Part shown: piece after piece, positions 1-64,000 of the stretch | How the letters are laid out: every line of letters begins with the position of its first letter | Numbering within the stretch: the first letter of the stretch is position 1 | Assembly (NCBI GenBank): GCA_947453335.1 | Contig: CANGFP010000002.1 | Coordinates: 1-64,000 of the forward strand | From: Opitutia bacterium | GTDB taxonomy: Bacteria > Verrucomicrobiota > Verrucomicrobiia > Opitutales > UBA953 | Length of the DNA: 64,000 nt | Reading direction: 5' to 3' | Made by a program: the position numbers and the translations under genes | The notes under the pieces: generated by a model | What the model was told of the DNA's origin: nothing | Databases searched by the model: none | What the model saw: the letters and a program-made list of their open reading frames with translations, nothing else

Positions 1-1
1 G

Positions 2-727
2 ACCACCGCCGTCAACCTCGCGGCCGGCCTCGCCCGCCTGGGCGTCCGCACCCTGCTCATCGACCTCGATGCGCAGGCGAACGCGACCAGCGCGCTCGGC
101 GTCGAGAAGACCGAAGGCAAGTCCCTCTACAAGGTCCTCCACGGCGAGGCCAAGGCGGCCGACATGATCGTCGCCACCTCCACCGAGAAGCTCGACCTCA
201 TCCCCTCCGAGGTCGACCTCGCCGCGGTGGAGTCGGAACTCGCCCAGGCCGAGAACTACCTCGGACGCCTCCGCGCCAGCCTCGCCCCCCTCGTCGAGGC
301 GAAGACCTACGGCGCGATCCTCATCGATTGCCCGCCCGCGCTCGGGATGCTCTCGATGAACGCGCTCAGCGCGTCCGACTTCCTCTTCGTCACGCTGCAG
401 ACCGAATACCTCGCGATGGAAGGCCTCGGCCAGATCGTCGGCGTGGTCGACCAGCTCAAGGCCGCCGGCGCGACCGACAGGCTGGCCCTCGGCGGCATCG
501 TCATGACGATGTACGACGTGCGCACCAAGCTCTCCCGCCAGGTCGTCGAGGAGGTGAAGACGCACTTCCCCGACCTCGTCATGGAGACCATGATCCCGCG
601 GACCATCCGCCTCTCGGAGTGCCCGAGCCACGGCCAGACGATCTTCCAGTACGACGTCCACTCCCCGGGCGCGGCGGCGTACGACGCCCTCGCCAAGGAG
701 TTCGCCAAGCGCTTCGCGCTGAAGTGA
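2..727 (+). CDS. parA: ParA/Soj-type chromosome partitioning ATPase, 5' end missing
   Basis: This is the last 241 residues of a deviant Walker A ATPase that uses ATP-dependent dimerisation on DNA to segregate replication origins. The window opens inside the Walker A loop: the first visible residues, TTAVNLA, normally follow KGGVGK. The Walker A-prime strand reads LIDLDAQANATS, where most Soj proteins have DPQGN, and the Walker B strand is ILIDCPPALG. The conserved MTMYD and SECPSHGQ segments of ParA follow. The C-terminus is intact. No parB follows directly. The stop codon overlaps a GTG start of the next gene, so the two are probably co-translated. The family is clear; a plasmid-type paralogue cannot be excluded from this fragment. 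Confidence 0.93.
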   Translation, partial: TTAVNLAAGLARLGVRTLLIDLDAQANATSALGVEKTEGKSLYKVLHGEAKAADMIVATSTEKLDLIPSEVDLAAVESELAQAENYLGRLRASLAPLVEAKTYGAILIDCPPALGMLSMNALSASDFLFVTLQTEYLAMEGLGQIVGVVDQLKAAGATDRLALGGIVMTMYDVRTKLSRQVVEEVKTHFPDLVMETMIPRTIRLSECPSHGQTIFQYDVHSPGAAAYDALAKEFAKRFALK

Positions 728-1422
728 ACGCGGCCGGCAAACCCGCGCGCGTCAGGGACGTCGCCGGCTTCGCGGAACTGCTCGCGACGCCGTTCACCGG
801 CGCCGTCAACGCGCTGCGCTGGGAACGGACGCTGCCCGGCGACTTCGCCGAGGTGGTCGCCCGGCTCGGCCCCGGCCAAGGCATCGTGGCGCTCGCCGAC
901 GAGGAGCTCACGGCGCTCGACCTGAGCCCCGCCGGACGGCTCGCCGCTGAGGCGCTGCTCGCGGACCAGCGGCTCCTGCGGGAGCACGACCTCGCCCCGT
1001 CGCTCAACCTCATCCACGACTGCGTCCGCGGGCCCGACGCCGGCGTCGTGCCGACCGACGTCACGTCCTTCCACGTCGACAGCGCGCCGATCGAGGTCGA
1101 CACCTGGCTCTGCACCTACCACGGTGCGTGCAGCGAAGGCCTCGCGAACGAGGACGCCCTCCGCAAGGTGGACGATCCGGCGATCCGTGCGGCGTTGCTC
1201 CGGGAATACGGCGGGCCCGACGACGAGGGCTTCGCGGAGCATCTCCGCGAGAACTCGTTCGACCTGCACTACGCGCCGCGGCCCGGCGCGCGCCCCTACG
1301 CCTTCGGCCGGTTCGCCCTCTGGCGCATCGCGACGCAGTGGCCCGGCAACCCCGTGCTGCCCTGCGTGCACCGCGCCCCGGAGAACCCTCCCGGCGCGCC
1401 GCGCCTGCTGCTCATCAGCTGA
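724..1422 (+). CDS. DUF1826-like protein of unknown function
   Basis: This gene encodes about 232 residues. The start is taken as the GTG that overlaps the parA stop in a GTGA arrangement, because the reading frame loses its protein-like character upstream of it. There is no signal peptide or membrane segment. Two features resemble the DUF1826 family as I recall it: an FHVDSAPIEVDTWLCTYHG segment in the middle, and a C-terminal PCVHRAPE motif followed by RLLLIS. Conserved His/Asp pairs in such a layout hint at a cupin-like or metal-binding fold, but that is inference. No function can be assigned. The position after parA suggests only shared transcription. Confidence 0.6.
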   Translation: MNAAGKPARVRDVAGFAELLATPFTGAVNALRWERTLPGDFAEVVARLGPGQGIVALADEELTALDLSPAGRLAAEALLADQRLLREHDLAPSLNLIHDCVRGPDAGVVPTDVTSFHVDSAPIEVDTWLCTYHGACSEGLANEDALRKVDDPAIRAALLREYGGPDDEGFAEHLRENSFDLHYAPRPGARPYAFGRFALWRIATQWPGNPVLPCVHRAPENPPGAPRLLLIS

Positions 1423-1450
1423 GAAAAGCCCGGCTTTCGCCCAAGGGGGT

Positions 1451-1480
1451 TTGACGAAAGCGGCCGACCCCGCTCGATAG
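1451..1480 (+). promoter_or_regulatory. Candidate mfd promoter with almost no leader
   Basis: A TTGACG -35 element (1451-1456) is followed after 17-18 bases by TCGATAG (1474-1480). Transcription would start at or next to the mfd ATG at 1485, so the mRNA would be leaderless or nearly so. The -10 match is weak; the call depends on TTGAC-type -35 elements recurring in front of other genes here (nusA, fabF-like, tuf, yggS). Confidence 0.35.
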
Positions 1481-1484
1481 CGGC

Positions 1485-4400
1485 ATGTCCGCCCAGCCGC
1501 GCCGCGCCTTGACGGGCGTGCCCGCGCACGCCTGGGCGGCCGTGGCCTGCTCCGAGGCCGCCGACCGCGGAGTCGTCGTGCTGCTGGCGTCCAACCTCGG
1601 CGCGGCGGAGACGCTGGCCGAGGAGACCGCGCAGCTGCTCACGCTGCTCAACCAGGCCCAGCCGGTGGCGCGCACGCTGACCGAAGCCGACGCGGCCGTG
1701 CCGGCGTTCGAGGCCGACTGCGACCTCCTCGGCGTGCTCTCGCTGCTCCGCCACGGCGGCCACGACGCGCGTCGCCCGCTGCTCATCGCCTGCACCCCGG
1801 CCTCGCTCGCGCGCCGTTCCCCCGCCCCCGAGGCCGCGGCGCGCGCGGAGCTCGTCGTGCGCAAGGGCGACCGGCTGGAGCTGCGAGCCTTCGCGCGCCG
1901 GCTGGCGGAGGAGTTCGGCTACGACCACGAGTCGCTCTGCGAACAGCCCGGCGAATACGCGCTCCGCGGCGGCATCCTCGACGTCTACCCGCTCAACGCG
2001 CAGATGCCCGTGCGCATCGACCTCTTCGGCGACAAGGTCGAATCGCTCCGCCCCTTCGATCCCGCCACCCAACGCAGCGAAGGCGAGGTCGAAGGCCTCG
2101 TCATCTGCGCGCCCCGCGACGACTCCGGCAGCACGGCCGAGGCGCCCTTCTACCGCCACCTGCCGCCGGGCGCGCTCGTCGTCGCCGTCGACCGCGCGCA
2201 GGAGGACGCCCTCTGCGCCGGGCTCGCGGACGCGGTCGTCGACCAGCTCGCGCTCGAGGAGACCGACGACGCGCCCGTCGGCTTCGCCGCGCAGGCACTG
2301 GAATGCCAACCCGCTGAAGCGCTGCTCATCGGCACCGCGACCGAAGGCTCCGAGCACCGCCCGGAACTGCTGCGGGCCGCCGCGGCCTTGGCCAAGGACG
2401 GACGCCCCTGCCTGCTCGCCGGCGACACCGACGGCTCCGTCGACCGCCTGACCACCGACGTCGGCCAGCTCGCCCTCCGCGGCTTCGCGCCCCGCGTCGT
2501 CGCCGGCCGCTTCGGCGGCGGCGTCCTGCTCGCCCCCGGCAAGCTGCCGGGCCTGCTGCGCCACGGCCTCGTCCTGCTGACGGAACGCGAGCTCTTCGGC
2601 CGGCGCAAGCGCCCGCTCGCCTCGCTGCCGCGCCGCCGCACCGCGGTCCGCGCCGCCATCGGCCGGGCCCTCGACTTCGGCGAGCTCGCGGACGGCGACG
2701 CGCTCGTCCATGCGACGCAGGGCATCTGCCTCTTCCGCGGCATCAAGGCCCACGAGCACCTCGGCCGCACCGAGGACTTCATCGGCCTCGAGTTCGCCGA
2801 GAAGGCGATACTGCACCTGCCCGTGCGGGAGTCGCACCTGCTCTCGCGCTACATCGGCATCGGTCGCGCGCAACCGAAGCTCTCGAAGCTCGGCGGCGGC
2901 GGATGGGAACGTTCCCGCAAGGCCGCCGAGAAGGCGACCGCGGACCTCGCAGCCCAGCTGCTCGGGATGCAGGCCGCGCGCTCGACCAAGCCCGGCATCG
3001 CCCACCCCAAGGACGCCGACCATCCGTGGATGGGCGAATTCGAACGCTCCTTCCCGCACCGCGAGACGCCCGACCAGGCCCGCGCGATCGCCGAGGTGAA
3101 GGCGGACATGGAACGACCGGCCCCGATGGACCGCCTCGTCAGCGGCGACGTCGGCTTCGGCAAGACCGAGGTGGCCCTGCGCGCCGCGTTCAAGTGCGTC
3201 CTCGGCGGGCGGCAAGTCGCGATCCTCGCGCCCACCACCGTGCTCGCCCAGCAGCACTACGAAAGCTTCCGGGAACGCCTCGCGCGCTGGCCGGTGTCCG
3301 TCGAGCTCCTCAGCGGCTTCCGCACCGCGCGCCAGAAGGCCGACGTCCGCGCCCGCGCCGCGGCCGGCACCGTCGACGTCGTCGTCGGCACGCACGCGCT
3401 GCTCTCGGACGGCACGAGCTTCGGCAAGCTCGGCCTCGTCATCATCGACGAGGAGCACCGCTTCGGCGTGCGCCACAAGGAACGCCTCAAGCAGCTCCGC
3501 GAGGAGGTCGACGTCCTCGCCATGAGCGCCACGCCCATCCCGCGGACGCTCTACCTGGCGCTCGTCGGCGCGCGCGACCTGAGCGTGATCGAGACCCCGC
3601 CGCGAGAACGCCTGCCCATCCGCACCGTCGTGCGTAGCTACGACGAGAAGCTCGTGCGCGACGCCGTGAAGGCCGAGCTGGCGCGCGGCGGCCAGGTCTT
3701 CTACCTGCACAACCGCGTCGAGACCATCCGCGCCGTCGCCGAACGCCTCGCCGCGCTCGTGCCGAAGGCCCGCATCATCGTCGGACACGGCCAGATGGGC
3801 GCCGGCGAGCTCGAGGAGACGATGGCGTCGTTCGTCGCGGGGGAGCACGACGTGCTCGTGTGCACGACGATCATCGAGACGGGCCTGGACATCCCCAACT
3901 GCAACACGCTGATCATCGAAGGCGCCGATCGCTTCGGCCTCGCGCAGCTCTACCAGCTCCGCGGCCGAGTCGGGCGCTTCAACCGCCAGGCCTACGCTTA
4001 CCTGTTCCTGCACCGCCACGCCGCGCTCGTCGGCACGGCGCATCGCCGCCTCTCGGCCATCCGGCAGTATAACCAGCTCGGCGCCGGCTTCCGCATCGCG
4101 ATGCGCGACCTCGAGCTGCGCGGCGCCGGCAACATCCTGGGCGCGGCCCAGAGCGGGCACGTCGCCAACGTCGGCTTCGACCTCTACTGCCAGCTCCTGC
4201 GCCGCAGCGTCGCCAAACTGCGCGGCGACCGCGGGGTCGGCGTCGACCGCTGCGAACTGAACCTCGATTTCATCGACCACACGCAGGCCGCGCTCGGGGT
4301 CGAGGAGACGAGTTCCAGCGACGGCACGGGAGCGCTGCTCACCGCGACACTGCCTTCGGACTGGATCCCCGAGACCCGCCTGCGCATCGAGGCCTTCCGC

Positions 4401-4718
4401 AAGGTCGCGCTGGCGACGGACGCGGCGGAGGTCGCCGAGCTCCGCGCGCAGCTGGCCGACCGGTACGGCCGCCTGCCGCCCGAAGCCGCGGCCTTCCTCC
4501 AGCTGGCCGAGATCCGCTGCCTGGGCGAAGCCAAGGGCGTCGCCGCCATCTCGACCGAAGGGACCACGCTCCGCTGCCTCCAGATCGGCGCAAGCCGCCG
4601 GCCCGAGCCCGTGATGGTCGGAAACCGGTTTCCCCGCTTGACCGTGAAGGACCCCCTGCGGAAACTTGCGGAAATCCGCGGCTTCCTCTCGAGGCTGTCC
4701 GCACCTTCCGGCCCATGA
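1485..4718 (+). CDS. mfd: Transcription-repair coupling factor Mfd
   Basis: Mfd is a DNA translocase that removes RNA polymerase stalled at lesions and recruits UvrA. The 1077-residue protein is near the usual 1100-1150. An N-terminal UvrB-like module is visible around residue 160 (LRGGILDVYPLN). A CarD/RID-type polymerase-binding domain lies at about 390-465. The superfamily 2 translocase motor has Walker A GDVGFGKTE near residue 555 and DEEH box IIDEEHRFG near 655, followed by the TRG relay region with its RGRVGR motif. The C-terminal TRCF domain, which in E. coli occludes the UvrA surface, is present. The ATG overlaps no upstream gene, and mfd shares an ATGA junction with the following surA-like gene. 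Confidence 0.98.
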   Translation: MSAQPRRALTGVPAHAWAAVACSEAADRGVVVLLASNLGAAETLAEETAQLLTLLNQAQPVARTLTEADAAVPAFEADCDLLGVLSLLRHGGHDARRPLLIACTPASLARRSPAPEAAARAELVVRKGDRLELRAFARRLAEEFGYDHESLCEQPGEYALRGGILDVYPLNAQMPVRIDLFGDKVESLRPFDPATQRSEGEVEGLVICAPRDDSGSTAEAPFYRHLPPGALVVAVDRAQEDALCAGLADAVVDQLALEETDDAPVGFAAQALECQPAEALLIGTATEGSEHRPELLRAAAALAKDGRPCLLAGDTDGSVDRLTTDVGQLALRGFAPRVVAGRFGGGVLLAPGKLPGLLRHGLVLLTERELFGRRKRPLASLPRRRTAVRAAIGRALDFGELADGDALVHATQGICLFRGIKAHEHLGRTEDFIGLEFAEKAILHLPVRESHLLSRYIGIGRAQPKLSKLGGGGWERSRKAAEKATADLAAQLLGMQAARSTKPGIAHPKDADHPWMGEFERSFPHRETPDQARAIAEVKADMERPAPMDRLVSGDVGFGKTEVALRAAFKCVLGGRQVAILAPTTVLAQQHYESFRERLARWPVSVELLSGFRTARQKADVRARAAAGTVDVVVGTHALLSDGTSFGKLGLVIIDEEHRFGVRHKERLKQLREEVDVLAMSATPIPRTLYLALVGARDLSVIETPPRERLPIRTVVRSYDEKLVRDAVKAELARGGQVFYLHNRVETIRAVAERLAALVPKARIIVGHGQMGAGELEETMASFVAGEHDVLVCTTIIETGLDIPNCNTLIIEGADRFGLAQLYQLRGRVGRFNRQAYAYLFLHRHAALVGTAHRRLSAIRQYNQLGAGFRIAMRDLELRGAGNILGAAQSGHVANVGFDLYCQLLRRSVAKLRGDRGVGVDRCELNLDFIDHTQAALGVEETSSSDGTGALLTATLPSDWIPETRLRIEAFRKVALATDAAEVAELRAQLADRYGRLPPEAAAFLQLAEIRCLGEAKGVAAISTEGTTLRCLQIGASRRPEPVMVGNRFPRLTVKDPLRKLAEIRGFLSRLSAPSGP

Positions 4719-5800
4719 ACGCTCCTCTCCTCTCCTGCCTCCTCCTTGGCGCCGCCGCCGCGCTCTCCGGCCAGGCCCTCCCGAAGAAGCCGGCCGAAGT
4801 CGAGGCCGCCAAGCGCTGGTCCGACCTCAACGCCGACCGCGTCGCGGGCAACGCCAACGGCCAACCCATCACGCTCTCCGACATCCGCCGCCAGGTGGAG
4901 CCCTTCGTCGCCGAGATCCGCGGCAACGCGAAGTCCGACGCCGAGTTCAGCAAGACCATCGAATCGCTCGCGGACGAGACGCTCAAGCAGATCGCCGACC
5001 GGCAGCTCGTGATCGCGGAGTTCAAGGCCAGCACGGGCAAGGTGCCCGCCTCCTACGTCGACGGCGACATCGAGGACACCATCCGCCGCGACTTCGGCGG
5101 CGACCGCAACCGCTTCGTCGCCTCGCTGCGCTCCCAGGGCCTCACGCCGCTCTCGTACCGCAAGCTCATCGAGGACCGCATCATCTTCGAATACATGGTC
5201 GGCCAGGTGCGCCGCACGGCCCTGGAGGTCGGCCCGGGCAAGCTGCAGGCGTACTACGACGCGCACCAAGGGGACTTCGTCCGCAAGGAAAGCGTGGACC
5301 TGCGGCAGATCACCATCACGCAAGGCGCCGCCGAGACTCCGGCCGAAGGCAAGGCCCGCGCCGAAGCCTGGGCCGCCGCGCTGCGCGACCCGGCGAAGAT
5401 CCCCGCCACGCTGGCGCGCTTCAAGGTGCCCGCCCCGAAGGGCTCGGGAGCGCCCGGCTTCGCCGAGGTCGCCGCCGCGATCAGCTCCGACGACTACGCC
5501 GCCAAGGGCGGCGAGACCGGCTGGAAGCCCCTCGACGACCTCAACGAACGCGTCGCCGCCGTACTGCGCAAGCTGAAGGACGGCGAGGTCTCCGAAGCCC
5601 TGCAGTTCGACGTCCCCGGCAGCGGCTCGCTCTGGTTCATCCTCAAGCGCGAAGGCTTCAAGCCTGCCGGAACGGACACCCTGGAAGACGCCCGCGTCCG
5701 CACGGCGATCGAAGAGAAGGTCCGCACCGCGGCGATGAAGGAAGCCGTCGACCGCTGGTTGGCCGAGCTGCGCGCCAAGCACTACGTGGAATACCGCTGA
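4715..5800 (+). CDS. SurA-like periplasmic peptidyl-prolyl isomerase/chaperone
   Basis: This 361-residue protein is likely exported and helps outer-membrane proteins fold. Its start codon overlaps the mfd stop (ATGA). A short signal peptide with an uncharged core ends near SGQA (about residue 21). The next 150 residues match the SurA N-terminal chaperone module: an opening GNANGQPITLSDI strand, then helices ending around YRKLIEDRIIFEYMV. A parvulin-type domain (about 195-320) carries VDLRQITI and a GGETGWKPLDDL segment, as in PpiC domains. SurA of E. coli has two parvulin domains; only one is visible here. It sits between mfd and malQ, so its partners are not shown by context. It could also be called a PpiC/SurA-family foldase. 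Confidence 0.82.
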   Translation: MNAPLLSCLLLGAAAALSGQALPKKPAEVEAAKRWSDLNADRVAGNANGQPITLSDIRRQVEPFVAEIRGNAKSDAEFSKTIESLADETLKQIADRQLVIAEFKASTGKVPASYVDGDIEDTIRRDFGGDRNRFVASLRSQGLTPLSYRKLIEDRIIFEYMVGQVRRTALEVGPGKLQAYYDAHQGDFVRKESVDLRQITITQGAAETPAEGKARAEAWAAALRDPAKIPATLARFKVPAPKGSGAPGFAEVAAAISSDDYAAKGGETGWKPLDDLNERVAAVLRKLKDGEVSEALQFDVPGSGSLWFILKREGFKPAGTDTLEDARVRTAIEEKVRTAAMKEAVDRWLAELRAKHYVEYR

Positions 5801-5801
5801 G

Positions 5802-7277
5802 ATGCCGACGGCGTCCGCCCCTTTCCGTTGCCGCGCCTTCCCGCAACGCTCCGCGGGCGTGCTGCTGCACCCCACCTCCCTGCCCGGTCCCGGTCCGGTC
5901 GGCACGCTGGGCGCCGAGGCCCATCGCTTCATCGAACTGCTCGCGGCCGGCGGCTTCACCTGGTGGCAGGTCTGCCCGCTCGGCCCCACCGGCTACGGTG
6001 ATTCGCCCTACCAGGCGCTGTCGGTCTTCGCCGGCAACCCCTACCTCCTCGACCTCGCGGACCTCGCGCGCCGCGGCTTCCTGACGGCCACCGAAGTCGC
6101 CGGCCTGCGCCGCGGCGCCGACCACGGCACCGACTACGGCCGGCTCTGGCATGAGCTGCGCCCGTTGCTCAAGACCGCAGGCCGCCGTGCGGCCGCCGCC
6201 CTCGCGGCCGACGAAGCGTTCCGCGCGTTCCGCTCCGCCGAAGCCGGCTGGCTCGAGCCGTGGTGCCGCTTCTCGGCCCTGCGCGAACAGCATGCCTACG
6301 CCGCCCCCGCGACGTGGACCGAGACCGTCGCCGACGAGGCGCTCTGCGCCGAGGCCGCCGCGCTGCAGTTCCTCTTCGCCGAACAATGGCGGACCCTGCG
6401 CGCGCACGCGCAACGCCACGGCGTGCGCCTGATGGGCGACGAACCCATCTACGTCTCCGCCGACGGCTGCGACGTGCGGGCGCACCCTGAGCTGTTCCAG
6501 CTGGACGAGCACGGCCGCCCCACCGCCGTCGCCGGCGTCCCGCCCGACTACTTCGCCGAAGATGGGCAGCTCTGGGGCAACCCGCTCTACGCCTGGCCAG
6601 CGCACGCCGCGGACGGCTTCGCCTGGTGGCGCGCGCGCGTCCACCACGACCTGCGCCTTTTCGACGCCGTGCGCATCGACCACTTCCGCGGCATCTGCGA
6701 CTACTGGAGCGTGCCCGCGGGCGCGCCCAACGCGCGCGGCGGCGCCTGGCACGACGGACCCGGCCTCGCCTTCACGCAGGCGCTCGGCGACCTCCCGCTC
6801 GTCGCCGAAGACCTCGGCCTGCTTTCGCCCGGCGTCGACGTCCTGCGCCAGGCCTCCGGCCTGCCCGGCATGGCCGTGCTGCAGTTCGGCTTCGGCGGCT
6901 CGCCGGACAACCCGCACCACCCGGACAACGTCACCGCGGACCGCGTCGTCTACACGGGCACGCACGACAACGACACCTTGCGCGGCTGGCTCGCGCAGGC
7001 GTCGCCGGAGGAGCAGGCGAACCTCAAGGACTTCCTCGGCGACGTGCCGGATGCCGCCGAGGCGCTGCTGGACGCGGCCCTGGCGACGCCCGCCATCTGC
7101 GCGATCCTGCCCGCGCAAGACCTGCTCGGCCTCGGCACGCCCGCGCGCTTCAACACGCCCGGCAACCCGCAGGGCAACTGGACGTGGCGCATGGCCGACG
7201 GCGACCTCGCGCAGCTGGCGCAGACGCTGCCCGCGTGGCGTGCCCGCCTCGCGCGCAGCCGACGCCTCAGCGCGTAA
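5802..7277 (+). CDS. malQ: 4-alpha-glucanotransferase (amylomaltase, GH77)
   Basis: MalQ disproportionates maltodextrins by moving 1,4-alpha-glucan segments in glycogen or maltose metabolism. The 491-residue length fits the short bacterial/plant DPE1 type without the long E. coli N-terminal extension. The opening RSAGVLLHPTSLPGP and WWQVCPLGPTGYGDSPYQ blocks are typical. The three catalytic acids of GH77 are visible: the nucleophile Asp in VRIDHFRG, the acid/base Glu in VAEDLG, and the stabilising Asp in GTHDNDT. The start is one base after the surA-like stop. The 3' end overlaps the convergent ettA gene by 11 bases. No other glycogen gene lies nearby. Confidence 0.97.
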   Translation: MPTASAPFRCRAFPQRSAGVLLHPTSLPGPGPVGTLGAEAHRFIELLAAGGFTWWQVCPLGPTGYGDSPYQALSVFAGNPYLLDLADLARRGFLTATEVAGLRRGADHGTDYGRLWHELRPLLKTAGRRAAAALAADEAFRAFRSAEAGWLEPWCRFSALREQHAYAAPATWTETVADEALCAEAAALQFLFAEQWRTLRAHAQRHGVRLMGDEPIYVSADGCDVRAHPELFQLDEHGRPTAVAGVPPDYFAEDGQLWGNPLYAWPAHAADGFAWWRARVHHDLRLFDAVRIDHFRGICDYWSVPAGAPNARGGAWHDGPGLAFTQALGDLPLVAEDLGLLSPGVDVLRQASGLPGMAVLQFGFGGSPDNPHHPDNVTADRVVYTGTHDNDTLRGWLAQASPEEQANLKDFLGDVPDAAEALLDAALATPAICAILPAQDLLGLGTPARFNTPGNPQGNWTWRMADGDLAQLAQTLPAWRARLARSRRLSA

Positions 7278-8943
7278 GCCGGCGGTACTTCGGACGACGC
7301 GGCGTGTCGGAATCCTCGCCGAGGCGACGGCGGCGCGCCTCCAGGTAGTCGCCGTAGTTGCCTTCGTGCCAGACGATCTTGCCGTCGTCCTCGAAGGCCA
7401 GGATGTGCGTCGCGACGCGGTCGAGGAACCAACGGTCATGCGAGATCACCACCGCGCAACCCGCGAAGGATTCCAGCGCGTCCTCCAAGGCGCGGATCGT
7501 GTTCACGTCGAGGTCGTTCGTCGGCTCGTCGAGCAGGAGCACGTTGGCGCCTGCCTTGATGAGCCGCGCGAGGTGGATCCGGTTGCGCTCGCCGCCGGAC
7601 ATCAGGCCGACCTTGCGCTGCTGCACGTCGCCCGTGAAGCCGAAGCGGGCCGCGTAGGCGCGGGCCGGCACGACGACCTTGCCGAGGTGCACCATCTCCT
7701 GCCCGTCGGAGATCGCCTCCCACAGCGGCTTATCCGCCGGCAGCGAATCGCGCGACTGGTCGACGTGGGCGATCTTCACCGTCTCGCCCAGCGTGAGCGT
7801 GCCCTTGTCGGGCTTCTCCTGCCCGGTGATCATGCGGAAAAGCGTCGTCTTGCCGGCGCCGTTGGGGCCGATGATCCCGACGATGCCGCCGGCCGGCAGG
7901 GAGAAGTCGACGTCCTCCATGAGGACGCGGTCGCCGTAGGCCTTCATCAGGCCGCGGGCTTCGATGACGGCGCCGCCGAGGCGGGGGCCGGGCGGGATCC
8001 AGATCTCGGCCTTGCTCTCGGTCTGGGCCTGGTCCTGCGAAAGCATCTGCTCGTAGGCCCGGAGACGGGCCTTGTTCTTGGCCACGCGGGCCTTGGGCGA
8101 GGAACCCGCCCATTCGCGCTCGCGCTCCATGGAGCGGGTGCGGGCGACGGACTGCTTCTCCTCGGCCTCGAGCCGCTTGCGCTTCTGCTCGAGCCAGGAC
8201 GAGTAGTTGCCCTTCCACGGCACGCCGCGGCCGCGGTCGAGCTCGAGGATCCAGCCCGCCACGTTGTCGAGGAAGTAGCGGTCGTGCGTGATCGCGATGA
8301 CCGTGCCCTTGTAGTTCTGCAGGTGGCGCTCCAGCCAGGCCACCGTATCGGCGTCGAGGTGGTTGGTCGGCTCGTCGAGCAGGAGGATGTCCGGCTCCAT
8401 CAGGAGCAGGCGGCACAGCGCCACGCGGCGCTTCTCGCCGCCGGAGAGCTTGGCGACGGGGGCGTCTGCCGGCGGGCAACGCAAGGCCTCGAGCGCCATC
8501 TCGATGCGCGCGTCAAGGTCCCAACCGCCGCGGGCGTCGAGGATGGACTGGATCTCCCCTTGGCGGGCGAGAATCTTCTCCTGCTCCTTCGGGTCGTCGG
8601 TCTCGGAGACCTTCACGAAAGTGTCGTCGTATTCCTCGAGCAGGCCCTTCATCTCGGCCACCGCCTCCTTGACGCATTCCCCGACCGTCTTGGACTCGTC
8701 GAGACGCGGCTCCTGGGCGAGGTACCCCAAGGTGTAGCCCGGCACGGCGCTGATCTCGCCGTCGAACTCCTTGTCCTCGCCGGCCATGATCTTGAGCAAC
8801 GTGGACTTCCCGGAGCCGTTGAGGCCGAGCACGCCGATCTTGGCGCCGAAGAAATAGGACAGCGAGATGTCGCGGAAGACCGGCTTCTTCTCGAAGTGCT
8901 TGGTCACCCCGGTCATCGTGAAAATCACCTTTTCGTCGGCCAT
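7267..8943 (-). CDS. ettA: ABC-F protein EttA, energy-dependent translational throttle
   Basis: EttA is a soluble ABC-F ATPase that binds the ribosomal E site and gates the first peptide bond according to ATP/ADP ratio. The start at 8943 (MADEKVIFTM) gives 558 residues, close to the 555 of E. coli EttA; the frame upstream is not protein-like. It has two ABC domains. The first has GLNGSGKST, LSGGEKRRVALC and LLLDEPTNHLDA, and an arm insertion around residue 95-140. The second has GPNGAGKTT, MSGGERNRIHLAR and LLLDEPTNDLD. The linker between the domains (P-site tRNA interaction motif) includes the Arg-rich SMERERE / ARVAKNKARL region. No transmembrane segment is present. It diverges from nusA. 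Confidence 0.95.
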   Translation of the reverse strand: MADEKVIFTMTGVTKHFEKKPVFRDISLSYFFGAKIGVLGLNGSGKSTLLKIMAGEDKEFDGEISAVPGYTLGYLAQEPRLDESKTVGECVKEAVAEMKGLLEEYDDTFVKVSETDDPKEQEKILARQGEIQSILDARGGWDLDARIEMALEALRCPPADAPVAKLSGGEKRRVALCRLLLMEPDILLLDEPTNHLDADTVAWLERHLQNYKGTVIAITHDRYFLDNVAGWILELDRGRGVPWKGNYSSWLEQKRKRLEAEEKQSVARTRSMEREREWAGSSPKARVAKNKARLRAYEQMLSQDQAQTESKAEIWIPPGPRLGGAVIEARGLMKAYGDRVLMEDVDFSLPAGGIVGIIGPNGAGKTTLFRMITGQEKPDKGTLTLGETVKIAHVDQSRDSLPADKPLWEAISDGQEMVHLGKVVVPARAYAARFGFTGDVQQRKVGLMSGGERNRIHLARLIKAGANVLLLDEPTNDLDVNTIRALEDALESFAGCAVVISHDRWFLDRVATHILAFEDDGKIVWHEGNYGDYLEARRRRLGEDSDTPRRPKYRRLTR

Positions 8944-9013
8944 GGAGGGGGAGGTTTGCGGAAGAACCCCCGGGGGCAAGCGGAACCGCCCCTTGGGCGG
9001 GGGCCGTCCCTCC

Positions 9014-9042
9014 TTGACAGGCCCCGCCGAGCAGGCCATATC
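9014..9042 (+). promoter_or_regulatory. Candidate nusA operon promoter
   Basis: A perfect TTGACA (9014-9019) is separated by 17 bases from CATATC (9037-9042). Transcription would begin near 9049, just upstream of the competing hairpins at 9055-9095 and about 80 bases before nusA. The -10 matches the TATAAT consensus at only three positions, but CAT-starting -10 candidates recur at other genes in this window. Confidence 0.5.
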
Positions 9043-9054
9043 CAGAGGCCTAGT

Positions 9055-9095
9055 CACCTTTCCTTAAGGTGGGTCCAGCCGGACCCGCCTTTTTT
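9055..9095 (+). terminator. Candidate transcription attenuator in the nusA leader
   Basis: A 9-bp stem (9068-9076 with 9081-9089, one G-T pair, loop AGCC) is followed directly by six T residues (9090-9095), which is the form of an intrinsic terminator. It lies between the candidate nusA promoter and the nusA start codon. No plus-strand gene upstream needs terminating. A second hairpin, CACCTT (9055-9060) with AAGGTG (9066-9071), uses the first bases of the terminator's left arm, so the two structures exclude each other. Since NusA stimulates intrinsic termination, autoregulation of nusA-infB is plausible but inferred. Confidence 0.6.
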
Positions 9096-9130
9096 GTCGC
9101 CCATTTTCTCACCATACCACCCGCATACCC

Positions 9131-10387
9131 ATGAGCGTAGACATCAAGCCCTACCTGCAATACCTCGAAAAGGAAAAGAACATCCCTAAGGACGAGGCCT
9201 GCGCGCTGATCGCCGAAGCCATCAAGTCCTCCGTCGAGAAGTCCGTCCTCGCCGGCCAGAACATCGAGGTCATCGCCGACCCCGCCACCGGCAAGCTCGA
9301 CGCCTTCGCCGTCTACGTCGTCAGCGACTCCCCGTCCGACGCCCTGAAGGAGATCAACCCCGTCGCCGCCACCGCCCTCAAGGCCGACGCCAAGATCGGC
9401 GACGAAGTGCGCCGCCCCATCGCCGTCTCCGACCTCGGCCGCATCGCGGCCATGAGCACCAAGCAGCTCCTCAACCAGCGCTTCCGCAAGATCGAGAAGG
9501 ACCAGGTCTTCAAGGAGTACAAGGACAAGGTCGGCGACATCGTCACCGGCACCGTCCGCCGCAACGACCGCGGCAACGTCGTCGTCGAGCTCGGCTCCGC
9601 CGAGGCCGTCCTCACCCGCGCCGAGAGCTGCCAGGGCGAGATCTTCCGCACCGGCGACCGCATCCGCTGCCTCCTCCTCGAGATCCGCGAGGACACCCAG
9701 CGCGGCCGCGAGTTCGTCCTGTCCCGCGCCCACCCGAACTTCGTCCGCCGCCTGCTCGAGCTCGAGGTCGCCGAGATCGCCGACAAGACCGTCAAGATCG
9801 CCGCCATGGCGCGCGACCCGGGCTACCGCACCAAGATCGCCGTCGACTCGGCCGACCCCAAGGTCGACCCGGTCGGCGCCTGCGTCGGCGCCCGCGGCGC
9901 CCGCGTCCGCAACATCGTCAAGGAGCTCAACGGCGAGAAGATCGACATCATCCGCTGGCGCCCCGAGCCCCTGCAGCTGCTCGAGGAGGCCATCCGCCCG
10001 GCCAAGCCCCGCAACGTGCACGTCGACGAGCGCAACCGCCTCATCCACTTCGAGGTGGACGAGGACGACATGCGCATCGCCATCGGCTCCAAGGGCCGCA
10101 ACGCCCGCCTCACCTCCAAGCTCATGGGCTGGCGCCTCGACATCACGAAGTCGACGCGCGCGCCGGAGAGCGTGGACGCCCAGCTCGGCGAGAAGGCCCT
10201 GCGCCTCGCCGCCCAGCTCCAGCTCCCGCCCGAGCTCATCGCCAAGTTCGTCGGCCTCGGCATCGCCGAGCTCGCGGCCTTCAGCGACGTGACCGCGGAC
10301 GACCTCGCCGGCACCGCCATCACCGAAGAGGAGTTCAACACCGTCCTCGCCGCCGTCGCCAAGGCCAAGACCTCCGGCCAGGCCTAA
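9131..10387 (+). CDS. nusA: Transcription termination/antitermination factor NusA
   Basis: NusA binds RNA polymerase and nascent RNA and modulates pausing, termination and antitermination. The 418-residue protein has the N-terminal polymerase-binding domain (1-125), an S1 domain beginning VGDIVTGTV (about 135-200), and two KH domains. The KH GxxG-type loops read VGARGARVRNI and AIGSKGRNARL. A helix-hairpin-helix-like tail follows (about 365-410). It lacks the two long acidic repeats of E. coli NusA. No rimP lies upstream, although rimP usually precedes nusA. It heads nusA-infB-rbfA. The leader contains no Shine-Dalgarno sequence. Confidence 0.97.
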   Translation: MSVDIKPYLQYLEKEKNIPKDEACALIAEAIKSSVEKSVLAGQNIEVIADPATGKLDAFAVYVVSDSPSDALKEINPVAATALKADAKIGDEVRRPIAVSDLGRIAAMSTKQLLNQRFRKIEKDQVFKEYKDKVGDIVTGTVRRNDRGNVVVELGSAEAVLTRAESCQGEIFRTGDRIRCLLLEIREDTQRGREFVLSRAHPNFVRRLLELEVAEIADKTVKIAAMARDPGYRTKIAVDSADPKVDPVGACVGARGARVRNIVKELNGEKIDIIRWRPEPLQLLEEAIRPAKPRNVHVDERNRLIHFEVDEDDMRIAIGSKGRNARLTSKLMGWRLDITKSTRAPESVDAQLGEKALRLAAQLQLPPELIAKFVGLGIAELAAFSDVTADDLAGTAITEEEFNTVLAAVAKAKTSGQA

Positions 10388-10437
10388 GTCCGTCCGTCCC
10401 GACCACCCTCCCGCTACCGTCCACCCAGCACCTGCTC

Positions 10438-12888
10438 ATGACCGAGAAGAAGAAGAAACCCGAAGCGAAGAAAGCCTCCACCACGCAGCGGTACAGCGAC
10501 GTGGCGAAGGAGCTCGGCATCGAGGTCAAGGCGTTGATCGCCTTGGCGGACCAGTTCGTGGAGGCCCGCCCGGACTACAAGGACTACGTCTACACCGACG
10601 GCAAGAAGCCCGCGGCCTCGAGCAACTTCGGCAAGATCTACCGCGAGGACTTCCTGAAGTTCGCCGCCGACAAGCTCCCGAAGAAGGAGGAGCCCGCCCC
10701 GGCGCCGACCCCGGCCGCCGCACCCGCCCCGGCCAAGCCGGCCGTCGAGTCCGCCAAGCCCGCCGCGCCGGTCGCGCCGGTCGCGACCCCGGTGGCTCCG
10801 GCCGCCAAGCCCAACACGCCGCCGACGGTCGTCCCGCCGCGCCCCGCGCCGATCGCCCCGCCCCGGCCCACCGCCGGCCCGGCTCCCGTCGTGCCGCCGC
10901 GTCCGGTGGCCCCGGCGCCCGCGCCCCGCAACGAGCTTCCGCCGATCGTCATCACGCCTTCGCAGCCGCCGGCCGCGCCGAGCCGCCCCAACCCGCTGCC
11001 TCCGATCGTCCGCCCGCCCGCCGCCCCCGTCGTCACCCGCAACGTCAGCGGCGCCGGCCAGGTCGCCCCGGGCAGCAAGGGCACCGTGACCGTCCGCCCG
11101 CCCATCGTGGTGCGCGACTTCGCGATCGCCCTCAACCTCAAGCCCTTCCAGGTCATCGGTAGCCTGATGGAGCTCAACAAGGTCGTCAGCATCACCTCCG
11201 TCATCGAGGAAGCCGACGCGCGCAAGGTCGCCGAGAAGCATGGCTACGTCCTCGAGATCCGCCACCGCGGCGAAGGCGCCCAGCCCGTCAAGAAGGTCGA
11301 GAAGAACACCGACGACGATCCCGCGCTGCTGGCGCAGCGTCCGCCGGTCGTCTGCGTCCTCGGCCACGTCGACCACGGCAAGACCACCCTCCTCGACTAC
11401 TTCCGCAAGACCAACGTGGTGTCCGGCGAAGCCGGCGGCATCACGCAGCACATCGGGGCCTATTCCGTGAAGTACCAGGGCGACAAGCCCGAGTACAAGG
11501 GCCGCACCGTCACCTTCCTCGACACCCCGGGCCACGCGGCCTTCGCGAAGATGCGCGAGCGCGGCGCCTCCGTGACCGACATCGCCGTGCTGGTGGTGGC
11601 GGCCGACGACGGCTTCATGCCGCAGACCGAGGAGGCCCTCAAGTTCGCCCAGAAGCACGCCAGCGCCATCGTCTGCGCCGTGAACAAGGTCGACGCCAAG
11701 GGCGCCAACGTGGACCGCGTGAAGCAGCAGATGCAGCAGCGCGGCATCACCCCCGAGGACTGGGGTGGCGAGACCATCACCAACCCCGTCTCCGCCCTCA
11801 AGGGCACGGGCATGAACGAGCTCCTCGAGTCGATCCTCATCCAGGCGGAGATCCTCGACCTCAAGGCCAACCCGAAGTGCGCCGCCCAAGGCGTCGTCAT
11901 CGAATCCCAGATGGAGACCGGCCGCGGCCCCACCGCCACGGTCATCGTCCAGAAGGGCACGCTCAAGCCGGGCGACTCGTTCGTCTGCGGCGAGACGTGG
12001 TGCAAGGTCCGCGCCCTCATGGATGAGCGCGGCGGCCGCCTCCAGAATTCCGCGCCGGGCACCCCTGCCCTCGTCCTCGGCTGGGACGCCGTCCCGGCCC
12101 CGGGCACGAAGTTCCAGACGGTGAAGAACGACCGCGAAGCCCGCGAGCAGGCCGAAGAGGCCGCGCTCGCCGCCCGCAAGGCCGCGGAAGCCCAGCAGCA
12201 GGCGCCCAGCACCGGCGCCCGCCCGGGCATGACGGACCTCGAGCGCCTCATGGCCGCCCTGGCCCAGGACAAGGAGAAGATCCTCCGCGTGCTGCTCAAG
12301 GCCGACGTCAACGGCACGCTCGAAGCGCTCGAGGGCTGCCTCCGCGAAATCAAGTCCAGCAAGGTCCGCCTCGAGATCGTCGGCGGCTCCGTGGGCCCGA
12401 TCACGCAGAGCGACGTCCAGCTCGCCGAGGCGGCGAAGTCGATCATCGTCGGCTTCGACACCAAGGTCGAGAACGGCGTCCAGTCCCACCTCAAGCGCAC
12501 GGGCGTCCGCATCGTGACGCACGACATCATCTACGAGCTCATCACGCTGGTGAAGGAGGCGATGGCCGAGCTCCTCGACCCCGAGGTCCGCGAGAACAAG
12601 CTCGGCGCCGCCGAGGTCCGCGCGGTCTTCCCGCTGGGCAAGGAGCACAAGGTGGCCGGTTGCATGGTCACCGAAGGCCTCGTCCGCCGCGCCGCCAAGG
12701 CGCGCCTCGTCCGCAAGGGCCAGGTCATCCACCAAGGCCCCGTCGAGACCCTGCGCCGCTTCAAGGACGACGCTTCGGAGGTCAAGGCGGGCTTCGAGTG
12801 CGGCATCAAGCTGGGCGGCTACGACGAGTACCTCCCGGGCGACCTCATCGAGGTCGTCGAGATGCTGCAGGTCCGCCCCAGCCTCTAA
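10438..12888 (+). CDS. infB: Translation initiation factor IF-2
   Basis: IF-2 is the GTPase that brings fMet-tRNA to the 30S subunit and promotes subunit joining. The 816-residue protein opens with a Lys-rich helical IF2_N region (about 1-80). A roughly 120-residue Ala/Pro-rich linker of low complexity follows, probably disordered. A second small N-terminal fold (around RPPIVVRDFAIALNLK) precedes the G domain near residue 300. That domain has G1 GHVDHGKTT, G3 DTPGHAAF and G4 NKVD, and the switch I segment GGITQHIGAY. Domains II, III and IV complete the protein, ending in the initiator-tRNA-binding domain with GYDEYLPGDLIEV. It lies 50 bases after nusA and 3 bases before rbfA. Confidence 0.98.
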   Translation: MTEKKKKPEAKKASTTQRYSDVAKELGIEVKALIALADQFVEARPDYKDYVYTDGKKPAASSNFGKIYREDFLKFAADKLPKKEEPAPAPTPAAAPAPAKPAVESAKPAAPVAPVATPVAPAAKPNTPPTVVPPRPAPIAPPRPTAGPAPVVPPRPVAPAPAPRNELPPIVITPSQPPAAPSRPNPLPPIVRPPAAPVVTRNVSGAGQVAPGSKGTVTVRPPIVVRDFAIALNLKPFQVIGSLMELNKVVSITSVIEEADARKVAEKHGYVLEIRHRGEGAQPVKKVEKNTDDDPALLAQRPPVVCVLGHVDHGKTTLLDYFRKTNVVSGEAGGITQHIGAYSVKYQGDKPEYKGRTVTFLDTPGHAAFAKMRERGASVTDIAVLVVAADDGFMPQTEEALKFAQKHASAIVCAVNKVDAKGANVDRVKQQMQQRGITPEDWGGETITNPVSALKGTGMNELLESILIQAEILDLKANPKCAAQGVVIESQMETGRGPTATVIVQKGTLKPGDSFVCGETWCKVRALMDERGGRLQNSAPGTPALVLGWDAVPAPGTKFQTVKNDREAREQAEEAALAARKAAEAQQQAPSTGARPGMTDLERLMAALAQDKEKILRVLLKADVNGTLEALEGCLREIKSSKVRLEIVGGSVGPITQSDVQLAEAAKSIIVGFDTKVENGVQSHLKRTGVRIVTHDIIYELITLVKEAMAELLDPEVRENKLGAAEVRAVFPLGKEHKVAGCMVTEGLVRRAAKARLVRKGQVIHQGPVETLRRFKDDASEVKAGFECGIKLGGYDEYLPGDLIEVVEMLQVRPSL

Positions 12889-12891
12889 GCC

Positions 12892-13263
12892 ATGTCGCAG
12901 CGCCAGCTCCGGGTCGCCGAACTGATCCAACGCGAGGTCTCCGTCGCGCTCCGGCGCAACTGGATCACGGAGTCGGCGCTGATCACGATCACGCGGGCGA
13001 CCGTCTCCCCCGACCTCCGCCAGGTGCGCGTCGGCTACGCGGTCTCCGGCGGCGACGCCGAGAAGAAGGCCGCGCGCGCGTTCCTGAAGCGCATCCGCCG
13101 CGAGCTCCGCGCGACCGTCAGCGGCATCCTGCAGATGAAGAGCGCGCCCGACCTGCTCTTCGCCGAGGACGACGTGACCGGCGGCGTGGCCCGCGTGCAG
13201 GCCCTGCTCGACGAGATGTCGCGCAAGGACAAGCCGGCCGGCCCCGCGCCGTCCGCGGAGTGA
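12892..13263 (+). CDS. rbfA: 30S ribosome-binding factor RbfA
   Basis: RbfA is a small KH-fold protein that assists late 16S rRNA maturation in the 30S subunit. The 123 residues fit the family. Conserved features are the opening RQLRVAELIQREV helix, the TITRATVSPDLRQVRVGY strand, and the C-terminal LRATVSGILQMKSAPDLLF block. The last 15 residues are charged and probably disordered. It follows infB by 3 bases, so the nusA-infB-rbfA order is conserved. The usual downstream truB and ribF are found 10 kb away instead. It is convergent with mcsB. Confidence 0.96.
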   Translation: MSQRQLRVAELIQREVSVALRRNWITESALITITRATVSPDLRQVRVGYAVSGGDAEKKAARAFLKRIRRELRATVSGILQMKSAPDLLFAEDDVTGGVARVQALLDEMSRKDKPAGPAPSAE

Positions 13264-13276
13264 GCGCAGGCGGCGC

Positions 13277-14350
13277 CTAGGCCGTCGGCGGACCGACCTC
13301 GGGGAAATCCCGCAGCGCCTCGCGGATCGCGGCGGCGCGGCGGCTGTCGCGGCCGTCGCTGTCGAGCTCCGCGCCTTGGCGGGCCTGGACGTGCGCCGGC
13401 TGGCCTTCGATCATCAGGCGGTCGACGACGTGGCGGCGCTCCTCGGGCAGGCACCCCATGTCGCAGGCGAGGCGGAGGTGCGAAAGCATGTTCATCGACT
13501 CGGCGCTGGTGAGCAGGCGGGCGGAGCGCAGCACCCCCAGCGAGCGCGCGAGGCGGTCGACGAAGCGCTCGCCTTCCTCCTGCGCGAGCTTGCGGCGGGC
13601 GTTCCATTCCTGGTCGACGAGCGTCTTCACCCAGCCTCCGAGATGCCGGAGGATGGCGTCCTCCGAAAGGCCGAGGGTCTGCTGGTTCGAGATCTGGAAA
13701 ACGTTGCCGGCGGCCTCGGTGCCTTCCCCCAGCCAACCGCGGACGGCCAGGCCGTCCTGGCTCAGCGCGCGGGTGACCTTCTCCATGTGCCCTGCGAGGC
13801 AAAGCCCCGGCAGGTGGACCATGGCGGAGGCGCGGAGGCCGGTGCCGACGTTGGTCGGGCAGGCGGTAAGGAAACCTAGGCCATCGGAGAAGGCGAGGCC
13901 CAGCGAGGCGCCCAGGGCGTCGTCGAGCTGTTCGGCGATGTTCCAGGTGCCGCGCAGATGCCAGCCGGCCTTGACCACCTGCACGCGCAGGTGGTCCTCT
14001 TCGTTCACCATGACCGAGCAGGTCTGGTCGCGGCTGATGACGGCCGCGCCGCTCTTGCCGGAGGCGAGCTCCTTGGAGACCAGATGGCGCTCGACGAGCA
14101 CGGCGCGCTCGAGGTCGGGAAGGTCGCCCATCTTGAAGACGTGCGACTTGCGGAAACGGGGCAGCTTGGTGAGCGCGTCGATGCAGCGCTCGGCGACTTC
14201 CTTGCGGTGCGCGGGCTTGGCCCACCCCGGGAACGGGAAGCCTTCGAGGTTGCGGGCGAGGCGGATGCGCGTGCTGAGCACCACGGCCTGCTGGGCGCCC
14301 AGCAGGTGCGTGAGTTCGTTCTCGTCGGCGAGGATTTCCTGGACGGACAT
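13277..14350 (-). CDS. mcsB: Protein arginine kinase McsB
   Basis: McsB phosphorylates arginine residues on proteins, marking them for ClpCP degradation. The 357-residue length is normal for the family. It has the phosphagen-kinase catalytic fold: the nucleotide-binding STRIRLARNLEGFPFP segment at residues 26-41 and the guanido-kinase Cys motif CPTNVGTGLRASAMVHLPGL near residue 165. A C-terminal regulatory region includes GQPAHVQARQG near residue 318, which resembles the phospho-arginine-sensing RDxxRA region. It follows mcsA by 4 bases and so forms an activator-kinase pair. The partner unfoldase gene clpC lies 6 kb downstream of this pair. Confidence 0.96.
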   Translation of the reverse strand: MSVQEILADENELTHLLGAQQAVVLSTRIRLARNLEGFPFPGWAKPAHRKEVAERCIDALTKLPRFRKSHVFKMGDLPDLERAVLVERHLVSKELASGKSGAAVISRDQTCSVMVNEEDHLRVQVVKAGWHLRGTWNIAEQLDDALGASLGLAFSDGLGFLTACPTNVGTGLRASAMVHLPGLCLAGHMEKVTRALSQDGLAVRGWLGEGTEAAGNVFQISNQQTLGLSEDAILRHLGGWVKTLVDQEWNARRKLAQEEGERFVDRLARSLGVLRSARLLTSAESMNMLSHLRLACDMGCLPEERRHVVDRLMIEGQPAHVQARQGAELDSDGRDSRRAAAIREALRDFPEVGPPTA

Positions 14351-14354
14351 GGGC

Positions 14355-14837
14355 TTAAAGGGCGTCGAGTTGGGCGGCGATGCGGGCGACCTCGTCGCGG
14401 AGCTTCGCGGCGGCCTCGTAGTCTTCCGCGGCGATGGCGGCGGTCATCTCCTGCTGGGCCGCGAGCAGGCGATGGCGGAGCTGCCCGACGGGCACGGTGC
14501 CGGCCGGGGCGCGGCCGACGTGCTGCGTCTCATGCTGGACCTTGGCGAGCAGGCCGTTCAGCGCCACGCCGAAGACCTCCCAGCAGGAAGGGCAGCCCAG
14601 GCGACCGCGGCGGCGGAATTCGACGTCGGTGAACCCGCACGTCGGACAGGTGATCGCCGGGGCCGGCGCGGCGGCGTTGACGGCCTCGGCCAGCTTGAAG
14701 ACAGCCGCATCCCCCGCTCCGCCTTTGGCGGCGCAGGCCTCGCAGAAATCCACCTTCGTCACCTTACCCTGGACGATCTGGGTCAGGTGGACGGTCGCGA
14801 CGGCGTCGCAGACGGAGCACTTGAGCGGGTTGGGCAT
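14355..14837 (-). CDS. mcsA: McsA, zinc-finger activator of McsB with UVR motif
   Basis: McsA activates McsB and helps link it to ClpC. The 160-residue protein has four Cys pairs: CSVC and CEAC in the first half (residues 7-35), then CPTC and CPSC (residues 61-82). These suggest two zinc sites. The last 45 residues form a UvrB/UvrC-type UVR helical hairpin (AIAAEDYEAAAKLRDEVARI). McsA is translated first, 4 bases ahead of mcsB. The 99-base gap to the divergent ketosynthase gene must hold both promoters. No CtsR operator-like tandem heptamer (GGTCAAA) is visible there. Confidence 0.92.
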   Translation of the reverse strand: MPNPLKCSVCDAVATVHLTQIVQGKVTKVDFCEACAAKGGAGDAAVFKLAEAVNAAAPAPAITCPTCGFTDVEFRRRGRLGCPSCWEVFGVALNGLLAKVQHETQHVGRAPAGTVPVGQLRHRLLAAQQEMTAAIAAEDYEAAAKLRDEVARIAAQLDAL

Positions 14838-14892
14838 CGAAACACCAGCAAAACGAGGGAACCTCGCTTGGCAAGGGCAAGCGGGGGCGGGT

Positions 14893-14923
14893 TTGACTTC
14901 AGGCCCCGTCGGCCCTTCATTCT
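14893..14923 (+). promoter_or_regulatory. Candidate promoter of the ketosynthase-ACP pair
   Basis: TTGACT (14893-14898) is followed after 19 bases by CATTCT (14918-14923), placing the start site close to the ATG at 14937 with a very short leader and no Shine-Dalgarno sequence. The long spacer makes this a modest call. It is supported by similar TTGAC/CAT pairs before nusA, tuf and yggS. Confidence 0.35.
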
Positions 14924-14936
14924 AGGCCGTAGCCAG

Positions 14937-16178
14937 ATGTCCTCCAAGACCCGCATCGTGATCACTGGGATCGGCCTCACGGCCCCCAACGGCAACTCCC
15001 TCGCCGAGTTCCGCGCCAACCTCCTGGCCGGCAAGGCGCGCATCGCCGAGATCGACGTCCGGCACATGGGCCGCCACCCGGCCGGAGTCTGCGACTTCGA
15101 CGCGACCAAGTGGCAGAAGCGCAAGGAAATCCGCAACGGGACGCGCGTCGGCTCCATCTCGATCTATTGCGCGCGCGAGGCCCTCGGCGACTCCGGCCTC
15201 GCCTGGGAGTCCCTCGACAAGTCCCGCGTCGGCGTCTACCTCGGGATCACCGAGCACGGTAACGTCGAGACCGAGAACGAGATCCACAACATCTCGCAGT
15301 TCGGCAACGACACCAAGTACTGGACGCACCACCACAACCCCCGAACCGTGGCCAACAACCCGGCGGGCGAGGTGACGATGAACATGGGCATCACCGGGCC
15401 GCACTACACGATCGGCGCGGCCTGCGCCGCCGGCAACGCCGGCCTGATCCAGGCGGCCCAGATGCTCCAGCTCGGCGAGGTGGACGTGGCCTTCGCCGGC
15501 GGCGTCTCCGAGTCGATCCACACCTTCGGCATCTTCGCCGGCTTCAAGAACCAAGGCGCCCTCGGCGCGCACGAGGATCCGGCCAAGGCGTCCCGCCCCT
15601 TCGACAAGAACCGCAACGGGATCGTCATCTCGGAAGGCGGCGCCATCTACGTCCTCGAACGCCTCGAGGACGCCCAGAAGCGCGGCGCCCGCATCATCGC
15701 GGAGATCGCCGGCTGGTGCATCAACTCCGACGCCACCGACGCCGTCCTGCCCAACCCCGAGCGCCAGGCCGAGTGCGTCCGCCTCGCCCTGAAGCGGGCC
15801 GGCATGCAGCCGCAGGACATCCACATCGTCTCGACGCACGCCACGGCCACGGCCCTCGGGGACATCCAGGAGTGCACCGCCTTGCGCGAGGTCTTCGCCG
15901 GCTGCCCGGGGACCTACATCAACAACACCAAGAGCTTCATCGGCCACTGCATGGGGGCCGCCGGGGCCCTGGAACTGGCCGGCAACCTCCCCTCCTTCGA
16001 GGACGGCTGGGTGCACCCCACGATCAACGTCGACGAGCTCGACCCCGAGTGCGCCATGCCCGGTTTGGTCATCAATCAAGCCGTCCAAGCCCCCCGTTTG
16101 GACGCCATCCTGAACAACTCCTTCGGGATGCTGGGCATCAATTCCGCCCTCATCGTGAAGAAATATGGGGTTGCCTGA
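14937..16178 (+). CDS. FabF-type beta-ketoacyl-ACP synthase, atypical
   Basis: This 413-residue thiolase-fold condensing enzyme should extend an acyl-ACP with malonyl-ACP. The active Cys lies in GAACAAGN, in place of the DTACSS of housekeeping FabF. The two active-site His are expected in VSTHATATALGD (normally HGTST) and in NTKSFIGHCMGAAGALE, which keeps the conserved Lys and His. A His-rich stretch (YWTHHHNPRT, near residue 125) precedes the Cys. It is followed 37 bases later by its own ACP, and no other fatty-acid gene is nearby. It may therefore serve a specialised pathway (polyene, lipid A or secondary lipid), not bulk fatty-acid synthesis. It could equally be a lineage-specific FabF paralogue. 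Confidence 0.85.
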   Translation: MSSKTRIVITGIGLTAPNGNSLAEFRANLLAGKARIAEIDVRHMGRHPAGVCDFDATKWQKRKEIRNGTRVGSISIYCAREALGDSGLAWESLDKSRVGVYLGITEHGNVETENEIHNISQFGNDTKYWTHHHNPRTVANNPAGEVTMNMGITGPHYTIGAACAAGNAGLIQAAQMLQLGEVDVAFAGGVSESIHTFGIFAGFKNQGALGAHEDPAKASRPFDKNRNGIVISEGGAIYVLERLEDAQKRGARIIAEIAGWCINSDATDAVLPNPERQAECVRLALKRAGMQPQDIHIVSTHATATALGDIQECTALREVFAGCPGTYINNTKSFIGHCMGAAGALELAGNLPSFEDGWVHPTINVDELDPECAMPGLVINQAVQAPRLDAILNNSFGMLGINSALIVKKYGVA

Positions 16179-16215
16179 AGGGCCATGGGCGGTTGAAAAC
16201 AGACCTCCGCACACC

Positions 16216-16476
<261 letters not shown>

Positions 16477-16499
16477 GCCCGCCTAGCCCGGCGCACCGA

Positions 16500-16540
16500 G
16501 AAGGAGGCCACCCCACCCGGGGTGGCCTCCTTCTTTATTT
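16500..16540 (+). terminator. Strong intrinsic terminator after the ACP gene
   Basis: A perfect 15-bp stem (16500-16514 with 16519-16533, loop ACCC) is followed by TTTATTT. It lies 24 bases past the ACP stop codon and separates the ketosynthase-ACP unit from the next gene. Confidence 0.93.
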
Positions 16541-16586
16541 GCCCCCGTCCGGGCCTTGGCACACTATCATCGATAAGACACCCCCC

Positions 16587-17606
16587 GTGAAGCCCCTCGC
16601 CTTCCTTCTGCTCCTCGCCGCCGCCGTCCTGCCCGCCGAGCCGGTCCAGCTCCGCAAGAACGGCAACATCGTGACGTTCGAATACATCACGCAGGACGAG
16701 GACACGATCACGGTCCAGGTCCCGGGCAAGGACTCCGTCCTCACCTACAAGTGGGATGACCTCGACCAGGATTGGACCAAGAAGAACTCCCCCAAGGTCT
16801 GGGCGGAACGCGAACTCCTCCTGAAGCCCTCCAAGGACGAGGCGATGGAAAAGAAGAAGAAGGAAAAGGAGCCCGAAGAAGACCCCTTCGCCAAGGAAGC
16901 CACGCCGACCGACACCAAGTCCCTCGTCCGCAATCTTTCCGTCTCGATGCTCGACGGCCTGAAGGGCGTCCAGATCACCAACGTCGAATACCTGCTCAAG
17001 GAAGCCGACGTCGAGGAAGGCACGTTCTGGAAGGCCTACAACGAACTGAAGGCCGCCAGCAAACCGGCCGCCGCCGACAAGGAGAAGGCCGATGCGGCCG
17101 ACATGGCCGACAAGCCCGACAAGCCGGAAAAGCCCGACAAACCCGAGGTGAAGAAGCCTGAAAAGGGAAAGCCCGCCCAACAGAAGGGCAAGGGCGGCAA
17201 GGAAACCACCGCACCCAAGACGACCCAGCGCCCCGAAGCCTTCAAGACCCTCGAGGAGAACGCCAAGAAGGACTTCGAGGCCGACAAGAAGAGCTTCGCC
17301 GCCATCGGCTATTTCCGCCTGCTCGCCGAGGGCGGCGTCAAGGCCAAGGCCACCTGGGCGATGCTCCGCCGCGCCCCCGAGGACCGGAAGACGATCGTCG
17401 CGATGCTCCGCAAGTACGAGACCCTGGCGGGCGAGTTGGCCGAGAAGCCCGAAGCCAAGGCTTCGCGCAACGACAACCTTGCCCTCAAGAAGCAGCTGCA
17501 GAACGCCGCCGATTCCATCGAGAAGGTGAACCGCGAGACGCTGACCATGGACCTCCGTCTCGGCAACGACTGCCAGGCGATCCTGAGCCGGCTCGGCGTC
17601 AAGTAA
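16587..17606 (+). CDS. Secreted Lys-rich protein, possibly SHD1-like, unknown function
   Basis: I do not recognise this 339-residue protein with certainty. The GTG at 16587 is chosen because it gives a classic signal peptide (MKPLAFLLLLAAAVLPAEP). An upstream in-frame ATG would bury that signal and lies inside the preceding terminator. After the signal, residues 20-70 form a small beta-rich region (RKNGNIVTFEYITQDEDTI, then YKWDDLDQDW). This resembles the SHD1 domain common in Verrucomicrobia and Planctomycetes, which is inference. A highly charged linker follows, with repeated PDKPEKPDKP units (about 165-205). The C-terminal 110 residues are helical. It is a single-gene unit between two terminators. 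Confidence 0.7.
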   Translation: MKPLAFLLLLAAAVLPAEPVQLRKNGNIVTFEYITQDEDTITVQVPGKDSVLTYKWDDLDQDWTKKNSPKVWAERELLLKPSKDEAMEKKKKEKEPEEDPFAKEATPTDTKSLVRNLSVSMLDGLKGVQITNVEYLLKEADVEEGTFWKAYNELKAASKPAAADKEKADAADMADKPDKPEKPDKPEVKKPEKGKPAQQKGKGGKETTAPKTTQRPEAFKTLEENAKKDFEADKKSFAAIGYFRLLAEGGVKAKATWAMLRRAPEDRKTIVAMLRKYETLAGELAEKPEAKASRNDNLALKKQLQNAADSIEKVNRETLTMDLRLGNDCQAILSRLGVK

Positions 17607-17628
17607 CCGACCGCGCCCCGCCAAAAGG

Positions 17629-17664
17629 AACCGGCCGCCTTCGCGAGAAGACGGCCGGTTTTTT
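17629..17664 (+). terminator. Intrinsic terminator, possibly bidirectional
   Basis: Stem AACCGGCCG (17629-17637) pairs with CGGCCGGTT (17652-17660), with an inner CTTC/GAAG extension and a GCGA tetraloop. Four T residues follow on the plus strand. On the minus strand the same stem runs into CCTTTTGG, so it may also end the tRNA-Ala transcript. Confidence 0.85.
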
Positions 17665-17666
17665 AA

Positions 17667-17742
<76 letters not shown>

Positions 17743-17852
17743 TTGAAAAGGGATGGTTAACAAAGGTGGCGGACGGGGCACGGTCAACGCTTTTTTCCCG
17801 ACACCCCTAGTCTCTGGTTGCCAACGGGCGGTCATGCCTTTGCTTCCCCCAT

Positions 17853-18536
17853 GTGGACGAGTCAGCAGACAGCCCGGAAGAGGGCAAAACAGGCCAACAA
17901 CCCGCCCGCGGGCTGCGTTTTACGGACGATTTGATCGCCACCCTCCCCGTCGGCCAGTGGGACGGGCATACGGAAGTCATCGAAAGCGAAAAGGACGCCG
18001 AACTGGCGGTCAAGCACCTCCTCAAGGAGCGCGTGCTGGGGTTCGACACCGAAACCCGCCCGTCCCACACCCGCGGCGTCACCTACCTGCCGTCCATCCT
18101 GCAGCTGGCCGGCGCGGAGAGGATCTTCATCTTCCGTCTCGATGAGTGCGGCGGCGTCCCCGTCATGTTCCCCCTGCTCTGCGACGCCCGCAAGGCCAAG
18201 GTCGGCGTGGCCGTCCGCGACGACGTGCGCCACCTCCAGGAGCGCGCCCCGTTCGACGCCCCGGGCTTCATCGACGTGTCCGATTTCACCAAGCGCGCCG
18301 GCGTGATCAACACGGGGCTCCGCGCGCTCGCCGCCATCTACCTCGGCCTGCAGATGAAGAAGTCCAAGAGCGTGCAGTGTTCCCACTGGGAGCTGCCGTT
18401 CGCGGTGAACAGCAAGAACAAGAAGGACGCGGAGTTCGCCCGCAAGCAGATCGCCTACGCGGCCAACGACGCCTGGTTCAGCCGCGAGCTGTTCCTGAAG
18501 CTCGAGAAGGACGGCATCATCCCGCGCTTCGAATAG
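17853..18536 (+). CDS. DEDD-family 3'-5' exonuclease (RNase D/WRN-like)
   Basis: This 227-residue protein is a single exonuclease domain. The first DEDD motif is LGFDTETRP near residue 63, with Asp and Glu as metal ligands. [16 protein letters not shown] follows. The second acidic motif lies in [12 protein letters not shown], and the third is [12 protein letters not shown] near the C-terminus, which includes the Tyr of the DEDDy type. No HRDC domain is present, unlike RNase D, so the substrate (tRNA, other RNA or DNA) is open. The GTG start is the first codon giving a protein-like frame; an ATG two bases upstream is out of frame. It is followed by a ferredoxin and a permease gene. Confidence 0.85.
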
Positions 18537-18541
18537 GCCGC

Positions 18542-18910
18542 ATGGCCCCTTCGCTCGCGCAGCAGGCCGGGACGCTCGGGCTCGACGGCACCCGGCGGCA
18601 CATCTTCCTGTGCGTCAAGCCGGCGGAACAGGCCTGCTGCGGAGGCGAGACCTCCGCCCGTTCCTGGGAACACCTGAAAACGCGCCTGAAGCAGCTCGGC
18701 CTCGAGGGCCGCGGCGGCATTCAACGCACCAAGGCCGACTGCCTGCGGGTCTGCACGCAAGGCCCCATCGCCGTGGTCTACCCCGAAGGCGTCTGGTACC
18801 GCGACTGCACCCCGGAAAACCTGGACCGCATCATCCAAGGGCATCTCGTCGGCGGCCAAGTCGTGGCCGACCTGAGGTTCGCGGGGCCGCAGGAAGCTGA
18901 CGGCCGCTAA
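18542..18910 (+). CDS. Thioredoxin-fold [2Fe-2S] ferredoxin
   Basis: This 122-residue protein resembles the shethna-like (2Fe-2S) ferredoxins that share the NuoE C-terminal fold. Candidate cluster ligands are in [15 protein letters not shown] and in [30 protein letters not shown] segment completes the fold. It probably carries single electrons in the cytoplasm. The redox partner is unknown. It lies 5 bases after the exonuclease gene and 5 bases before the TauE-type permease, so the three are likely co-transcribed, though no shared role is evident. Confidence 0.85.
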
Positions 18911-18915
18911 GCGCC

Positions 18916-19668
18916 ATGGAGCTCGCATACCAAGCCTATGCCCTGCTCTTCGGGGCCGGCCTGCTGGGCGGGTTCATCGACTCCATCGCCGGCGGCGGCG
19001 GCTTGATCACGGTGCCGGCGCTGCTGTGGGCCGGCCTGCCGCCGCAGCTCGCGCTCGGAACGAACAAGGCGCAGAGTTCCTTCGGCACGGCCATCTCCGT
19101 CGGTCGCTACGCGCAGGCGGGCCTGGTCGACTGGAAGGAAGTCCGCCTCGCCGCCGTGCTTTCCTTCCTCGGCTCGATGGCCGGCGCCTGGACCCTCACG
19201 CTCATCAGCAACGAAGCGCTCAAGCGGATCATGCCGTGGATGCTGCTCGCGGTGGTCGTCCATGTCGTCGCCAGTCCGCGCCTGGGCTCGCAAACCGGGA
19301 AGGCGAGGATGGACGTCGTCCTGTTCTCGTGGATCTTCGGGCTGATGCTGGGTTTCTACGACGGGTTCTTCGGGCCCGGCACCGGGGCGTTCTGGATCCT
19401 GGCGGTGGTCGCGCTGCTCGGCCAGGAGCTCACCCGCGCCAACGCCTTCACGAAGGTCGTCAACCTCGGCAGCAACCTGGGCTCGTTGGTGGTGTTCGCG
19501 GCGCTGGGACACGTGGCGCCGTGGGTCGCCTTGGCGATGGTCGGCGGACAGCTCATCGGCGCGCGCCTCGGCTCCGGGCTCGTGCTCAAGCACGGCGCCG
19601 GCCTCATCCGCGGGGTCTTCCTCGCGGTGGTGCTGGCGTTGGTGCTGAAGCTGCTTTGGCCCGCCTGA
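18916..19668 (+). CDS. TauE/SafE-family (DUF81) membrane transporter
   Basis: This 250-residue inner-membrane protein has about eight hydrophobic segments arranged as two repeats. Each half starts with a glycine-rich motif: GFIDSIAGGGGLITVPALL near residue 20, and GFYDGFFGPGTGAFW near residue 145. That is the usual TauE/SafE signature. Family members export or import sulfite, sulfoacetate or other organic anions, often linked to sulfur metabolism. The neighbouring ferredoxin does not settle the substrate. It is convergent with a glutathione peroxidase gene. Confidence 0.93.
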   Translation: MELAYQAYALLFGAGLLGGFIDSIAGGGGLITVPALLWAGLPPQLALGTNKAQSSFGTAISVGRYAQAGLVDWKEVRLAAVLSFLGSMAGAWTLTLISNEALKRIMPWMLLAVVVHVVASPRLGSQTGKARMDVVLFSWIFGLMLGFYDGFFGPGTGAFWILAVVALLGQELTRANAFTKVVNLGSNLGSLVVFAALGHVAPWVALAMVGGQLIGARLGSGLVLKHGAGLIRGVFLAVVLALVLKLLWPA

Positions 19669-19678
19669 AGCCCGGGCC

Positions 19679-20218
19679 TTACTTGAGGGCCTTCTCGATC
19701 GCGGCCGCCAGCTCGGCGGAGTCCGGCTCGACGGCGGAATCAAAACGCGCCAGGAGCCTGCCGTCCGCGGACACGAGGAACTTGTTGAAGTTCCAGGACA
19801 CCGGGCCCGGCAAGCCGGCCGGCTTGCCGGTCAAGGCGACGAACAAAGGGTGCGCGGCCTTGCCCTTGACGGCGACCTTCGCGGCCAAAGGGAACGTCAC
19901 CTGGAACCGGTCGGAGCAGAATTTCTTGATCTGCGTCTCGGTCCCCGGCTCCTGGCCGCCGAAGTCGTTGCAGGGGAATCCGACGATCGCCAAGCCCTTG
20001 GGCTTCTGCTTCCGGTAAAGCGCTTCGAGGCCTTCGTATTGGGCGGTGTAGCCGCACTCGCTGGCGACGTTGACCACGAGGAAGGCCTTGGCCTTGGTCG
20101 CGGACAGGGTGGTTTCCTTGCCGTCGATGTCCTTGTACGGGATGGCGGCGAGGTTCGTGGTTTCGGCGGCGGTCATGGGCAGGGAGAGGAGCGCGGCGAG
20201 CAAGGCGAGGAAACGCAT
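19679..20218 (-). CDS. Exported glutathione peroxidase-family thiol peroxidase
   Basis: This 179-residue protein reduces peroxides through a Cys active site. An N-terminal signal peptide (MRFLALLAALLSLPMTAAE) directs it out of the cytoplasm. The active site is NVASECGYTAQYEGLEALY, with Cys where mammalian enzymes have selenocysteine. The conserved Gln lies in FPCNDFGGQEPG and Trp-Asn in VSWNFNKFLV. The FPCNDFG motif has the second Cys used as resolving residue in thioredoxin-dependent members. It is the last gene of the clpC-DUF423-99aa-gpx run, which fits a stress-response unit. Confidence 0.93.
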   Translation of the reverse strand: MRFLALLAALLSLPMTAAETTNLAAIPYKDIDGKETTLSATKAKAFLVVNVASECGYTAQYEGLEALYRKQKPKGLAIVGFPCNDFGGQEPGTETQIKKFCSDRFQVTFPLAAKVAVKGKAAHPLFVALTGKPAGLPGPVSWNFNKFLVSADGRLLARFDSAVEPDSAELAAAIEKALK

Positions 20219-20263
20219 GGCCTGCAGGTTAGGCCGCGGACGGCCGGATGCAAGCGGGGGGCC

Positions 20264-20563
20264 TTAACGATCGGCCAGGACCTCCGCGGCGATCTCATCC
20301 CACAAGGCCTCGGCCTGCGCAGGCTTCGCCGCCGGACGGCCCGCCAAGGAAAACCAATAGCGGGCGTTGCCGAGGTCGCCCTCGACGAGGTGCAGCAGGG
20401 CATGCACCCAGGACCCCTGGGCGTCCTCGATGTCCTGGGCGATGGCGTGCGACCGCTCCCAGTCGCCCTTCTTGAGATGCCAGAGCGCCTGCGCGGCGGC
20501 GCTGAGGCCGGCGGGCGGGCGGGCGTCCTTCAGGGCGGACTGCTTGAGCTCAGTCGGAGTCAT
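20264..20563 (-). CDS. Small conserved helical protein, unknown function
   Basis: This 99-residue protein starts at the ATG overlapping the stop of the DUF423 gene (ATGA). It is all-helical by eye. A repeated-helix pattern is visible: ALWHLKKGDWERSHAIAQD and then WVHALLHLVEGDLGNARYWF, which looks like one TPR-like hairpin plus a capping helix. Similar small proteins occur in many bacteria, but I know no function for them. It has no signal peptide. It is the third gene of the clpC operon. Confidence 0.75.
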   Translation of the reverse strand: MTPTELKQSALKDARPPAGLSAAAQALWHLKKGDWERSHAIAQDIEDAQGSWVHALLHLVEGDLGNARYWFSLAGRPAAKPAQAEALWDEIAAEVLADR

Positions 20564-20907
20564 CGACGGAGATTCGTCCAAGCCAGCGCCAACCAACCGG
20601 CGATGAGCAACGTCCCGCCCAAAGGCGTGATGGCGCCAAACCAGCGAGGCGCACCCAACGCCAGCGCATAGAGCGTGGCGGAAAAGACCACGGCCCCGGC
20701 CGCCCAGAGCCGGGCAGGCCACGCCGAAGAGACCGGGATCGCCCCGATGGCCAAGGCATGCGTCAGCAGGTAGAAGGTAGCCGTCTGCCACCAGCCAGCG
20801 GCCTCCGGCAGCGACGCCAGCCGCTCCTTCAGCCCGTGCGCGCCAAAGGCCCCCAGCGCGACGGCGGTCGCGCCCAGGAGCCCGGCGGTGACGAGGCGAC
20901 CGGACAT
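20560..20907 (-). CDS. DUF423 (YgdD-like) small inner-membrane protein
   Basis: This 115-residue hydrophobic protein has about four membrane helices. The family's opening motif LGATAVALGAFGAHGLKERL is present, followed by WWQTATFYLLTHALAIG and a C-terminal GAITPLGGTLLIAGWLAL. Its ATG overlaps the clpC stop and its stop overlaps the next ATG, so translation is coupled on both sides. DUF423 function is unknown. Confidence 0.93.
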   Translation of the reverse strand: MSGRLVTAGLLGATAVALGAFGAHGLKERLASLPEAAGWWQTATFYLLTHALAIGAIPVSSAWPARLWAAGAVVFSATLYALALGAPRWFGAITPLGGTLLIAGWLALAWTNLRR

Positions 20908-23462
20908 CAAGCCTTCGGCTCGGTGTCGGCGCCCGACTTCTTCTGCGTGAAGACCAACCCCTTCTCGCCGACCGAGACGATGACCGGCTCGTCCTTGTTG
21001 TAGTCGTTGCGCAGGATGGCCTCGGCGAGCGGATCCTCGAGCAGGCGTTCCACCGCGCGGCGGAGCGGGCGGGCGCCGTACTTCTCGTCCCAGCCGTTGT
21101 CGACGAGGTAGCCGCGGGCGGCTTCGTTGACCACGAGCTTGACGCCGAGGTCGAGCAGGCGCTTGGCCACCTTGGCGACCTCGATGTCCACGATCTTGGT
21201 CATGTGGACCTTCGCCAGCTGCTGGAAGATGACGATGTCCGTGAGACGGTTGAGGAACTCGGGTTTGAAGGCCCGCTTGGTCTCGTCCATGATGCGGTCC
21301 TTGAGCTTCTCGTAGTCGCGGGTCGCGTCCATGCCCACGTCGAAGCCCACCGCGTTGTTGCGCTGCAGGACGTCGGCGCCGACGTTCGAGGTCATGATGA
21401 TGATCGTGTTGCGGAAGTCGACGACGCGGCCGAGGGAGTCCGTCAGGCGGCCGTCCTCGAGCGCCTGGAGCAGGAGCTGGATGACGTCCGGGTGGGCCTT
21501 CTCGATCTCGTCGAACAGGACGACGGAGTAGGGCTTGCGGCGGACCTGCTCGGTCAGCTGGCCGCCTTCGTCGTGGCCGACGTAGCCGGGCGGCGAACCG
21601 ATCATGCGGGAGACCGTGAACTTCTCCATGTACTCGGACATGTCGATCTGGATGACCGCGTCCTTCTCGCCGAACATGCGTTCCGCGAGGGTGCGGGCCA
21701 GGAGCGTCTTGCCGACGCCGGTGGGGCCGAGGAAGAGGAACGAGCCAATCGGACGACGCGGGTCCTTCAGGTCGGCGCGCGAACGGCGGAGGGCGCGGGC
21801 GATGACCTCGCAGGCGCGGCCCTGGCCGATGACGCTGCCCTGCAGGTCCTTCTCGAGGTCGAGGAGCTTCTGGGTCTCCTTCTTCTCCATGCGGTTGAGG
21901 GGGACGCCCGTCCAGTCGGCGACGATGTGGAGCATCTCCTCCTCGCCGACGACGATGCGCTTCTCGTCGCGCTTCTTGCGCCATTCCTCGAGCATCTTCT
22001 CGCGCTTGGCGCGGAGCTTCTTCTCCTGGTCGCGGAGGTTGGCGGCCTCCTCGAACTTCTGGTGGCGGGAGGCGTCCTCCTTCTGGAGCACCACCGCGTC
22101 GATGTCGGCCTGGGCCTTGTCGAGCTCGGGCGGGAGGTTCAGCGAACGGATGCGGGCGCGGGCGCCGGCCTCGTCCATGACGTCGATGGCCTTGTCCGGC
22201 AGATGGCGGGAGGTGATGTAGCGGTGCGAGAGGCGGACCGCGGCCTCGATGGCGGCGTCGGTGTACTCGCACTTGTGGTGGTCCTCGTACTTCTGGCGGA
22301 TGCCGCGCAGGATGAGGACGGCGTCCTCGGGCGAGGGATCGTCGACCTTCACGGACTGGAAGCGGCGCTCGAGGGCGGCGTCCTTCTCGATGTGCTTGCG
22401 GTATTCCGCCAGGGTCGTCGCGCCGACGCACTGGATCTCGCCGCGGGACAGGGCGGGCTTGAGGATGTTGGACGCGTCCATGGCGCCTTCGGCGGCGCCG
22501 GCGCCGACGATCGTATGCATCTCGTCGATGAAGAGGATGATGTTCTTGGCGCGCTTGATCTCGTCCATGATGCCCTTGATGCGCTCCTCGAACTGCCCGC
22601 GGTACTTCGTGCCGGCGACCATGAGGGCGAGGTCGAGCGTCACGACCTTGCGGTCGAGCAGGATCTCGGGGACGATGCCTGCGGCGATCTCCTGCGCGAG
22701 GCCTTCGACGATGGCGGTCTTGCCGACGCCGGCCTCGCCGATGAGGACAGGGTTGTTCTTCGTGCGGCGGCAGAGGATCTGCACCACGCGGCGGATCTCC
22801 TCCTTGCGGCCGATGACGGGGTCGAGCTCGCCGGCGCGGGCGAGTTCGGTGAGGTCGCGGCCGAAGGTCTTGAGCAGCGACAGGCGTTCGCCGCGGCCCG
22901 GACGGGCGCCTTCCTCGCCCGAGCGGCGGGGCGGCGGGGCGTCTTCGGCCTGCTCGCCGGAAACGGGCGGCTCCTCCTCGGACTTGGCTTCGCCTTCGAC
23001 GGAGGCGCTCGGGTCGATGTCGGCGAGGATCTCCTTGCGGCAACGCTCGAGGTCGACGTCGAGCTGCTGCAGGACGCGGGCGGCGACGCCCTCCCCTTCC
23101 TTCAGGAGGCCGAGGAGGATGTGTTCGGTGCCGACGTAGGCATGGCCGAGGCTGCGGGCTTCGGTGACGGCGTGGGCCATGACCTTCTGCACGCGGGGCG
23201 TGAGCGGGATGGTGTCGGGCGCCTTGGCTTCATCAGGTCCCTGGCCCACCTGCTTCTCGACGGCGGCGCGGACGTTCTTGAGGTCGAGGCCCATGCGGCC
23301 GAGGACGTTGACGGCGACGCCTTCACCCAGCTTGATCAGCCCGAGCAGGATGTGTTCGGTACCGACGTAGTTGTGGTTGAAACGACGCGCTTCGGCCCGG
23401 GCCAGCTCCACGACCTTGCGGGCGCGGGGCGTGAAATTGTTGTTGTTCTTGTCCTTGTCCAT
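20907..23462 (-). CDS. clpC: AAA+ unfoldase ClpC
   Basis: ClpC unfolds substrates for the ClpP protease; in McsB-containing bacteria it recognises arginine-phosphorylated proteins. The 851 residues hold two N-domain repeats, both with the [10 protein letters not shown] motif (about residues 30-45 and 105-120). D1 has [13 protein letters not shown] near residue 240. A UVR-type coiled-coil middle region follows ([18 protein letters not shown], near 470). D2 has [13 protein letters not shown] near residue 580, and the C-terminal AAA lid. An acidic Pro-rich insert separates the N domain from D1 (about 150-205). mcsA/mcsB are 6 kb away. No clpP or ctsR gene is in the window. Confidence 0.97.
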
Positions 23463-23504
23463 GGGATGGGTGGTGAGGTGGCTTTAATGGCCTGTTAAGC
23501 AGGT

Positions 23505-23532
23505 ACTATGCCCAAGGCTTTCAGGGCATCAA
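23505..23532 (-). promoter_or_regulatory. Candidate clpC promoter
   Basis: On the minus strand TTGATG (23527-23532) is followed after 16 bases by CATAGT (23505-23510), which matches TATAAT at four positions. The start site would be near 23498, leaving a leader of about 35 bases with no Shine-Dalgarno sequence. No CIRCE or CtsR-type repeat overlaps it. Confidence 0.45.
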
Positions 23533-23612
23533 GCGGGGACCCACCATTGTAAATAACCCCGCCTTTTGCCTTTGCCAGCCGTGGGGAGGGCTTGTTTCTT
23601 TGCCTTCACACC

Positions 23613-24614
23613 ATGGGAATCAGCATGCAAGCGGCGGGACCCGCCCTCCAAGGGCTCGTCCAAGGGCTCCAAGGCCGGAAAACGGCCATCTTGGGGCACA
23701 TGCGCCCCGACGGAGACTGCATCGGCTCCCAGGTGGCGCTCTGTCGGATGCTGCTGGCCGCCGGCATCGACGCCATCTGCGTCAACCGCGACCGCATCCC
23801 GCCCAACATGGTGGCCTACGCCCAAGGAGTGACCTTCCTCACCGGCGACCAATATGTCCCAGACGGCCGGGTGGCTGTCGCGGTCGACTGTGCCGATGCG
23901 TCCCGCATCGGACCGGACCTGCTGGACAAGTTCGGCGGCAAACTCTGGGGCAACGTCGACCACCACGCGTCCAACCCCGGTTACGCCGAGCACAACATCG
24001 TCGTCAAGACGGCCGCCGCGACCTGCCACGTCCTCGCCTACGGCGCCCTGCGTCATGGTCTGGCGTGCGACGCCGCCACCGCCAAGGCCCTGCACCTGGG
24101 CATCGTCACCGACACCGGTCGCTTCAGCTACGCCAGCGCGACCGCCGAGGTCTTCGCCCTGGCCGCGGAACTCATCGAACGCGGCGCCAACCCGGCGGAG
24201 ACGAACTTCCTGGTCTTCGAGCACGAGAGCCGCGGCAAGCTCGAGCTGACCAAGCGCTTCCTCAACACGATCCAGTTCCACGCCGACGGAAAGATCTGCT
24301 CCGGCGAGCTCACGCAGGCCGACTACGCCGCGACCGGCACGACCAAGGAGGACAAGGAAGGCCTCGTCGAATTCCCCCGCTCCGTCGAGGGCGTCGAGAT
24401 CGCGGTCCTCATGGAGGAAGGCCGCGACGGCGTCCGCGGCAGCCTGCGCGGCCGCGACCCGCGACTGCGCCTGGACCTGCTCGCGGGCAAGCTCAACGGC
24501 GGCGGCCACGTCCTCGCCGCGGGCTTCAACATGCTCGGATGCACGCTCGCCAAGGACCGCACGCGTATCCTCGGCATCGTGGCGGACCACTACCGCGAGC
24601 ACGCCGCCCGATGA
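23613..24614 (+). CDS. nrnA: DHH-DHHA1 phosphoesterase, NrnA-like oligoribonuclease/pAp phosphatase
   Basis: NrnA degrades very short RNA oligonucleotides and dephosphorylates pAp. The 333-residue protein shows the DHH-family metal motifs in order: [34 protein letters not shown] (the DHH motif) and [13 protein letters not shown]. The C-terminal DHHA1 domain has [10 protein letters not shown]. The start chosen is ATG 23613; a second ATG twelve bases later would also work. The first visible SGS-like loop is unremarkable. It begins a translationally coupled nrnA-truB-ribF run, an order seen in many bacteria downstream of rbfA. Confidence 0.93.
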
Positions 24615-25339
24615 ACGAGGGCCTGCCCGAACCCGAAGGCATCCTGCTCGTCGACAAGCCGCAGGGCATCACGTCCCACGACGTCGTCGACAAGGTGCGC
24701 TGGCTCTACCAGACCCGCCGCGTCGGACACGCCGGCACCCTCGACCCGATGGCGACCGGCCTGCTCATCATCCTCGTCGGCAAGGCCACGAAGGCGTCCG
24801 ACCTGCTGATGGCCCAGGAGAAGGAATACCTGGGGGAGGCCACGCTCGGCGTGGTCACCGACTCGCAGGACGCCGACGGCGAGACGGTCGAGACGAACCC
24901 CGTGCCGGCGCTCGCCGCGGAGCAGGTCGCGGCCGCGATGGCGACGATGCTGGGCGACCAGCAGCAGGTCCCGCCGATGCATTCGGCCAAGAAGATCGGC
25001 GGCAAGAAGCTGTACGAGCTCGCGCGCAAGGGCGTCGAAGTCGAACGCGCGCCGCGCGCCATCCGAATCGAGGCCTTCGAGCTGCTCTCCTGGGACAGCC
25101 CGCGGCTCAACTTCCGTGTCCATTGCACGAAGGGCACCTACGTGCGCACGATCGCCTACGACCTCGGCCGCAAGCTCGGCCCCGGCGCGCACCTCACGAT
25201 GCTGCGCCGCACGCAGTCGGGCCAGCTGCGCGTCGAACGGGCGAAGACCTTGATGGAACTAGGCGCCATGAGCCGCGAACAGCTCGTCGCTTGCCTCGTC
25301 CCCGTGCAGGAGGCCGTCCCGGGCGCCGACCGCGGATGA
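24611..25339 (+). CDS. truB: tRNA pseudouridine-55 synthase TruB
   Basis: TruB makes pseudouridine at position 55 in the T loop of tRNAs. The 242-residue length fits bacterial forms that lack the larger C-terminal PUA domain. The opening [17 protein letters not shown] is typical. The catalytic Asp is in [19 protein letters not shown]. The [14 protein letters not shown] motif and the [15 protein letters not shown] strand follow. Start and stop codons overlap the neighbouring genes (ATGA at both ends), indicating translational coupling with nrnA and ribF. Confidence 0.97.
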
Positions 25340-26256
25340 ACCCCGGGAGCGCCATCCACCTCGCCCTCGGCGCCTTCGACGGGGTCCATCTCGGCCACCG
25401 CGCGGTGCTGCATTCGGCCCGCGCCGCCGCCCGACGCGACCATGGCCGCGTCGGCGTGATGACCTTCGATCCGCATCCGAGCAAGGTGCTGCGCCCCGAG
25501 GCCGCGGTGCCGCTCATCCTGGGCCGCGCGCAGAAGGACGAACGCCTGACCGAAGCGGGCGCCGAATTCATCCACCACCAGGCGTTCACGCTGCAGCACG
25601 CGGCGATGGAAGCCGCGGATTTCCCGGCGTGGCTGCTGCACACCTTCAGGGGATTGCGCTCCGTGCATGTCGGCGCGAACTTCCGCTACGGCCAGGGCCG
25701 CGCCGGCGACGGCGCCTCGCTCGTCCACGATGCCGGCCGGCTCGGCCTCGCCGTGCACCTCGTCGAGCCGGTGCTGCTCGACGGCGAACCCGTCAGCAGC
25801 TCGCGGATCCGCGCGGCGCTGCGGCACGGCGACCTTGCGCTCGCCAATCGCCTGCTGCTGAGGCCCTACGAGGCGACCGGCGCGGTCGTCGACGGCCGCC
25901 GCCTCGGACGCACCATCGGCTTCCCGACGCTGAACCTGCCGTGGGCGCCCGAGCTGCGTCCGGCTTTCGGCGTCTACGCCGTCGAGCTCGTCACGCCCGA
26001 GGGCCTGGCGGAACCGGCGGTCGCGAACTGGGGCCTGCGGCCGACGGTGGAAAGCGGGCCGGTGGAGCCGCTGCTGGAGTCGCATCTGCTCCGGCCGGCC
26101 GACGCGGTGCCTGGCGCCGGCGCGCACGTGCGCGTCCGCTGGCTGCATTTCCTGCGGCACGAACGGAAGTTTGCCGACCTGGCGGCGCTGCAGGCGCAGA
26201 TCGCCGAGGACGCCGCGGCGGCCCGCGCGGTCCACGGACTCGCCGGCGGCCGCTGA
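25336..26256 (+). CDS. ribF: Bifunctional riboflavin kinase/FAD synthetase RibF
   Basis: RibF phosphorylates riboflavin to FMN and adenylates FMN to FAD. The 306 residues contain the nucleotidyltransferase domain first, with [23 protein letters not shown], and the [10 protein letters not shown] motif that replaces the classical ISSTxIR. The riboflavin kinase domain follows, with [13 protein letters not shown] and the NWGLRPTV strand. The C-terminal [17 protein letters not shown] is characteristic. The ATG overlaps the truB stop. There is no FMN riboswitch, as expected for an internal operon gene. Confidence 0.96.
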
Positions 26257-26268
26257 GCCGTCAGCGAC

Positions 26269-27675
26269 TCAGGACGCGAACTTCCTGATGATCCCGCCGA
26301 AGGCGCCGTTCGAGAAGAAGACGATGCAACGGGCACCGGTCCCCTCCGCGGTGTGCTGGCGCAGCGCCTCCAGCAGCGCATCGTTCGAGGCCGGGGCGAA
26401 ACCGCGGCGCCCCGAGGCCGTGATGGCTGCGGCCACGCCCGTGCTGTCGAAGCTCTCGCCGCCGAGCTTGTCGGCGCGATGCGCCGGCGCGAGGTAGACG
26501 TCGTCGGCGAGCATCAGCGCGTCGCGGAAGGCGTCCTGCATGACCTTGCGGGCGGCGGTGTTGCTGCGCGGCTCGAAGCAGGCGACGAGGCGATGCTGCG
26601 GGTAGCGGGCGCGCAGCGATTCGAGCGTGAGCTTGAGCGCGGTCGGGTGATGGCCGAAATCCTCGATGACCACGCGGTCGGGCCGGTCGACGAGCACCTG
26701 CTGGCGGCGCATGACGCCCTGGAACTTCGCCAGCGCGTCGAGCTTGAGGCTGGTCGGGTCCTTGGGGTCGAGCAGGAGACCCGCAGACACCGCGGCCATC
26801 GCGGCGTTGCGCGCGTTGAAGAGACCGGGCAAGGCCCACCGGATGCGCCCCCATTCCCGGCCCTTCCACAGCAGCCTGAAGGAAGAACCCGTCGGCGTCT
26901 CCTGGAAATCGGCGATGACGGCGTCGTTGCCTGCGCCCGTCCCCACGCGGACCACCGGGGCCCAGGTGACGTTCTTGACGAGCCCGAGGACGTTGGCGTC
27001 GTCGCCGTTCGCGACGATCGCGCCGTCGCGGGGCACGATGCGGATGACGTGCGAGAAGGTGCGCAGCACGTCCTCGAGGTCGCGGAAGATGTCGGCGTGG
27101 TCGAACTCGCAGTTGTTGATCGCGAGGACGCGCGGCAGGTACTGGATGAACTTGCTGCGCTTGTCGAAGAACGCCGTGTCGTACTCGTCGCCCTCGATGA
27201 CGAAAGGCCCGCCCTGCTGGCCGGGATGGGAACTGTCCGGCAGGTCGCGCGGTACGCCGCCGACGAGCCAACCCGGATCCGCCCCGTTGGCGCGCAGCAG
27301 GACCGCTGCCATGCACGTGGTCGTCGTCTTGCCGTGGGTGCCGGCCACGACGATGTTGCGGCGTTCGTTCAGGAGGCGGGTGCGGAGGAGCTCCGGCAGC
27401 GACACGTACGGCTGGGTCCGGGCTTCCAGCAGCCATTCGACCTCGGGATGGCCGCGCGACGCGACGTTGCCGACGACGACGAGGTCGGGCTTGAGCTGGG
27501 CGAGGCGTTCCGCGGACCAACCTTCGAGGATCTCGATGCCGGCGCCGCGCAGGTGGTCGGACATCGGCGGGTAGACGCCGGTATCGGAACCCGAAACCTC
27601 GTGGCCGAGGGAACGCATCAGCAAGGCGGCGTTGCCCATCGCCGTACCGCAGATGCCCATGAAGTAGACGCGCAT
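26269..27675 (-). CDS. mpl: UDP-N-acetylmuramate:L-Ala-gamma-D-Glu-meso-DAP ligase Mpl
   Basis: Mpl re-attaches recycled murein tripeptide to UDP-MurNAc, saving cell-wall precursor. It is typical of Gram-negative bacteria with peptidoglycan recycling. The start at 27675 (MRVYFMGICGTAMGNAA) matches the start of E. coli Mpl; an in-frame ATG three codons upstream is an alternative. The 468-residue length fits the family. The UDP-binding loop GICGTAMG is at residue 7 and the ATP-binding loop AGTHGKTTTT near residue 110. EGDEYDTAFFD, IEDFGHHPTAL and the C-terminal FEPRSNT segment complete the Mur-ligase pattern. It is convergent with ribF. Confidence 0.94.
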   Translation of the reverse strand: MRVYFMGICGTAMGNAALLMRSLGHEVSGSDTGVYPPMSDHLRGAGIEILEGWSAERLAQLKPDLVVVGNVASRGHPEVEWLLEARTQPYVSLPELLRTRLLNERRNIVVAGTHGKTTTTCMAAVLLRANGADPGWLVGGVPRDLPDSSHPGQQGGPFVIEGDEYDTAFFDKRSKFIQYLPRVLAINNCEFDHADIFRDLEDVLRTFSHVIRIVPRDGAIVANGDDANVLGLVKNVTWAPVVRVGTGAGNDAVIADFQETPTGSSFRLLWKGREWGRIRWALPGLFNARNAAMAAVSAGLLLDPKDPTSLKLDALAKFQGVMRRQQVLVDRPDRVVIEDFGHHPTALKLTLESLRARYPQHRLVACFEPRSNTAARKVMQDAFRDALMLADDVYLAPAHRADKLGGESFDSTGVAAAITASGRRGFAPASNDALLEALRQHTAEGTGARCIVFFSNGAFGGIIRKFAS

Positions 27676-27732
27676 GGTGCGCATAAAAGCCACGTCGCCC
27701 CTGAGGGCGAGCCGAGAAAGGACGATACCGCC

Positions 27733-27771
27733 AAAAGGAGGACCCCGGCCACCTTGCGGCAACCGGGGTCC
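27733..27771 (-). terminator. Minus-strand hairpin downstream of hpf
   Basis: A perfect 9-bp stem GGACCCCGG/CCGGGGTCC (27740-27748 with 27763-27771) has a 14-base loop. On the minus strand it is followed by TCCTTTT, so it could end the hpf transcript about 170 bases past the hpf stop and 60 bases before mpl. The T-run is interrupted, so termination may be partial. Confidence 0.55.
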
Positions 27772-27937
27772 GGGACCATCTCTGACTGTACCTTTCTTGG
27801 CTATCGGCCGAACCTCACTGGCTTGCTGATTCCGACTGCCTGAACCGACTGACCGTCTGCTGTCGCTGACTTGTCGACCGACTGACCGTCTGGACCTTCG
27901 CTTACCACTGGCTGTCTGGCGCTAGCCGGTACCGTCC
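27772..27937. repeat. CTGAC-rich spacer with 16-bp direct repeats
   Basis: This gene-free stretch between hpf and the minus-strand hairpin is rich in CTGAC/GACTG words. The 16-mer ACCGACTGACCGTCTG occurs twice exactly (27844-27859 and 27877-27892, 33 bases apart). Degenerate copies lie on both sides (CCGACTGCCTG, CACTGGCTGTCTGG). No reading frame, tRNA or recognisable RNA family was found. Its base use differs from the surrounding genes. Confidence 0.6.
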
Positions 27938-28297
27938 TTACGCCGCGCGTCCCAAGTCGCCCAGATCCGTGGACCTCGGGTGATTGCGCTTTTCCTTCTC
28001 CAGGCGATGACGGCGGCGAAGCTGGCGGTCGACCTTGTCGACCAAGATGTCGATGGACTTGTACAGGTCCTCGCTTTCCTCGCGGACCACGATGTCCGGC
28101 CCCGGCACCTCGAGGCGGATCTGGGCCGCGAACTCGCGGCTGTGGTCGCGGGTGTGGTTGTAGACGAGCTCGACGTGCACGCGGACGATCCGCGGGTTGT
28201 GGCGCAAGAGCCTTTCGACCTTGGCGCGCACCGTATCCTTCAGGGCGTCGGTGAGGTCCATATGGACCCCCGTCACGACTACCGGAGCATTGCTCAT
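27938..28297 (-). CDS. hpf: Ribosome hibernation promoting factor (short HPF/RaiA family)
   Basis: HPF binds the 30S decoding centre in slow-growing or starved cells and silences ribosomes. The start at 28297 gives 119 residues (MSNAPVVVTGVHMDLTDAL), the length of the short form; the C-terminal dimerisation domain of long HPF is absent. The fold is visible as VKVERLLRHNPRIVRVHVEL, VREESEDLYKSIDILVDKVDRQL, and a basic tail RRRHRLEKEKRNH. The leader CAAAACACAACAC has no Shine-Dalgarno sequence. Only 40 bases separate it from the divergent dehydrogenase, so its promoter must overlap that gene. Confidence 0.93.
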   Translation of the reverse strand: MSNAPVVVTGVHMDLTDALKDTVRAKVERLLRHNPRIVRVHVELVYNHTRDHSREFAAQIRLEVPGPDIVVREESEDLYKSIDILVDKVDRQLRRRHRLEKEKRNHPRSTDLGDLGRAA

Positions 28298-28315
28298 GTG
28301 TGTTGTGTTTTGGGG

Positions 28316-28344
28316 TTTCGCGTGAGAACCTGCGTCCATGTCAA
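28316..28344 (-). promoter_or_regulatory. Possible hpf promoter overlapping the neighbouring start codon
   Basis: A perfect minus-strand TTGACA (28339-28344) lies across the start codon of the divergent dehydrogenase gene. Seventeen bases further the -10 position reads GCGAAA, a poor match. The start site would fall about 10 bases before the hpf ATG. The perfect -35 and its location are the only support. Confidence 0.28.
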
Positions 28345-29153
28345 AGAACGGGACCATCGATGATTTCCTCAGAAGTTTTTCCTGTGTGATCATAACGGGC
28401 GCTTCCTCCGGCATTGGCCGCGCGATTCTCTCGCGCATCTATGATTCTGGGACGTCCGCGCAGGTGTTCAACCTTTCCCGCACCGCCCCGGAGGGGGTGC
28501 CGAATACCTGCAAGCTGACTCACCTTACCTGCGACCTCTCCCAACCCGCTCAGATCGAGGAAGTTGTCGCCGGATTACGGAAACTAATGCCGGCAGAAGG
28601 CAGGATTCTGCTCGTTAATAACAGCGGCTTCGGCGCCTACGGCGAGTTCCCGGCGCCGGACCTGGACCACACGCTCAAGATGGTCGACGTCAACGTGCGC
28701 GCGCCGGTGCAGCTCACGGGCCTGCTCTGGGACGAGCTCAAGCGCCGCGGCGGACAGGTCGCGACGGTCGCTTCGCTCGCGGGCTACCAACCGACGCCGC
28801 TGATGACGACGTACGCCGCGACGAAGGCGTTCATGCTGCATTGGAGCATCGCGCTCGACGCCGAAGCGAAGCCCTACGGCGTGCGTTGCGTCGCGATCTG
28901 CCCCGGCCCGGTCTCCACGAACTTCTCCAAGGCCGCGGGCTTCTCCGGCCCGACCGGCCTTGGCGGCCAGACGGCCGAAGCCTGCGTCGACGAAGCGTTG
29001 CGCGCGATGGCCAAGGCCCGCCCGCAAGTCATCCCCGGATGGAAGAACCGCCTGCTCGGCATGTTCAGCGCGCGGTTGCCCAAGCCGTGGGCCGCGGCCA
29101 TCGGCCTGCGGATGATCCGGCGCCTGCGGCTCGACCGCTTCGTGCGGCGCTGA
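28338..29153 (+). CDS. Short-chain dehydrogenase/reductase
   Basis: This 271-residue classical SDR oxidises or reduces an unknown substrate with NAD(P)H. It has the dinucleotide loop TGASSGIGRA (near residue 20), NNSGFGAYG in place of NNAG, a catalytic Ser in VASLAGYQPT, and the YAATK motif with catalytic Tyr and Lys. The C-terminal 50 residues include a basic segment that may associate with membrane. The first 290 bases have clearly less G+C-biased codons than the rest of the gene. It is divergent from hpf and directly abuts convergent recN with no gap. Confidence 0.9.
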   Translation: MSKNGTIDDFLRSFSCVIITGASSGIGRAILSRIYDSGTSAQVFNLSRTAPEGVPNTCKLTHLTCDLSQPAQIEEVVAGLRKLMPAEGRILLVNNSGFGAYGEFPAPDLDHTLKMVDVNVRAPVQLTGLLWDELKRRGGQVATVASLAGYQPTPLMTTYAATKAFMLHWSIALDAEAKPYGVRCVAICPGPVSTNFSKAAGFSGPTGLGGQTAEACVDEALRAMAKARPQVIPGWKNRLLGMFSARLPKPWAAAIGLRMIRRLRLDRFVRR

Positions 29154-30818
29154 TCAACCCTCGGCGGACGCCAGCAGTTCGCGGGCGTGCGACAGGGCGA
29201 CCTTGCTCGCGCGGTCGCCGAGCATGCGCGCGAGCTCGGACTCTCGGTCCTTGCGCTTCGCGTGGACGGGCGCGATGGCCACGGTCGTGGAACGGTCGTC
29301 CTGGGTCTTGGTGACCACGAGATGGGCGTGGCCCAACGCGGCGACCTGCGGCAGGTGCGTGACGCAGAAGACCTGGTGGCCCGCTCCGAGCGCGGCGAGC
29401 TCGCGGCCGACCTGCGCGCCGATCTCGCCGCCGACGTTGGCGTCGACCTCGTCGAAGACCAGCACCGGCGTCCGGTCGACCGCGGCCAGCACCGTCTTGA
29501 GGGCGAGCATCACGCGCGCGGCTTCGCCGCTGGAGGCGATCTGGTCGAGCGGCAGCAGGTCCTGGCCGGCGTTGGGGCAGAACAGGAAACGGACCGCGTC
29601 GGCGCCCTGTGGACCCAGTTCGGCGGCGGCGACCTCGATGCGGAGATCGGCCTTCCGGAAGCCCAGCGCACCGAGCATCTTCCGGGCGGCGGCCGCGAGC
29701 TTGTCCGCGGCCTTGGCGCGCGCGGCGTGGAGCGCATCCGCCTGCCTGCGCAGCTCCTTCTCGACCTGGGCGGCTTCGGCGCGGAACTTCGCCACGCGGG
29801 CCTCGACGTCGCCCTGGGAAAGCAGCCGGCGGCCGATCGCGTCGCGCTTGGCGCGGACGCTGGCGGCGTCCGGGCCGTACTTGCGGCGGAACTCGAGCCA
29901 CAGGTTCATCTTGGCGTCGAGTTCGGCGGCGGACTCATCGTCTTCGGACAGACCTCGCGCCAAGCGCGCGTAGTCGGCGCGGATATCCTCTGCCTCGGCG
30001 GCCAAGGCATGCAGACGATCGCGCAGCCCCGTCGCTTCCTCGTCGATGCGGGCCACGTCTTCGGCGGCCTTCAGCAGCTTCGGCAGGACCTCACCCAAGC
30101 CATCGGCACCGAGACCGGCGTCTAGCTGCCCGAGCAAAGCCCCGAGCTCCTGCGCACGGGACGACCGGGCATGGTCGCGTTCGAGCTTGGCGATGGCTTC
30201 ATCGGCGAGATCCAACGACCCCAGCTTCTCCAGCTGCGAACGCAGGAACGCCTCTTCGTCCTCGGATAGCCTCTCGGCTCCGGCCGCTTCCTCGGCGCCG
30301 CGGAGCAGGTCGAGCCGACGACGCCAGCCGGCGCGGTAGTCGGCGAGGGCCTTGCCCAAGCCCGCGTGCAGGTCGAGCATCGCCAGCTGCGTCTCGGGAC
30401 GCATCAGCTTCTGCGGCTCTCCAGGCCCATGGAAATCGATCCACAGCTCGCCGAGCTGCTGGAGCTGGACGAGCGTGGCGGCGCCGCCGTTGACGGAGAT
30501 GCGACCGGCCTTGGAGGCATGGACCGAGCGCTTCAGCAGCAGGAGGCCGTCGTCGCACGCCGGGAGGTCGAGGGACTCGAGCAAGGAGGCGAAGCGGGCA
30601 TCCGCCCCGATCTCGAGCTCGGCCTCGACCACGCATTCGTCGGCGCCCTTGCGCACGACCGTCTTCGCGACGCGATGGCCGGCGAGCAGCGACAGCGCGC
30701 CCAGCAGCACGGATTTCCCGGCGCCGGTCTCGCCGGTCACGACGGTGAAACCGGGGCCCAGCTCGAGTTCGGCGCGATCCATCAAGGCGAGGTCGCGGAT
30801 GACGAGGCGGCGGATCAT
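29154..30818 (-). CDS. recN: DNA repair protein RecN
   Basis: RecN is an SMC-like ATPase that acts early in double-strand-break repair. The start at 30818 (MIRRLVIRDLALMDRAELEL) gives 554 residues, the normal size. Walker A GETGAGKSVLL is near residue 35. Two coiled-coil arms (about 150-350) flank a hinge-like middle. The C-terminal head has ASSGEAARVMLALK as ABC signature and LVFDEVDANVGG as Walker B, followed by CVTHLPQVAALGHAH. Its start overlaps the yggS stop, so repair and PLP-homeostasis genes are coupled. No LexA-type box was identified. Confidence 0.96.
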   Translation of the reverse strand: MIRRLVIRDLALMDRAELELGPGFTVVTGETGAGKSVLLGALSLLAGHRVAKTVVRKGADECVVEAELEIGADARFASLLESLDLPACDDGLLLLKRSVHASKAGRISVNGGAATLVQLQQLGELWIDFHGPGEPQKLMRPETQLAMLDLHAGLGKALADYRAGWRRRLDLLRGAEEAAGAERLSEDEEAFLRSQLEKLGSLDLADEAIAKLERDHARSSRAQELGALLGQLDAGLGADGLGEVLPKLLKAAEDVARIDEEATGLRDRLHALAAEAEDIRADYARLARGLSEDDESAAELDAKMNLWLEFRRKYGPDAASVRAKRDAIGRRLLSQGDVEARVAKFRAEAAQVEKELRRQADALHAARAKAADKLAAAARKMLGALGFRKADLRIEVAAAELGPQGADAVRFLFCPNAGQDLLPLDQIASSGEAARVMLALKTVLAAVDRTPVLVFDEVDANVGGEIGAQVGRELAALGAGHQVFCVTHLPQVAALGHAHLVVTKTQDDRSTTVAIAPVHAKRKDRESELARMLGDRASKVALSHARELLASAEG

Positions 30819-31513
30819 GGCGCGGGACGGGAACCGTAGAGGGCGGAGCCGACGCGGACGCAGGTCGAGCCTTCGGCGACGGCCAGCTCCAGGTCGCCGC
30901 TCATGCCCATCGAAAGTTCGGGCAAGCGGACGCCGAAACGGGTCTCCAGACCATCGCGGCACCGACGCAGCTCAGCGAAGGTGCGACGCGCCACGGCGGG
31001 GTCGTCGGACAGCGGGGCGATGGCCATGAGCCCGACCACCTTGAGGGAACGATGCGGCAGCAAGGCCTCGAGCACGGCCGGCGCCTCCGCGAGGTCGCAA
31101 CCGAACTTCGCAGGGTCGTCGCCCGAATTGACCTGCACGTAGACCTCGCGGGTCAGCCCGAGTTCGGTCGCGAGGCGGCCGAGCCGGGCGGCCAATTCGG
31201 CGGAATCCACGGACTGCAGCACGTCGAAGGCCTGGAGGGCTTGCTTGGCCTTGTTGGACTGGAGGTGCCCGATCAGCTCCCAACGCAGCCCAGCGGGCGA
31301 CTGAGGCCGCTTCAAGGCCGCCTCCTGGACGCGGTTCTCGCCAACGGACGCCAACCCGAAACGATGGGCGTATTCGGCCGCCTCAAAGGGGTGGGTTTTC
31401 GTCACCGGCAGCAGGCGCACGGAAGCAGGCGCGCGCCCGGCGGCGGCGCAGGCCAGGCGGATGCGCTCCAAAACGGTGTCACAACGGGCGGAAAACTGGT
31501 CGTAGGTGACCAT
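30815..31513 (-). CDS. yggS: YggS-family pyridoxal phosphate homeostasis protein
   Basis: This 232-residue alanine-racemase-like barrel binds PLP and buffers its level in the cell. The PLP Lys is in LLPVTKTHP near residue 45. Other family motifs are GENRVQEA, WELIGHLQSNKAK, LQSVDS, and the C-terminal SMGMSGDLELAVAEGSTCVRVGSALYG. The ATG at 31513 is chosen because a candidate promoter ends only a few bases before it, which would make a leaderless mRNA. It is followed by recN with an ATGA overlap. Confidence 0.95.
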   Translation of the reverse strand: MVTYDQFSARCDTVLERIRLACAAAGRAPASVRLLPVTKTHPFEAAEYAHRFGLASVGENRVQEAALKRPQSPAGLRWELIGHLQSNKAKQALQAFDVLQSVDSAELAARLGRLATELGLTREVYVQVNSGDDPAKFGCDLAEAPAVLEALLPHRSLKVVGLMAIAPLSDDPAVARRTFAELRRCRDGLETRFGVRLPELSMGMSGDLELAVAEGSTCVRVGSALYGSRPAP

Positions 31514-31519
31514 TTGAGC

Positions 31520-31549
31520 AGTATGTGCACCCTTACCTCCGGGAGTCAA
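31520..31549 (-). promoter_or_regulatory. Candidate yggS-recN promoter, leaderless
   Basis: On the minus strand TTGACT (31544-31549) is followed after 18 bases by CATACT (31520-31525), a four-of-six -10 match. Only six bases lie between the -10 and the ATG at 31513, so transcription would start at or next to the start codon. Confidence 0.45.
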
Positions 31550-31606
31550 TGTCTGCTATCGGCCTAAAACAGCCGTTTTAAGGACTTTCGATAAGACCAT
31601 CTACAC

Positions 31607-31636
31607 TTGAAGGAACCTTCCATAAGTTTTAATAAT
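31607..31636 (+). promoter_or_regulatory. Candidate LysR-gene promoter overlapping an inverted repeat
   Basis: TTGAAG (31607-31612) and AATAAT (31631-31636) are 18 bases apart, in an A+T-richer patch that stands out from the surroundings. The inverted repeat GAAGG-AA-CCTTC (31609-31620) covers the -35, as an autorepressor site would. A second small inverted repeat, AAAAC-AGCC-GTTTT, lies at 31566-31579 between this gene and yggS. Confidence 0.45.
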
Positions 31637-31652
31637 CATATCCCTTTCCGCC

Positions 31653-32558
31653 ATGCACATCGAGAACCTCAAGATTTTCCGGGACCTCGTAGACAACGAA
31701 AGCTTCTCCAAGGCCGCCAAGCTGAACGCCATCACCCAGTCGGCCGTGAGCCAGCAGCTCCGCTCGATGGAGAAGCACTTCAACGTGCTCATCGTCGACC
31801 GCAGCCAGAAGCAGTTCCGCCTCACGCGCGAAGGCCGCAGCCTGTACGAGGCCTCCAAGGACATCCTCAACCGCTACGAGCAGGTCGCCAGCGAGATGCA
31901 GGAGATGCGCAAGGTCGTCAGCGGGACCGTCCACGTCTCGACCATCGTCTCGATCGGCCTGCACGAGCTGCCGCCCTACGTGAAGCGCTTCATGCAGGAG
32001 TTCCCCCACGTCAACGTGCGCGTCGAGTACCGCCGCTCCAACCTCGTCTACGAGGACGTGGTCTCGAGCGCCGTCGACTTCGGCCTCGTCGCCTTCCCGC
32101 AGAAGTACCGGCAGGTCGAGATCATCCCGTTCATGGAGGACCAGCTCGTCGCCATCTGCGCGCCGAAGCACAAGTTCGCCTCGAAGAAGGAGATCGAGCT
32201 CGCCGACCTGCAGGGCTGCAAGTTCATCGGCTTCGACCAGGACATCCCGACCCGCAAGGCCCTCGACCAGTTCTTCCGCGAACAGCGCCTCGAGCTCGAA
32301 CCGTCGATGGAGTTCGACAACATCGAGACGCTCAAGCGCGCGGTCGAGGTCGACGCCGGCGTGGCCCTCGTGCCCGAAGGCACCATCCGCTCGGAGATCG
32401 AACAGGGCACGCTCGTGAAGCTGCGCCTGCGCGACCGCCGCGTGGCCCGCCCGCTGGCCATCCTGCACCGCAAGGGCCGCGTGCTGACGCCGGCGATGAA
32501 GCGCTTCCTGGCGCTCATGCTGAACGGCCTGAACGGCAAGGCCGCCGAAGGCGCCTAA
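31653..32558 (+). CDS. LysR-type transcriptional regulator
   Basis: This 301-residue protein has the N-terminal winged helix-turn-helix of LysR regulators (residues 3-60: FRDLVDNESFSKAAKLNAITQ, cut to its key part FSKAAKLN-ITQSAVSQQLR). A periplasmic-binding-protein-like effector domain follows from about residue 90. It opens with VSTIVSIGLHELPPYVKRFM. The overall look is of the CysB/CbbR/CysL branch, but the effector is unknown. It stands alone between the divergent yggS gene and a convergent membrane-protein gene, so its targets are not revealed by context beyond probable self-control. Confidence 0.93.
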   Translation: MHIENLKIFRDLVDNESFSKAAKLNAITQSAVSQQLRSMEKHFNVLIVDRSQKQFRLTREGRSLYEASKDILNRYEQVASEMQEMRKVVSGTVHVSTIVSIGLHELPPYVKRFMQEFPHVNVRVEYRRSNLVYEDVVSSAVDFGLVAFPQKYRQVEIIPFMEDQLVAICAPKHKFASKKEIELADLQGCKFIGFDQDIPTRKALDQFFREQRLELEPSMEFDNIETLKRAVEVDAGVALVPEGTIRSEIEQGTLVKLRLRDRRVARPLAILHRKGRVLTPAMKRFLALMLNGLNGKAAEGA

Positions 32559-32561
32559 GGG

Positions 32562-33167
32562 CTAGACCCGGGCGGACCGCTCGAGGCGACGCACCAACGC
32601 GAAGCCCGGGAGCGCCTGCGCGACCAGGAAACCGAGGCCGACCCAGAGGAGCGCGTCGCGGTCCGCGCCCGTGAGCGCCGTCGCCGCCAAGCCCCACCAA
32701 AGGCAGGCGCCGACCAGGGGTTCGGGCGCGCGCTTCAGGCTCGCGCGCGCGAGCGACCACGCCCCGAACAGCGAAGCCGCCAAGCCGGCGGCGACCGCGG
32801 CCGAGAGATGCCCCAATCCAAAATGGGCGTAGAGCAGGAACCCTTGGGCCACGAGCAAGCCACCGAGGATCGCCGTGCTGACGCGGAACTGGTGCGGGAA
32901 GAGCGCGAACCGCGCGCGATGGGCCCGGAGGTACAGGAGCGTGGCGACCGCGGCCATGGCCAAGGTGAGCGACCAGATGTAACGCAGCCCGCTGATGGGC
33001 ATGCCGAACCTGTCGATGGCCCATTGCGCCAGGAAGCACTTCGCCAGGATCAAGGACCACAGCGCGCCCAACCGATCGACGACGACGGCCTCCCGATAGG
33101 CGCGCTCCACCCCCAGGGCGAGCTCCGTCGCGGGACCCGCAGGCAAGGAGGAAGACGACGGCGCCAT
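32562..33167 (-). CDS. Integral membrane protein of unknown function
   Basis: This 201-residue protein has about five hydrophobic segments: roughly residues 32-50, 66-82, 96-114, 120-140 and 150-195. I recognise no domain. The N-terminal 30 residues are hydrophilic. Short basic loops (RAHRARF, RASLKRAPE) suggest cytoplasmic turns. The end is a basic LVRRLERSARV tail. It lies between a convergent LysR gene and the 3' end of the next minus-strand gene, about 60 bases upstream. Confidence 0.65.
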   Translation of the reverse strand: MAPSSSSLPAGPATELALGVERAYREAVVVDRLGALWSLILAKCFLAQWAIDRFGMPISGLRYIWSLTLAMAAVATLLYLRAHRARFALFPHQFRVSTAILGGLLVAQGFLLYAHFGLGHLSAAVAAGLAASLFGAWSLARASLKRAPEPLVGACLWWGLAATALTGADRDALLWVGLGFLVAQALPGFALVRRLERSARV

Positions 33168-33225
33168 GGCTAGGGCTCACCGTGCAGGCTTCCCGCGGGC
33201 CTGCAACCTCCGCGGTGGGTTTGGC

Positions 33226-34674
33226 TCAAGCCGTCCAGAGCTTGGTGCGCTTGATCTCCGCCGCGACCGCGGGCGGCACTTCCTGCTCCCAGCCGACGTA
33301 GCCCTGCCGGATGCGCTCCGCCAAGGTGCGCGGCTGGCAGGCCAAGGCCTGCGGGCTCGCCCCGGTGATGGGGACCAGGAACCCGTTGTTGCGGAGATGC
33401 TCGAAGAGGCCGGCGACCTTCGGACGCACCTGCACGTCCGCCGCCGTGACGACCGAGTCCAGCGGCACCTGGTACGTCTCGGGGAAGCAGACCAGGCAGG
33501 CCACCGGGTCGGCCACGAGCCGACGCAGCTGGTCGCCGCGCATCGGGTAGACCATCACGCTCACGCCGTCCTTGAAGAGCCGTCCGCAGGCCTCCAGCAC
33601 CCCGCCCTCGAGGTGCGCGTAGTGGGCGGGGTTGAAGAGGTCCACGAGGTTGTTCATCCCGGCGATGAGCGTGACGTCCCCGGTCGTGTGCAAGCGGAAG
33701 TAGGCCGGAAGCCGGTACCAGCCGCGATGGCGCGTGACGAGCAGCGGGCGGCCCACAGCGGCGACGAGCCCGATGCGGGCCACGATCTCCTCCTCGGGGC
33801 TGCTCTCCTGCCCGACGCACATCTCGTAGAGGGTCACGGTGTCCGGCGTCGGCGGGCGGGCGCGCTGCGCGCAGCCGATCATGTCCTCGTTGACGAGCGA
33901 CAAGGGCCGGAAAGTCCCGCGCGCGACCAGCACGGATTTCTTGTAGAAGAACTCGCCGGCGACCGCGGGGGCGCCGCGCTCGTCGAAGACGACCGCGTCG
34001 GTGAGGCCGAGGCGGACGAGGCGCACCAGCGCCGTCCGGTTGTCGAACCCGGGGAAGGCCGGACCGCTGAAGTGCGCGAAGTCGACCTCGACGCGGCCGG
34101 AGCCGACGTCCTCGACGATGGCCTGGACGAACTCGTCAACCGAGGAACGGCGATGCAGCGCGGCGTGCACGAGGTTGACCCCGACCATGCCGAGGGCGTC
34201 CTGCTGGCGGCCCGCGTCGCGGTCCCAGAGGCGCAGGTGCAGGATGACGTCGCTGGGCTCGGCGCCTGGTTCGGCCTGGAAGCGCATGCCCATCCAAGAA
34301 TGCCCTTGGCCGCGGCCGTCGTGCGGCGTCGTCGCGACGGTGTCGGCGAAGGCGAAGAAGCGCGTCTGCCCGCCGCGCTCGGAGGCCAGGCGGTCGACGA
34401 GCAGGCCGTATTCGTGCCCCATCATCTGCTCCAGCCGTTCGCGGGAGACGTACCGCTTGGGGTGCCCGTAGATCGCGTCGCTGACCCGCATGTCGTAGGC
34501 CGACATGCTCTTCGCGACGGTGCCCGAGGCCCCGCCGGCCTTGAAGAAGTGCCGGACGACCTCCTGGCCGGCGCCGATCTCAGCGAAGACCCCGTAGGCG
34601 GTCCGGTCAAGGTTGATGGCCAGCGCCTTGCGGGCGGTCACCGCGCCGGGCTGCTCTTGGGTGATCTCGGACAT
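33226..34674 (-). CDS. Conserved 482-residue protein of unknown function
   Basis: The gene encodes a soluble-looking 482-residue protein. The strongly conserved-looking blocks are at the N-terminus: ALAINLDRTAYGVFAEIGAG, EVVRHFFKAGGASGTVAKSM, SAYDMRVSDAIYG and RFFAFADTVATTPHDGRG. I recall this family being annotated in some genomes as a nicotinamide-mononucleotide adenylyltransferase or a TonB-dependent receptor. Neither fits: there is no HxGH nucleotidyltransferase loop, no signal peptide and no barrel. The central part (LIAGMNNLVDLFNPAHYAHL) also looks enzyme-like. Function is therefore open. It is divergent from sppA. Confidence 0.75.
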   Translation of the reverse strand: MSEITQEQPGAVTARKALAINLDRTAYGVFAEIGAGQEVVRHFFKAGGASGTVAKSMSAYDMRVSDAIYGHPKRYVSRERLEQMMGHEYGLLVDRLASERGGQTRFFAFADTVATTPHDGRGQGHSWMGMRFQAEPGAEPSDVILHLRLWDRDAGRQQDALGMVGVNLVHAALHRRSSVDEFVQAIVEDVGSGRVEVDFAHFSGPAFPGFDNRTALVRLVRLGLTDAVVFDERGAPAVAGEFFYKKSVLVARGTFRPLSLVNEDMIGCAQRARPPTPDTVTLYEMCVGQESSPEEEIVARIGLVAAVGRPLLVTRHRGWYRLPAYFRLHTTGDVTLIAGMNNLVDLFNPAHYAHLEGGVLEACGRLFKDGVSVMVYPMRGDQLRRLVADPVACLVCFPETYQVPLDSVVTAADVQVRPKVAGLFEHLRNNGFLVPITGASPQALACQPRTLAERIRQGYVGWEQEVPPAVAAEIKRTKLWTA

Positions 34675-34796
34675 GCGGCCAAGCTAGCCGAGGCGCGGGG
34701 CGGAAACGAGCGGAAAGGGGCGGCGGCGTGGAGACTTTGGATTGGCGAAACATAGGCGACACGGCACAGTTTCAGGCACACCCGCCAGCCCCTGCC

Positions 34797-36605
34797 ATGA
34801 AAGATTTCCTCAAGTCGGTCCTCGCCTCCGCCCTCGGCACCTTCATCGCCGGCCTGGGCGTCTGCTTCCTGATGTTCGTCCTGCTCGTGGGGCTCGTGAG
34901 CTCGAGCGGCGGCCAACCCGCGGGGACGCCCGTCGCGGTGAAGCCGAAGACGATGCTGGTCATCGGCAACGGCCTCGCGATCAACGACACGCCGGCCCAC
35001 GGTACGCCGGGCCTGTCGAGCCTCCTCGGTGGCGTCTCGATGCCCGAGGTCGACCTGTGGCGGGCGCTGGAGGCGATCGACCTCGCGGCCAAGGACCCGA
35101 ACATCGCCGGCCTGCTCGTCGCCGGGGACCTCGAAGCGGGCTTCGTGCAGCTGAACGAGCTGCGCCAGGCCATCGTCAGGTTCAAGGAGAGCAAGAAGCC
35201 CGTGGTCGGCTGGACCGAGAACTCCACCCAACGCGACTACTACCTGATCAGCGCGGCGGACAAGGTCTACATGCATCCGGCCGGCGAGCTCGAGCTCAAG
35301 GGGCTCTCCTCCTCGCACCTCTACTACGGCGAGACGCTGAAGCTGCTCGGCGTCGGCGTGCAGGTCACGAAGGTCGGCAAGTACAAGTCGGCCGTCGAAC
35401 CCTACATCGGCGACAAGATGAGCGAACCGGCGCGCGAACAGACCGAACTGCTGCTCGGCGGCGTCTGGAAGAAGCTGCTCGCCGACGTGGCCCTCTCCCG
35501 CAAGGTGACCATCGCCTCGCTGACCCGCGCCGCGGACGCCGCGGGCGTCTACGGCGCCGAGAAGGCGCAGGCGCTCAAGCTGGTCGACGGCCTGCGGCAA
35601 CGCGACGAGCTCGTCGCCGAACTGCGCAAGCTCGGCGTCGGCGCCGACGAGTCGGGCGCGTCCTTCCGCCAGGTCTCCTTGGCCAAGTACGCCCACAAGG
35701 TCTCCCTGCCCCGGCACGGCGGCCGCGTCGCCGTCGTCTACGCCGAAGGCGAGATCGTCGACGGCTGGGGCGGCAACGATGACATCGGCGGCGACCGCCT
35801 GGCCCGCGACCTGCGCGAGCTCCGCGCCGATCCGCTGGTGCGCGCGGTCGTCCTCCGCGTCAACAGCCCGGGCGGGTCGGCCTTCGCCAGCGACGTGATC
35901 GCGCGCGAGGTCGGCCTGCTGCGCCAGAAGGGCATCCCCGTGGTGGTCTCGATGGGCGACCTCGCGGCGAGCGGCGGCTACTACATCGCCGCGCGCGGGT
36001 CCGTCATCATGGCCGACCCCGCGACCATCACCGGCTCGATCGGCGTCTTCGGCCTGCACTTCAACTACCAGGAGCTCGCCAAGAAGGTGAACCTCGGGAC
36101 CGACGGCGTGAAGACCAACCGCTACGCCGACCTCTTCGCCATGGACCACGTCGCGACGCCCGAGGAGATGGCCGTCGTCCAGGCGTCCGTCGACGCGGTC
36201 TACGAGGAGTTCCTCAAGGTCGTGGCCGAAGGCCGCAAGATGGACCGCGACAGCGTGCATGAGGTCGCGCAAGGCCGCGTCTGGCTGGGCCTGAACGCCC
36301 GCGAGAAGAAGCTCGTCGACAAGTTCGGGGGGCTGCGCGACGCGATCGCCGAAGCCCAGCGTCTGGCGAACCTCAAGGACATCGAGCTCATCCAGGTCCC
36401 GGCGCTCCATTCAGGCCGCGAGAACGTGCTGCAGAAGCTGCTCTCCGAAGACGGCAACGAGGCCCCGCTCTTCGCTCGCCTGCAGGCCAAGGACCCCGCC
36501 CTGCTCTTCCTCCGGAGCCACGCCGAGGTGCTCAAGGCCGTGCGTTCCCTGAACGACCCGCGCGGCGTCTACCTCAGCTGTCCGGTGCGCGGCTTCGGCC
36601 GCTGA
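34797..36605 (+). CDS. sppA: Signal peptide peptidase SppA, 67K type
   Basis: SppA is a membrane-anchored serine protease that degrades released signal peptides. The start at 34797 (MKDFLKSVLASALG) places one membrane helix at residues 15-40. The 602-residue length fits the tandem-domain Gram-negative form. The catalytic Lys should be in the first half (KVGKYKSAVEPYIG, near residue 200) and the nucleophile Ser in the second (GDLAASGGYYIAA, near residue 390). NSPGGSAFASDVI and ITGSIGVFGLHFNY flank the active site. The C-terminal 60 residues are variable. Promoter and leader lie in the 122-base gap to the divergent gene. Confidence 0.95.
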   Translation: MKDFLKSVLASALGTFIAGLGVCFLMFVLLVGLVSSSGGQPAGTPVAVKPKTMLVIGNGLAINDTPAHGTPGLSSLLGGVSMPEVDLWRALEAIDLAAKDPNIAGLLVAGDLEAGFVQLNELRQAIVRFKESKKPVVGWTENSTQRDYYLISAADKVYMHPAGELELKGLSSSHLYYGETLKLLGVGVQVTKVGKYKSAVEPYIGDKMSEPAREQTELLLGGVWKKLLADVALSRKVTIASLTRAADAAGVYGAEKAQALKLVDGLRQRDELVAELRKLGVGADESGASFRQVSLAKYAHKVSLPRHGGRVAVVYAEGEIVDGWGGNDDIGGDRLARDLRELRADPLVRAVVLRVNSPGGSAFASDVIAREVGLLRQKGIPVVVSMGDLAASGGYYIAARGSVIMADPATITGSIGVFGLHFNYQELAKKVNLGTDGVKTNRYADLFAMDHVATPEEMAVVQASVDAVYEEFLKVVAEGRKMDRDSVHEVAQGRVWLGLNAREKKLVDKFGGLRDAIAEAQRLANLKDIELIQVPALHSGRENVLQKLLSEDGNEAPLFARLQAKDPALLFLRSHAEVLKAVRSLNDPRGVYLSCPVRGFGR

Positions 36606-36611
36606 GCCGAC

Positions 36612-37385
36612 TCAGGGCTGCCTGGGCGCCTGGGCCTTGGCCTCGGGCATCCACTGCCGCAGCTGGCGGACGCGCGTCTCGTCCGCCGGGTGCGTGGACA
36701 GGAACTCGGCGGGCTTGTTGCCGCCCGCCTTGGAGAAGCGCTGCCAGAACGCCGGAGCGGCCTCCGGGTTGTAGCCGGCGCGGGCCATGAAGATCAGGCC
36801 GAGGTGGTCGGCCTCGGATTCGTGCGAGCGGCTGAAAGGCAGGAGGACGCCGAACTGGCTGCCGAGGCCGAAGCCGGCCATCCAGGCCTGGCGCGTCTGG
36901 GCGGACTTGTTCTTGGTCGCCTCATCCACCGCGACGGCGCCCATCTGGACGAGGAGGCCCTGCGAGATGCGTTCGCTGCTGTGCTGGCAAAGGACGTGGG
37001 AGACCTCGTGCCCAAGGATGACCGCGATGTCGTCGTCGGTCGGGGCATAGGGGAACATCCCGACGTTGAAGCCGATCTTGCCGCCGGGCATCGCGAAGGC
37101 GTTGGGGCTCTTGTCGTCGATCACGGCGAACTGCCACTGGGCGGCCGGAGGCAGCACGCCGGCGCGGTCCTCCTTGCGCGCCGCCGCGACGATGCTCAGG
37201 CCGACGCGCCTGACCTGCGCGAGGCGCGGATCGTTCGGCAGCTTCTTCATCTTCGCGAACTCCCCGGCCGCCATGGAGGCGACCTCGGAGTTGCTGACGA
37301 AGTTGATCTGCGAGCGGCCGGTCCCGGGGACCGTCTCGCAACCCGCGCAGAGCAGGCCGAGGAGGAGGCAGAGCGGAAGTCTCAT
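36612..37385 (-). CDS. M48-family metalloprotease, probable lipoprotein
   Basis: This 257-residue zinc protease resembles LoiP/YcaL, which act on outer-membrane proteins. A short signal sequence ends LLCAGC, a loose lipobox with Cys near residue 16. The zinc motif HEVSH is near residue 127 (VILGHEVSHVLCQH), and the third ligand is the Glu of SHESEADHLGL. The substrate-binding strand NAFAMPGGKIGFNVG precedes them. It lies 37 bases after the wzc-like gene on the same strand, so it may be transcribed with the export cluster. It is convergent with sppA. Confidence 0.93.
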   Translation of the reverse strand: MRLPLCLLLGLLCAGCETVPGTGRSQINFVSNSEVASMAAGEFAKMKKLPNDPRLAQVRRVGLSIVAAARKEDRAGVLPPAAQWQFAVIDDKSPNAFAMPGGKIGFNVGMFPYAPTDDDIAVILGHEVSHVLCQHSSERISQGLLVQMGAVAVDEATKNKSAQTRQAWMAGFGLGSQFGVLLPFSRSHESEADHLGLIFMARAGYNPEAAPAFWQRFSKAGGNKPAEFLSTHPADETRVRQLRQWMPEAKAQAPRQP

Positions 37386-37422
37386 GGGGGGGAAGCGCGG
37401 GGCCGACCTTAGGCGACGGAGG

Positions 37423-39699
37423 TCACTCCGACGAGTCCGAACCCGCGTTGTCTATATAATACTTCTTGTTGGCGGGGTCGTAGGAGTCGGTGTAGACCGA
37501 GGCCATCCGGATCGACATGCGGTTGAGGACGGCGCCGAGGATCGGCACGCCGGTCTCGGCGAGGCGGGCCAGGCAGGAACCGGCGTTGCGCATGTGGACC
37601 AGGTTGAAGCGGACGACGTAGATCACGCCGTCGACCTTGGGCACGAGGTGCAGGGCGTCGGAAACCGCGCCGATGGGCGGGGAATCGATGAAGATGCGGT
37701 CGTACCGCTTCTTCATGTCGTCGAGCATCGCGAGGAACTTGGGGTTGTTGATGACCTGGGTGGGGTTGCGGCAGCTCATCCCGACGGGCAGGACGTCGAG
37801 CCCGGGCGCCACGTCGCGGACGATGGCCTCGTCCAAGGTCATCTCGCCGTTGAACCAGCGGCTCACGCCGCCGTCGCCGGAGAAGCCGAGGGACGGGCCG
37901 ACGTTGGGCAGGCGGAGGTCGGAGTCGATGACGAGCACCCGCTCCGCGTGCTGGGCGAAGCTCAGGGCGAGGTTCGTCACGACGAAGGTCTTCCCTTCGC
38001 CGGGGCGCGTCGAAGTCACCAGGAAGACGCGGCTGTTGGCCGTCGCCGGACTGACCTTCATCGCGGAGTAGATGGCGCGGACGGCCTCCGTGGCGACCTT
38101 GTCCTTGTCCTGGCGGGCCAGGAGCGCGCGATCGGGACCGACGGCTTCCGTGACCTTGGGCACGGTGCCGAGGAGGGGCAAGCCGAGGCCGACCTCGACG
38201 TCCTTGGCGGACTTCACGCGGTCGTCGAAGGACCCCATCAGGACGATGAGGCCGAAGCCGACGAGCAGGCCGAGGCCCATGCCCGTCAGGGCGTTCATGT
38301 AGTAGTTCTTGTTTACCGGGCGGTCCGCGACCGAAGGCATCTCCTGGATCTTGATCGAGGTGCTGGCGCCGGAGGTGGACGAGCGGAGCTTCTGCTCGTC
38401 GTAGTTCTGCTTCTGGCGGGCGAGGAACTCCTCCTGGCCGCGGATCTCCTTGTCGACGCGCTCCAGCTCGTTGTTGGCCGCCTGCAGGCTGTAGATCTCG
38501 GCGTCCTTGCGCTCGAGGTTCGCGACGATGGCGTTGTAGCTGGACGTGGCGTTCTGGACGGAAGCCTGGATGCGGTTCACCGAGTTGGCGACGGCCAGCT
38601 TCAGTTCCTCGTCGGTCTTCTTCAGCTGGGCGCGGGTCTGGATGAGCGTCGGATGCGCATCGGTGTACTTCTCCTCCATCGCGCTCACGAGGACACGGAG
38701 CTCCGTGACCTTGGGTCCAAGGGCGGCGACGCGTTCGTCGGCGCGGACCTGAGCGATCTCGTAGGGGTCCTTGCCCGCCTTCTTGTACTCGAGGATGACC
38801 TTCCAGACGATCTCGAGCTCGTCGATCTGCTTGCGGGCGTCCTCGCGGTTGCGGACCAGGACGCCGCGCTCGGCGTTGAGCGTCGTGGTGTCCTTGGCGA
38901 TCGAAAGGAGCTTCTGGGACTTGATCAGCTCGCTGCGCTTCTCCGCCAGCTTCTTGAGGCGTTCCTCGATGAGGTCGATCTCGCTGCGGAGCTTCTCGAC
39001 GAGGGGATTGGTGATGGTGAGCCGCTCGTCCTCGCTGTTCTTCTGGATGGACTTGCAGAAGATGGCGGCGACCTGGCGGGCGAGCTCGCGGTTAGGGTGG
39101 GTGAACTCGACGGTGACCACGAAGGTCGACTTCAGCGGATTGATGGCGCGCTGGCGGCCGAAGACCTCCTGCTCGGAGAGGGGGCCGCTGAAGATGTTGC
39201 CCTGCTGGTAGGGCTCGATGACCTGCTTCTTCTCGGCGATGGTGAGCTGGCGGGAGACGCTCTCGATGATCGCCGTGCTGCGCATGGACTCGACGGCCGT
39301 GTAGAAGTCGTCGTTCGTCGTGATGTTGAAGTTGTTGTTCGCCGCGGTGTTGTTGGCCGTGACTTCCGGCGCCATGCGGAAGACGCGCAGCTTGCCGACC
39401 GCGCGGTACTCCGGCATGGTCTGGTAGGTCAGGACGAGGGCGAGGGTGACGCCGACCAGGACGGCGAGGATCAGCCACCAGAAGCGCTCGCGGAGCATCG
39501 CCACGTAGGCGTAGAGGGGATTGCCGCCCTCCTTGACCCCATAGCGCCCGTAGCCGCCCTGCCCGTAGCCGGCGCCGTAGCCATAGCCACCGCCGTAGGC
39601 GCCGCCATAGTTGCCGTAGTTACCGTAGTTGCCGTAGCCGCGACCACGCGGGGCGGCGTCGTCCTGATCGTCGTCAGGCTTGTGGGGTTTTTCGGCCAT
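37423..39699 (-). CDS. Wzc-like tyrosine autokinase/polysaccharide co-polymerase
   Basis: This 758-residue inner-membrane protein controls exopolysaccharide chain length and export. The first 50 residues carry an unusual cytoplasmic Gly/Tyr-rich tract with NYG repeats. A Wzz domain with two membrane helices (near residues 73-92 and 460-480) encloses a long periplasmic coiled coil. The C-terminal BY-kinase domain has Walker A TRPGEGKTFV near residue 560, Walker A-prime VLVIDSDLR and Walker B IFIDSPPIG. The tail has Tyr residues (VYTDSYDPANKKYYIDN), the usual autophosphorylation cluster. It is 4 bases after the wza-like gene. No glycosyltransferases are in the window. Confidence 0.94.
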   Translation of the reverse strand: MAEKPHKPDDDQDDAAPRGRGYGNYGNYGNYGGAYGGGYGYGAGYGQGGYGRYGVKEGGNPLYAYVAMLRERFWWLILAVLVGVTLALVLTYQTMPEYRAVGKLRVFRMAPEVTANNTAANNNFNITTNDDFYTAVESMRSTAIIESVSRQLTIAEKKQVIEPYQQGNIFSGPLSEQEVFGRQRAINPLKSTFVVTVEFTHPNRELARQVAAIFCKSIQKNSEDERLTITNPLVEKLRSEIDLIEERLKKLAEKRSELIKSQKLLSIAKDTTTLNAERGVLVRNREDARKQIDELEIVWKVILEYKKAGKDPYEIAQVRADERVAALGPKVTELRVLVSAMEEKYTDAHPTLIQTRAQLKKTDEELKLAVANSVNRIQASVQNATSSYNAIVANLERKDAEIYSLQAANNELERVDKEIRGQEEFLARQKQNYDEQKLRSSTSGASTSIKIQEMPSVADRPVNKNYYMNALTGMGLGLLVGFGLIVLMGSFDDRVKSAKDVEVGLGLPLLGTVPKVTEAVGPDRALLARQDKDKVATEAVRAIYSAMKVSPATANSRVFLVTSTRPGEGKTFVVTNLALSFAQHAERVLVIDSDLRLPNVGPSLGFSGDGGVSRWFNGEMTLDEAIVRDVAPGLDVLPVGMSCRNPTQVINNPKFLAMLDDMKKRYDRIFIDSPPIGAVSDALHLVPKVDGVIYVVRFNLVHMRNAGSCLARLAETGVPILGAVLNRMSIRMASVYTDSYDPANKKYYIDNAGSDSSE

Positions 39700-39703
39700 G
39701 GGT

Positions 39704-40378
39704 TCAGAATTTGCTGTCGTCGACGTAGATGGCGTCCTCGTCCTCGAGGACGAAGTCGGGTTCGTCGCCGGAGTCGATCTTGCGGACGTCCTTGACGATG
39801 GTGACCAGCTTGCCTTCGCGCATGCGCTTGACGGCGACGTCGGAGCGGCGGCCGCGCGCGAGGATGCCGCCGGCCATGGACAAGGCCTTGCCGAGGGTCA
39901 GGTTCTCCTCGGGCGGGATGTTGACGGGGCCGGGCTTGCCGACGTAGCCGGACACGTAGACGCGGCGTTCGGCGTAGTTCACGATGGTGATGACGACCTG
40001 GGGTTTCTTGAAGTAGACGCGGAAACGCTTCGTGATCTCATCCTGGGCCTCGGTGATGGTGAGGCCGGCGATGGGCACGAGCTGCTTGAGGAACGGGATG
40101 TCGATCGTGCCGTCGGGGTTGATGCGGCGTTCGATGAGCGTATCGGCTTCGTTGATGACGCCGACGCGGATGAAGTCGCGGGCCCGCAGGCAGTAGCTGC
40201 TCCTGGTCGTCGGCTCCGCCGGCTTGGCGGGCTCGCCCGGCTTCGCGGGTTCCTCCGCACGGGACTTCCCGACCTGCAAGGTCTCTTCCTTTTCGGCGCC
40301 GTCCAGCCGGACGACGATCAACGCGAGCAACCCCAAGAGGCCGCAGGCAAGCCAGGTGAACGTGGATCCGAAACGCAT
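39704..40378 (-). CDS. Wza-like polysaccharide export protein (short)
   Basis: This 224-residue protein has a poly-export domain (about 85-165: FIRVGVINEADTLIERRINPDGTIDIPFLK, key parts RINPDGTIDIPFL and ITEAQDEITKRF) and one SLBB-like beta-grasp domain (VYVSGYVGKPGPV). It is much shorter than E. coli Wza (379 residues). The start at 40378 (MRFGSTFTWLACGLLG) gives an N-terminal hydrophobic segment with no clear lipobox, so it may be anchored differently. A Pro/Lys/Glu linker follows. It should form the periplasmic or outer-membrane exit ring working with the Wzc-like kinase. Confidence 0.9.
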   Translation of the reverse strand: MRFGSTFTWLACGLLGLLALIVVRLDGAEKEETLQVGKSRAEEPAKPGEPAKPAEPTTRSSYCLRARDFIRVGVINEADTLIERRINPDGTIDIPFLKQLVPIAGLTITEAQDEITKRFRVYFKKPQVVITIVNYAERRVYVSGYVGKPGPVNIPPEENLTLGKALSMAGGILARGRRSDVAVKRMREGKLVTIVKDVRKIDSGDEPDFVLEDEDAIYVDDSKF

Positions 40379-40393
40379 GGGGGGAAGGTGCAG

Positions 40394-40429
40394 CAAAAAG
40401 GGCGGATGGTCAACCAGACCGTCCGCCCT
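40394..40429 (-). terminator. Terminator between the barrel gene and the wza-like gene
   Basis: On the minus strand AGGGCGGACGGTC pairs with GACCATCCGCCCT (40417-40429 with 40399-40411, one mismatch, loop TGGTT) and is followed by five T residues. It should end most transcripts of the barrel gene, so the wza/wzc-like pair depends on read-through or on a separate promoter. Confidence 0.85.
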
Positions 40430-40454
40430 TTCCATCGCCGACAGGTGAAACCGC

Positions 40455-41807
40455 TTAGTAGCGGAACGCCGCCGAAGCGGTGAAGGTGTTGGCCTTGAAG
40501 TTGGCCGAGGGGGCCGCCGGGATCTTGGAGTCGGTGAGGTTGTAGCCGGCCTGCAGGCTCAGGTGCGAGTTGTACTTGTAGTCGGCCCCGAGGGTGTAGA
40601 CCCAGGTGTTGACGCCGGTGGCGCCCGAGAGCACGTCGCTCTTCGTCACGGAGAGGTTGAGCGTCAGGTCCGTCGCCGCGGTGAAGTTCGCACCGTAGGT
40701 ATAGGTCTTCGAAGCGGTCACGCCGCCGGCGGAGGACGCCGCAGTGTCGCGCGAGAAGGTCAGGTTATGGGTGATCAGCTCGGTCAGCGTGTGCGAGAGC
40801 GTGACGGAATAGGAAGGATCGCCTGAGCTGGGCTGGCTGTCGGTCTGGGAAACCGCGTAACCGACCTTGGCGGTGATGTTGAGCTTGCCCGACTCGGTCG
40901 GCTGACCCTTGGCGGTGAGGCCATAGAAGTCCTTCACGAGCTGCTTGGGGAAGGCCGGGCGAGTGGCCAGCGTCGGGGCGGGCCCCTGCGCGATGGTGTG
41001 CGAAGCGGTCGGAACGAGGGAATAGAACGGCGCCGCGGAGTAGTCGGTGACATCGCGCTGATACTTGAAACCGTAGGTGATCTTCTCGCCAGGGGCCTGG
41101 TAATCGATGGAGACCGGAATGGACTTGGTATTCAGCTCCGTCAGCGTGTTCGTGTTGTAGTTGATGGTGTCCCACAGCGAACTGGCCTTCTTAGCGGCGT
41201 ATTCGCTGTCGGTCGTGACGCTGTAGGGGAAGCGCAGCTTCGTCGGGTTGAGGTAGTTGTTGTAGGTGTTGCCGAAGCCGACGTTGAGCTTCGTGCGTTC
41301 CGTCAGCTGATAGCCGACGTCGAGGTTGTGGGCGTAGTTGGCCTGGCGGACAAGGGTGGCGCCGAGGACGGTGCTGTTGACGCCTTGCGCGGCGAGCTCG
41401 TCGTTGCGGGCCGTGACGCGGTAGGAAGAGTCGAGGGTGACGGTCAGGGGGCCGCCGGGGGCGTAACGGAGATTGCCGCTGAGGGCGTCGCGGGAGTCCT
41501 CGAGGGAAGCCAGGCTAGCCTTGTCGAAGTAGACGTAGCCGCGCTTGGCCGAAAGCGTCAGCGAAAGCGGGGAATCCTTGCCGTACTCGAGCGTCAGGCC
41601 AGGGGTCACCGTCCAGGAAGTCGAAGAAGTCTTGGTGGCGGACGAGTAGAGGTTGTCGGTGACTTCCAAGGCCACCGCGGAGTCGAAGAGGATGTCCAAG
41701 TCATCACCGATCTGAATCAGCGGGGAGCTCGGGAGGAGGTTCGCGGCGTGCGTGCTGGCGGAAACGGAGAGAAGCGCAGCGGCGACAAGGAAAGGAACCT
41801 TAAGCAT
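40455..41807 (-). CDS. Outer-membrane beta-barrel protein of the export cluster
   Basis: This 450-residue protein has a signal peptide (MLKVPFLVAAALLSVSASTHA, about 21 residues). After that come alternating amphipathic strands rich in Thr, Ser, Tyr and Asn, ending in the aromatic AAFRY typical of barrel C-termini. Its place directly upstream of wza/wzc-like genes resembles the VpsM/EpsL/BBP2 barrels of synthase- or Wzy-type exopolysaccharide loci. It may be the outer-membrane pore used with the short Wza-like protein. The family assignment is inference. It has its own terminator. Confidence 0.8.
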   Translation of the reverse strand: MLKVPFLVAAALLSVSASTHAANLLPSSPLIQIGDDLDILFDSAVALEVTDNLYSSATKTSSTSWTVTPGLTLEYGKDSPLSLTLSAKRGYVYFDKASLASLEDSRDALSGNLRYAPGGPLTVTLDSSYRVTARNDELAAQGVNSTVLGATLVRQANYAHNLDVGYQLTERTKLNVGFGNTYNNYLNPTKLRFPYSVTTDSEYAAKKASSLWDTINYNTNTLTELNTKSIPVSIDYQAPGEKITYGFKYQRDVTDYSAAPFYSLVPTASHTIAQGPAPTLATRPAFPKQLVKDFYGLTAKGQPTESGKLNITAKVGYAVSQTDSQPSSGDPSYSVTLSHTLTELITHNLTFSRDTAASSAGGVTASKTYTYGANFTAATDLTLNLSVTKSDVLSGATGVNTWVYTLGADYKYNSHLSLQAGYNLTDSKIPAAPSANFKANTFTASAAFRY

Positions 41808-41828
41808 GGGATGGCGGGGATGGCATAG

Positions 41829-41857
41829 CAATAATCCAGCCCGAGGGAGTGCTTCAA
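41829..41857 (-). promoter_or_regulatory. Possible promoter of the barrel gene
   Basis: Minus-strand TTGAAG (41852-41857) is followed after 17 bases by TTATTG (41829-41834), in a slightly A+T-richer patch 25-50 bases before the barrel start codon. The match is partial. Confidence 0.3.
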
Positions 41858-41898
41858 CCTCCAAACCACCCTTCTTCCCCATAGAACAGCTTAGGAGC

Positions 41899-41932
41899 AA
41901 AAAGACCCGCCACCCTTACGGGAGGCGGGTCT
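41899..41932 (-). terminator. Terminator of the rpoBC operon
   Basis: On the minus strand AGACCCGCC pairs with GGCGGGTCT (41924-41932 with 41903-41911), with an inner CCC/GGG pairing around a GTAA loop, followed by TTTTT. It lies about 25 bases past the rpoC stop. It has no T-run on the plus strand. Confidence 0.93.
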
Positions 41933-41957
41933 ATCTAAACCGCTAAACTAGAATAAC

Positions 41958-46298
<4,341 letters not shown>

Positions 46299-46333
46299 GT
46301 CTGTAAGGTGTTAGTCGTGGTTCGCGGGGCGGT

Positions 46334-50128
<3,795 letters not shown>

Positions 50129-50210
50129 GACGTGGAGGGTTCTCGAGAGTGGCTGTTAAAGTGTTTGCCTGAAGGGGACGGTTCAGGCGGCCGCGTGAAA
50201 ACAAGAGGGA

Positions 50211-50241
50211 GAGGGGGCGACCCTGGAGGGTCGCTCCCCTC
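50211..50241 (-). promoter_or_regulatory. Hairpin between rplL and rpoB
   Basis: A 12-13-bp stem with one bulged base (50211-50223 with 50228-50241, loop TCCA on the minus strand) follows rplL by 38 bases. Only a loose T-rich tail (TCCCTCTTGTTTT) follows. E. coli has a partial terminator and an RNase III site in the same place, so attenuation or processing is plausible here. Confidence 0.6.
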
Positions 50242-50278
50242 CCCGCTTGGCAGAACGCGCTAACGCGCGCAGGTAAGG

Positions 50279-50662
<384 letters not shown>

Positions 50663-50766
50663 GGTACTTGGTTCCTTGAACGGTTAGCGTCCTGCGGAGA
50701 GGACAATTGAGAGCACGAGGCCCCTAACCGGTATTCTTTGGATGTGTGTTGGTTTTTGGTTTTGGG

Positions 50767-50814
50767 TTTCCCCCCGCGCCGCCGGATCCACATGGACCCG
50801 GCCTTGCGGGGAAA
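50767..50814 (-). promoter_or_regulatory. Long hairpin between rplJ and rplL
   Basis: Starting six bases past the rplJ stop, TTTCCCCGC (50806-50814) pairs with GCGGGG..GAAA (50767-50776) around an inner 9-bp stem (50794-50802 with 50781-50789, loop ATGT, G-U pair on the minus-strand RNA). It has no clear T-run. It may be an RNA processing or stability element that helps set the high L12:L10 ratio; that role is inference. Confidence 0.5.
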
Positions 50815-50819
50815 GGGTC

Positions 50820-51308
50820 TTAGGCGGCCTTCTCGTCCTTCTGGCGCTTCGCGTCCAGGAGGCGGACGAGCGAGGAGGCCGGGGTGGAGAGCAGCGAGAG
50901 GAGCTGGGCACGGATGCCATCCAGGGACGGCAGCTTGGAGAGGGCTTCGACCTCGGCCTTGGTGAGGATCTTGGCGTCGAGGACGCCGGCCTTCACTTCG
51001 AGCTTGGAGAAGTCCTTGAAGAAGGTCACGAGGACCTTGGCGACGCCCGTCGGGTTCTTGCCGCCGGTCACGAGCGCGGTGTGGCCCGTGAGGTGCTGCG
51101 AGAAGTCCGGCAGGTTCGCCTGCTTGGCGGCGATGCCGAGGATGCTGTTCTTGACGACGTGGTACTCGGCGCCGTGTTCACGGAGCTGGTTACGCACCTT
51201 GGTCGCGTCTTCGACGGTGACACCGGTGAAGTTGGCGATGAGGAGGTAGTTCGAGCTGGCCAGCTGGGCGGCCACTTCGTCGACGAGGAATTGTTTTTCA
51301 GCGCGCAT
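50820..51308 (-). CDS. rplJ: Ribosomal protein uL10
   Basis: This 162-residue protein anchors bL12 dimers to 23S rRNA. It opens with RAEKQFLVDEVAAQLASSNYL, key part EVAAQLASSNYLLIANF, has the GVTVEDATKVRNQLREHG and YHVVKNSILGIAAK blocks, and a C-terminal helix for bL12 binding (SLVRLLDAKRQKDEKAA). In E. coli L10 represses its own operon through the rplJ leader. Here only 30 bases separate rplA and rplJ, so that leader is too short to hold a similar structure. Confidence 0.97.
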   Translation of the reverse strand: MRAEKQFLVDEVAAQLASSNYLLIANFTGVTVEDATKVRNQLREHGAEYHVVKNSILGIAAKQANLPDFSQHLTGHTALVTGGKNPTGVAKVLVTFFKDFSKLEVKAGVLDAKILTKAEVEALSKLPSLDGIRAQLLSLLSTPASSLVRLLDAKRQKDEKAA

Positions 51309-51338
51309 GTTCGTGTGCTTTCGGTGAGGGGTGGGCGG

Positions 51339-52046
51339 TTAGGCGACGACGGCGGCCGAGTAGGGCTTGAGGTCGATGTTCACGCCGGGGCTCATCGACG
51401 CGCTGAGGGTGAGGGACTTGATGAAGCGGCCACCGGCGAAACCGGCGGGCTGGGCCTTGACGAGGGCGGCGAGGGCCACGGCGGCGTTCTCGGAGAGCTG
51501 CTGGGCCGTGAAGGACTTCTTGCCGACGACGATCACGATGTTGCCGGTCTTATCCATCTTGAACTCGACGCGGCCGGCCTTGACTTCCTTGATGGTCTTC
51601 GGGATGTCGTCGGAGACCGTGCCGGACTTCGGGTTGGGCATGAGGCCCTTCGGACCGAGGACGCGGGCGACCTGGCGGACGTCCTTCATCGCGGAGGTGG
51701 TGGAGATGGCGACGTCGAAGTCGAGGAAGCCACCGTTGACCTTGGCGATCAGGTCGGCGAGGCCGGCGTAATCGGCGCCGGCGGCGAGGGCTTCGGCGGC
51801 GTTCTCGGTGAAGGCGAGGACCTTGATCTTCTTGCCGGAACCGTTCGGGAGGGAGACGGTGCCGCGGACCATCTGGTCCGACTGCTTGGGGTCTACGCCG
51901 AGGAAGGCGGAGATCTCCACGGTTTCGTCGAACTTGGCGCCGGGCATCTTCTTGATGATCTCGGCGGCCTGGTTGACGTCATACTTGGCCTTCAGGTCGG
52001 CGACCTGTTGGGCGGCGCGGTAGCGCTTGCTGGGTTTCTTGCTCAT
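51339..52046 (-). CDS. rplA: Ribosomal protein uL1
   Basis: This 235-residue two-domain protein forms the L1 stalk near the E site and in many bacteria represses its own mRNA. Visible blocks are KKPSKRYRAAQQVADLKAKY at the N-terminus, FDETVEISAFLGVDPKQSDQ, the VLGPKGLMPNPKSGTVSDD loop of domain II, and FKMDKTGNIVIVVGKKSF. An AGGAG lies about 17 bases before the ATG, too far for a normal ribosome-binding site. It follows rplK by 59 bases. Confidence 0.98.
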   Translation of the reverse strand: MSKKPSKRYRAAQQVADLKAKYDVNQAAEIIKKMPGAKFDETVEISAFLGVDPKQSDQMVRGTVSLPNGSGKKIKVLAFTENAAEALAAGADYAGLADLIAKVNGGFLDFDVAISTTSAMKDVRQVARVLGPKGLMPNPKSGTVSDDIPKTIKEVKAGRVEFKMDKTGNIVIVVGKKSFTAQQLSENAAVALAALVKAQPAGFAGGRFIKSLTLSASMSPGVNIDLKPYSAAVVA

Positions 52047-52105
52047 AGCGACTTTTGGTCTCCTGCGGGATGCAGTGGTTGGTAGGGTTTAGGGTTGGGT
52101 GAAAA

Positions 52106-52531
52106 TCAGCCGACGACTTCGATGCCCATCGAGCGCGCGGTGCCGGCGATCATGCGGGCGGCGTTCTCGGGGTTGACGGCGTTCAGGTCCTTCTTCTTCA
52201 GCTCGACGATCTCGAGGAGCTGCTTCTTGGTGACCTTGCCGACCTTGTCGCGGTTGGGGACGGCGGCGCCGCTTTCGATCTTCGCGGCCTTCTTGAGGAG
52301 GACGGAAGCGGGCGGGGACTTGAGGATGAAGGTGAAGGACTTGTCCTGGTAGACGGAGATGATGACCGGGAGGATCAGGCCGGCCTGGTCCTTGGTCTTC
52401 GCGTTGAACTCCTTACAGAACGCCATGATGTTGACGCCCTTGGCACCGAGCGCGGGGCCGACAGGAGGAGCAGGGTTAGCGGCGCCCGCGGGGAGCTGGA
52501 GCCTGATTTCGCCGACGACTTTCTTAGCCAT
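52106..52531 (-). CDS. rplK: Ribosomal protein uL11
   Basis: This 141-residue protein binds the GTPase-associated region of 23S rRNA. It has the full signature: [20 protein letters not shown] with the flexible Pro hinge, [33 protein letters not shown] and the C-terminal [12 protein letters not shown]. The leader ACTCATTCTACACAACC has no Shine-Dalgarno sequence. It follows nusG by 38 bases. Confidence 0.99.
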
Positions 52532-52569
52532 GGTTGTGTAGAATGAGTGGGTTTAGTTGAATGAAGGGA

Positions 52570-53142
52570 TTATTCGCGGTCGTCGCGTTCGACCTGCCAG
52601 AATTCGAGTTCGACGGGCGCCAGACGACCGAAGATGTCGACGGAGACCTGCAGGCGGCCGCGGTCGGCGTCGATGGTGTCGATGTTGCCGGAGAGGTTCG
52701 CGAAGGGGCCGTCGGTGATCTTGACGCGTTCGCCGATGGCGAAGCTGACCTTGGGGACGACCTTGTCCGCGGCGTCGGCCATCTGCTGGATGATGGTGTC
52801 GATCTCCTCCTGACGGAGGGGGACGGGGCTCATGCCGCCGATGAGGCCGATGACGCCGTCGGTCTTCTTGAGGAAGTTCCAGGGACCTTCGAGGAGGCCG
52901 CCTTCGTCGTCGAAGAGACGGGCGCGGACGAAGAGGTACGTCGGGTACAGCTTCATCTCGCTTTCGCGCTTCTTGCCGTTGCGGAAATCCTTGACCGTCT
53001 TGACGGGCATCAGGATCTCGGCGACGAAATCGCCCATCTCCTCTTCCTTGATGGTGCGGTCAAGGGTGCGCTTCACCTTGCCCTCGTTGTTCGAGAGCGT
53101 CTGCAGCGTGTACCAGCGGAAATCGGAAGGAGTGTTCGACAT
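52570..53142 (-). CDS. nusG: Transcription elongation factor NusG
   Basis: NusG links RNA polymerase with Rho or the leading ribosome. The start at 53142 (MSNTPSDFRWYTLQTLSNNE) gives 190 residues. The NGN domain shows RWYTLQTLSNNEGKVKRTL and LYPTYLFVRARL; the KOW domain shows GERVKITDGPFANLSGNIDTID, key part ITDGPFANLSG. The EEMGDFVAEILMPVK segment carries the usual acidic lead. It is 5 bases after secE. Confidence 0.97.
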   Translation of the reverse strand: MSNTPSDFRWYTLQTLSNNEGKVKRTLDRTIKEEEMGDFVAEILMPVKTVKDFRNGKKRESEMKLYPTYLFVRARLFDDEGGLLEGPWNFLKKTDGVIGLIGGMSPVPLRQEEIDTIIQQMADAADKVVPKVSFAIGERVKITDGPFANLSGNIDTIDADRGRLQVSVDIFGRLAPVELEFWQVERDDRE

Positions 53143-53147
53143 GGGGC

Positions 53148-53345
53148 TTAGCGGACCAGTTTGGTCGCGAACTGCACGAAGTTGGAGAGGGAGAAATCGC
53201 AGAGGAAGACGACGGCGCCCAGGAGGGCGACGGCGGCGATCACCACGAAGGTGGAATCCACGAGCTCCTTCGGAGAGGGCCACGTCGCCTTGACGAAGAC
53301 CTCGGTGATGGTCTCGTTCCAGAAAGTGCGGAGGCGTCCGAACAT
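53148..53345 (-). CDS. secE: Preprotein translocase subunit SecE (short)
   Basis: This 65-residue protein holds the SecY halves together. The amphipathic segment EVFVKATWPSPKELVDST precedes one membrane helix (about residues 33-55). It is the single-helix form, unlike the three-helix SecE of E. coli. It lies between tRNA-Trp and nusG, the standard place. Confidence 0.95.
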   Translation of the reverse strand: MFGRLRTFWNETITEVFVKATWPSPKELVDSTFVVIAAVALLGAVVFLCDFSLSNFVQFATKLVR

Positions 53346-53376
53346 GTGCGTGAGTGAAGGAGTTTGAAGTGGAAGG

Positions 53377-53452
53377 TGGCAGGACGGGGGGGAGTCGAAC
53401 CCCCAACCAACGGTTTTGGAGACCGCTACTCTGCCAATTGAGCTACCGTCCT
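53377..53452 (-). tRNA. tRNA-Trp, anticodon CCA
   Basis: On the minus strand AGGACGG pairs with CCGTCCT. The anticodon stem GCGGT/ACCGT encloses CTCCAAA, giving anticodon CCA. The T arm is GGGGGTTCGACTCCCCC. The discriminator is G and CCA is encoded. Its position between tuf and secE is the one seen in many bacteria. Confidence 0.98.
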
Positions 53453-53477
53453 GTGCTGTTTGTTAGAAAGTGACAAA

Positions 53478-53507
53478 TGCCGGGCTCCTTTTCGGGGAGC
53501 CACGGCA
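53478..53507 (-). promoter_or_regulatory. Hairpin between tuf and tRNA-Trp
   Basis: TGCCGTGGCTCC pairs with GGAGCCCGGCA on the minus strand (about 11 bp with one bulge, 7-base loop), followed by TTTGTCAC. It may be a leaky terminator or a processing site that separates the tuf mRNA from the tRNA-Trp-secE-nusG part. Confidence 0.5.
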
Positions 53508-53533
53508 CCGTTGTCAGGCCTTCCGGCGGGTGA

Positions 53534-54721
53534 TTACTTGATGATGTCAAGAATCTGGCCGGCGCCGATGGTCTTGCCGCCTTCGCGGAGAGCGAAGCGC
53601 TGACCCTTCTCCATCGCGACCGGCTTCTGGAGGTCGATCGTGATGGTGACGTTGTCGCCAGGCATCACCATTTCGACACCCTCGGGGAGGATGACGGTGC
53701 CGGTGACGTCGCAGGTACCGAAGAAGAACTGCGGGCGGTAGTTGTTCGTGAAGGAGGTGTGGCGGCCACCTTCGTCCTGCTTGAGGACGTAGATCTGGGC
53801 CTTACCCTGGGTGTGCGGCTTGATCGAACCGGGCTTGGCGAGCACCTGGCCGCGCTCGATCTGGCTCTTTTCGACGCCACGGACGAGGAGACCGACGTTG
53901 TCGCCCGCCTGGCCCTGGTCGAGCTCCTTGCGGAACATTTCGACGCCGGTGACGGTGGTCTTGAGGGTGTCGCGGAGACCGACGATTTCGATTTCTTCGC
54001 CGACCTTGATGACGCCGCGCTCGATACGGCCGGTGGCGACGGTGCCGCGACCGGTGATGGAGAAGACGTCTTCGACGGACATCATGAAGGGCTTGTCGGT
54101 TTCGCGCTTGGGCTCAGGGATCTCGGCGTCGAGAGCGTCCAGGAGGTTCTGGATGGCCTGCTCGCCTTCGGGCTTGGCTTCAAGGGCGGCGGTGGCGGAG
54201 CCACGGACGATCTTGGCGTTGTCGCCGTCGTACTGGTACTTGTTCAGGAGGTCGCGGACTTCCATCTCGACGAGGTCGATGAGGTCGGGCTCGGAGAGGT
54301 CGACCTTGTTGAGCCAGACGACGATCTTCGGCACGCCGACCTGGCGAGCGAGGAGGATGTGCTCCTTGGTCTGGGGCATGACGCCGTCGGCAGCGGAGAC
54401 GACGAGGATGGCGCCGTCCATCTGGGCGGCACCGGTGATCATGTTCTTGACGAAGTCGGCGTGGCCCGGGCAGTCGACGTGGGCGTAGTGACGGTTGGCG
54501 GACTCGTACTCGACGTGCGAGGCGGCGATGGTCACGGTCTTGGTGGCGTCACGGACCGTGCCGCCCTTGGTGATTTCGGAATAGGACTTGTTCTCGGCGA
54601 GACCCTTGCGGGCCTGGACGGCGACGATGGCCGCGGTCGTGGTGGACTTGCCATGGTCAATGTGACCGATGGTACCGACGTTCACGTGGGGCTTGGTGCG
54701 ATTGAACTTCTCTTTGGCCAT
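53534..54721 (-). CDS. tuf: Elongation factor Tu with divergent switch I
   Basis: EF-Tu delivers aminoacyl-tRNA to the ribosome. The start at 54721 ([19 protein letters not shown]) gives 395 residues. G1 is GHIDHGKS, where most bacteria have GHVDHGKT. Switch I reads [18 protein letters not shown], where E. coli has EEKARGITINTSHVEY; the catalytic-metal Thr is kept but the Arg-Gly of RGITI is replaced by Lys-Thr, and the segment before it is two residues longer. G3 DCPGHADF and G4 NKVD are normal. Domains II and III are typical. It is the only tuf in the window, between tRNA-Thr and tRNA-Trp. Confidence 0.98.
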
Positions 54722-54772
54722 GGTTTTGTGTGGTGAGGAGGTTGTTTTGCTATTGTTCTGGTGTGGAAGTGG

Positions 54773-54848
54773 TGGAGCCCCCGACTGGATTTGAACCAGC
54801 GACCTCGTCCTTACCAAGGACGCGCTCTGCCAACTGAGCTACAGGGGC
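54773..54848 (-). tRNA. tRNA-Thr, anticodon GGT
   Basis: On the minus strand GCCCCTG pairs with CGGGGGC (one U-G). The D arm is GCTCAGTTGGCAGAGC, the anticodon stem CGTCC/GGACG encloses TTGGTAA giving anticodon GGT, and the T arm is CTGGTTCAAATCCAG. Discriminator T and an encoded CCA follow. It lies 51 bases before tuf and is likely the first gene of the operon. Confidence 0.98.
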
Positions 54849-54886
54849 GAACCGTCGACGTTGTTTGGGAACGTGAAGGGAGGGTT

Positions 54887-54915
54887 TGAATGACCATCGC
54901 CCAGCCCATGGTCAA
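54887..54915 (-). promoter_or_regulatory. Candidate promoter of the tRNA-Thr-tuf operon
   Basis: Minus-strand TTGACC (54910-54915) is followed after exactly 17 bases by CATTCA (54887-54892). The start site would be about 30 bases before the tRNA-Thr 5' end. The -10 is weak by the E. coli standard but has the CAT start seen at other candidate promoters here. Confidence 0.45.
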
Positions 54916-54954
54916 GAGGAATTTTGCAACCCTTTTACAGGTGGCTTTCAACCC

Positions 54955-55722
54955 TCAAGGACCAACGACCAAGCGATAAGATCCTGGGGGGAGCTGCTTG
55001 GCCCAAGGAACCTGCGCCGACCAGGAAACAACGGCGGCATCCACCCGGGAATCCCCAGAGGATCGGGTAATGACGCCAGGGGCCTGCATTCCCATCGAAT
55101 CTACCCCGACGATCAATTCCAAATAGGACAAAAGTGGGGGATTATCCGTCGCAGATGCCCCACTTTTTGTATTTTTTATGATAATATTACCGATTTTACC
55201 GCCATAAATAGGCTTAGATGCCCCACTTAAGGTAAAAATCTCAAAAAAGAGGGTTCTGGGTGCCAAGGCGCCTTGGGTCAAGTTGGCACTACCGAGGGTG
55301 GCATAGGGCTCCCACTCGGAGAGGGGAATGGCCACTTGCGGTGCCGGCGCGGTTGGTTTCTCCGATTCCAACGTCAAGTCCACCGGTCGACCGGGGGTGA
55401 ACCGCAGGATGGGGTCAAACCCGGTCAAGGGGGAGTCCTCTACCTGCGAAACTTCCGCCACGACTACCTTATCCTTGGCCTGACTGACCGGCAGGTAGGC
55501 GGCAGAGGGATCCAAAAGCGACTGGGTCTCGGCCAAGGCATTCCCAGGGGCCAGGAGGGCAACCCCTGAGGTCAAAGGCTTCGCAGCTGGCCCGCCGCCA
55601 GCCACGGGCTGGAAAATCAGAAGACACCCGACGAAGACGCCGCAGCCGCAGAGGACGGCAAAGCGGGTGGCCGGGGGCAACCGGCCTGCGGCGACGTTCC
55701 GGGCTGTGCTCAGCAGACCCAT
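54955..55722 (-). CDS. Membrane-anchored hypothetical protein with an A+T-rich segment
   Basis: I do not recognise this 255-residue protein. One hydrophobic segment near residues 19-40 (FAVLCGCGVFVGCLLIF) suggests an anchor with the rest in the periplasm. The middle is Pro/Ala-rich. Residues about 155-195, encoded by roughly 55133-55260, are strikingly A+T-rich compared with everything around and use codons rare in this window. Within it the 13-mer AGATGCCCCACTT is repeated 63 bases apart in frame, giving SGAS twice. The gene lies 3 bases after htrA, which supports it as a real gene. Confidence 0.6.
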   Translation of the reverse strand: MGLLSTARNVAAGRLPPATRFAVLCGCGVFVGCLLIFQPVAGGGPAAKPLTSGVALLAPGNALAETQSLLDPSAAYLPVSQAKDKVVVAEVSQVEDSPLTGFDPILRFTPGRPVDLTLESEKPTAPAPQVAIPLSEWEPYATLGSANLTQGALAPRTLFFEIFTLSGASKPIYGGKIGNIIIKNTKSGASATDNPPLLSYLELIVGVDSMGMQAPGVITRSSGDSRVDAAVVSWSAQVPWAKQLPPGSYRLVVGP

Positions 55723-55725
55723 GCT

Positions 55726-56841
<1,116 letters not shown>

Positions 56842-56882
56842 GCCCCCTAGGCTAGGGGAAAGCCGGGCCAATGCAAGCGACC

Positions 56883-59800
56883 TCAGCGCGCCATCGTGAA
56901 GCCGGCACCCGGGGTGGTCGGCTCCGCCTCGTCGCGGTCCTTGTTGAACCGCATCGAGAACAGGCGGGTGACGCCCTTCTCCTGCATGGTCGCCCCGAAG
57001 ATGGCGTCGGCCGCCGAAACGGTCCGCTTGTTGTGGGTGATGACCACGAACTGTGAGAAACGAGTGAACTCGCGGATGATGTCCGTGAACCGGCCGACGT
57101 TGGCGTCGTCCAGCGGGGCATCGAGCTCGTCCAGCACGCAGAGGGGGGACGGCTTCACCATGTAGATGGCGAAGAGGAGCGCCACGGCCGTCATCGTGCG
57201 CTGGCCGCCGGAAAGCAGGGAGATGCCCTTGAGCTTGGTGCCGGGGGGCTGGGCGACGATCTCGATGCCGCTCTCGAGGGGATCCTCGGCCTGGACCAAG
57301 GTCAGGTCCGCCGCGCCGCCCACGAAGAGCCGTTCGAAGGTGAACTTGAAGTTCTTGCGCACCTGTTCGAAGGTGTCCGTGAAGAGCTTCAGCGAGGTCT
57401 GGTTGAGTTCGTCGATGGCCGCGGTCAGTTCCTTCTTCGCGTTCCAAAGGTCGTCGCTCTGCTTGGTCAGGAACTCGTGGCGGTCGCGCAGCGAGGAATA
57501 CTCCTCCACGGCGACGAGGTTGACGGACCCCATGCCGGACATGCGGTCGCGGAGTTCGGCGATCTCGCGCACCAGGGGCGGCCAATCGGTCGCGTCGAGG
57601 GCGGCGAGGTCTTCGGCGGTGGGCTCACCGCGGCGGACGACGGCCGGACGGGCCGGACGGCTGCCCTCCTCTTCGGCTTCCTCGAGGTCGTTGAAACCGG
57701 CGGCGCCTTCGGGTTCGCCGTCGGCCAGCCAAAGCTGCGTGCGCCAATCGACCGTGGCGACGTCGAGCTGGTGGTCGGCCTGGACCTTCTCGACGATGAA
57801 GCCGGACTGCGAGGTCTGCTCGGCGAGGTTGACTTCGAGCGACTTCAGGCGCGCATCCATCTCGCGGAGGCGGTCGCGGTCGACGGAGAGGACCTTGTCC
57901 TCGCTCTCGAGGAGGCCGTCCTTCTGGGAGAGGTCCTCGCGCAAGGCGGCCAGCGCGACGGTGGCGACCTCGATCTCCCCGCCCAGGCGGACGGAGGTCT
58001 CGCGGGCGGCGACGGCCTGGGCCTTCAGGTCGGCGATGAGACGTTCGTTGCCTTGGGCTTCCTGGCGGCGGGACGCGAGGCGGGCGTTGGCCTCGGAGCG
58101 ACGCGACTCAAGGTCGGCGACCTCGCGACCGACGAGCTCCAGCCGCTGGCGCTGCTCGGCGAGGGAGAGACGGACTTCGCCCAGCGAATTGCGGCGGAGA
58201 TCGGCCTCGGCGCGACGGACTTCGACGTCCTTCTCGCCATCGGTGATGGCCTGGCGAAGGCCTGCGACCTGCGCGTCCTTGGCGGTCAAGGTGTCCTGCG
58301 CGCGATCGCGGCGCTGCAAGGCCTCGGCCTTGGCGGCTTCGGTCTCGTTCAGCTGGCGCTGCTCGCGGTTGATGCGGTCGTCGGCCGAGACCAGGGCGGA
58401 GCGGGCCGAACGCTCGTCGGCCTGCGCGACGGAAAGCTCCTGCACGGCGACCTGGGTCGAGCCACGGAGATTGGCGACCGCGACCTCGTTGGCGTCGATG
58501 TTGGACTGGATGCCAAGGGCCTGTTCGTTGAGCGCGGTGAGCTTGTCGTTCTCGGCCTCGAGCTTCGCGCGCACGGCGCGGATCTCGCTCTCGCGGGAGA
58601 AGACGCTCGAACCGGCGCCGGCGGCGGCCTTGCGGGGGCGGCCCGCGAAGACGAGACCGCGGCGGTCGACGAGGTCGCCGGCGGTCGTGGCGACGAGGAA
58701 GAACTCGAAGCCAGGATTGGCGCGCCACCAACCGAGGAAATCGCCGAGGCTGTCGCAGACGTAGCAGCCTTCGAAGAGGTTGGCGACCAGACGGGCATGC
58801 GCCGGGGACTTCGGCGACACGGCGGAGACGGCCGCGCGGAGCCAGCCGGGAGCGGCGGCGCCGGCGCGCGAGGCGGGCGGGGCCTCGACCTGGAAGACGG
58901 CGCGGCCGAGCTCGCGTTCGCCCAGCTTGGCGACGAGGCCCGGGAGGAACTCGGCGCTCTCGAGCGCGACGGCCTCGGACGCGGCGCCCAGGATGCTCTC
59001 CAGCGGACCGGCGATGGAGGCGTCGGTGACGGTGACGAGGTCGGCCAACGCCGATGCCTTGCCCGCCGGCATGGTCTCGGCGAACTCGCCGCGGAGGACG
59101 GCCTTGGCCGCGTCGGAGAAACCTTCGAGGCGGGACTGCATCTGTTCGAGCAGCCCGAGCTGCGCGGAGAGCTTGGCCACCTGGCGGTCCTGCTCGGAGA
59201 TCGTCTGCTGCAGCGCGCGGAAGTCCTGGAGCAAGGCCTTGGCCTGATCGGCGGCGGCCTGTTCGGCGGCGCGGGCCGCCTGGAGCTCGGCATGGCGCGT
59301 GGTGACGACGGCGGCGCTTTCCTGCGCGCGGCGCTCCAGGCCTTCGCGTTCGGCCTTGGCCTGCGCGAGCGAAGCCGAAAGGTCCACGTGACGCTGCTGG
59401 TAGCCGCGGAGGTCGACCTCGAGGTTCGTGACGTCGGCGCGCGCGCGGGTCATCTCGCCTTCGGCGATGAGGATGTCCTGGCGGGCGCGGCGGAGGCGGT
59501 TCTCCGCATCCATGAGCTGGCGCAAGGCCTGGTCCACTTCGGCGGTCTTCTCGCGGAACGTCGCGTCGGCCGCGGTGACGCCACCGGCGGCGGCGGACTT
59601 CACGTCGGAACTGCCCTGGAGGCGCGCGTCGAAGTCGACGATGGCCTGTTCGGCTTCGGCGGCCTCGCGGCGGACCTCGACCAGGCGGGCGTCGAGGTCG
59701 GACGAGCGGAGGTCGGCGGTGCGGGCGGAGGCCTCGGCGTTCTCGCGGTTGGTGCGGAGTTCGAAGAGCGCCTGCTGGGACTGCTGGACGCGTTCAGCCA

Positions 59801-60635
59801 GCTCGAGACGCAGGGCGCGCGTGGAAGCGAGCCCGTTCTCGCGCGTGCGGAGATCCTCGGACAAGGCCGCGACCTCGGCTCGGCAGGCGGTGGCCTCGAC
59901 GTCCAGGCGTTCGACCTGGGCCTTGCGGTCGAAGAACTGCTTGGACTGCCAGGCGAGGTCGAGGTGGGTGAAGCGATGGCGCAGGCGGCGGTAGCGCAGG
60001 GCCTTGGCGGCTTGGCGGCGCAAGGTCGCGATCTGGCGACCGACCTCGCCGATGACATCGGTCACGCGGGCCAGGTTGGCGTCCACGCCGGTCAGCTTGT
60101 TGAGGGCTTCCTTGCGCTGGGACTTGTAGCGGGTGATGCCGGCGGCCTCTTCGAAGAGGTAGCGGCGTTCGGCCGGATTGGCGGAGAGGATCTGGTCGAT
60201 CTGGCCCTGCACCATGAACGAGTAGGACATGCGGCCGATGCCGGTGTCCATGAAGAGGCGCTGGATGTCCTTCAGGCGCGCAGGCTTGCCGTTCAGGAAG
60301 TAGTCGCTGGTGCCTTCGCGGTAGATCCGGCGCATGACCGACACTTCGGCGAAGGCCGTGCCCAGCTCTTTTTCGCAATCGGCGAAGATCAGCTCGACCT
60401 CGCACTGGGGGAGGGGCTTGCGGCGATCGGTACCCGAGAAGATCACGTCCTGCATGCTCGTCCCACGGAGGGACTTGGCGCTCTGCTCGCCGAGCACCCA
60501 GCGGATGGCGTCCACGATGTTGGATTTGCCGCAGCCATTGGGACCGACGACGGCCGTGACGCCGGGTCGGAGCTCGATGCGAGTCCGGTCGGCGAAGCTT
60601 TTGAATCCGTTGGCGACGATTTCCTTGAGGTACAT
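56883..60635 (-). CDS. smc: Chromosome condensation protein SMC
   Basis: SMC is the ATPase that compacts and organises the chromosome with ScpA/ScpB. The start at 60635 ([18 protein letters not shown]) gives 1250 residues, normal for bacteria. The N-terminal Walker A is [16 protein letters not shown]. Two long coiled coils flank a hinge near residues 500-640 ([20 protein letters not shown]). The C-terminal head has signature [16 protein letters not shown], with Gln where most SMC proteins have Glu or Lys, and Walker [17 protein letters not shown]. It leads smc-htrA-hypothetical and is divergent from rpsU. Confidence 0.98.
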
Positions 60636-60798
60636 CGAGGGGTTTGTCCCGAACGATTGCCCCGCCCACCCCCACCCGCAAGCGTCTACTACCCCGTTTC
60701 CGGGCGAGTTATTCACGGTTTAGGAGCAGATTTAAAAGGTGGTTTATGGGTTGACGAACCCCCCTGCCCCCTGTTGCCTCGACCCTCCAACTGCCAAC

Positions 60799-60999
60799 AT
60801 GTCTGTAGAAATCAAGATCCGCAAGGGCGAGACCATCGACAAGGCTCTCCGCCGCCTCAAGAAGAAGATCGACCGCGAAGGCGTCATCAAGGATGCCCGC
60901 GCGAAGCGTGGCTACGAGAAGCCCTGCGAACGCCGCCGTCGCAAGACGAAGGTCAAGAACTTCAACAGCTACCTCCGCAAGAAGTGGGATAACGCCTAA
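60799..60999 (+). CDS. rpsU: Ribosomal protein bS21
   Basis: This 66-residue basic protein sits near the 3' end of 16S rRNA. The start at 60799 gives SVEIKIRKGETIDKALRRLK, followed by a very basic RRRRKTKVKNF tail. The leader CCTCCAACTGCCAAC has no Shine-Dalgarno sequence. TTGACG lies about 45 bases upstream, without a convincing -10. It forms a single-gene unit with its own terminator. bS21 is known to influence access to the anti-Shine-Dalgarno sequence in Bacteroidota, which is of interest given the lack of such sequences here. Confidence 0.97.
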   Translation: MSVEIKIRKGETIDKALRRLKKKIDREGVIKDARAKRGYEKPCERRRRKTKVKNFNSYLRKKWDNA

Positions 61000-61022
61000 G
61001 GCCTGCCCTTAGCGCCCGCTCC

Positions 61023-61055
61023 GAAGGCCCGACGTTCCGACGTCGGGCCTTCTTG
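61023..61055 (+). terminator. Terminator of rpsU
   Basis: GAAGGCCCGACG (61023-61034) pairs perfectly with CGTCGGGCCTTC (61041-61052), loop TTCCGA, followed by TTGCTTTC. The T-run is short but the stem is very stable. Confidence 0.85.
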
Positions 61056-61086
61056 CTTTCGGCCCCCGACGCCGGCGCAGCGCAAC

Positions 61087-61117
61087 AAAAAGGGCCGAAC
61101 CATGAGGTTCGGCCCTT
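61087..61117 (-). terminator. Terminator of glnA
   Basis: On the minus strand AAGGGCCGAACC pairs perfectly with GGTTCGGCCCTT around loop TCAT, followed by TTT. It is about 22 bases past the glnA stop. Confidence 0.93.
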
Positions 61118-61139
61118 GTGCGCGCTAAGCGGGTTAGGC

Positions 61140-63296
<2,157 letters not shown>

Positions 63297-63337
63297 GGAT
63301 TGGGGGATTGGAAATCGTTTGGTGACATGTATTGAAA

Positions 63338-63353
63338 AGCACCGCCCGTGCCA
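63338..63353 (-). promoter_or_regulatory. Candidate sigma-54 (-24/-12) promoter of glnN
   Basis: The minus strand reads TGGCACG-GGCG-GTGCT, against the consensus TGGCACG-N4-TTGCW. The invariant GG and GC dinucleotides have the exact 10-base spacing. Only the first T of the -12 element differs. The start site would be near 63327, giving a leader of about 30 bases. This fits nitrogen control, as sigma-54 commonly drives glutamine synthetase genes. Confidence 0.75.
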
Positions 63354-63385
63354 CGGTTCAACAGGCAACCATTCACAAGGGGTAT

Positions 63386-63446
63386 TGTCTATTTTTAGAC
63401 ATAAATGCCTATTTTAAGGCATAAAAAGCCTGCCTATTTCCAGACA
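63386..63446. promoter_or_regulatory. Three 16-bp palindromic sites upstream of glnN
   Basis: Three related 16-mers are spaced 20 and 25 bases apart: TGTCTATTTTTAGACA (63386-63401), TGCCTATTTTAAGGCA (63406-63421) and TGCCTATTTCCAGACA (63431-63446). The consensus is TGYCTATTTYNAGRCA. They lie about 66-111 bases upstream of the inferred sigma-54 start, the position of enhancer sites. The third overlaps the 3' end of the neighbouring barrel gene, including its stop codon. Confidence 0.75.
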
Positions 63447-64000
63447 TAGGTCAGCCGGGCGAAGTAGGTGGTGTCCCATTTGGACTGACTAGCTTGAGGA
63501 ATTGACCGGAAATCATTGGAAAGGCCGACCCGCAACGACAGCGGACCAGGTCCCCGCAGGAGGTTGAGGGTGGATTCGTGCCGGATGTAGTAATCTGCGG
63601 TGCGCTGGAACGAGGGAACGAAGGAGAGCGAAGAATCCAAGGAAGCCCAGCCGAGCTCACGGGTCAGGACCAAGCCTAGGTCCGCCGAAGGCGCCGAGAG
63701 ATTGGCTTGGCCTGGCGTCGCATAGCGTTCCGTGCGATGGGCCAGACCGACGCGGGCATCGAGCTTGCCGGCGCCATCGGTGAAGAGGCGCAGACCCAGT
63801 CCGATGGCGTTCACGGAGAAGAAATCCACGCGACGGGCGTTGTCGTAGCCGCTGTCGGTGCGCGCGTACCAGAAGACGATGTTCGTGGGGTTCGTCTCGT
63901 ACGAGAGATTCAGGTGCAGGTCGTCCGCCGAGGTCTGGTTGCCGGCGGTCGCGCGCACGACGCGGATGCTCGCGAGCACGGTGTCGGTCTCCTTCACGCC
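63434..64000 (-). CDS. DUF481-like outer-membrane beta-barrel protein, N-terminus beyond the window
   Basis: The window ends inside this gene; 188 C-terminal residues are visible. They alternate in short amphipathic strands rich in aromatic and Thr/Ser residues and end TTYFARLTYVWK, as outer-membrane barrels do. The pattern (LNLSYETNPTN, RRVDFFSVNAIGLGLRLF, LDARVGLAHRTERY, ELGWASLDSSLSF) resembles DUF481/YdiY salt-induced barrel proteins. The assignment is by pattern only. Its stop codon lies within one of the palindromic sites upstream of glnN. Confidence 0.75.
   Translation of the reverse strand, partial: GVKETDTVLASIRVVRATAGNQTSADDLHLNLSYETNPTNIVFWYARTDSGYDNARRVDFFSVNAIGLGLRLFTDGAGKLDARVGLAHRTERYATPGQANLSAPSADLGLVLTRELGWASLDSSLSFVPSFQRTADYYIRHESTLNLLRGPGPLSLRVGLSNDFRSIPQASQSKWDTTYFARLTYVWK

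Follow-up and report, generated by a model that had tools for sequence, protein, structure and literature searches.

The window analysed here, a stretch of 64,000 nucleotides, derives from the metagenome-assembled genome (63% complete) of a freshwater member of the Opitutales (Verrucomicrobiota). It carries nusA, whose product is a protein that helps RNA polymerase to stop, as the first gene of a nusA-infB-rbfA cluster. The neighbouring gene, ettA, is separated from nusA by a spacer of 187 bases and lies outside the device considered here. The relevant features are:

7267-8943, minus strand: ettA, the divergent neighbour (TIGR03719, 883.6 bits)
9014-9019, plus strand: TTGACA, -35 element of the nusA promoter
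9037-9042, plus strand: CATATC, probable, weak -10 element
9050-9095, plus strand: predicted terminated leader RNA, ~44-46 nt
9055-9060, plus strand: CACCTT, 5' arm of the competing hairpin
9066-9071, plus strand: AAGGTG, segment shared by the competing hairpin (as its 3' arm) and the terminator (as the base of its 5' arm)
9066-9091, plus strand: intrinsic terminator stem-loop, 11 bp
9090-9095, plus strand: T6 tract of the terminator
9131-10387, plus strand: nusA (NCBIfam TIGR01953, 336.7 bits)
10438-12888, plus strand: infB (TIGR00487, 654.7 bits)
12892-13263, plus strand: rbfA (NF001802, E 1.7e-16, under the curated cut-off)

Two further observations concern the flanking genes. The element GCAAGCGGAACC (8976-8988), which precedes the start of ettA on the other strand by ~35 nt, is shared across the genus in conserved form and has no other close copy within the window. 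In one genus member nusA is split into pieces with several stop codons (G021:C2:258427-259574), the result of either an assembly fault or pseudogene formation.

The -35 hexamer is 98% identical in genus relatives, and TTGAC also stands upstream of the stem in ~20 families. CATATC, 17 nt past TTGACA, is the best -10 candidate at that spacing; relatives display TAAATC, AAGGTA and other sequences at this position. A consensus promoter scan found no site at the nusA leader because the -10 element is poor. Judged from the promoter position, transcription would start at ~9050-9052, while the end of the predicted leader RNA is set by the T run. A literature search for transcription-start or Term-seq studies of Verrucomicrobia found no such paper in the library searched. 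A leader peptide was considered and rejected, as the frame of the sole GTG candidate varies between relatives and there is no conserved short open frame. An extended 5' pairing, GGCC...GGTC, was set aside, as it probably falls at the transcription start or before it.

The terminator comprises a 5' arm, AAGGTGGGTCC (9066-9076), the loop AGCC (9077-9080) and a 3' arm, GGACCCGCCTT (9081-9091), and the end of its T6 tract (9095) is 35 bases from the nusA start. Its location between a TTGACA promoter and nusA, proposed in an earlier sequence-only reading, can be read directly from the coordinates, and the layout is conserved in ~20 families. The T6 tract in that proposal is likewise read directly and is conserved in genus relatives, but the stem is 11 bp, when two of the six T residues are counted in, rather than 9 bp. 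The same reading was correct that no upstream gene on the plus strand requires termination, as ettA is a divergent, minus-strand gene. The fold of 9050-9097 has an energy of -20.6 kcal/mol (z -4.2), which was equalled by none of 200 shuffles, and the stem is the best terminator-like site in the region from 5 to 16 kb; on the minus strand the terminator is without a T run. Leaders of ~50 relatives were compared, of which 45 distinct sequences were used to calculate mean pairwise identity. The highest values were those of ACCTT (1.00), the two terminator arms (0.99 and 0.98) and the -35 hexamer (0.98); the competitor loop reached 0.81, the terminator loop 0.69, the 21 bases past the terminator 0.62 and the 17-nt promoter spacer 0.40. 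By this measure the promoter spacer is saturated in substitutions, in contrast to the strongly conserved leader elements, and the conservation of CACCTT is of a degree that a plain terminator would not need. In total 98.8% of terminator pair cells are kept, one pair having changed on both sides, from T-A to C-G, and a U.G wobble (9070/9087) is retained in 22 of 23 sequences.

A search of 139 genomes drawn from the order located NusA in 132; upstream DNA was fetched for 111 of these, in addition to 17 from the first search. A terminator preceded by TTGAC was present in 151 of the 175 leaders, and ~20 Opitutales families share the layout, the -35 box preceding the stem by 43-75 nt (mostly 48-62). 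The layout was not found in families f13, f25, f26 and f28 or in most of f24. The genomes from f25, f26 and f28 (L194, L220, L227, L234-L245), which are without the nusA leader terminator, are ~0.8-1.1 Mb in size. A strict pattern, GTGGGN3-14CCCGCTTTTTT, gave 24 matches in 54 whole genomes, 23 of which lie directly before nusA. This near-exclusivity shows that the motif is a nusA leader element and not an intergenic accident. These data bear on the view that the stem is an ordinary terminator insulating nusA from upstream or antisense transcription, as terminators in divergent spacers do exist. We consider this highly improbable, since the stem sits downstream of the nusA promoter at a near-fixed distance in ~20 families whose upstream genes vary in kind and orientation; indeed, ettA precedes nusA only in the window's genus.

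The 5' arm of the competing hairpin, CACCTT, is invariant in the 23 distinct leaders of family f1, and its six pairs with AAGGTG hold in 22 or 23 of these sequences. Such near-invariance provides little evidence in itself, and support for the pairing comes from comparisons between families. In a cognate/non-cognate test the 5' segment of each family was paired with its own terminator 5' arm and with the arms of other families. The mean fit to the own arm was -5.33 kcal/mol, compared with -3.82 kcal/mol for other-family arms, giving a permutation p of 0.0005, or 0.001 after correction for composition (medians over repeated draws, each taking one leader per family at random). Whole helices have been swapped: CACCTT/AAGGTG and GCTTTC/GAAAGC occur within f1, CTCTTA/TAAGAG in f5, CTTTCT/GGAAAG in f4, CACTTT/AAAGTG in f22, CATTATCC/GGATAGTG in f20 and TATCCA/TGGATA in f19. 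In f3, f11 and f17 the competing hairpin is supported little or not at all. As a per-family shuffle test of the 5' segment was weak (Fisher p 0.08 on family medians), the claim of covariation rests on the between-family permutation test, by which the competing hairpin covaries with the terminator arm across families. The covariation that the sequence-only reading had proposed as a check is seen between families for the competitor (p ~0.001); one outcome that would have told against that reading, conservation of neither stem in relatives, did not occur, as both pairings are conserved.

A different role for the 5' hairpin, as a pause hairpin or a stabilizer of the nusA mRNA 5' end with no function in termination, would be consistent with its location at the very start of the predicted RNA, and NusA enhances hairpin pauses. 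This proposal appears very unlikely, as in most genera 3 nt or more of the competitor 3' arm lie within the terminator arm (an overlap of at least 1 nt was a condition of the search), and the hairpin covaries with that arm, neither of which a free-standing hairpin would need.

The order of folding was read from minimum-energy folds of RNA of increasing length. The first fold is the 5' hairpin (-7.6 kcal/mol), which is followed by a structure in which the upper 5-6 pairs of the terminator form beside it (-15.9 kcal/mol). When the last stem bases are added the full terminator (-20.6 kcal/mol) displaces the 5' hairpin. The competitor covers the lower six positions of the terminator 5' arm, so the 5-6 upper pairs can coexist with it. 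The leader thus contains two conserved structures that share one segment, their mutual exclusivity being confined to the lower stem. The sequence-only reading was therefore right that the CACCTT/AAGGTG pairing opposes the terminator, and the pairing is conserved, but a full block of the stem is not observed. The full terminator is favoured by ~5 kcal/mol over the competitor with a partial upper stem (-20.6 against -15.4 kcal/mol). At equilibrium the terminator therefore prevails, and any effect of the competitor must come from timing, which suggests that the hairpin by itself is a kinetic competitor for the lower stem and not a stable antiterminator. It could be argued that another ligand, protein or RNA, stabilizes the 5' hairpin and converts it into a true antiterminator; a stabilizer would make sense for a hairpin too weak to win alone, and CACCTT is 100% conserved in the genus. 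The arm sequences, however, are wholly different between families while the pairing is kept, which argues against sequence-specific binding, and the loops vary, making such a ligand improbable.

The terminator extends beyond the Opitutales. Among 21 other superphylum sequences with DNA upstream of nusA, 20 contain a leader GTGGG...CCC(A/G)C and T run, in most cases with a similar distance from TTGAC to the stem. A G.U pair in the stem, which in Opitutales sits near the terminator loop, is present in 5 of these 20 leaders compared with 50 of 53 Opitutales genera, and the competing hairpin was not found in the other classes of the superphylum (mean z -0.08), in counts uncorrected for shared ancestry. 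The simplest reading of these sequences is that of an old terminator to which the Opitutales would have added the wobble and the competitor.

A rimP/nusA leader is known from other phyla. The rimP-leader described by Naville and Gautheret (2010) is a GGG...CCC stem for which NusA or RimP was proposed as the effector; they saw no visible antiterminator in its general form, and a tandem terminator/antiterminator arrangement in some Gammaproteobacteria only (PMC2965389). The leader described here resembles it (PMC2965389; Rfam RF01770) in placing a terminator in the short 5' UTR of a nusA and infB operon, and in having a G-rich 5' arm, a C-rich 3' arm and a T run, here GGG...CCC and T6. The place of the c/g pair in the rimP-leader motif GGGc(...)gCCC is taken by T/A in the window and by C/G in many relatives. 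The two differ in that rimP, the first gene of the operon there, was not found here, and in the presence here of a conserved competing hairpin. A search for RimP_N that succeeded in 10 of 14 controls detected it in none of 54 Opitutales genomes and in none of 115 genomes from the phylum Verrucomicrobiota. In the window nusA, infB and rbfA are nonetheless present (9131-13263). That the leader stays on nusA where rimP is not found removes RimP as the regulator here. An Rfam search gave no match to the leader beyond chance level, and with the RF01770 covariance model (cut-off 47 bits) the genome search gave background hits, with no match over the cut-off in any of 57 genomes and in only 1 of 14 controls. 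By analogy the leader would work like a nusA/rimP leader, while it is not filed under RF01770.

Feedback by NusA on its own operon's leader has long been proposed for Escherichia coli and Streptococcus agalactiae (PMC2965389, PMC4448216). Bacillus subtilis NusA is reported to repress itself through intrinsic termination in its operon's leader (PMC12288461); the nusA leader here would act likewise, the effect of NusA having been tested in B. subtilis. The B. subtilis leader differs in its length (~180 nt; PMC2965389), compared with ~46 nt here, and in having rimP (ylxS) as its first gene. The S. agalactiae rimP-nusA-infB operon is similarly compact, with termination 31 nt after the start site and NusA feedback suggested, but has rimP first and, in the part of PMC4448216 consulted, no reported competing hairpin. 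Such feedback, reported on the nusA operon in other phyla (PMC12288461), argues against a constitutive brake, in which nusA transcription is lowered by a fixed factor, no factor is sensed and the 5' hairpin merely tunes read-through. The strong f1 hairpin and T6 would require no helper, and response to a factor is something that we infer. A brake of this kind is nevertheless unlikely, as GTGGG..CCC is conserved across phyla beyond the needs of a plain terminator and the motif is near-exclusive to nusA.

The data are best explained by a promoter-proximal attenuator in the ~46-nt leader of nusA-infB-rbfA, with probable NusA feedback and a competing hairpin that would set the threshold (probability about 0.62). 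The attenuator is supported by the conserved leader against a saturated spacer, the layout in ~20 families with differing upstream genes, a motif nearly confined to nusA leaders, own-arm fit, paired replacement of arms and the order of folding; the feedback component draws on leader attenuation in B. subtilis (PMC12288461) and the 31-nt termination in S. agalactiae (PMC4448216). Of the autoregulatory attenuator put forward in the sequence-only reading, the compact attenuator is thus strongly supported by the conserved promoter, terminator and near-fixed spacing and by the motif that is nearly exclusive to nusA, while NusA as the effector is probable by analogy. In the proposed mechanism polymerase would start at ~9050 and the earliest RNA would fold as the CACCTT/AAGGTG hairpin, next to which the upper terminator stem would form. 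As the final stem bases and U tract emerge, the terminator would, on the evidence of minimum-energy folds, oust the 5' hairpin and complete the lower stem. Completion would lead to a stop near 9095, the likely site of termination in the cell, and its failure to synthesis of nusA-infB-rbfA. By stabilizing pauses and aiding suboptimal hairpins, as in B. subtilis, NusA would increase termination and thereby reduce its own level, the competing hairpin and the conserved stem U.G presumably setting the threshold.

Further points weigh against components of this attenuator model. In B. subtilis the help of NusA is described for hairpins or U tracts that are suboptimal (PMC8060035), but the window has a strong terminator (-20 kcal/mol, T6). 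A hairpin of 6 bp, moreover, may be ousted too quickly to have an effect. More tentatively, and possible rather than probable, the Opitutales leader may be a kinetic NusA sensor built on the older superphylum-wide terminator, in which the 5' hairpin holds the base, the wobble weakens the stem and pausing prolonged by NusA determines if the lower stem can invade before polymerase escapes. On the best reading the system is of a known kind, NusA autoregulation by attenuation, in a competing-hairpin version that looks new. With it the range of the nusA leader attenuator comes to include a phylum where rimP was not found, a natural deletion indicating that RimP is dispensable for persistence of the leader. 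The leader is also a minimal system, ~46 nt long, whose natural variants contain or lack the competitor, in which to test the effects of NusA and hairpin completion on termination efficiency. Finally, in many relatives (L070 and similar) the leader stem can be read without a stop codon in the frame of nusA, and automatic annotation may thus place a GTG start inside the terminator.
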